37,122 nucleotides of DNA from Candidatus Cloacimonadota bacterium (GTDB lineage Bacteria > Cloacimonadota > Cloacimonadia > Cloacimonadales > Cloacimonadaceae): positions 1 through 37,122 of the forward strand of contig JAKPXC010000009.1 of assembly GCA_029567705.1 (NCBI GenBank), given 5' to 3'. The stretch's first letter is position 1; every line of letters starts with the position of its first letter. Shown piece by piece: positions 1 to 37,122 of the stretch. A program made the translations under genes and the position numbers. The notes below the pieces were generated by a model that searched no databases, was not told the DNA's origin, and saw only the letters and a list, made by a program, of their open reading frames with translations.

Positions 1-12
1 CAAAAGTATTGA

Positions 13-1262
13 GTATTCCCCACGCATGTGGGGGTGAACCGATGGTAGGAAAGGAGCTGAGCAGGAAGGTGCTGTATTCCCCACGCATGTGGGGGTGAAC
101 CGTAATATACATACAATATTCTGTCACCATTAGCGTATTCCCCACGCATGTGGGGGTGAACCGAATGGTATGACCACAATGGGAACATAAACCTAGTATT
201 CCCCACGCATGTGGGGGTGAACCGGGAGAATGAATCCTAGTCCAACCTTATAGGTTGTATTCCCCACGCATGTGGGGGTGAACCGCTCAGATTCATCATT
301 GAGATAGGTCTGCACAAGTATTCCCTACGCATGTGGGGGTGAACCGTGGAGCTCAGACCAGGATACCCAGAGACGATACGTATTCCCCACGCATGTGGGG
401 GTGAACCGTTGTCTTTCGCTATATTGGTGAACCTAAGCATATATTCCCCACGCATGTGGGGGTGAACCGCTTGAGGCGAAACTGGGACTGCTTGGCTATG
501 CGTATTCCCCACGCATGTGGGGGTGAACCGAACGGATTTGTGTGCTGGATGAGTCAATTACAGTATTCCCCACGCATGTGGGGGTGAACCGTGATCATCA
601 ATTGCCTGATTATCATGCCAACAGTATTCCCCACGCATGTGGGGGTGAACCGAGCTTTAGCACTGTGTCATATACGGTCTGCAAGTATTCCCCACGCATG
701 TGGGGGTGAACCGTATCATGTTGGGGTCAATAGAGGTGCGGTAATGTATTCCCCACGCATGTGGGGGTGAACCGACGCTAATACACGTTGATTATGATGA
801 TATTGTGTATTCCCCACGCATGTGGGGGTGAACCGAGGGTCTCGCAGGAACTAAACGATAAATACGGGTATTCCCCACGCACGTGGGGGTGAACCGAAAG
901 AGCTTCTGAGACGCGCAGAAAGCGACCCGTATTCCCCACGCACGTGGGGGTGAACCGGCTACAATCTGAAGGAGGCCATCTGGGCGGTGGTATTCCCCAC
1001 GCATGTGGGGGTGAACCGCAGCCACATCTTCCTCTTAACCGGGTCAAGGCGTATTCCCCACGCATGTGGGGGTGAACCGCCCAATCTTCCGGCGTGACGC
1101 TGCAGTCCCACGTATTCCCCACGCATGTGGGGGTGAACCGGGACGCCATTACTTTGGATAGCAGAGGGAAGAGTATTCCCCACGCACGTGGGGGTGAACC
1201 GACGCTGTAGGCGTTGTAATAAACGCTATAGTCGAATTCCCCACGCAAGTGGGGGTGACTAT
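13..1262 (+). CRISPR. CRISPR array, type I-E-like repeat GTATTCCCCACGCATGTGGGGGTGAACCG (29 bp); 21 repeats and 20 spacers (32 nt, one of 33 nt); may continue left of the window
   Basis: Repeat starts read at 13, 74, 135, 196, 257, 318, 380, 441, 502, 563, 624, 685, 746, 807, 868, 929, 990, 1051, 1112, 1173 and 1234. Period is 61 bp. The last copy (1234-1262, GAATTCCCCACGCAAGTGGGGGTGACTAT) is degenerate, so the leader is probably to the left. The repeat resembles I-E repeats (E. coli-like ...TTCCCC...GGGG..AACCG). Confidence 0.98.
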
Positions 1263-1306
1263 GAAACCTATGTTTAACCCGCGTCCATTAACACTAGGAG
1301 GTTCAA

Positions 1307-1594
1307 ATGAAAGTAAGAAACATCAATGGAACTACTGACAATTCATGCAAGTGTGGATCTTGGCTGGATCATTGGAAGAGATTCTCCGGTCAACCAGTAC
1401 CCTCATACTGTCCGGAAGTAAACTGTCATAATCGGCCCAGTGTGGGAGCTCACGTCCAGAAAGCCGGAGACTATTCCGATAAATGGTATATCGTCCCATT
1501 ATGCTATACCCATAACAGCTCTAAAAGTGATCTAGAGATAGACAGTAACATAAAACTGGTTTCTGCCAATAAAAAAGAAACCTGTGATAAGTAA
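1307..1594 (+). CDS. small Cys/His-rich protein, HNH/treble-clef-like (putative)
   Basis: Strong SD (AGGAGGTTCAAATG). 95 aa with CxC...CPEVNC...GAHVQK...WYIVPLCYTHN, a Zn-ligand pattern resembling HNH-type fingers. Confidence 0.7.
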   Translation: MKVRNINGTTDNSCKCGSWLDHWKRFSGQPVPSYCPEVNCHNRPSVGAHVQKAGDYSDKWYIVPLCYTHNSSKSDLEIDSNIKLVSANKKETCDK

Positions 1595-1660
1595 GTAAAA
1601 GTAGATGGACGCGGGGTTTTAGCTATGGATGAGAGCTTTGTCTGTGTGATCAGTAATACT

Positions 1661-1837
1661 GGATCCCGGATCAAGTCCGGGATGACGGTATGTGGAGTCT
1701 TGCAGTAATGAGTGTGGATTGGGTGCTCTGTGCACGGATCCCGGATCGAGTCCGGGATGACGGAAGGCGGAGTCTTGTGGTGAAGTGCGGGAATGATTGA
1801 TATTCACATGGATTCTGGATCAAATCTGGGATGACGG
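1661..1837. repeat. three tandem imperfect ~75-bp units each beginning GGATCCCGGATCAAGTCCGGGATGACGG-like
   Basis: Unit starts at 1661, 1736 and 1810 (spacing 75 and 74). Units 1 and 2 contain a perfect 8-bp stem ATCCCGGA/TCCGGGAT; unit 3 is decayed. Confidence 0.85.
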
Positions 1838-1884
1838 AGGAGAAGGAGTTCCCAATTTATCTCTAATGCGTCCCCGACTCTTCG

Positions 1885-1955
1885 CCGTGTCTTGCAGGAC
1901 TCTTCCCGAGCAAAGTGTTCGGGAAGAGTCGGACAACCCTCGGTGAAGACTCCGG
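1885..1955. repeat. palindromic dispersed repeat, copy 1 (GACTCTTCCCGA-GCAAAGTGT-TCGGGAAGAGTC core)
   Basis: 12-bp perfect arms 1898-1909/1919-1930, 9-nt loop 1910-1918; second copy at 15679-15711. Confidence 0.9.
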
Positions 1956-2005
1956 AAGAAATGAGGGGGGTAACCGGTATTGGCGTTGTGAGGTATCGCG
2001 GTATT

Positions 2006-2090
2006 GGGCTGTCGAGCTCCTGTTCGACAGAGGCGGCGGAGCCGCCTGCAGAAGAGGCCTCCGGCCTCTGTGGTGACGAGGACGTCCCCA
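2006..2090. repeat. multi-hairpin dispersed repeat, copy 1
   Basis: Consecutive stems CTGTCGA/TCGACAG, GGCGGC-gga-GCCGCC, AGAGGCC-tcc-GGCCTCT, GACG/CGTC; homologous to 36796-36880. Confidence 0.9.
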
Positions 2091-2218
2091 CCCCAAAACT
2101 CCCGAGACTCTGGCATCCAGTAAATTCCGCCTTGGCGGGGTGCAATATGCAAAGCCCATAGTGACGGCGCAGACGGAACTATGGGTTAGCGACAATGGGT
2201 AAAAAACAATAAGCAGAA

Positions 2219-2262
2219 CCCCCTCCCCCTTGCCAAAGCGTCCTTTGGCCGGGGGGAGGGGG
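2219..2262. repeat. long GC-rich hairpin CCCCCTCCCCC...GGGGGAGGGGG with inner GCCAAAG/CTTTGGC
   Basis: Perfect 11-bp outer arms and 7-bp inner arms read directly. Confidence 0.85.
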
Positions 2263-2563
2263 TGAGAAGAACCAAAGAATCGGCCATATCCACAACCCGC
2301 AGTTCCGCAAGCTCCACTATGGGCTACACATATGTCACCCCACTCCGTGGGATTCTCCTTTCCACATTGTGGGAAAACCTCTTGTCCTTTTCCCTCTGTT
2401 TATGAGATCTCTGCTTCTCAGTGTCCTCAGTGATTGAACAATAGTGGTGAAGTGGGTAAGCAGCAGCGCCCCAGTTCTGCTATCGAGAGGTATATACCAA
2501 AAAGAGTTGACAGACTAAAGCCTTGGAATTGAGTAGTCATCAGTAGAATTACAGGAGTTTGAA

Positions 2564-3667
2564 TTGATGGCGATAAGCTTTCCGGAAGCCGCAAGCTTTC
2601 CATTTCAAGAGATTATAATGATTGTGATAGGCTTGGTGCTTATCTGGTTGGCAATACAAAAAAAGTACGAGCCTGCTCTGCTTTTACCAATCGGTTTTGG
2701 CACCATCCTCACCAATATACCCGGCTCGGCCGCAATCGGCGAACATGGCCCGCTCACGGTGCTCTTCAATGCCGGGATCAGCACAGAACTCTTTCCGCTC
2801 CTGATCTTCATCGCTATTGGTGCGATGATAGATTTCTCTCCGCTTTTGAAGAATCCTTTTATGCTGCTCTTTGGTGCGGCAGCTCAACTCGGCATCTTTA
2901 TCACGGTGATCGGTGCCGTGCTTCTGGGCTTTGACCTCAAGGAAGCTGCCTCCATAGGTATTATTGGAGCGGCAGACGGTCCCACTTCCATTTATGTGGC
3001 CAATCGTTTTGCGCCTCACCTGATGGGAGCCATTTCTGTGGCCGCCTATTCATATATGGCCTTGGTTCCACTGATTCAACCGCCCATCATCAAACTGCTC
3101 ACCACCAAGAAGGAACGTCTGATGCACATGGATTACCATGCGGATGAGGTTCCCAAGATCATCAAGATCATCTTTCCCATCGCCATCACTCTAATCGCCG
3201 GAATCTTTGTGCCGTCCTCGGTGGCTTTGATCGGCTTTTTGATGTTTGGCAATCTGATCCGGGAATCCGGTGTATTGGAAAGCCTTTCCAAGACTGCTCA
3301 AACCGAGCTGGGCAATATAGTCACCATTCTTTTAGGCATCACGATTGCCTCCACCATGAAAGGGCCGGATTTCCTGCGGCCTCAGACCCTCTATATCATG
3401 CTCTTGGGAATTGTGGCTTTTATCTTTGATACAGCCGGTGGTGTGCTTTTTGCCAAGCTGCTGAATGTGCTGCGCAAGCAGAAGATCAATCCCATGATCG
3501 GTGCCTGCGGGATCTCCGCTTTTCCGATGTCTGCCCGGGTTATTCACCAAATGGCTCAGAAAGAAGATCCCTTCAACTTCCTGCTGATGCCTGCCGTGAG
3601 CGTGAATGTGGGTGGACAGATCGGTAGCGTGATTGCCGGTGGCTTGATCCTGGCTTTGGTGGGTTAA
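2564..3667 (+). CDS. oadB: sodium ion-translocating decarboxylase beta subunit (OadB/GcdB family)
   Basis: 367-aa multi-TM protein with GIIGAADGPTSIYVANRFAPHL and GGQIGSVIAGG motifs typical of OadB/GcdB/MmdB. Confidence 0.9.
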   Translation: MMAISFPEAASFPFQEIIMIVIGLVLIWLAIQKKYEPALLLPIGFGTILTNIPGSAAIGEHGPLTVLFNAGISTELFPLLIFIAIGAMIDFSPLLKNPFMLLFGAAAQLGIFITVIGAVLLGFDLKEAASIGIIGAADGPTSIYVANRFAPHLMGAISVAAYSYMALVPLIQPPIIKLLTTKKERLMHMDYHADEVPKIIKIIFPIAITLIAGIFVPSSVALIGFLMFGNLIRESGVLESLSKTAQTELGNIVTILLGITIASTMKGPDFLRPQTLYIMLLGIVAFIFDTAGGVLFAKLLNVLRKQKINPMIGACGISAFPMSARVIHQMAQKEDPFNFLLMPAVSVNVGGQIGSVIAGGLILALVG

Positions 3668-4075
3668 ATGGAGCAAAGAGCTCTGACCTCTTCCGAACAG
3701 GAACTGCTGGATCTGGCCAAAGCAGCATCATTGAAGGCTTATGCTCCCTATTCCGGCTACAAGGTCGGAAGCGCTCTGCGCTGTGAAGACGGTTCAGTGT
3801 TTCTGGGTGCAAATATAGAGAATGCTTCCTATTCCCTCACCATCTGTGCGGAACGCAATGCCATCTTCCGTGCTGTTTTGGAAGGTCATCAGGATATAAG
3901 GGAGATTGCCATCTATGTGGATGTGGATCAGCCCTTCCCGCCCTGCGGGGCATGCCGTCAGGTAATGGCAGAGTTTAACCCCAAGATGAAGGTCATCTTT
4001 GCCAACCGTAATGAGACCATAATATCCGATCTGGGAGCACTGCTGCCGGGTCACTTCAGTCTGGAAAAGGTATGA
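3668..4075 (+). CDS. cdd: cytidine deaminase
   Basis: APYSGYKVGSAL, GANIENASYSLTICAERNAI (HAE/CAE), PPCGACRQVMAEF Zn motif. Confidence 0.95.
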   Translation: MEQRALTSSEQELLDLAKAASLKAYAPYSGYKVGSALRCEDGSVFLGANIENASYSLTICAERNAIFRAVLEGHQDIREIAIYVDVDQPFPPCGACRQVMAEFNPKMKVIFANRNETIISDLGALLPGHFSLEKV

Positions 4076-4076
4076 G

Positions 4077-4979
4077 ATGAAAGCTTATCTTCAAGAGTGC
4101 CGTATCTGCCCGCGGGATTGCGGAGTGGATCGGTACATCAGCAATGGTTTTTGTGATGCCGGGGCTGATCTGAGGATCAACCTGGCTCAATTGCATTTTG
4201 GGGAAGAGCCTGTGATCTCCGGGAGCCGGGGAAGCGGAACTATCTTCTTTACCCACTGTAATCTAAAGTGCGTATTCTGCCAAAACTACAGCATTTCTCA
4301 GGAAGGCTTTGGCTCCTATTGCAGTCCGGAAGATCTCAGCGATCTGATGCTGGATCTGCAGCAGCAGGGTGCTCACAATATCAATCTGGTCACTCCCACT
4401 CACTATTCTCTCCTGATAGGGGATGCTCTGGTGCTCGCCAAAGAAAATGGCCTGAAGATTCCCGTGGTGTGGAATTCCAATGCCTACGAGAAGGTCGAGA
4501 CTTTGGCACAGATGGAAGGACTGGTGGATATCTATCTGCCGGATTACAAATATAGTTATGCCGCTTACGGCAAGCTCTATAGCTCCGCACCGGATTATCC
4601 GGAGATTGCGCTGAAGGCTTTGGTGGAGATGAAGCGGCAGGTGGGCGATCTGGCTTTGGATGAAGAGGGGATAGCCACCCGGGGATTGATTGTCCGGCTC
4701 TTGGTTTTGCCCAATAACATCGCCGGAATCCAGCGCAGCCTGGATCTGATTGCCCGGGAACTGGGTACGCAAACCCAGCTTAGCCTGATGGGGCAATATT
4801 ACCCCACTCACAAGGCTTTCCTCTATCCGGAGCTGAGCCGTGGGATTACCCCCACCGAATATGACAAAGCTGTGGATGCCATTCATGCTTATGGCTTTAA
4901 GAATGTGTGGACGCAGGAACTCTCCTGCAACAACGAATGGACTCCCTCTTTCAAGGCTGATGGAGATATGGTCTCTTAG
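4077..4979 (+). CDS. radical SAM protein, PflX/COG1313-like (pyruvate formate-lyase activating enzyme related)
   Basis: CRICPRDCGVDR N-terminus and FFTHCNLKCVFCQNYSIS (CxxxCxxC). Confidence 0.9.
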   Translation: MKAYLQECRICPRDCGVDRYISNGFCDAGADLRINLAQLHFGEEPVISGSRGSGTIFFTHCNLKCVFCQNYSISQEGFGSYCSPEDLSDLMLDLQQQGAHNINLVTPTHYSLLIGDALVLAKENGLKIPVVWNSNAYEKVETLAQMEGLVDIYLPDYKYSYAAYGKLYSSAPDYPEIALKALVEMKRQVGDLALDEEGIATRGLIVRLLVLPNNIAGIQRSLDLIARELGTQTQLSLMGQYYPTHKAFLYPELSRGITPTEYDKAVDAIHAYGFKNVWTQELSCNNEWTPSFKADGDMVS

Positions 4980-4988
4980 ACCGGGATT

Positions 4989-6128
4989 ATGATCAGGTCT
5001 TATCAATTCTGTATCTCCCGGATATTGGTTCTGCTTTGCCTGATGCTTTTGTGCGCAAGCGGTCTATTAGCCGATATCAGCATCAGAATCCGGGGAGGAG
5101 CAAGCCACAGCCTGCCCACCCGTACAATAAACGGCATAGAATATATCAAGCTGGACGATCTGAGCCCCATCTTCAAATCTATCGTCAAGCACGAACCCAG
5201 CGATCACCGCATATTCCTTTTTATCTATGGAGAGCAATTTATCTTCCTGCAGGATACGCCCTATTACACGATCGCCAATGCCAATTTCAATATGCATTAT
5301 CCCTCGATCAACTATCAGGGCAACCTCATGGTGCCGGGTTTGTTTATCAAAGAGCACCTGGCCCAAAGGATCAGCGACAAGGTGAGCCGGAGCGGAAACA
5401 GCCTCCTGGTGCAGGCTCCGGAGGATCGTTCTGTCAATACCATTGTGCTGGATCCCGGGCATGGAGGCAGAGATCCCGGAGCGGTGGGAAGAACCCTCAG
5501 AACGCCGGAAAAGACAGTGGTTTTGCAGGTGAGCAGAATGCTCAAAGTGATGCTGGAGCGGGAGCTGGGACTCCGGGTGCTGATGACCCGGGAAGACGAT
5601 CGCTTTATCTCTTTGGGAGAGCGCACCCGTTTTGCCAATGAAAACCGGGCAGATCTCTTTGTCTCCATTCATGCCAATGCTTCCACAAACAGGAGCGCCA
5701 GTGGCCTCGAGACCTATTATCTGGCCATCCGTGGAACTTCGGATTCCCGGGCGGTTGAGGCTTTGGAAAACAACGTGGTGGAGCTGTATGAAGAGGCGGG
5801 AGCCCGGGCTCAATACGACGCACTTGCCTTTATCTTGAGTGATCTTTCCCAAACCGAGCATCTTGATAACAGCAGCATGCTGGCCAGCCTGATTCATCAG
5901 AATATGGTGGCCGGAACCCGTTGGAACGACCGGGGCGTGAACCAGGCAAATTTCTTTGTGCTCAGAGGTGCTTTCATGCCGGCAGTCTTGTGTGAGATAG
6001 GCTTTATCTCCAATGCCGAGGAAGAAGCCAGGCTGATCAATCCCCAATATCAAAACCGGATCGCCAGAGCCATATTTGAAGGCGTTAAGCGCTTCAAATT
6101 CCGCTACGACCGGATTCGCAACACCTAG
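4989..6128 (+). CDS. N-acetylmuramoyl-L-alanine amidase (Amidase_3), exported
   Basis: N-terminal signal peptide; VLDPGHGGRDPGAVG, RADLFVSIHANA, AVLCEIGFISNAEEE Zn-amidase motifs. Confidence 0.93.
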   Translation: MIRSYQFCISRILVLLCLMLLCASGLLADISIRIRGGASHSLPTRTINGIEYIKLDDLSPIFKSIVKHEPSDHRIFLFIYGEQFIFLQDTPYYTIANANFNMHYPSINYQGNLMVPGLFIKEHLAQRISDKVSRSGNSLLVQAPEDRSVNTIVLDPGHGGRDPGAVGRTLRTPEKTVVLQVSRMLKVMLERELGLRVLMTREDDRFISLGERTRFANENRADLFVSIHANASTNRSASGLETYYLAIRGTSDSRAVEALENNVVELYEEAGARAQYDALAFILSDLSQTEHLDNSSMLASLIHQNMVAGTRWNDRGVNQANFFVLRGAFMPAVLCEIGFISNAEEEARLINPQYQNRIARAIFEGVKRFKFRYDRIRNT

Positions 6129-6134
6129 GTCCTT

Positions 6135-7400
6135 ATGCCGGTTCAGATAGATAGGGTTCTCAAAGGTTCTTCCGCTGCCAAATACGGCATCCGGGCGGGG
6201 GAGACCCTGGTCTCCGTTAATGGAGAGGAAATCCGGGACTTCCTGGATCTGCAGTTTCAAAGCTCCCAGCAGTTTCTGCGGCTGGAGATACTCTCTCAGG
6301 ATGGAGAAGCCAGAACCATCGATCTGGAACGTGAAAACCGCAAAGCTCTGGGCATCGAGCCCGAGCCCTATCAATGCCGCTCCTGTCAGAATCATTGCAT
6401 ATTCTGCTTTATAGACCAGATGCCTCCCGGGTTGAGGGATAGCCTTTACATCAAGGATGATGACTATATCTTCTCCTTTGTCTTTGGCAATTATATCACG
6501 CTGACAAATCTCTCGCAGGGGGATTTTCAACGGATAAAAAAGCAGAGGATCAGCCCTCTTTTTGTTTCCGCCCACACCACCAATCCCGCACTTAGGCAGC
6601 AGATGATGCGCTACCGGGAAGAGGCAGATCTGATGTCCCGTCTCAAGATTTTGTCCAAGACAGGTATTGAGCTGCATATTCAAATAGTGGCGGTGCCGGG
6701 CTACAATACCGGCGAAGAGCTTTCACGCAGCCTGAAAGAGCTGCTTACCCTGGGGAAGAACCTCCTTTCTATAGGTGTGGTGCCGGTGGGACTCACCAGA
6801 TATCGGGAGGGGCTTACTCCACTCAGGTCTTTTGACCCGGTTTTAGCGCTGGATACTATCAAGCGGATCGATGCTATCCGGGAGGAAACGGATCTGGTCT
6901 ATGCGGCTGATGAGCTGTATGTGTTGGCAGATGAAAAGCTGCCTCCTGCTTCTTATTACAACGATTATCCTCAGATAGAAAACGGCATCGGCATGCTCCG
7001 GATGCTGCATAGTAAATTTCCCTATCGCAAAGCCCGTTTCCTCAAAGAACTTAGAACCAAGCCGATGGATTACCGCATGCTCTGTTCCCGCTCTGCCTAT
7101 AGCGTAATTAAGGGCATAGCTGAAGCTTTGGAGCAGGGGCTGGAGGATCAGTTGGTGGTGGCGCAGGCCATCCGGAACGACTTTTGTGGAGAGCAGATCA
7201 GTGTGGCAGGCTTACTCACTTTCTCTGATTTTAGGGATCAGGTGAAGCTTTCTCCCCGGGAGATACCCATTATCCCGGAGGCGATATTCAATAATGAAGG
7301 ATACACCTTGGATGGAGCCACGATTCAGGATTTCCGTGAGCTCTGGCAACGTGATCTTATGGTTGTGAACCAATTCTTTACGGACTGGGGCTGGGAATAG
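6135..7400 (+). CDS. PDZ/radical SAM-like DUF512 family protein (COG1625)
   Basis: N-terminal PDZ-like segment, then CRSCQNHCIFCFIDQMPPGLRDSLYIKDDDYIFSFVFGNYITLTNL signature. Confidence 0.9.
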   Translation: MPVQIDRVLKGSSAAKYGIRAGETLVSVNGEEIRDFLDLQFQSSQQFLRLEILSQDGEARTIDLERENRKALGIEPEPYQCRSCQNHCIFCFIDQMPPGLRDSLYIKDDDYIFSFVFGNYITLTNLSQGDFQRIKKQRISPLFVSAHTTNPALRQQMMRYREEADLMSRLKILSKTGIELHIQIVAVPGYNTGEELSRSLKELLTLGKNLLSIGVVPVGLTRYREGLTPLRSFDPVLALDTIKRIDAIREETDLVYAADELYVLADEKLPPASYYNDYPQIENGIGMLRMLHSKFPYRKARFLKELRTKPMDYRMLCSRSAYSVIKGIAEALEQGLEDQLVVAQAIRNDFCGEQISVAGLLTFSDFRDQVKLSPREIPIIPEAIFNNEGYTLDGATIQDFRELWQRDLMVVNQFFTDWGWE

Positions 7401-7424
7401 CCGGCCAGAGGAGTCTTTATACTT

Positions 7425-8351
7425 ATGAAAGCAAGAATACTTATCATTTTGAGCCTGCTCCTGGTTTTGGCAGCTTGCCAGAGTTCTGCCTCCAGGCTGG
7501 AAAAGGCAAACCGGGATTTGGGCTCCAAGAAGAACCCGATCAAGATGTATTTTGTGCCCTCTCTGGAAGCCGGAAAGGTGGTTTCCAGCGGAGAAGCCAT
7601 TGCCAGTTTTCTGCAAAAAGAAACCGGCTACTATTTTAAGGTGGCGGTGCCCACCAGTTATGCAGCGGTGATTGAAGCTCTGGGCAGCTATCAGGCGGAT
7701 ATTGCCTGGTTGGCCACTTATGCTTATGTGCTGGCACACGAGAAGTTTGATGCGCAGGTGCAGTTTATGACGGTGCGCAATGGCCTGAAGAACTACCGGG
7801 GGCAATTTGTTGCTCTGGCAGATGGCAACGTGAAAAGCATCGAAGATATTGAAGGCAAGATCATTGCATATACGGATGCCGCTTCCACCTCCGGCTATAT
7901 TTACCCTTCGGCTATTCTGAAGCAAAAAGGCATTACTCCCCGGGATATGATTCTGGCGGGAAGCCATAATGCTGCCATCCTGGCTGTCTATTCGGGTCGT
8001 GCCGATGTGGGCTGCAGCTATTGGTCTCCAGACGATTCCACCGGCAGGCCCAAAGATGCCCGGGAGAAGCTTCTGGATACCCATCCCGATGTGATCGATA
8101 AGGTCGCCATCATCGGCTTTACGGATTGGATTCCCAATGATACCGTTACTTTCCGCAACAACTTACCGGAAGAAGTGCGCACCAAGGTCAATGACGCCCT
8201 GCTGAAGTTCAGCAGCACCGATGCCGGAGTGCAGACTCTACGGGAGCTTTATGATATAGACGGCCTGGTGCCCGCTTCTGATGCGGATTATGATATTGTG
8301 CGTGAAACACTCAAGTCTCTGGGTATGAATCCGGCTGATATGCTGAATTGA
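7425..8351 (+). CDS. phnD: phosphate/phosphonate-type ABC transporter substrate-binding lipoprotein (PhnD family)
   Basis: Lipobox LVLAAC; PhnD-like fold sequence (KMYFVPSLEAGKV...GSYQADIAWL...ASTSGYIYP). Confidence 0.9.
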   Translation: MKARILIILSLLLVLAACQSSASRLEKANRDLGSKKNPIKMYFVPSLEAGKVVSSGEAIASFLQKETGYYFKVAVPTSYAAVIEALGSYQADIAWLATYAYVLAHEKFDAQVQFMTVRNGLKNYRGQFVALADGNVKSIEDIEGKIIAYTDAASTSGYIYPSAILKQKGITPRDMILAGSHNAAILAVYSGRADVGCSYWSPDDSTGRPKDAREKLLDTHPDVIDKVAIIGFTDWIPNDTVTFRNNLPEEVRTKVNDALLKFSSTDAGVQTLRELYDIDGLVPASDADYDIVRETLKSLGMNPADMLN

Positions 8352-9094
8352 TGAAACAACTCGAGCTGCAGAAAGTTAAGAAGACTTACGACGGCAAGTA
8401 CTATGCTGTCAATGAGATCAGCCTGGGGCTGGAACGGGGAGATTTTATCATCCTTCTGGGGCTTTCCGGCTCCGGGAAATCCACGCTTCTGCGCTGTATA
8501 AACCGTTTGATCGAGCCCAGCTCCGGAGATATCCTCTTTGAAGGCAAATCCATAACTGGGCTTCAGGGCAAGGAACTCCGCAGTTACCGCCGCAAGATAG
8601 CCATGGTCTTTCAACAGTTCAATCTGGTGAAGAATCTCTCCGTGCAGACCAATGTGCTCACCGGACGCCTGGGCTATCACTCTATCGGTTCTGCTTTTAC
8701 AAAGGCGGATCTGGAGCTCGCTCAGCACAATTTGGAACGGGTGGGACTGGCGGATTTTAGCACGAGAATGGTGAAGCAGCTATCCGGAGGGCAACAGCAG
8801 AGAGTGGCAATCGCCCGAGCTCTGATGCAGGAGCCCGATCTGATCTTGGCAGATGAACCGGTGGCGAGCCTGGATCCCGCCACGGCGGATTCCATCATGC
8901 AGTATCTGGGAGAGATCAACCGTAGAGACGGGATCAGCGTGATCTGCAGCCTGCACTTCCTGAGCCTGGCTCGTAGGTATGGAAACCGGGTCTATGCTCT
9001 CAAGGGAGGAATATGCGCCTATGAGGGGGAACCGGGGGATATAGATGAAACCCGCTTTAAACAGATTTACGGGGAGGACGCCCAGATAATCTAA
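8348..9094 (+). CDS. phnC: phosphonate-type ABC transporter ATP-binding protein (PhnC)
   Basis: Walker [25 protein letters not shown], Walker [14 protein letters not shown]; overlaps phnD stop by 4 nt. Confidence 0.93.
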
Positions 9095-10209
9095 TGTTTG
9101 ATTGAGCAGAGCCCAAATGCCAGCATCCAGCCCATATCTTCTCCGTGAAAGTACATTCGTTCTGCTGCAACTTCAATTCCCAACCTTCTGATCAGGTGAA
9201 TTCTTAGACCCGCATCTGCCCGCATGGGAAATTCGAGGAACCCTATAGCTAACAAACTGCCCGAAGCAAATGACCATCCAGGACCTGCGTATCCTCTAAT
9301 GAAGGGCTCAAATCTACCTAAACGCAAGCAGATCTGGGGGCCAATGAAGAAACTTTGTCCAAACAACGCACTGGAATGTTTATCCTCCTCATCATTACTC
9401 TCTCCACCTGCGATTACTCCCAAACCCCAATCGTAAGACCAGCCAATGTTCTTGTAGTAGTACTTATGCTCCCAGGCGAGCTTTATATCCGATATATTGC
9501 AGTCCCATTTCTCTCTAGCACCATAACTCAATCTGAAATTCCTTTCCTTCCGGTCTGCCTGAGGTAAATCCAGCATGGGAATCTCCACCAGCGTTGAATC
9601 ATGGTCACGTCCTCCATAGAGATTGTAGTTCATGCCAAACATCACTTTCTGCTGGTATTTATCCACTCCATAACTTCTGGAGAAAGGCATTAGATCAATA
9701 TTTGCACAGAGATCAAAACTGATTCTGGAGCCTGTGGCAGGATAACGCATCCCGAGGTGCAAGCCAGGAACCACAGAAGCAAGATCATCCTTCTCACCTT
9801 TATAATCCGGATCTCTGTAACATGAGGCAAGGTTTATTGCCAGAGTGGGGCCGCCATATATATCAAGCTGTTGATTTCGGAACGAGGGGTGAAGCATGAT
9901 ATCCAGATATTTGCCTTTGGATTCTGCATCTGAATTTTCTTCGATGAAGTCCCGATGATTGTAAAGTAGCTTGGCTCCCCAACTGAAGTATGGCTTCTCC
10001 TGTTTCTGGACTGCCAGACCAATAAATCCTCGGGTGAGCCAATTTGTCAGATGCACATGATAATTCGGGTGCGGTGTTTCCCAAACACCAACAAAAATAT
10101 CGTTATTGGAAAACAAACCAGTTTCCAGATTCACCTCGAGGGCAAAGACCAAACCTGGCACTATGCAAAGGATTGCCAAAAGACTCATTATCAATATCTT
10201 ATAACTCAT
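9091..10209 (-). CDS. exported outer-membrane/beta-barrel-like hypothetical protein
   Basis: Start refined to internal ATG at 10209 behind AGGAG; signal peptide MSYKILIMSLLAILCIVPGLVFA; alternating hydrophobic/aromatic pattern. Confidence 0.75.
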   Translation of the reverse strand: MSYKILIMSLLAILCIVPGLVFALEVNLETGLFSNNDIFVGVWETPHPNYHVHLTNWLTRGFIGLAVQKQEKPYFSWGAKLLYNHRDFIEENSDAESKGKYLDIMLHPSFRNQQLDIYGGPTLAINLASCYRDPDYKGEKDDLASVVPGLHLGMRYPATGSRISFDLCANIDLMPFSRSYGVDKYQQKVMFGMNYNLYGGRDHDSTLVEIPMLDLPQADRKERNFRLSYGAREKWDCNISDIKLAWEHKYYYKNIGWSYDWGLGVIAGGESNDEEDKHSSALFGQSFFIGPQICLRLGRFEPFIRGYAGPGWSFASGSLLAIGFLEFPMRADAGLRIHLIRRLGIEVAAERMYFHGEDMGWMLAFGLCSIKH

Positions 10210-10399
10210 CGATCCACTCCTGTAATATGCTTTCAAAAAAATAGTGCAATATTTGTTCCATAATCGTCTGGCGAAGAGAGATAAGGTTTACTACGGATGG
10301 GCACCAATACGAGTTTGATTATCCATTGTGCGTTGATTTTACTTGTTTGAGAGATAGCCCGGATATGCATTAATACATTTCTGGATTCCGGGCAATTCT

Positions 10400-10432
10400 A
10401 CCTCAAAGCCTCTCTCAGTTCGGCTTTGAGGT
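10400..10432. repeat. hairpin ACCTCAAAGCC/GGCTTTGAGGT
   Basis: 11-bp perfect inverted repeat, 11-nt loop, in intergenic region. Confidence 0.75.
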
Positions 10433-11027
10433 GTATTGACAGGCCAAAAGGGCGTAGCAGCACAGTTCATACTTGTTACTTGGACAGAAGGTGTTGGATA
10501 GGAGGGATGGCGTCCACTGGCAGGTAGATGGCTATTCTGTATCACTCTTCTCTATTACTTCTTGTGATATAGTCTTTTACAGATGGACTATATGGACGAA
10601 ATGGACATAAACCATAGCCCCAGTAATGGACTCTCTTGTACTTCTTTACTCTGTATTGTTTTCTACTTGTTCTTGCCTTTGCGGGTGTAGTTTCCTGATG
10701 AGATTCCCCATAATGCTGAGCTAAGTATACCTCAGGCCTGCTTCCTGGCCCAAAAGGCCTGTAGCAAGCTGAATCGCTTCCTCCCTTGGTTTTCTGTCGC
10801 ATCACGCTTATATTGTTACTGAAGATACTACCTTCCGCAACTACAGCTATGATTCCATGCCTGTCAAGGTTTTTAGCTTCTCTGGCTGCCTTCTGTCTCG
10901 CCAGCGGGAAACTCTCTGAGTGACATTCTTTGAGCAGGGATGGTGGGAAATGTTTAGTTGACAGGATTGACCTAGTTTTATCAAGATGAACCCATAACAA
11001 ATATGTATATGTAACGAGGAACAAGCA

Positions 11028-13496
11028 ATGGCAAAATACGTGATAATCGGTGGAGTGGCAGGTGGTGCCACCACGGCAGCCAGACTGCGCAGATTGGATG
11101 AAAGTGCTGAGATCATTATGTTTGAGAGAGGCAGCTACATATCCTATGCAAATTGTGGCTTGCCCTATTATATTGGGGGAGTGATTGCAGAGCGTGATCG
11201 CCTTTTTGTGCAAACTCCGGAGAGCTTCAAAGCCCGGCTCAATGTGGATATCCGCATCGATAGTGAAGTGATCGTTATCGATCGCAAGGCAAAATCCGTA
11301 ACGATCCGAAACACAAAAACTGCAGAGGAATACACCGAAAGCTACGATAAACTGATGCTCTCTCCTGGAGCTGAACCTCTCCGTCCGGGGATTCCGGGTA
11401 TTGCAGATGAACGAATCTTCACGCTTCGCAGCGTTCCCGATACTGATAGAATCAAGGAATACATCAAGAATCATGAAGTTAAGCGAGCCGTGATCGTCGG
11501 CGCCGGGTTCATCGGCCTGGAGATGGCGGAAAACCTGCATCACCTGGGCATCTTCGTTACCATCGTAGAGATGGCGGAACAGGTGATGACGCCTCTGGAT
11601 TATGAGATGGCCGCTGAAGTGCATCAGCACCTCAAGACCAAGAAGGTGGAGTTCTACCTCAAAGATGCCGTGAATGCTTTTGTTCAGGAATCGGATGGGT
11701 TGCATGTGCGTCTCAAGAGCGGAAAATCTCTGCAGACCGATATGGTGGTGCTCTCTATTGGGGTGCGTCCGGACAGCCATCTGGCAGAAGCTGCCGGGCT
11801 GGAACTGGGCGTCAATAAAGGCATTGTGGTCAATGAATACATGCAGACCACAGATCCGGATATCTATGCGGTGGGCGATGCAGTGGTCTTTCCCAGCCCA
11901 ATCACAGGAAAGCCTTTCCTCACCTATCTGGCCGGTCCGGCCAATAAACAAGGCCGCATTGCTGCAGATAACATGGTCTTGGGTAATAGACGCAAGTACA
12001 TCGGCTCAATCTCGACCGCTATTGCCAAAGTCTTTGATCTCACCGTGGCTGCCACGGGAGTCTCTGAAAAAGTACTGAAACACGAAGGAATTCCCTATAT
12101 CTCTTCTATCATCCATTCCTCTTCCCATGCAGGATATTACCCCGATGCCCTGCCCATGACCGTCAAGATCGTCTTTGATCCCACCGATGGCAGGCTCTTG
12201 GGCTCCCAGATTGTGGGCTTTGACGGTGTGGATAAACGTATAGACATGATGGCGCATATCCTCAAGCATAAAGAGACCATCTACGATCTGGAAGAGATTG
12301 AGCATGCTTACGCACCGCCCTTCTCCTCCGCCAAGGATCCGGTCAATGTGGCAGGCTTGGTTGCGGATAACATCCTTAACGGCCTGGTCAAGATCATACA
12401 TTGGGACGAACTGCGCAATCTGGATTACTCAAACACTGTTCTGATCGACGTCCGTACCCCGGATGAGCACAAACTTGGCAGTATCGACCGGGCTATCAAC
12501 ATCAATGTCGATACCATGCGCAATAGGCTGGATGAGATCCCCAAGGGGCAGAAGATTGTGGTCTTCTGCGGAACCGGACACCGTTCCTATTTTGCTTCCC
12601 GTATACTGGCGCAGAGTGGGTTCTCCGAGGTCTACAACCTCTCCGGCGGTTATCTCACCTATGAACATGCCACTCAGAAGCAATCCAATGAGGATATCTT
12701 CTCTAAGGATGTGATAGGGAAAGACGATCATATTTACCAGAGTGATCCGGAGCAAAGCAGTGCTCCCAGCGGGAAAATCTTTGAAGCAGATGCCTGTGGT
12801 TTGCAGTGTCCTGGCCCCATTATGCGTCTGAAGCAGGAGATTGATCGGTTGGCGGGAGGTGATCAGCTCAAGATCTCTGCCACAGACCAAGGCTTTGCCA
12901 AAGACGTTCCTGCTTGGTGCAAGATGACAGGTAATACCCTGATCGGCATACAGACAGAAGGACGCAAGATCATCGCTACCGTCCAGAAAGGCGGCGCGGT
13001 GGAACAAAGCAGTGGCGGCAGTGGCGGTAAAAACAAGACCATCGTTGTCTTCAGTGATGATATGGATAGAGCTCTGGCTTCCTTCGTGATCGCCAATGGT
13101 GCGGCTACCACCGGCAAGAAAGTCACGATGTTCTTCACCTTCTGGGGACTCAACATTATCAAACGCACCAATAAACCCCAGGTCGAGAAGGACTTCATGG
13201 GCAAGATGTTTGGCATGATGATGCCTTCCAGTTCCAAGGGACTGGCACTTTCCAAGATAAACTTTGCCGGGATCGGCCCCATGCTGATGCGTAAGCGGAT
13301 GAAGGATAAGAATGTGGATTCGCTGGAGATGATGATCATGCAGGCCAAACACGCCGGAGTCGAGATGATCGCTTGCCAGATGTCCATGGATATCATGGGA
13401 GTGATGGCCGAAGAACTGATCGACGGGGTCACCATCGGTGGAGTTGCCACCTATCTCTCCGAGGCGGAACAGGCAAACCTGAATCTGTTTATCTAG
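11028..13496 (+). CDS. FAD-dependent CoA-disulfide reductase-like protein fused to rhodanese, TusA-like and DsrE-like domains
   Basis: YVIIGGVAGGATTAARLRR FAD motif, SYANCGLPYYIGG redox Cys, CGTGHRS rhodanese loop, CGLQCPGP TusA motif, C-terminal DsrE/F-like domain. Confidence 0.95.
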   Translation: MAKYVIIGGVAGGATTAARLRRLDESAEIIMFERGSYISYANCGLPYYIGGVIAERDRLFVQTPESFKARLNVDIRIDSEVIVIDRKAKSVTIRNTKTAEEYTESYDKLMLSPGAEPLRPGIPGIADERIFTLRSVPDTDRIKEYIKNHEVKRAVIVGAGFIGLEMAENLHHLGIFVTIVEMAEQVMTPLDYEMAAEVHQHLKTKKVEFYLKDAVNAFVQESDGLHVRLKSGKSLQTDMVVLSIGVRPDSHLAEAAGLELGVNKGIVVNEYMQTTDPDIYAVGDAVVFPSPITGKPFLTYLAGPANKQGRIAADNMVLGNRRKYIGSISTAIAKVFDLTVAATGVSEKVLKHEGIPYISSIIHSSSHAGYYPDALPMTVKIVFDPTDGRLLGSQIVGFDGVDKRIDMMAHILKHKETIYDLEEIEHAYAPPFSSAKDPVNVAGLVADNILNGLVKIIHWDELRNLDYSNTVLIDVRTPDEHKLGSIDRAININVDTMRNRLDEIPKGQKIVVFCGTGHRSYFASRILAQSGFSEVYNLSGGYLTYEHATQKQSNEDIFSKDVIGKDDHIYQSDPEQSSAPSGKIFEADACGLQCPGPIMRLKQEIDRLAGGDQLKISATDQGFAKDVPAWCKMTGNTLIGIQTEGRKIIATVQKGGAVEQSSGGSGGKNKTIVVFSDDMDRALASFVIANGAATTGKKVTMFFTFWGLNIIKRTNKPQVEKDFMGKMFGMMMPSSSKGLALSKINFAGIGPMLMRKRMKDKNVDSLEMMIMQAKHAGVEMIACQMSMDIMGVMAEELIDGVTIGGVATYLSEAEQANLNLFI

Positions 13497-13519
13497 ACAT
13501 ACACAAGTTACCACAGATG

Positions 13520-13547
13520 ATCCCGGTTGCTAATCTGTAGCCGGGAT
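13520..13547 (+). terminator. putative intrinsic terminator after 11028-13496
   Basis: ATCCCGG...CCGGGAT stem followed by TATTATAT. Confidence 0.5.
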
Positions 13548-13664
13548 TATTATATCTTCAGGCAGAGAATGAACAAAAGTGCATCTATACCCGTTCATTT
13601 CTCTTGACTTTAGTTCACTATTGCTTTAGCTTGTATAGCAAACAATCCCTCGGGAGATTAATTT

Positions 13665-15614
13665 ATGAGCTTGGTTCTAACAGAACGGCAACGTAGAGAG
13701 TTTCAAGAGCTTTTGGATCACAAAGCAGGTCTCAGCCCTGAAGAAGTGTCTCGTCGACTAACGGAGTTCGAAACTCTGGTGGAATCCGGCAAGATTAGTC
13801 TCCGGGATGAGATTTTCTCTAAGCTCAAGATGGAAAAAGCCCGGCTTCTGGCCATGGCTGGTGATTTTAAAACCTCTCTGCAAGCATTACAGGAAGTGCA
13901 TAAAGCCTGTAAGATTCAAGATAATCGTGCCTTAGACCTAAGATGCAGAAACAATATCGCCTTGGTTAAACAGAATATGGGAGAGCTCTTTGAAGCCATA
14001 GACATCTGGGAGAAGCTACTTAAGGAAAACCTTGATATCGAATCCAGAGTGATATATACAAACAATCTGGGAGTTGCTTACAACCGGGCATTGAAACCCA
14101 AGCAAGCCATAGACGCCTATTTCTCTGCTTTGGAATTGTTGGATACAGACGAAGTGAGCAACAGCGTGGCCGATATCTACAATAACCTGGGGAACATACA
14201 TCGAAGTTCAGGAAGCCATGAAAAAGCCCTGGAGTATTTCTTCGTAGCCCTAAAGATGTATCAGAAGCTGAAAGATAAGGAACGCATGGCTATGGTGTAC
14301 AACAATCTCTTAGCAACTTACAATGAGATGCAGGATTTGGTAAACGCCGAGAAATACAGTAGCCTTGCCTTGGACTATTATAAGCGCTATATGCCAGAGC
14401 ATACAATGTCTATAGTTTTGAACAACTGTGCTGCCTTAAGAACCATTCAGGAACGTTACTCTGAGGCCGATAAACTCTATCTGGAGTCTTTGGATATAGC
14501 TGAACGCTATAACGACGAGAGTATGCAGACCAAGATTCTGAATAATATGGCTTTGATAGCCTTGGAAGATAATAATGCAGACCTGGCGATTGAGTATGCC
14601 CAAAAATCTCAGACTATATCCCACCGTCTGCAAGACACTATTTCGGAAAGGTTTGCTTATTCCTGTCTCAAGGATGCCTGGCAGATGAAAATGGATTTCA
14701 CCCAGGCATATTTGGCTCAGAGTATCGAATTGGTTTTAGTGAGAAGAATAAACCAAAACAATACTCCCCTGGATATTGCTCAAGCTGAAGCCCGCTTCCT
14801 GCAAAAGCAATTGGAAGCTCAATTGGAAGTCTATCGCAAACAGAATGAAGCTCTTGAACTCAGCAACCAGATAATCATGGAAAAGACTACTCAAATGGAG
14901 ACTCAGAACAACCTTCTAATGTCTACCAATCAGCTTCTGAACAGGATTATCTCTATCATTACCCACGATGTGAGGGGTCCGGTGGCTACCCTCTCACAGA
15001 TTACCGGGCTCTTGAGCACCGGCTGTCTGCAAGACAAACAGGAAGAAACCCTGAAGCAGTTGCATCTCTCAGCCAAAAGAACCGAAGGCTTGATCGATGA
15101 TCTGCTCTATCTGGCCAGCCGTTACAAATCCGGACTGGATGAAGAACCGGAGGAGCTGGATCTCTGTGAGACTCTTCAGGATGGGGTGAAACTGGCGGAA
15201 ACTGTGGCCACTCAAAAAGGCATCAAGATCAGATTTTCCAGCAACTGCAAATCTATGAAGGTCTTTATTGCCAGAGAACGCCTTCGCCTCATCGTCAGGA
15301 ATCTGATCTCCAATGCCATCAAGTTCTCCAATCCAGGCTGCACTATAGATGTAGAGGTTATTTCTGATGATACAAACCTGAAACTGATCGTGAAAGATCA
15401 GGGCATAGGCATGACCGAGAAGCAAGTGCAAAAGATTCTGGCCGGAGCAGTCTTTACAGAACTGGGCACACAACAGGAGAAAGGCTTTGGCATGGGTCTG
15501 GTCTTTGTGCTGGAGGCCATCCTGCACACAGGCGGTACACTAGAGATCGAAAGCAAACCGGGAGAAGGCTCTACTTTTATAATCACATATCGCCTGGATG
15601 ATCTGAGGCCATAA
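13665..15614 (+). CDS. soluble TPR-containing sensor histidine kinase
   Basis: Multiple TPRs, coiled coil, H-box IITHDVRGPVATL, N-box NLISNAIKFS, G-boxes DQGIGM and GFGMGLVF; no TM segment seen. Confidence 0.92.
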   Translation: MSLVLTERQRREFQELLDHKAGLSPEEVSRRLTEFETLVESGKISLRDEIFSKLKMEKARLLAMAGDFKTSLQALQEVHKACKIQDNRALDLRCRNNIALVKQNMGELFEAIDIWEKLLKENLDIESRVIYTNNLGVAYNRALKPKQAIDAYFSALELLDTDEVSNSVADIYNNLGNIHRSSGSHEKALEYFFVALKMYQKLKDKERMAMVYNNLLATYNEMQDLVNAEKYSSLALDYYKRYMPEHTMSIVLNNCAALRTIQERYSEADKLYLESLDIAERYNDESMQTKILNNMALIALEDNNADLAIEYAQKSQTISHRLQDTISERFAYSCLKDAWQMKMDFTQAYLAQSIELVLVRRINQNNTPLDIAQAEARFLQKQLEAQLEVYRKQNEALELSNQIIMEKTTQMETQNNLLMSTNQLLNRIISIITHDVRGPVATLSQITGLLSTGCLQDKQEETLKQLHLSAKRTEGLIDDLLYLASRYKSGLDEEPEELDLCETLQDGVKLAETVATQKGIKIRFSSNCKSMKVFIARERLRLIVRNLISNAIKFSNPGCTIDVEVISDDTNLKLIVKDQGIGMTEKQVQKILAGAVFTELGTQQEKGFGMGLVFVLEAILHTGGTLEIESKPGEGSTFIITYRLDDLRP

Positions 15615-15678
15615 ACAACAATTCGACCTTCTGTGACCTCCTCCTAATGGGTTGCCGAGTCTTCGCCGACTCTTGGCC

Positions 15679-15724
15679 GACTCTTCCCGAGCAAAGTGTT
15701 CGGGAAGAGTCCTGCAAGACACGG
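15679..15724. repeat. palindromic dispersed repeat, copy 2 (loop inverted relative to flanks vs copy 1)
   Basis: Arms 15679-15690/15700-15711 identical to copy 1; CTGCAAGACACGG flank is on the right here and on the left (as its reverse complement) at 1885-1897. Confidence 0.9.
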
Positions 15725-15907
15725 TGAAGAGACCGGGAGAAAGGGGGGAGCGAGGGGAAGTGGTGTTGTGGATTATCAGAAAGTTCTTGTGAACTTGACC
15801 AGAAATCTGAAAAACCCCGCAGAGCGGGGTGAAGTAATCCAGCCCATAGTGCAGGCGAAGCCTGAACTATGGGTAAATCCCAAATATGCGGCCTGTTGTC
15901 TCTCTTA

Positions 15908-15956
15908 AGCTAATCCCCCAGCCGGTGCGCCAAGCGCACCGGCTGGGGGATTAGCT
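15908..15956. repeat. 23-bp perfect hairpin AGCTAATCCCCCAGCCGGTGCGC-CAA-GCGCACCGGCTGGGGGATTAGCT
   Basis: Perfect inverted repeat with 3-nt loop. Confidence 0.9.
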
Positions 15957-16172
15957 ATTGTTTATTGTTTGTTAGTTCGTATCTCCTACCCATGGTTCGC
16001 TCCGCTCAACATGGGCTATGGTATTTCACCCGGCAAAGCCGGGTTCCGGCTGGTGATGTGATGGGATGGGGTGGTGTTGTTGTGTCTTGATGGTGTGTGT
16101 TGTTGTGTCTTGATGGGGTGGTGTGGTGATGGTCTTTTTATGGCACAAGTTCGAACAGAGTAGGTATCATGT

Positions 16173-16277
16173 CGTCATCCCAGCGAAGGCTGGGAACCAG
16201 ACAGTAGCAAGTTTGATTTATAGTTTTGTTATCAGCTGCTTAACAAAGACTGGATCCCAGCCTTCGCTGGGATGACG
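16173..16277. repeat. inverted repeat pair CGTCATCCCAGCGAAGGCTGGGAACCAG / CTGGATCCCAGCCTTCGCTGGGATGACG
   Basis: 28-bp arms (16173-16200, 16250-16277) with one mismatch, 49-bp spacer. Confidence 0.9.
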
Positions 16278-16312
16278 GTGTTGTCCTTAGGCAGTTTGAA
16301 CATGAGCTAAAG

Positions 16313-16340
16313 AATAGGGTGATCCGAGGATCACCCTATT
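16313..16340 (-). terminator. putative terminator downstream of 16361-19171
   Basis: AATAGGGTGATCC-GA-GGATCACCCTATT perfect 13-bp stem just after the stop codon on the minus strand. Confidence 0.6.
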
Positions 16341-16360
16341 ACTATCTTGTTTAGGGATAT

Positions 16361-19171
16361 TTACTTGGAGAGCACCATCTTCTTGGTGATGGTCTGACCT
16401 TCGGAGCTAAGTCTGTAGAAATAGACACCGCTGGCAACGCTTGTGCCATTGTCGTCACGACCATTCCAGGTGATGCTGTGGTTACCGGCTTCAACGACGC
16501 CATTCACCAGAGTCTTCACGACCTGACCCTTGATGTTGTAAACACGCAGGGAGGTGTTGGAAGCAGTGGGAATGCTGTAAGCAATTGTGGTGCTGGGGTT
16601 GAAGGGGTTGGGATAGTTGTTGGCGCTGAAGACAGGGACGGTAACGTCGACTTCATTGCCGGTGGAGGGTTCAACTATTGCACGGATCATCACATCGCCT
16701 TCGGTGATGGGTTCCCAGGCGGTGGTAAGCTTCTTGTAGCTGTGTCCGGTGTGGTTTGTATCCAGACCGATCTGAGAAGCACCGGCTGTTTCCAGGATGG
16801 CAATGTAGAATGTGCCATTTGCATCTATGATATTCTCGGGCAGGGAGATAAAGTTCCAGCCGGGAACCACGTTTGCAGCAGGATATTGGAATTGTGCCAT
16901 CTGAGTTCCGGGCATTCCGTCCGTACCATTATCGTCAAACACGCGAATGATGATACCGGCTGTACCTTGAGTATGCACAAAGACTTTGGCATACTTCACG
17001 GTCAGAGCATCACCATACATAAATTTGGCAGCTTGCTGGCGTGTGGAACCAACTGAGTATCCGGCTTCGGCTGCGCCGTCATCGTTCATCATCTCGGCAT
17101 AAGTGGCGGGAAGTACGAAGGCGGTCACTGTGTTTGAAGCCAGGGATTCGTTGGTGCCGTACATAGCGGTTACATAATAGGTGTGCAAGCCACCTTCCAC
17201 GTTCATATCTGTGTAGGTAAGCTGAGTTCCGGGAACTTCATCGATCAGGATGGTGTCACGATAGATCTTGTAAGCAGTGACGTCGCGATCGCGGGTTTCG
17301 GTTCTGTTCACAGCCAGTTCACCGCTGGTGATCTGATAGTTTTCGGGCAGGTCTTGACCGAGCACATACTCACGACCGGCAGCGTCTTCCACGTAAATGC
17401 GGATGTTCCAGTTGTAGGTCAGAGTGGCGCCAAGGGCGGTCAAGGTGGTCCAGGCATTGTTGAAACGGATCACGTTGCCGTAACCTTCAACGGGAGCTGT
17501 GGCATCATCGCAACCGGCAGGATAGCCACCGGTGGCGTTGCAACGGTAACCTGCCATCACGATGGTTTGGGCAGGGATAGTCCAAGGAGTGGTGAGAATG
17601 ATCTCATTCCACTGGTCAGACACAGGATTGGTGATGGGTTGTTCATAGACCATGTTTCCGGCGGCACCGGTCCAGATTCTCACGGCATAGGAGCAGAGAG
17701 AAGTGGGCTCAGCGGGGAAGACCTTGATCTTGGTGATGTTCATGCCAACCCAGGGAGAGATGCCATGATCGCCAACGGGATCCCATTTGGCTGCAACGTC
17801 AAAATCGGCTGCGGCATTGGTGCCAATGGAGTTTCCGCCATTCTCGCCGTCATAGTTCAACCAGCCGGGTTCGCCACCGCCACCGCCACCGGGAACTGTC
17901 CAGGTGAGGGTAACGTCGTCGCCGGTCACATCAGCAGTGAGGTTTTCGGGTTCGGCGATAAAGATATCGTTGTAGATCTTGAAATCATCAATCATGAGAC
18001 CGGTTCCGCTGGGAGCATCGGTATCAGATTTGAAGTACCAACGGAAGATAGCAGTTTGTCCCGCATAGTTGGGTGAAAGCAGACCGGTGAGGGTGTAGCT
18101 GTCCACCATGGAAGCCCATTCAGGCGGGGCATCGGAATAAACGTAGTTACTTCCGGCGGGATCGACAAAGGGATTGCTCATGGCAAACCATGTGGCTCCA
18201 CCATTCACGGAGATTTCCCATCCAAAGTAATCAACTTCGGGGAAGGTATCAGGATCTGTGAAAAGACCTTTGATCATGAAGTCGGCTCTGATATCGCCAC
18301 TTGTGGGCAGCACAATCTCAGGGCTCACAAGGTAGTTCATCATGTTGGTGTTGTAGCTACCAGAATCGTTTGACAAGGCCATCACATGGCTGGGTGACGG
18401 AGCCAGGGCATCCGTAGCGATGTGCCAGAGGTCTCCACCCAGGGGAACCATGCTGGCCCAGGTCATCTGACCATCGTCCACGCCGTTGTTGGTGTATCCA
18501 CCCACGGAGATGTCGTCCACCATCATACCAAACATGGCCGGGGCATCACCGGTGCTATATGCAGGGTCGGAACCAAAAGCAAAGCGGATTTTGACAGATT
18601 GTCCCACATAAGCGCTCAGATCGAAGTTTGCATTCACCCAAGTGTTCTGTGCGCCACCCCAACCGGGGATGTTCGGGCCTTCACCATGCTCAAAGCCAAA
18701 GGAATAGGCAGAGGTCATGTTGTAGGCGGGGGTACCGCTGATGGGAGTCCAAGTGGTGCCACCATCGGTGGAGATGCGCACATTACAGGCATCCCATCCG
18801 GTATAGGGAGCAGTGGCTCCGGTGGGAGCTTCCACATTGTAGCGAAGCTTGAAAGTGAGGGCAGTACTGCCGGCGGCGATGGTGCGGGCGGGAGTATCCA
18901 ACACTACATACTGGTGATCGTGGTAACCACCGATGTTGGAGCCGGAAGCAAGGGCAGGATCGCCCATCCACCAGACGTTTGCCTGGGCATCACCATTGTT
19001 GTAAATGTGCCAGTTGCTGGGAGCTTCTCCGCCGTCATAATGGGTCCAACCGGTGGCTCCGGATTCGAAGTCTTCCTGGTAGTGGACTACCTCATAACGG
19101 CTGGGGTTTCCGGCCATTAGCACAGTAGTTAAAGCGACGAGGGCTAAAATCACTAGCCATCTTTGTTTCAT
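16361..19171 (-). CDS. secreted multidomain protein with choice-of-anchor-J-like domains and T9SS type A/FlgD-Ig-like C-terminal sorting domain
   Basis: Signal peptide; EDFESGATGWTHYD; C-terminus NNYPNPFNPSTTIAYSIP...GVYFYRLSSEGQTITKKMVLSK. Confidence 0.93.
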   Translation of the reverse strand: MKQRWLVILALVALTTVLMAGNPSRYEVVHYQEDFESGATGWTHYDGGEAPSNWHIYNNGDAQANVWWMGDPALASGSNIGGYHDHQYVVLDTPARTIAAGSTALTFKLRYNVEAPTGATAPYTGWDACNVRISTDGGTTWTPISGTPAYNMTSAYSFGFEHGEGPNIPGWGGAQNTWVNANFDLSAYVGQSVKIRFAFGSDPAYSTGDAPAMFGMMVDDISVGGYTNNGVDDGQMTWASMVPLGGDLWHIATDALAPSPSHVMALSNDSGSYNTNMMNYLVSPEIVLPTSGDIRADFMIKGLFTDPDTFPEVDYFGWEISVNGGATWFAMSNPFVDPAGSNYVYSDAPPEWASMVDSYTLTGLLSPNYAGQTAIFRWYFKSDTDAPSGTGLMIDDFKIYNDIFIAEPENLTADVTGDDVTLTWTVPGGGGGGEPGWLNYDGENGGNSIGTNAAADFDVAAKWDPVGDHGISPWVGMNITKIKVFPAEPTSLCSYAVRIWTGAAGNMVYEQPITNPVSDQWNEIILTTPWTIPAQTIVMAGYRCNATGGYPAGCDDATAPVEGYGNVIRFNNAWTTLTALGATLTYNWNIRIYVEDAAGREYVLGQDLPENYQITSGELAVNRTETRDRDVTAYKIYRDTILIDEVPGTQLTYTDMNVEGGLHTYYVTAMYGTNESLASNTVTAFVLPATYAEMMNDDGAAEAGYSVGSTRQQAAKFMYGDALTVKYAKVFVHTQGTAGIIIRVFDDNGTDGMPGTQMAQFQYPAANVVPGWNFISLPENIIDANGTFYIAILETAGASQIGLDTNHTGHSYKKLTTAWEPITEGDVMIRAIVEPSTGNEVDVTVPVFSANNYPNPFNPSTTIAYSIPTASNTSLRVYNIKGQVVKTLVNGVVEAGNHSITWNGRDDNGTSVASGVYFYRLSSEGQTITKKMVLSK

Positions 19172-19214
19172 TGTTCCTCCTTAATCTTAAGGGTTATTTC
19201 TTCGTTTGCGCCAA

Positions 19215-19242
19215 ATTATATAAGCGTCCTGTTATCTGTCAA
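19215..19242 (-). promoter_or_regulatory. sigma70-type promoter for 16361-19171
   Basis: Minus strand TTGACA-16 nt-TATAAT, both hexamers matching consensus, upstream of an AAGGAGG SD and ATG. Confidence 0.75.
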
Positions 19243-19267
19243 AGCTTTTTTTGTTCCAAAGCCAGTC

Positions 19268-21442
19268 TTAGGTGTATTGCAACCTGTAGAGATCGTAGTA
19301 AAGTCCCTTCTTATCAAGCAGATCAAAGTGTGAACCTTCTTCCACTATTTCGCCTTTATGCAGCACAAGTATCCGATCCACATGCTGAATTGTGGAGAGT
19401 CTGTGGGCAATCATGATCGAAGTGCGGTCTTTTATCAGCTTCTCCAAAGCATCCTGGATCAGAATTTCTGTTTCTGTATCGATATTGGAAGTTGCTTCGT
19501 CCAGAATGAAGATGGAAGGATCATAGGCCAAGACCCGTGCAAAGGCCAAAAGCTGTCTTTGTCCCGTGGAAAGAGTCGCTCCCCGTTCCATCACCGGTTC
19601 TTCATATTTGTAAGGCAGCTTTTGGATGAACTTATCGGCATTCACGTATGTAGCAACTTCCAGAATCTCTTCATCGGATAGGTCGTCATTGGTGAGGGCA
19701 ATGTTTTCTTTGATGTTACCACTGAAGATAAAGACGTCCTGCTGAACTATTCCGATATTGCTGCGAATATCTGCCAGAGCGTGAGTGTCCAGGGGCTTGC
19801 CATCCAAGAGGATGCGTCCTTTCTGATAGGGGTAGAATCCCAAAAGCAGGCTCACGATGGAAGTCTTGCCGCTGCCGGTGTGACCCACCAGGGCGATCTT
19901 CTCTCCCGGCTTAATCTTGAACGAGATATCTTTCAGCACCCATTCACCGGGATTGTAGGCCAACCAGACGTTTTGAAACTCGATCTCGCCTTCCAGACGC
20001 CGGGAGCTGCGCTTGTCCTCACGATAGTCTTCCGGTTTTTGATCCATCAGGTCAAAGATGCGCTCCGCGCCTGCCAGAGCTCCCTGCAGCACGTTGAACT
20101 TCTCACTGAAGTTGTTGATGGGTTCAAAGAGCTTGGAGATATACTGAGTGAAGGCCATCAGCAGACCAATGGTAATGGCATTTTGCAGGATCTGTCCTCC
20201 GCCGTACCAAATGATGAGGGCTACTGAGAACTGAGACGAGACGTGTATGATAGGCCTGAAGAAGGCAAAGAGCTTGAGCTGCCGGATAGAGGTGCGGTAG
20301 TAATCTTGGTTTATTTGGGAGAATTCATCCCGTTTATAGAAGTATTGATTGAAGAGTTGGATAATCTTCTGCCCGGCGATGTGTTCTGCCAAAGTGGCAT
20401 TAAGCTGAGCCAGATACTTTCTTACTTCACGGTAGACCACCCTGGTTTTCTTCCGGTAGATTGTGATTGTCCAGATTACGAAGGGTATTACTGTGAAACT
20501 GATCAAAGCAAGCTTCCAATCCAGTACAAGCATCAGAACGGTGATTCCTATTACCATAAAGACATCCTGGATAATAGTGATCACTCCGGAAGCCAGCATC
20601 TCGTCGATAGCGCGGATATCGTTTGTGAGCCGGGTTACCAGCCTGCCCACCGGGTTCTGGTCAAAATACTGCACCGGCATCTTCTGCATGTGGGCAAAGA
20701 CGTCGTGACGCAGGTCGTTCATCGCCATCTGAGAGTAATAGGCTGTCATCACAGATTGAACGTAACTGGAGACCAACCTGACTAATATGATGGCGAAGAA
20801 GATCAGCGCCAGCATCAAGAGTTTATTGGTCGCAGCTTCCCGTATCTGTATTCTTTCACGGCTGGGGATTTTGTTCAGGTTCTCTCTGCTGATCAGGATC
20901 TTATCCGGTGAGATTTTGAACCAGCCTTCAATCCCGGTTTTGGAAATGGTGGGATTGAGGTTCTCCGGGAAATACTTGTTTAGTACCTGAATCACTTCCG
21001 GTTTGGCTTCGAGAATAAATACCTTGCTGAGGCTAAGCTTGCCGGATTCTTCCATGGCAGTGAGCACGGGAGCGTCTAACTTGGTGCGCTCTTTGGTACC
21101 AAGGATGACGAAGAAGCGGCCATTATACTCATGTTCTTCCAGCTTGAGAACTTTGTAGTCTTCTCTGAATTGACGGTACTCAGTCTCGTTCGTGTATATG
21201 GAAACAGATTTATCGGAGACAATATAGTCGTCTATAGCGGAGCGTTGAATCAGAGGCAGCACCATCTCGGCACTGGCTACCAGCAGCAGGATAAAAAAGG
21301 AGATTATGACCCACTTGAGATAGGGTAAGACGTATCTGAACATCTGACCATAGAGTCTGCGATCGTAGATTTTGCCTTTCAGGTCGTCTGCCTGGAAGGC
21401 TCCGCCGCCACGTCCGCCGCCAATCATTCCACCGCCTCTCAT
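19268..21442 (-). CDS. ABC exporter half-transporter (TMD-NBD) with large TM1-TM2 extracytoplasmic insertion; catalytic Walker B Glu present
   Basis: Walker A GHTGSGKTS, LSTGQRQLLAFARVLA, FILDEATSNID; ~130-aa hydrophilic insert after TM1. Confidence 0.95.
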   Translation of the reverse strand: MRGGGMIGGGRGGGAFQADDLKGKIYDRRLYGQMFRYVLPYLKWVIISFFILLLVASAEMVLPLIQRSAIDDYIVSDKSVSIYTNETEYRQFREDYKVLKLEEHEYNGRFFVILGTKERTKLDAPVLTAMEESGKLSLSKVFILEAKPEVIQVLNKYFPENLNPTISKTGIEGWFKISPDKILISRENLNKIPSRERIQIREAATNKLLMLALIFFAIILVRLVSSYVQSVMTAYYSQMAMNDLRHDVFAHMQKMPVQYFDQNPVGRLVTRLTNDIRAIDEMLASGVITIIQDVFMVIGITVLMLVLDWKLALISFTVIPFVIWTITIYRKKTRVVYREVRKYLAQLNATLAEHIAGQKIIQLFNQYFYKRDEFSQINQDYYRTSIRQLKLFAFFRPIIHVSSQFSVALIIWYGGGQILQNAITIGLLMAFTQYISKLFEPINNFSEKFNVLQGALAGAERIFDLMDQKPEDYREDKRSSRRLEGEIEFQNVWLAYNPGEWVLKDISFKIKPGEKIALVGHTGSGKTSIVSLLLGFYPYQKGRILLDGKPLDTHALADIRSNIGIVQQDVFIFSGNIKENIALTNDDLSDEEILEVATYVNADKFIQKLPYKYEEPVMERGATLSTGQRQLLAFARVLAYDPSIFILDEATSNIDTETEILIQDALEKLIKDRTSIMIAHRLSTIQHVDRILVLHKGEIVEEGSHFDLLDKKGLYYDLYRLQYT

Positions 21443-23190
21443 AGCTCCTCCCCTTCCAGACGAGCCCGGATTCTTTGTTTTTCCACCAGTTCGCTATAGA
21501 GTCCGCCTTGTTTCACCAATTCCTTGTGGGTGCCGCGTTCAATAATCTCTCCCTCACCCAGCACAATGATCTTATCCGCATGCTGGATACTGGATATGCG
21601 GTGAGCGATAATGATGGTAGTTTTGCCTCGGCGAAGCGTGATGAGGTTTTCCAGAATGTGACGTTCAGTCTTGGTATCCACTGCTGAGAGGGCATCGTCC
21701 AAGATCAGTATCTGAGGATCGGTGAGCAGCGCTCTGGCGATTGCCACACGTTGCTTCTGGCCCCCGGAAAGAGTGATGCCGCGTTCTCCCACCATTGTGT
21801 CAAACTGGTTTTCAAATTCCATAATCTCGTTGTAAACATTGGCAGCCTTGGCAGCGTTGTGAACAGCTTCATCGCTGGTGTTGGGGTTACCCAGGCGGAT
21901 GTTGTTTGCGATGGTATCTGAAAACAGGAAGATATCCTGAGGCACCAGCACCATATCCCGGCGAAGTACGTTTAACGGGATGGTGTGCAGCTCTTTTCCA
22001 TCAATGAAGATTGTTCCCTTGGGAGTGTTGTAGATTCTTACCAATAGCTCAATCAGGCTGGTTTTCCCGCTTCCGGTGGGACCAACTATTGCCAGGGTCT
22101 TGCCTGCATCCAGCTTGGCAGAGATGTCTTTGAAGATAAGGGGCAAACCCTCTCCGTAGGTGAAAGAGAGGTTTTGGATCTGAATTGCGCCTTCAAGCTT
22201 ACCTATGGAAGTATCCGCTTCATCGTCTGTTACTTCCGGATTGATCTCAAAGATTTCGTTCAGACGTTTCAGAGAAGCTGTTCCCCTCTGATACATATCC
22301 ACGATCCAGCCCACAGCGATCATGGGCCATACCAGCATGCCAAGATATTGGAAGAAGGCAATGAATTCACCGATAGTGATCTCTCCCCGGATGGCAGCGC
22401 GACCGCCAAAGAGCAGGGTGATGATCATGGAAGTGCTGATCACGAAACTCATAAAGGGATGAAAGATACCGGAAATCTTGGCCATCTTGATGTTTTCCTG
22501 CACGAATTCCATAGACACTTCATCCACTTTCTCCATTTCCGCCTTTTCCTGCACAAAAGCTTTCACAATGCGAATTCCGGAAATGCTTTCCTGTATCTTC
22601 CCGCTCAGCGTGGCAAAGGATTCCTGCACCCGGGCGAAGCTCTTGTGCATCTTCTTGCCAAAGTGAGAGATAGTGATGGAAAGGAAGGGCAAAGGTATGA
22701 TGGCCAGAGCCGTTAGCCGCAGGTTAATCGAGGTCATAAAGCTAAACGAAGCTATGGTCATAAGAATGATATCCATGGCAGCTATCAGACCCATACCAAA
22801 GAGCATGCGCACTGCACCCAGATCGTTTGTGGCATAGGCCATCAAATCTCCGGTTTTGCTTTTATTGAAGAAGTTTTGAGAAAGCTTCAACAGGTGGTCG
22901 TAAAACTCCTGCCGGAGGCTCTGTTCTATCTTGTGGGAATTTCCTATGATCAGAACCCGCCAGAAGAATCTCAGAACCATCACTGCAATGGCCAAGCCCA
23001 CAATCAGGAGGCCGACTTTGATTAGTCCAGCATTGTCTATACTGCGTTTCTGGATGGAATCTATGGCTACTTGCATTACCTTGGGAACTGCGAGCTGAGC
23101 CAGATCCACAAGGATCAGCATCAGAATGCCGCCGGTTATTTGTTTATAGCTTTTTTTCAGGTAGGGTACGACTCGGTCGAACGTGCGCAT
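21439..23190 (-). CDS. ABC exporter half-transporter (TMD-NBD), degenerate Walker B (Asp)
   Basis: Walker [38 protein letters not shown]; overlaps the downstream partner by 4 nt. Confidence 0.95.
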   Translation of the reverse strand: MRTFDRVVPYLKKSYKQITGGILMLILVDLAQLAVPKVMQVAIDSIQKRSIDNAGLIKVGLLIVGLAIAVMVLRFFWRVLIIGNSHKIEQSLRQEFYDHLLKLSQNFFNKSKTGDLMAYATNDLGAVRMLFGMGLIAAMDIILMTIASFSFMTSINLRLTALAIIPLPFLSITISHFGKKMHKSFARVQESFATLSGKIQESISGIRIVKAFVQEKAEMEKVDEVSMEFVQENIKMAKISGIFHPFMSFVISTSMIITLLFGGRAAIRGEITIGEFIAFFQYLGMLVWPMIAVGWIVDMYQRGTASLKRLNEIFEINPEVTDDEADTSIGKLEGAIQIQNLSFTYGEGLPLIFKDISAKLDAGKTLAIVGPTGSGKTSLIELLVRIYNTPKGTIFIDGKELHTIPLNVLRRDMVLVPQDIFLFSDTIANNIRLGNPNTSDEAVHNAAKAANVYNEIMEFENQFDTMVGERGITLSGGQKQRVAIARALLTDPQILILDDALSAVDTKTERHILENLITLRRGKTTIIIAHRISSIQHADKIIVLGEGEIIERGTHKELVKQGGLYSELVEKQRIRARLEGEEL

Positions 23191-23480
23191 CTTTCTCCAC
23201 TTCTTGTCTTTCTTATCAGGCAGGGCAGAAACGTAACGCTTACTTGCTGATCCGATACTCTTGGGAGGCTTGCCAGAGAACGCTCCATGTCCTGCATGAT
23301 ACTGCGAGCCATGATGAGATGTGAGGATATTTTGTCAAAGCATTTCTGGAGTATTTTTCAGTCTAGTGTCAATACTGATTGGTCGGATAGAACTGATGAT
23401 CCAGATTGAACAGATACAACCTGTCTTCTGTTATCATTCAAGCCGGAGGCGGGGGAGATGCACTTGTCTCTTGAAATAGA

Positions 23481-23505
23481 AGAAGCCCCGGCAAGCGGGG
23501 CTTCT
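23481..23505 (-). terminator. putative terminator downstream of 23530-25698
   Basis: AGAAGCCCCG-GCAAG-CGGGGCTTCT. Confidence 0.65.
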
Positions 23506-23529
23506 GATATCTGAAGGATTGTTAGTCTA

Positions 23530-25698
23530 CTACTTCACCAGCATCATCTTGCGGGTCTGGCTCCAGCCATTGCCGCTCAGGCGATACAGGTAGATTCCGC
23601 TGCTGACTCCCGTGCCTCTCTCGTCCGTGCCATTCCAGACATAGCTGTGACGGCCGCTTGTGAGATCAGTATCTACCAGAGTCTTTACCAACTGGCCTTT
23701 AAGGTTGAAAATGTCCAGACGGGCATTTCCCTCTTTCGGCAGGTCGAATTCGATAGTGGTTGTGGGATTGAAGGGATTGGGGTAGTTCTGCTGCAACACG
23801 TTTGTAACAGCCGGAGTGGTGGGATCATCAGTGCCCCAACCGGTTACGTTGAAGATCAACTCCATGAACATGGTTCTTCCGCCATCTGCATTGGGATGAT
23901 AAGGCGGACTTTGGGAATTGGATCCCCAAGTGTAATCGTCGTAGAACATTAAACCCAATTTCACTTGGAAAGCCTCTCCCACTTCTCCCAACAATTGGAG
24001 CGTATTGGCAGGATATACCCACATGGGTTTGATGCCGGCCATTTCTGGGACTTCGATATTGTTCAGAACCACAGGTTCATACCACCAATGGCCATTGCTG
24101 GAAGAGAGTGCAATGTATATCTCCGGAACGTTTGCCCAATCGGCATATTCCGGATCCTGGTAGTTGTTGATCATCCTGGCACGGTATGAATTTTGCCACA
24201 CTGCTGCCATCCAACCGTTGTTGGCATCCGTCATCTTGTAGTTGTTGTAATGGAATTCCATGGCATCGTCGTGAGCAGTGGTGTCCCAATGAGGGAAGGG
24301 CCAATCCGTCACCATCAGAGGATAGGTGTCCGGAGCTGTTCCACCCCACTCATCCACAACGCCCCAGGGTGCTTCGATATCCCAAGGTGTAAAGAGTAGG
24401 TTGTGTGTATCCTCTGTGTCTTTAACGGGGTAAACTTCTACCATGCTGAAGTCTTCATTGGCGGGGTTAAAGACCAGGGATTTGGCAAATTGCAGGTTTG
24501 GATAGTATGTACTTTCATTGGTGCTGAGAGCGTACAGAACAGGAATATGGATTTTCCCATTTGAATCCCAGGCGGCATTCAGATGAGTTGAATTGGCTAT
24601 ATTCCAGCTCAGAGCTTCATCCGGGTAAGGAACTTCGCTTTCGTTGGCAAAGTATCCCGTGGGATCAGTGGGGCCTGTATCTGGGTTCCAAGTGGCAATA
24701 TTACTGTAGTGATAGAGCAAGTCCCAATTTCCCATGCCATAGTTCTCGTTTTTAAAGACTATTACGTCGCCTTCATCAATATCGTTGCCATCCGCATCCT
24801 GAGCAAAGTGATAACCAATATAATAAAGATTACCATTCTGGTCAGCAGATACGGACATAAAAGTGCGGCGCCAGTTGTTCGGATCATGATTCCAATCATC
24901 CAGCACGGGAATAGTGGTGTAATTGAAGATAAGGGGATCTCCAAAATCCAAATCCTCTGTGCTGAAATCCGCGTAGGCAATCAGAATGTTTGAAGATGGA
25001 TTGATGGTGTGCGTTACGTAATTCTTCATAACTCCGTAAACACGTCTTTTCCCTTGAATAGGGGAAGGGCCAACCACCAGAGTGGGCCAGATAAACTCAT
25101 TATCCGTGCTTGGTTCGAAGCTGGGAGGATCAATCATCATGGGGGCATCGCCCATCGTTTGGACAGCCGAAAACACACCCGAGATTCCCACCGGGAATTG
25201 ATCGTAGGTGAACAGAGTTTCCAGGTTTGTATCGGCATCGCCATTGGCATGCCAGGCATAGAGCGGTTTTCCCGAGACCGGGTCCACGGCCAGGGCTGCA
25301 AAGCCTTCGTGAACCTGCTGGTTTGTGATCTCGTTGTTGCTGATAATCTCCCCAGTCGCACTAATATGGGCATAGAAGGTTCTGCGGGTGGATGTGGGTT
25401 GACGACGTCCATGATAGGTGAGGAAATACCCGCCTCCTGCTACATCCGGGATCACTTGAATGGGAGCCAGATCATAGGAACCAATCATGTAATCGTAGTA
25501 GTTTGTCAGCAGAGAGATGGGTGATACTGAAAAGGTGAAAGTAGGGGCTGTGCGCGATGATGGAAGCCGGTATCCTTGCGGGGATTCAATGGGCCTGGGC
25601 CCACCTGCCGGATCGATAGATTCGGCATAGAAGGATAATGCTACCATCATGATCATTGTGATAATGACCAGCTTTTTCATAAGTTCTCCTTCGGTCAT
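23530..25698 (-). CDS. secreted protein with T9SS type A/FlgD-Ig-like C-terminal sorting domain
   Basis: Signal peptide MKKLVIITMIMMVALSFYAE; C-terminus QNYPNPFNPTTTIEFDLP...GIYLYRLSGNGWSQTRKMMLVK. Confidence 0.92.
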   Translation of the reverse strand: MTEGELMKKLVIITMIMMVALSFYAESIDPAGGPRPIESPQGYRLPSSRTAPTFTFSVSPISLLTNYYDYMIGSYDLAPIQVIPDVAGGGYFLTYHGRRQPTSTRRTFYAHISATGEIISNNEITNQQVHEGFAALAVDPVSGKPLYAWHANGDADTNLETLFTYDQFPVGISGVFSAVQTMGDAPMMIDPPSFEPSTDNEFIWPTLVVGPSPIQGKRRVYGVMKNYVTHTINPSSNILIAYADFSTEDLDFGDPLIFNYTTIPVLDDWNHDPNNWRRTFMSVSADQNGNLYYIGYHFAQDADGNDIDEGDVIVFKNENYGMGNWDLLYHYSNIATWNPDTGPTDPTGYFANESEVPYPDEALSWNIANSTHLNAAWDSNGKIHIPVLYALSTNESTYYPNLQFAKSLVFNPANEDFSMVEVYPVKDTEDTHNLLFTPWDIEAPWGVVDEWGGTAPDTYPLMVTDWPFPHWDTTAHDDAMEFHYNNYKMTDANNGWMAAVWQNSYRARMINNYQDPEYADWANVPEIYIALSSSNGHWWYEPVVLNNIEVPEMAGIKPMWVYPANTLQLLGEVGEAFQVKLGLMFYDDYTWGSNSQSPPYHPNADGGRTMFMELIFNVTGWGTDDPTTPAVTNVLQQNYPNPFNPTTTIEFDLPKEGNARLDIFNLKGQLVKTLVDTDLTSGRHSYVWNGTDERGTGVSSGIYLYRLSGNGWSQTRKMMLVK

Positions 25699-25929
25699 CT
25701 GTGCGTTAATTGTGTATCATATAAACACTGCCGGTCATAACGAGAGCGGCAAACAAATCTAATGCCACAATGGCAATCCCAGTACATTTTTATCTCTGGT
25801 AACAGAATAACTGATAAGACACAGGATGTCAATAAAAAAGTTCAGCTTTTATCCTAATTTTCGCCAAAACAAAAAAGCGAGTAGGGGGTAACTGGATGAT
25901 CGATTGTTCTTAATGCGGTACCCGGGAGA

Positions 25930-25995
25930 TTCTGCCGCACTTCCGCCGCAGTTCCGCCGCCCCGGCGGCGGAACTGCGGCGGAAGTGCGGCAGAA
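25930..25995. repeat. 32-bp perfect inverted repeat with 2-nt spacer
   Basis: TTCTGCCGCACTTCCGCCGCAGTTCCGCCGCC-CC-GGCGGCGGAACTGCGGCGGAAGTGCGGCAGAA. Confidence 0.95.
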
Positions 25996-26212
25996 ATCCA
26001 GCAGCGGGCTATCAGAATCTTCTTGCCAAGCTGCACAGGAGACCCATCATAAGCTTCCAGGGTGATCATACATCAAGCAAAATCTACTTATTCAGTAGGA
26101 TAGGAGGAGATGCAGACTCTGTGGTTGTCACTCATCCAGGTATAAAGAAAACCTTGACGTTATGGACTGGTATTTTTTCATGTGAACTAATGAAAAAATG
26201 CAGGTGATTTTG

Positions 26213-26560
26213 ATGACCTTACGAGATGTAGCCAAGCTATTGGAAGCTGAAATACTCACTTCCGAAACGGATCTTGACCGTCCTGTACCTTGTGCTTTTG
26301 CCTCCGATTTAATCAGCGATATATTGATGTGCACCAAAGAGCCCACTTTGTTGCTGACCGGATTGGCCAACACTCAAGTGATTAGATTGTCGGATATGAT
26401 AGACATCACGGCAATAGTCTTTGTGAGGGGTAAACAGCCCTCTCAGGAACTGGTGGAAATGGCGGTGGAAAGAGGCCTTCCTCTTCTGCGTACAAAGCTC
26501 ACGATGTACAGATCCAGCGGTTTGTTGTATAGTTCCGGTTTGCGCAGTTGCGCTATTTGA
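26213..26560 (+). CDS. DRTGG domain protein
   Basis: Similar architecture to 28371-28712; start refined to ATG 26213 behind AGGTGA; first gene of the hydrogenase gene run. Confidence 0.8.
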   Translation: MTLRDVAKLLEAEILTSETDLDRPVPCAFASDLISDILMCTKEPTLLLTGLANTQVIRLSDMIDITAIVFVRGKQPSQELVEMAVERGLPLLRTKLTMYRSSGLLYSSGLRSCAI

Positions 26561-26567
26561 TGGACTT

Positions 26568-27059
26568 ATGGCAGAATACTGGAACATAGCCCCGGAACGA
26601 AAGGAATTTGTGGAGTCCTTTTTCAAGGACTGTCCCGAGCCAGAAGTGAGCCTGGAGTTCATTATCACCGAAAAGGACTTCAATACTGCCGGAAAAGGCA
26701 GTGCGGAGATCAAGAACCTGCTTAAACGGCTGGGGATAGATTCTGAGATCCTGCGCCGGGTGGCGGTTGCTTCCTACGAGGCCGAGATAAATGTCGCAGC
26801 CCACTCGGTGGGTGGCAGGATGACATCCAATGTTTACGACGAGCTCATCCACATCCGTTTTGAAGATAATGGCCCCGGAATCGCCGATATTGCCCAGGCT
26901 ATGACTCCAGGGTTCTCCACAGCGGATGATTTGGTGAGAGAAATGGGTTTTGGTGCCGGTTTGGGCCTGTCCAATATAGAAAAGAACTCCGATATGCTTC
27001 ATATAGTTTCAGAACGGGGTAAAAACACCGTTTTGGAGCTTATGATCTTCTTTGGCTAG
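26568..27059 (+). CDS. ATP-binding protein, HATPase_c/anti-sigma-factor-like serine kinase
   Basis: VASYEAEINVAAHSVGG N-box, FEDNGPGIADI, GFGAGLGLSNI. Confidence 0.88.
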   Translation: MAEYWNIAPERKEFVESFFKDCPEPEVSLEFIITEKDFNTAGKGSAEIKNLLKRLGIDSEILRRVAVASYEAEINVAAHSVGGRMTSNVYDELIHIRFEDNGPGIADIAQAMTPGFSTADDLVREMGFGAGLGLSNIEKNSDMLHIVSERGKNTVLELMIFFG

Positions 27060-27064
27060 AGAAA

Positions 27065-28360
27065 GTGGCTGAGATTAAATCAAAATACTTCCATGCAATT
27101 AATATTCTAACGGATAACTGCACCGGGTGTACCGCCTGTGTGAGGGTTTGCCCCACAGAAGCCATCCGGGTACGGAACCGTAAGGCCGAAATAGATCCCA
27201 ATCGTTGTATAGACTGCGGTAACTGCCTCACGGTATGCCAGTTTCATGCTATCATTCCCAAATCAGACTCACTCGAGATTCTGCAAAACTTCAAGCATCG
27301 CGTAGCAATAGTATCCAGCTCTTATGCGGGGCAGTTTACTGAGGATATCAGCTATAGCGCAGCCAAACAAGCCCTCTTTGCTCTGGGATTTGATGAAGTC
27401 TTTGAAGAATCCATGGTTACGGAATTCATGATCCGCATGATAAGGGAATATATCAGGGCAAACCGAGATAAGCGTCCCATCCTCTCCAGCAATTGTCCTG
27501 CTGTAGTGCGTTTGATTCAGGTTAAGTATCCCTCACTATTGCCCAATCTTTATCATCAGGAAGCCCCCATGAGCATTCTGACCCGGTATTTGAGGGAGAA
27601 GATTGTAGCCGAAAAAGGGTTGCAGGATTCTGAGCTGGGCATTTTCCTGATCGTACCCTGTGTGGCGCACGTTACAGCCGTTCATCAACCTGAAGGGGCT
27701 TACAAACATCTGCAGGACGGCGCATTTTCTATCGGAATGATTTATGGCAAGGTGCGGGAATATCTGAAGGATGCAGTGAATAACCCTGCCGATGTGGAGA
27801 CCTATAGCAAGGGGCTCACCTGGGCTCTGAGCGGAGTTCAGGCCGAGCTGGTGGATTGCGAGGATATTCGGGCGCTGTCCGTCAATGGCGTCGAGAATGT
27901 GAAAGATATTCTTTCCCGGGTGGAAGACCATTATCTGGACCAGTATGACTATATCGTCCTCAGAAGCTGCACAAATGGCTGTGTGGGCGGTTGCCTGAAC
28001 ATCGAGAATCCCTTTGTGGCTATGAGCCGGATAAAAAAGATCATCAAAGAAGCACCCGCCCGGGAGATCAACGTCGATCCTCTGGCAAAACTGAGTGAAG
28101 CAGGTGAATTCGACGTGGCGCCTTTGCAGCCGCGTTCTATAATGGAGCTTGATAAAGACATCAAGAATGCCATCAAGAAGATGAAGAAGATCAATGAGTT
28201 TCTGATCATGCTTCCTGGCCTGGATTGCAGCGCTTGCGGAAGCCCTTCCTGCTATGCTCTGGCCGAAGATATCGTGCAGGGCAAAGCTTCCATCGATGAT
28301 TGTGTGGTGCTCTTGAAACGCCACAACCGGGAAGAAGCAGATTCCGAATATAACGAATAG
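27065..28360 (+). CDS. HydS-like (group C/D-type, putatively sensory) [FeFe]-hydrogenase with N-terminal 2[4Fe-4S] and C-terminal Fe-S (CxxCxxxxC) domain
   Basis: GTG start. CTGCTACVRVCPTEA/CIDCGNCLTVC; H-cluster-like motifs SSNCPAV, VPCVAH, RSCTNGCVGGCLNIENP; GLDCSACGSPSCYALAEDIV. Confidence 0.9.
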   Translation: MAEIKSKYFHAINILTDNCTGCTACVRVCPTEAIRVRNRKAEIDPNRCIDCGNCLTVCQFHAIIPKSDSLEILQNFKHRVAIVSSSYAGQFTEDISYSAAKQALFALGFDEVFEESMVTEFMIRMIREYIRANRDKRPILSSNCPAVVRLIQVKYPSLLPNLYHQEAPMSILTRYLREKIVAEKGLQDSELGIFLIVPCVAHVTAVHQPEGAYKHLQDGAFSIGMIYGKVREYLKDAVNNPADVETYSKGLTWALSGVQAELVDCEDIRALSVNGVENVKDILSRVEDHYLDQYDYIVLRSCTNGCVGGCLNIENPFVAMSRIKKIIKEAPAREINVDPLAKLSEAGEFDVAPLQPRSIMELDKDIKNAIKKMKKINEFLIMLPGLDCSACGSPSCYALAEDIVQGKASIDDCVVLLKRHNREEADSEYNE

Positions 28361-28370
28361 GAGAAATCTA

Positions 28371-28712
28371 ATGATAACTTTAAAGGACTATTTGGCAGCA
28401 ATTGGCGGCCATAACCTCACCCCCGGGATTGATCCCGAAAAGATACAGATCAAGGGTGCATATGTCTCCGATATGCTTTCCGATGTGATGGGAAACGGCA
28501 AAGCCGAATTGATTTGGATCACCATCATGAAGCATCTTAATGTGATAGCGGTTGCTTCTATGACCTCAATCCCTGCGGTGCTTTTTGCCAAGGGAGTGGT
28601 TCCGGAAGCTTCGGTGATTGAGAAAGCTCTGGAAGAAGACGTCTGCCTCATTACCAGCCCGTTGAGCACATTTGATCTGGCAGGCATCCTGTATAAGATG
28701 CTGGGTTTATAA
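28371..28712 (+). CDS. DRTGG domain protein
   Basis: KGAYVSDMLSDVMGNGKAELIWITIMKHLNVIAVASM; embedded in the hydrogenase gene run. Confidence 0.82.
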   Translation: MITLKDYLAAIGGHNLTPGIDPEKIQIKGAYVSDMLSDVMGNGKAELIWITIMKHLNVIAVASMTSIPAVLFAKGVVPEASVIEKALEEDVCLITSPLSTFDLAGILYKMLGL

Positions 28713-28722
28713 CTGCCTCTAG

Positions 28723-29457
28723 ATGCGAATATTTGCCTGTGATCTGCACATTCACTCAGTGCTATCTCCCTGCGGAGGGCTAGAAATGTCCCCCAGGGAT
28801 CTAGTGTCCAGAGCGAGAAGCTTGTCCATTGATTGGATCGCAATCACAGATCATAACTCCATGGCCAATTGTGCCGCCTATGCCTCAGTGGCAAAAGAGG
28901 CGGGCTTAGCTTTTAGCTGGGGAGTAGAGCTTCAGACCTCTGAAGAAATCCATCTTTTGGTGTATTTTGATGATGCTGATGCGGCGCAAGCATTTGATAA
29001 GGAGCTATATGCATCGCTTCTGCCTCTGGAGAATGATCCGGATTTCTTGGGTGACCAAGTTGTTATTGACGAAAATGAGCAGATTCTAAGAATGGAAAAC
29101 CGTGCTCTGATCAATTCCTCGCTATGGGATCTGACTGAAGCCTGCGAGAAAGCCCGCAGTTTTGGCGGTTATGTGGTGCCAGCACATGTGGATGCGGGAG
29201 CCAACAGCATCCTGAGTCAATTGGGTATGATGCCGGAAGAACCGAGTTTTGATGCCTTTGGCATCACGGCAGGTTTGGATACCGCCAAGTTCGTCTTGCG
29301 TAATCCCTGGTTCAAGGGGAAGAGCCTGCTGCGAAGCAGCGATGCCCACTATTTGGCAGATTTGGGCACGGGAATAGCCAGAATCCGATGCCAGGAGCCA
29401 TCCGTAAAGGAACTCAGGCTGGCTTGCTTGAGCCTTGATGATAGAAGATTAGAATAA
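28723..29457 (+). CDS. PHP domain-containing metal-dependent hydrolase/phosphatase-like protein
   Basis: CDLHIHSVLSPCGG, AITDHNSM, VVPAHVDAG, RSSDAHYLADLG. Confidence 0.9.
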   Translation: MRIFACDLHIHSVLSPCGGLEMSPRDLVSRARSLSIDWIAITDHNSMANCAAYASVAKEAGLAFSWGVELQTSEEIHLLVYFDDADAAQAFDKELYASLLPLENDPDFLGDQVVIDENEQILRMENRALINSSLWDLTEACEKARSFGGYVVPAHVDAGANSILSQLGMMPEEPSFDAFGITAGLDTAKFVLRNPWFKGKSLLRSSDAHYLADLGTGIARIRCQEPSVKELRLACLSLDDRRLE

Positions 29458-29480
29458 AAAAAAATAGATAAGGAGGAGAA

Positions 29481-29963
29481 ATGACTCCCTCGAATCAGTT
29501 TGACAACAAACTCTATGAACAGCTTAAGGCTGTGATTGCCGAGAAGAAAGAACTTCAGAACCCGGTGATCGAGATCCTGAGGATAGCCCAGGAGATTTTT
29601 GGCTATCTGCCCATAGAAGTGCAGGAATTCATTGCCAATGAGCTGGGAATTCCGGCCAGCAAAGTCTATGGGATAGTAACCTTTTACAACTTCTTCTCAA
29701 TGAAGCCCCGCGGCAAGTACATCATCAATGTCTGCACCGGTACAGCTTGCTTTGTGAAGGGTGCTCCCCGCCTGATCACCATGCTCACGGATCAACTGGG
29801 TATCCAAATGGGTGAGACCTCTCCCGATGGCAAGTTCAGCTTGAATTCTGTGCGCTGCGTTGGTGCCTGCTCTTTGGCTCCGGTCTTTGTGATCGGCGAA
29901 GAGACTTATGGCCGCATCGATACCAAGGACAAGATCGTACAAATACTGAAACAATACGAGTAA
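29481..29963 (+). CDS. hydC: NuoE/HydC-type [2Fe-2S] subunit of bifurcating hydrogenase
   Basis: SKVYGIVTFYNFFSMKPRGKYIINVCTGTACFVKGA...VRCVGACSLAPV; four Cys ligands. Confidence 0.93.
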   Translation: MTPSNQFDNKLYEQLKAVIAEKKELQNPVIEILRIAQEIFGYLPIEVQEFIANELGIPASKVYGIVTFYNFFSMKPRGKYIINVCTGTACFVKGAPRLITMLTDQLGIQMGETSPDGKFSLNSVRCVGACSLAPVFVIGEETYGRIDTKDKIVQILKQYE

Positions 29964-29975
29964 GCGGATAGAGCT

Positions 29976-30545
29976 ATGCAAGATATCTCCTTGCACCTTT
30001 TGGACGTGATCGAGAATTCCGTTCGTGCCGGTGCAAAACAGGTTAAACTCCGGGTTATCCAGGATATCAGATCCAATCTTTTGCGTCTGATCATTGAGGA
30101 TAATGGTGTCGGTATGGATTCCGAGACCTTGGACATGGCTCAAAACCCCTTTTACACTACGAAAGAGGAAAGGGAAAAGAAAGTCGGGCTGGGAATTCCG
30201 CTCTTCAAACAGAATGCCGAGCTCTGTGAAGGCTCTTTCAATATAGCCAGCGAGCCGGGCTTTGGCACTGTGATGACGGTGGATTTCACCCTGGATCATA
30301 TAGACAGAATGCCTCTGGGTAACCTCAAAGACACTCTCTTGGGATCCATGATAGGCCATCCGGAAGTGGATTTTTACGTGAATCTGATCTATCAAAGCGG
30401 GTGCTGCAAACAAAGCTTCCTCTTTGATACTGCTGCAATTAAAGAAGAGCTGGGAGACATCCCGCTCACATATCCCGATGTGATAGAATACATCGATCAA
30501 TCATTATTAGAAGGAATACAAAATACAAGGATGGAGGATGTCTGA
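29976..30545 (+). CDS. histidine-kinase-like ATPase (HATPase_c) protein
   Basis: LHLLDVIENSVRAGA N-box, IIEDNGVGMD, PFYTTKEEREKKVGLGIPLF. Confidence 0.9.
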   Translation: MQDISLHLLDVIENSVRAGAKQVKLRVIQDIRSNLLRLIIEDNGVGMDSETLDMAQNPFYTTKEEREKKVGLGIPLFKQNAELCEGSFNIASEPGFGTVMTVDFTLDHIDRMPLGNLKDTLLGSMIGHPEVDFYVNLIYQSGCCKQSFLFDTAAIKEELGDIPLTYPDVIEYIDQSLLEGIQNTRMEDV

Positions 30546-30910
30546 TGAAAACACTGGCAGACCTTAAGAAAATTCGCGAGAAAGCTCAGGAAGAAATGAA
30601 GCTTCGCGGTGGTAACGTTCGTATGAAGATAGTGGTGGGGATGGGAACATCCGGCATCGCTATGGGTGCCCGCGAAGTCATGAAAACCTTCCTGGAAGAG
30701 ATCTCCAATCGAAGCCTGACTGATGTCCTGGTGACACAGACAGGGGAAAAAGGGCTTTCATCTATGGAACCTGTGGTGGATGTGATCGAAGAAGGTAAAG
30801 AAAAAGTTACCTACGGCAACATGAGCCCGGAAAAAGTCAAGAAAGTGGTGGTAGAACATATCGTTAATGGCAGAATAGTCTCCGAATACGTAGTCGCCAC
30901 AGGCAACTAA
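30545..30910 (+). CDS. HndB-like thioredoxin-fold ferredoxin homologue lacking all cysteines
   Basis: KIVVGMGTSGIAMGAREVM...VTQTGEKGLSSMEPVVDV matches the HndB/(2Fe-2S) ferredoxin layout, but no Cys residues are present. Confidence 0.85.
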   Translation: MKTLADLKKIREKAQEEMKLRGGNVRMKIVVGMGTSGIAMGAREVMKTFLEEISNRSLTDVLVTQTGEKGLSSMEPVVDVIEEGKEKVTYGNMSPEKVKKVVVEHIVNGRIVSEYVVATGN

Positions 30911-30921
30911 GGGGGCTGGGA

Positions 30922-32775
30922 ATGTCACTCAAACGTATCGATCTCCTGATCTGCTGTGGATCCGGTTGTGTATCAGCCGGAGCTTTGAAGATTAAGGAGA
31001 GGTTCTTCCAAGTTCTCTCTGAGAAAGGGCTAAGCCACGAAATCAATATCATCGAAACCGGTTGCATGGGCCCTTGTGATTATGGCCCTGTGATGGTGAT
31101 CTATCCAGAAGGAATCTTCTACAAGAAGGTTACTCCGGAAGATGTCGATGAGATTGTCTCCGAGCACTTCGAGAAAGGACGCCCCGTCAAGAGACTTATG
31201 CTGCAGGATGAAGAAACTACCATTGCTGCACACAAAGACGTACCTTTCTACCAGAAGCAAGTGAAAGTTGCTCTGGAGAACTGCGGCTACATCGATCCCG
31301 AAAGTCTGGATGAGTACATCGCTACCGGTGGTTATGAGGCACTGGGAAGAGTTCTCACCGAAATGCAACCCCTGGATGTGATCGAAATCATCAAAGCCTC
31401 CGGCCTGCGCGGTCGTGGCGGTGGTGGGTTCCCCACTCACATCAAGTGGAAAATGGTGCACGATGCCAAGGCAGACCAGAAATATTACATCTGCAATGGT
31501 GACGAAGGAGATCCCGGAGCCTTTATGGACAGGTCTCTTTTGGAAGGCGATCCTCACAGAATCCTGGAAGGGATGATGATAGGTGCCTATGCCATGGGCG
31601 CTTCCAGAGGTTTCCTCTATATCCGTGCCGAGTATCCCCTGGCCATTGCCCGTATCAAGAATGCCATCAAACAGGCCAAAGAATACGGTCTTATGGGTGA
31701 GAATATCTTTGGCACCAGCTTCTGCTTCGATGCCGAAGTTCGCACCGGAGCCGGTGCTTTCGTTTGTGGTGAAGAGATGGCTCTGATCCACTCCATCGAA
31801 GGTAACCGCGGTAATCCCACCCCGAAACCTCCCTATCCTGCCGTGAGCGGTTTGTGGGGCAAGCCCACAGTCGTGAACAATGTCGAAACCCTCGGCAATA
31901 TACCCACCATTGTCCGTAAAGGGGCAGAATGGTTCTCTTCCATGGGAACTGCCACCTCCAAAGGCACCAAGGTCTTTGCCCTCACCGGTGATATCAAAAA
32001 CACCGGTCTGGTCGAAGTACCAATGGGTATCACCCTTCGCGATCTGATCTTCGACGTGGGTGGCGGTATGGTGGAAGGACGCAAGTTCAAAGCCGTGCAG
32101 TTGGGTGGACCCTCCGGAGGTTGCCTCACCACAGAACATCTCGATGTGCCCGTCGATTATGAGACCCTTAAAGAAAAGGGTGCCATGATGGGTTCCGGTG
32201 GTGTGATCGTGATGAACGACCAAAAGTGCATGGTCAATGTGGCCAAGTTCTTCATGGATTTCTGCGTGGAAGAATCCTGTGGGAAGTGCTCTCCCTGCCG
32301 GATTGGTCTCAAGCAAATGTACGAGATCCTGGTTCGTATCACCGATGGTAACGGCCGCGAAGGCGATATTGAGGAACTGATCAGACTCGGTGAATCAATC
32401 GGCAAGCTCTCGCTCTGTGGTCTGGGACAGACTGCTCCAAATCCTGTTCTCAGCACCATCCGTTACTTCCGCAATGAATACGAAGCCCACATTCGCGATA
32501 AAGCCTGCGCCACCAAAGTCTGTCTGCCTTTGATGCACTTTAGTATCGACAAGAACAAATGCATCGGCTGCTCACTCTGTGCCCGCAAATGTCCCGTGAA
32601 CTGCATAACCGGTTCCCGCGAAGAAAAATATACCATCCACCAGTTGGATTGCATTAAGTGTGGCAATTGCCAGGAAGTATGCCCCGTGAAAGCCGTTGAA
32701 CGTATCCCCGGCATGCATCCTGAAGTAATCGCCCATAAAGAAGCAGAAAAGAAACGTCTCGAAGCCGAAGATTAA
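30922..32775 (+). CDS. hydB: HydB/HndC-type NuoF flavoprotein with N-terminal Trx-like [2Fe-2S] and C-terminal 2[4Fe-4S] domains
   Basis: CCGSGC/GCMGPC, GRGGGGFPTHIKW, GDEGDPGAFMDRSLLEGDPH, ESCGKCSPCRIGL, CIGCSLCARKCPVNC/CIKCGNCQEVCPVKA. Confidence 0.95.
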   Translation: MSLKRIDLLICCGSGCVSAGALKIKERFFQVLSEKGLSHEINIIETGCMGPCDYGPVMVIYPEGIFYKKVTPEDVDEIVSEHFEKGRPVKRLMLQDEETTIAAHKDVPFYQKQVKVALENCGYIDPESLDEYIATGGYEALGRVLTEMQPLDVIEIIKASGLRGRGGGGFPTHIKWKMVHDAKADQKYYICNGDEGDPGAFMDRSLLEGDPHRILEGMMIGAYAMGASRGFLYIRAEYPLAIARIKNAIKQAKEYGLMGENIFGTSFCFDAEVRTGAGAFVCGEEMALIHSIEGNRGNPTPKPPYPAVSGLWGKPTVVNNVETLGNIPTIVRKGAEWFSSMGTATSKGTKVFALTGDIKNTGLVEVPMGITLRDLIFDVGGGMVEGRKFKAVQLGGPSGGCLTTEHLDVPVDYETLKEKGAMMGSGGVIVMNDQKCMVNVAKFFMDFCVEESCGKCSPCRIGLKQMYEILVRITDGNGREGDIEELIRLGESIGKLSLCGLGQTAPNPVLSTIRYFRNEYEAHIRDKACATKVCLPLMHFSIDKNKCIGCSLCARKCPVNCITGSREEKYTIHQLDCIKCGNCQEVCPVKAVERIPGMHPEVIAHKEAEKKRLEAED

Positions 32776-32784
32776 GGAGTACTT

Positions 32785-33240
32785 ATGTACAAAGAAATCT
32801 GCAGTAAATACGCTCCAAGCAAAGACAACCTGATCTACATTCTGCACGAGATTCAGGATACTCACCCGCAGCACTACATCTCTGAAGATGCCGTGCAGGC
32901 CGTGGCGGAGTACCTTAATATAACCGCGAACCACATCTATGGCGTGCTGACTTTTTACTCCATGTACAGCACGAAACCCCGTGGTCGCAACATCATCCGC
33001 CTCTGCGAATCACCACCCTGTTATATCAAAGGCAGCGACAACATCCTCCGCAAGCTCAAAATAGAGCTGGGCGTGGAAGTCGGCGGTACTAGCAAGGATG
33101 GAGATTTTACCCTCGAGCTCTGTGCTTGCCTGGGTGTATGCGGAAACGCCCCTGTGATGATGATCAACGACGATGTCTATGGTGATCTCACAGAAGAGAA
33201 GGTTGAGGAAATCCTTGAGAAAATCAGGAGGAAGAGATAA
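32785..33240 (+). CDS. second NuoE-type [2Fe-2S] subunit
   Basis: NHIYGVLTFYSMYSTKPRGRNIIRLCESPPCYIKGS...CACLGVCGNAPVMMI. Confidence 0.93.
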   Translation: MYKEICSKYAPSKDNLIYILHEIQDTHPQHYISEDAVQAVAEYLNITANHIYGVLTFYSMYSTKPRGRNIIRLCESPPCYIKGSDNILRKLKIELGVEVGGTSKDGDFTLELCACLGVCGNAPVMMINDDVYGDLTEEKVEEILEKIRRKR

Positions 33241-34802
33241 TGAAGTTCTATCGTAATCACGTCCTCATCGGTATCAGCGAAATGGCTATCCAAGCCGGAG
33301 TGGAAGACTTTGTCAAAGCCTTCCGCAATGAGCTGGCCAAAGCTGATCTCACGGAAGAGATCAACGTTCTGGAAACCGGTCCCTTGGGCTTCTTCGGTAA
33401 AGGCATCTGCCTTACCGTCTATCCTGAAAACATCAATTACACTGATGTCAAACTTGAAGATGTTCAGGAGCTGGTTAGCGAGCATTTCCTCAAAGGCAGA
33501 CCGGTTACCCGTCTTACCCTGGAATCCGGCTTAAAGTTCAGCCCCAAGTTCAACTATGAAAGCCGCATTGTTCTGCGCAATTCCGGTATTATCGATCCCG
33601 AAAGCATTGATGAATACATCGGTGCCGGTGGATACGAAGCCTGGGAAAAAGCCCTCACCCAGATGCAACCCACAGACATCGTGAACGAGATGAAAGCCTC
33701 GGGATTGCGTGGCCGTGGCGGTGCAGGATTTCCCACCGGTTTGAAGTGGAGCTTCACAGCTCCTCTCCAGGCAGAGCAGAAGTATGTGGTCGTTAATGCC
33801 GACGAAGGCGAGCCCGGCACATTCAAAGACCGTTTGATCATGGAAGGTGACCCGCATCAGCTCTTGGAAGGCATCATGATCTGTGCCCGAGCCATCGGAG
33901 CCACCAAAGCCTGGATCTACATACGCGGTGAATACAAGCTCTGTATCGAACGCTTGCGCCATGCCATCAAGCAAGCCACAGAATATGGCATCCTGGGCAA
34001 GAACATCTTCGAAAGCGGCTTTGATCTCGAGATAGACCTCAAGATCGGTGCCGGAGCTTATGTCTGCGGTGAAGAAACTGCTCTCATCGAATCCCTCGAA
34101 GGCAACCGCGGTAATCCCCGCTGGAAACCACCCTTCCCGGGAGTTAAAGGCCTCTGGCAATGCCCCACAGTCGTGAACAACGTTGAAACCCTGGCCAACG
34201 TTCCCTGGATCATCAAAAATGGCGCTGAAGCTTACAAACAGCATGGCACCCCTGAATGTTCTGGAACCAAGGTTTACACCATTCTGGGTGACGTTGCTCA
34301 CCCCGGTCTCTGCGAAATTGATATGGGCACCACTTTGCGTACCATTATCAACGAATACGCCGGTGGCATGAAGAAAGGCTTCAAGTTCAAAGCTGCGCTG
34401 GTTGGTGGAGCTGCAGGTATGATCCTTCCCGATCGTCTTCTAGATGTGAAGATGGATTTTGCCAGCCTCAATCAATATGCTGCCGTACTTGGCAGCGGAG
34501 CCATCCTGGTGATGAACGAGCATCAGAGCATAGTCGATATGCTCTGGAGCATCCTGCGTTTCTTCCGTCATGAATCCTGCGGCAAATGCGCCCCCTGCCG
34601 AAACGGTTCCCAACAGCTTTACAAGCTGATCACCAAGATCAAAAGCGGTAAAGGAAGCTGGGAAGACGTTGAACTGATGCAAAGCATTGCAGAAACTATG
34701 CTGAACACCTCGTTCTGCGCCCTCGGACAATCCCCGATTATGGCCATCCGCAGCGCAATCGAGAATTTCAAAGATGAATTCATCGAAATTACGAATAAAT
34801 AA
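33240..34802 (+). CDS. second NuoF-type flavoprotein, no C-terminal ferredoxin domain and no Cys ligands in N-terminal Trx-like domain
   Basis: GRGGAGFPTGLKW, NADEGEPGTFKDR, GAYVCGEETALIESLEG, ESCGKCAPCRNG; N-terminus VLIGISEMAIQAG...ETGPLGFFGKG. Confidence 0.94.
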   Translation: MKFYRNHVLIGISEMAIQAGVEDFVKAFRNELAKADLTEEINVLETGPLGFFGKGICLTVYPENINYTDVKLEDVQELVSEHFLKGRPVTRLTLESGLKFSPKFNYESRIVLRNSGIIDPESIDEYIGAGGYEAWEKALTQMQPTDIVNEMKASGLRGRGGAGFPTGLKWSFTAPLQAEQKYVVVNADEGEPGTFKDRLIMEGDPHQLLEGIMICARAIGATKAWIYIRGEYKLCIERLRHAIKQATEYGILGKNIFESGFDLEIDLKIGAGAYVCGEETALIESLEGNRGNPRWKPPFPGVKGLWQCPTVVNNVETLANVPWIIKNGAEAYKQHGTPECSGTKVYTILGDVAHPGLCEIDMGTTLRTIINEYAGGMKKGFKFKAALVGGAAGMILPDRLLDVKMDFASLNQYAAVLGSGAILVMNEHQSIVDMLWSILRFFRHESCGKCAPCRNGSQQLYKLITKIKSGKGSWEDVELMQSIAETMLNTSFCALGQSPIMAIRSAIENFKDEFIEITNK

Positions 34803-34824
34803 AGATACAAAGAGGATTTGAACT

Positions 34825-36609
34825 ATGGCTAAAACAGTCAATGTTTGGATTGATGGACACCATCTGGAAGTTCCCGAGACGATGACCATCATCGAAGCCG
34901 CTGATCAGTATGGGATCAACATCCCACGTTTGTGCTACCATCCGGACCTCCCGCCCACAGCCAATTGCGGTGTCTGCGTGGTTGAACTGGCCGGCAGTCC
35001 CACTCCCAAACGTGCCTGCTGCACACCTGTGGCAGAAGGCATGAAGATCATCACCAATTCCAAGAAACTGCGTGCCTATCGCAAGACCTTGGTGGAGATG
35101 ATTCTTTCCAACCATGAAGTTGTGTGCCCCACCTGTGCCGCAAACAACAAATGCGAGTTGCAGAGCCTGGCAAACAACCTGGGTGTGGATCCCGAAGCCC
35201 TTCCCAATATTCTTGAGAAGAAACCTGTTGATCTCTCCAGCCCTTCCATCATCCGCGACGTCAACAAATGCATAGCCTGCGGACGCTGCGTGACCGTCTG
35301 TAATGAAGTACAGACCGTCTATGCTCTTACCTTCAGCGATCGTGGTATCGATGCCCACATCGACACCGCCTTCTCAAACGGCATGGCTTCCAGCCCCTGC
35401 GTCAATTGCGGTCAATGCACCGTCTATTGCCCCACCGGTGCCCTGCGTGAAAGAAGCGAGATCGACGAAGTCTGGGAAGCAATTCTGGATCCCGAAAAGC
35501 ACGTTGTGGTGCAGGAAGCTCCTGCCATCCGTGTGTCCCTGGCTGAAGAATTTGGCATGGAACTGGGAACAGTAACTGCCAAGAAGATGTATGCCGCTCT
35601 TCGTAAGATCGGTTTTGACGCCATTATGGATACCAATTTCACCGCTGACCTCACAATCATGGAAGAAGGCACGGAAGTGGTGAATAAACTCAAAGCCGGA
35701 GAAAAACGTCCCACCATCACATCCTGCTCACCCGGTTGGATCAAATTCATGGAAACCTATTATCCCGATCTGGCAGATTGCGTCTCGACCGCCAAATCCC
35801 CTATGAGTATGTTTGGCGTGCTCTCCAAGACCTATTATGCCCAAGAACAGGGAATAGATCCTGCCAAGATAGTCTCCGTTGCAGTGATGCCTTGCACCGC
35901 CAAGAAGTTCGAAGCCCGCCGTCCTGAATTGCGCGACAGCGGTTATCAGGATACTGATTATGTGCTCACCACCCGTGAGTTTATCCGTATGATCAAGGAA
36001 GCTGGTATCGATTTCAAGTCCATCAAAGAAGAGGATGCCGATGAAGGCATGAGCTTCTACACTGGTGCAGGTACCATCTTTGGTGCCACCGGTGGTGTGA
36101 TGGAAGCTGCCATCCGCTCCGCTTACACCCTGGTAACAGGCGAAGAGCTGGAAGCCATCGACGTCACAGCCGTTCGTGGCCTGAAAGGAACCAAGGAAGC
36201 TACTATACCGATCCCCGGTTTTGGCGATCTGAAAGTAGCCGTGGCCCACGGTCTTTCCAATGCCCGTGTGCTGATGGATGCTATCCGTGAAGGTTTGAAC
36301 ACCACAGGCGAATCCCCCTGGCACTTCATCGAAGTGATGGCTTGCCCCGGTGGTTGCGTTGGTGGCGGTGGACAGCCTTATGGCAATAACATGGCAATGC
36401 GTGCCCGTCGTGGCGAAGGTCTCTATGAAGAAGACCGCAAGCTCACCTATCGCAAGAGCCATCATAACCCGGAAGTCAAGCGTATTTACGAACGCTTCCT
36501 GGGCGAGCCCAACAGCCCTCTGGCTCACAAACTGCTCCATACCCACTACTTTGAACGCTCGGTGAATACCGGTAAAGTGGTCAAAGAAGCTACCCACAAA
36601 CATCACTAA
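34825..36609 (+). CDS. hydA: [FeFe]-hydrogenase catalytic subunit, HydA/HndD type
   Basis: N-terminal 2Fe-2S, HEVVCPTCAANNKC, CIACGRCVTVC/CVNCGQCTVYC, H-cluster motifs TSCSPGWIKF, MPCTAKKFE, MACPGGCVGGGGQP. Confidence 0.97.
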   Translation: MAKTVNVWIDGHHLEVPETMTIIEAADQYGINIPRLCYHPDLPPTANCGVCVVELAGSPTPKRACCTPVAEGMKIITNSKKLRAYRKTLVEMILSNHEVVCPTCAANNKCELQSLANNLGVDPEALPNILEKKPVDLSSPSIIRDVNKCIACGRCVTVCNEVQTVYALTFSDRGIDAHIDTAFSNGMASSPCVNCGQCTVYCPTGALRERSEIDEVWEAILDPEKHVVVQEAPAIRVSLAEEFGMELGTVTAKKMYAALRKIGFDAIMDTNFTADLTIMEEGTEVVNKLKAGEKRPTITSCSPGWIKFMETYYPDLADCVSTAKSPMSMFGVLSKTYYAQEQGIDPAKIVSVAVMPCTAKKFEARRPELRDSGYQDTDYVLTTREFIRMIKEAGIDFKSIKEEDADEGMSFYTGAGTIFGATGGVMEAAIRSAYTLVTGEELEAIDVTAVRGLKGTKEATIPIPGFGDLKVAVAHGLSNARVLMDAIREGLNTTGESPWHFIEVMACPGGCVGGGGQPYGNNMAMRARRGEGLYEEDRKLTYRKSHHNPEVKRIYERFLGEPNSPLAHKLLHTHYFERSVNTGKVVKEATHKHH

Positions 36610-36632
36610 TACTGGTTTTACCAGTTGAAATC

Positions 36633-36664
36633 AGCCGGAAGGAATTGCTCCTTCCGGCTTTTAC
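36633..36664 (+). terminator. intrinsic terminator of the hydrogenase gene run
   Basis: AGCCGGAAGGA-ATTGC-TCCTTCCGGCT followed by TTTT. Confidence 0.85.
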
Positions 36665-36795
36665 TTTGGTGACAAGTAACCAGAAACGAGTGACGAGAGC
36701 CGCTTCGTTCTTGGGCTGCCAAACTCCGATTTGGCAGAAACCTCTCCCGGTTAATGGATAAAGCTTTAGTATTAACAGAGCTGCGTGAGCACGTA

Positions 36796-36880
36796 GGGCT
36801 GTCGACCTCCCGGTCGACAGAGGCAGCGGAGCTGCCTGCAACAGAGACCTCCGGCCTCTTTGGAGACGAGACGTCTCTAA
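36796..36880. repeat. multi-hairpin dispersed repeat, copy 2
   Basis: Homologous to 2006-2090; stems CTGTCGAC/GTCGACAG, GGCAGC-gga-GCTGCC, AGAGACC-tcc-GGCCTCT, GAGACG-aga-CGTCTC. Confidence 0.9.
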
Positions 36881-36972
36881 CCCAATGCCGCCATGAACTC
36901 CAACCGATAGACCTCCACTTCGCAGGATTGTTAATACCAGATTAATGGCTATCGGAGCAATAGGCACAGTTG

Positions 36973-37122
36973 CTACCTGGGCGGATGGGTTTCCACCAGC
37001 TTGGATAGGTCATAACCCTGTGAGACCAGCCTTGTTTTTAGCTGTTCAAAGAGTTCAGGAGAGATCAGAGGGCTGCGGCTCAGGATCCAGACATATTTCA
37101 GGCCGGGTTCACCCACCACGGC
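36973..37122 (-). CDS. blc: C-terminal fragment of a bacterial lipocalin (Blc-like), truncated by window edge
   Basis: Manual minus-strand translation: AVVGEPGLKYVWILSRSPLISPELFEQLKTRLVSQGYDLSKLVETHPPR*, matching the Blc C-terminal YxWILSR...QGYDxSKL pattern; absent from the ORF track. Confidence 0.8.
   Translation of the reverse strand, partial: AVVGEPGLKYVWILSRSPLISPELFEQLKTRLVSQGYDLSKLVETHPPR

Follow-up and report, generated by a model that had tools for sequence, protein, structure and literature searches.

What does a run of five small signalling-type genes, one of them encoding a divergent hydrogenase, do directly upstream of hydrogenase genes in a Candidatus Cloacimonadota genome? The locus lies in a 37,122-nt stretch of contig JAKPXC010000009.1 (the window, meaning the whole stretch analysed), where a first-pass annotation had described a contiguous run DRTGG-HATPase-HydS-DRTGG-PHP. 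Our ORF and domain analysis bears this out, and the same order recurs in relatives. Five intact ORFs occupy 26198-29457 of the plus strand, with gaps of 7, 5, 10 and 10 nt (ORF coordinates), and a further 23 nt separate PHP from HydC1. These are the first five genes of a 12-gene plus-strand run closed by HydA and a terminator-like hairpin, as follows.

26213..26560, plus strand: DRTGG1, 115 aa; the ORF opens at 26198; AF2 pLDDT 94
26568..27059, plus strand: HATP1, 163 aa; SpoIIAB/RsbW-like GHKL kinase without an acceptor domain
27065..28360, plus strand: HydS, 431 aa; two [4Fe-4S], H-domain, C-terminal Cx2Cx4Cx16C; AF2 pLDDT 93.5
28371..28712, plus strand: DRTGG2, 113 aa; second DRTGG-like protein
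28723..29457, plus strand: PHP phosphoesterase, 244 aa
29481..29963, plus strand: HydC1, NuoE-like, 2Fe-2S thioredoxin fold
29976..30545, plus strand: HATP2, second GHKL ATPase, found between HydC and HydB in most loci
30545..30910, plus strand: TrxX, 121 aa, a small Cys-free protein whose place between HATP2 and HydB is conserved
30922..32775, plus strand: HydB1, 617 aa, NuoF of the bifurcating type (2Fe-2S at the N-terminus, two [4Fe-4S] at the C-terminus)
32785..33240, plus strand: HydC2, second NuoE-like subunit, 34% identical to HydC1
33240..34802, plus strand: HydB2, 520 aa, of the non-bifurcating type, with neither the N-terminal Cys nor a C-terminal ferredoxin domain
34825..36609, plus strand: HydA, catalytic [FeFe]-hydrogenase, above the NCBIfam cut-off for NADH-dependent group A6
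36633..36659, plus strand: intrinsic-terminator-like hairpin, 11 pairs with a T-rich tail, closing the run

Since HydB1 is of the bifurcating type, HydB2 lacks the extra clusters and HydA scores as NADH-dependent A6, HydC2-HydB2-HydA may have been added, as an enzyme in its own right, to a conserved unit of nine genes. The operon encodes no DNA-binding protein.

The cassette proteins around HydS may form a phosphorylation switch. HATP1 exceeds the HATPase_c cut-off (27.6 bits against 26.4) and has no HisKA or other acceptor domain, in agreement with its earlier description as a kinase-like ATPase without a His acceptor. Its nearest named family is SpoIIAB, SpoIIAB structures are the top matches to its profile (E 4e-11), and its invariant boxes are E71-N75-H79 (N-box catalytic Glu), D100xGxG and GFGAGxGL. 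In kinase fold, catalytic Glu and invariant boxes HATP1 thus resembles the SpoIIAB/RsbW partner switches; unlike those systems, the operon has no STAS antagonist, sigma factor or PP2C phosphatase among the genes scanned, and DRTGG and PHP proteins stand in their places. A two-component system was rejected, as domain scans of the operon found neither HisKA nor a REC domain or response regulator. DRTGG1 passes the DRTGG profile (26.3 bits, cut-off 25.2), and its AF2 model best matches the fold of the DRTGG structure 2ioj (AF1212), followed by the CBS-DRTGG part of a pyrophosphatase (3l31/3l2b). It probably starts at 26213, where the earlier annotation had placed it, because the ATG there, residue 6 of the ORF that opens at 26198, encodes a Met that is near-invariant among relatives. 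DRTGG2 matches the DRTGG profile weakly in the window (16.7 bits, under the Pfam cut-off), while its orthologue in locus L134 passes (29.6 bits). Both proteins carry an invariant Asp and Ser spaced three residues apart (D-x-x-S): D37 and S40 in DRTGG1 (120-aa numbering), D34 and S37 in DRTGG2, in which W49, T51, N57 and A62 are also invariant. The PHP domain scores 40.4 bits, and its likely metal ligands (H9, H11, D43/H44, E69, H77, H155, D207, H209) are invariant across 50 sequences; the match to 3',5'-nucleoside bisphosphate phosphatase (36.8 bits) falls far under that family's cut-off.

A possible objection is that these genes are neighbors by chance. Sixteen order-level Cloacimonadota genomes show the order DRTGG1-HATP1-HydS-DRTGG2-PHP in the same orientation, with no gene missing where the contig extends far enough. 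A collection scan yielded 80 named loci from Cloacimonadota, Bacillota, Bacteroidota, MAGs labelled Thermodesulfobacteriota or Myxococcota, and Calditrichota, and the cassette is present in nearly all whose flanks are long enough to tell; L080, L081 and L093, among others, are without some of its genes. We reject chance adjacency because order and orientation recur both in order-level relatives and in other phyla. To avoid circularity, about 200 Clostridia-class genomes were searched using a query protein that matters here for its HATPase portion, and 97 matched. Among the 94 loci fetched, 92 have DRTGG1 upstream and 91 have HydS as the next gene downstream (90 by script, plus L210, where a 416-aa ORF read by eye occupies that slot); two of the other three stop at a contig edge, and L249 is a real exception. 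The first-pass annotation had staked its module on co-occurrence with HydS beyond this one genome, and this is what we find, with the order present in Cloacimonadota, Bacillota, Bacteroidota, Thermodesulfobacteriota and Calditrichota. The cassette can also go missing: HydS, HATP1 and DRTGG1 are absent together from 9 of 61 Cloacimonadota genomes.

What follows the cassette is more varied. HydC-HATP2-TrxX-HydB comes next, and then HydA in the family of the window, in most Clostridia and in Bacteroidota. A molybdopterin formate-dehydrogenase-like subunit takes HydA's place in six loci (L037, L042, L045, L046, L110, L113), HydBC stands without a further catalytic subunit in L039 and L041, and Rnf lies downstream in L075, L077, L088, L103, L126 and others. 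The cassette tracks ferredoxin/NAD enzymes as a class, whether HydBC accompanied by HydA, formate dehydrogenase, Rnf or HydBC on its own, and not HydA, which we reject as its fixed partner; HydA as the control target that had been proposed for the module is likewise unsupported.

Whether H2 could be the signal, as the first-pass annotation allowed beside redox, depends on HydS. The AF2 model of HydS has the [FeFe]-hydrogenase fold, and its domains comprise two [4Fe-4S], Fe_hyd_lg_C and a PF04060 FeS domain whose motif is C388-x2-C391-x4-C396-x16-C413. Two N-terminal [4Fe-4S], the H-domain, the C-terminal Cx2Cx4Cx16C and the lack of any PAS match make up the layout of group D (M2e). By spacing, R35/R37/K40, D387, S393, E401/D402 and D412 correspond to R30/R32/K35, D378, S384, E392/D393 and D403 of TamHydS, the characterised group D enzyme. 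The four H-cluster cubane Cys are kept (C144, C199, C302, C306), although C199 is Ser in L037, L042, L045 and L046. The rest of the pocket is degenerate. Relative to CpI, C299 is N143, M353 is V197, K358 is H202 and M497 is R300; relative to TamHydS, E252 is Q259 and E289 is V298 (mapped by motif spacing and group A residues), so that the window protein has neither the Ser/Thr at M353 nor the proton-path Glu pair of group D. K358 of CpI makes a hydrogen bond to the [2Fe] site. None of the Cloacimonadota HydS examined, the window's included, has Lys there, and most of them are without the group D proton-path residues.

Outside Cloacimonadota the pocket is mostly intact. Of 90 Clostridia-class loci, 81 have Lys at K358 and 77 keep the full set CCKEECC. 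Residues such as K358 have been stated to be conserved in sensory HydS (PMC10055695). On the HydS tree K358 changes state 4 times, and an AU test rejects placing all losses in one clade. Outside Cloacimonadota K358 is kept in 73/73 loci with HydA downstream versus 5/13 with only Rnf or FDH (Fisher p 2e-8, kinship uncorrected); in phylogenetically independent pairs (n=4), three favor an association of K358 loss with absence of HydA, none opposes it and one is equal (p 0.25), so the association rests on few independent events. A strict rule that Rnf or FDH downstream means loss of K358 is rejected, since L113 and four Clostridia Rnf loci keep the Lys.

The maturases tell a similar story. Three Cloacimonadota genomes, G043 (100% complete), G060 (98%) and G049 (88%), keep the cassette with HydS as their sole H-domain, as does the Bacillota MAG G107, and HydE, HydF and HydG are all absent from these four. 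In the Clostridia sample HydG is missing from 5/9 K358-lost versus 7/70 K358-kept genomes (Fisher p 0.003, kinship uncorrected). HydG was likewise not found in G189, where a single 2.45 Mb contig represents the chromosome and the cassette, with a K-type HydS, directly precedes an Rnf block. Incomplete MAGs can look maturase-free: G126, with its three HydA, has no HydG or HydF above cut-off. In the window genome we found HydE and HydG; HydF was not found in the MAG but is present in sister genomes such as G001. With HydE, HydG and the HydA of the same operon at hand, HydS there could still be matured.

Cloacimonadota HydS probably cannot bind the H-cluster. Because key pocket residues are lost and HydS is kept in maturase-free genomes, we conclude that cellular redox state is a likelier input for it than hydrogen. 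An H2 signal, one of the two options in the first-pass annotation, is unsupported, given that K358 and usually the proton-path Glu pair are gone and that HydS persists without HydE/F/G or other H-domains.

Genome G059 offers a view of what HydS may do in the cassette. It keeps DRTGG1, DRTGG2 and PHP, here located after HydB, but a CBS-CBS-HATPase fusion sits between the two DRTGG genes; HydS is not on that contig, and a close HydS match is absent from the genome. As the fusion replaces HydS, which is what one would expect of a sensor position, this swap is the best evidence that HydS would be the input (sensor) slot feeding HATP1. The fusion as a common variant is unsupported: it was seen in G059 only, and a Clostridia search with it returned stand-alone HATPases.

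We propose, at somewhat under even confidence, that the cassette is a portable redox-signalling module serving ferredoxin/NAD(H) oxidoreductases, with HydS as a redox sensor that gates a SpoIIAB-like kinase. HydS, derived from a hydrogenase and retaining its Fe-S clusters, its pocket degenerate in Cloacimonadota, would report the ferredoxin/NADH redox poise rather than H2 as such. Its state would gate HATP1, acting as an ATP-dependent protein kinase, with the DRTGG1/DRTGG2 pair as the switch partner and the invariant Ser of D-x-x-S as the best candidate phosphoacceptor. PHP would take off the phosphate, or a bound nucleotide signal, as the reset, and the output would fall on the HydBC (Bfu) core, Rnf or the catalytic unit encoded alongside, with no transcription factor involved. 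The earlier idea that the state of HydS is read by the HATPase and DRTGG proteins survives in part: co-occurrence of the cassette, the CBS fusion in the sensor slot and the invariant kinase boxes and PHP ligands all agree with it, while the route of reading and the phosphorylation, like the kinase direction, phosphosite, PHP substrate, redox ligand and target, are what we infer. The scheme assigns no role to the Cys-free TrxX or to HATP2, which we count against it. We do the same with the four K-type HydS that adjoin Rnf, and with the fact that the characterised TamHydS turns over H2 (PMC8163306).

HydS may instead be a true group D H2 sensor, the role suggested for TamHydS, in which H2 reduces the H-cluster and a conformational change gates the HATPase so that the hydrogenase is tuned to H2 pressure. 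It retains the group D signature residues near both termini as well as the four cubane Cys, HydA shares the operon, the genome encodes HydE and HydG, and sister genome G001 has HydF; TamHydS itself combines high H2 affinity with a HATPase neighbor and a position upstream of a bifurcating hydrogenase (PMC8163306). Yet the window protein has K358 changed to H, M353 to V, M497 to R, E252 to Q and E289 to V, and TamHydS variants are nearly devoid of H2 oxidation (<0.01% kept at E252, at most 3% at E289; PMC10407848). The maturase-free genomes that keep the cassette speak against this reading too, and the window genome has a better candidate in a separate group C PAS-HydS system on contig C29, with a SpoIIE phosphatase and K358 intact. 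We consider H2 sensing rather unlikely here, though with the H-cluster residues mostly kept outside Cloacimonadota (the 77 of 90 Clostridia loci above) it may hold there.

Two further readings give the cassette proteins other roles. In one, which we think unlikely, the cassette assembles or repairs the flavin-Fe-S core of HydBC or Rnf: the GHKL ATPases are chaperones, HydS delivers or tests Fe-S clusters, and the DRTGG and PHP proteins work on an intermediate, either a nucleotide or a flavin. The eukaryotic Nar1/NARFL is an H-domain protein in Fe-S assembly. The cassette does follow the HydBC-HATP2-TrxX block more than any single catalytic subunit, and the absence of a DNA-binding protein fits as well; but the CBS replacement and DRTGG domains suggest ligand regulation, HATP1 resembles SpoIIAB and not Hsp90, and 9/61 Cloacimonadota are without the cassette. 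The other, quite improbable in our view, is a nucleotide switch: like the CBS-DRTGG pyrophosphatase, the two DRTGG proteins would bind an adenine nucleotide, PHP would break down a nucleotide second messenger (pAp, for example), and a redox input would come from HydS. It would draw on the match of the DRTGG1 model to 3l31/3l2b, the CBS domains in the place of HydS in G059, and the kinship of PHP, its metal ligands intact, with the nucleoside bisphosphate phosphatase at a score well below cut-off; it leaves the kinase boxes of HATP1 unexplained.

How does the redox-signalling module compare with described systems? Group D HydS, its HATPase neighbor and its position upstream of bifurcating hydrogenases are already known (PMC8163306, PMC3608648). 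The window locus shares with TamHydS the domain layout, the Cx2Cx4Cx16C motif, the Arg, Asp and Glu at the accessory clusters, the lack of PAS, the adjoining HATPase and the place upstream of a bifurcating hydrogenase, but its HydS has other residues at K358, E252, E289 and M353 (the last a Ser/Thr position in group D); neither a DRTGG pair nor PHP nor an FDH or Rnf context is mentioned for TamHydS in the available text of PMC8163306, PMC10407848 and PMC13104023. Group C HydS/HfsB is likewise a sensory H-domain protein with Ser/Thr phospho-signalling neighbors, and deletion of hfsB alters redox products (PMC5707799, PMC11837493); unlike it, with its PAS domain and SpoIIE/PP2C phosphatase, the window HydS has no PAS and is accompanied by PHP instead of SpoIIE. 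The downstream HydBC core with varied catalytic partners recalls the electron-bifurcating BfuABC family, whose description in PMC9304861, as far as its text was available, concerns enzymes and mentions no signalling cassette. In Cloacimonadota, a 'Group C1' [FeFe]-hydrogenase encoded downstream of a gene for a histidine kinase domain has been reported, with a sensory possibility and nearby bifurcation subunits noted (PMC8542988); this is probably the kind of locus described here, from the same phylum. That study counted the protein as a hydrogenase, against which our active-site and maturase evidence argues. In the literature searched, the sole paper with both 'DRTGG' and 'hydrogenase' is unrelated, and the cassette is undescribed there. 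As far as we have checked, the new elements are the complete cassette with its distribution, its occurrence beside FDH and Rnf, the replacement of HydS by CBS domains, and a degenerate pocket combined with genomes that have no maturases, although parts may be in print.

On a wider scale, and slightly more tentatively than for the module itself, the hydrogenase fold may on several separate occasions have become an Fe-S redox sensor that works independently of H2, driving a SpoIIAB-like kinase/DRTGG/PHP switch over HydBC, formate dehydrogenase and Rnf across several phyla. One caution is that Cloacimonadota genomes have been credited with hydrogenases from a protein probably unable to bind the H-cluster. 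A 2026 paper on TamHydS refutes a redox idea for the C-terminal cluster and calls for interaction partners (PMC13104023). Our analysis names four co-conserved partners for group D HydS, in a cassette whose sensor is swappable for CBS domains and which serves Rnf and formate dehydrogenase too.

Two HydBC pairs (29481-34802) lie in tandem in the operon, a 12-gene run on the + strand that opens with a DRTGG gene and ends with HydA. HydB1 is of the bifurcating type, and HydB2 has neither the Cys residues at the N-terminus nor a C-terminal ferredoxin domain; two HydB genes likewise stand ahead of the formate dehydrogenase (FDH)-like gene at cassette locus L037. Between HATP2 and HydB lies a small gene:

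30545-30910, + strand: TrxX, 121 aa, Cys-free

That position is retained in most loci. TrxX matched no named family, its top Pfam match reaching only 13.5 bits. HydA (34825-36609) has TSCSPGW instead of TSCCPGW as its L1 motif; TSCSPGW is the usual form, found in 84 of the 99 HydA proteins fetched.

Ahead of the operon, in intergenic DNA, is a perfect, GC-rich inverted repeat of 32 nt with a 2-nt loop (25930-25995), of which no second copy was found within the window. At the window start is a CRISPR array (7-1258; ~21 repeats, spacing 61 nt; repeat core GTATTCCCCACGCATGTGGGGGTGAACCG). The array gives rise to a spurious ORF, 'GSPPHAWGI/FTPTCVGN', at 778-1248.

The putative sensor gene varies at other loci. 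In locus L134 (2385-3317), HydS is replaced by a CBS-CBS-HATPase fusion that is flanked by two DRTGG genes and adjoins HydB. The FDH-adjoining HydS of L037, L042, L045 and L046 has Ser for the L2-motif cubane Cys (C355).

Among the H-cluster maturases, HydE and HydG are present in the window's genome; HydF was not found in a search of this whole MAG, probably owing to an assembly gap, since sister genomes carry it. A separate locus of the same genome (L052 on contig C29, 994-6111) carries HydA together with a SpoIIE phosphatase and a group C HydS that contains a PAS domain, and this group C HydS locus is a better candidate for an H2 sensor in this genome.
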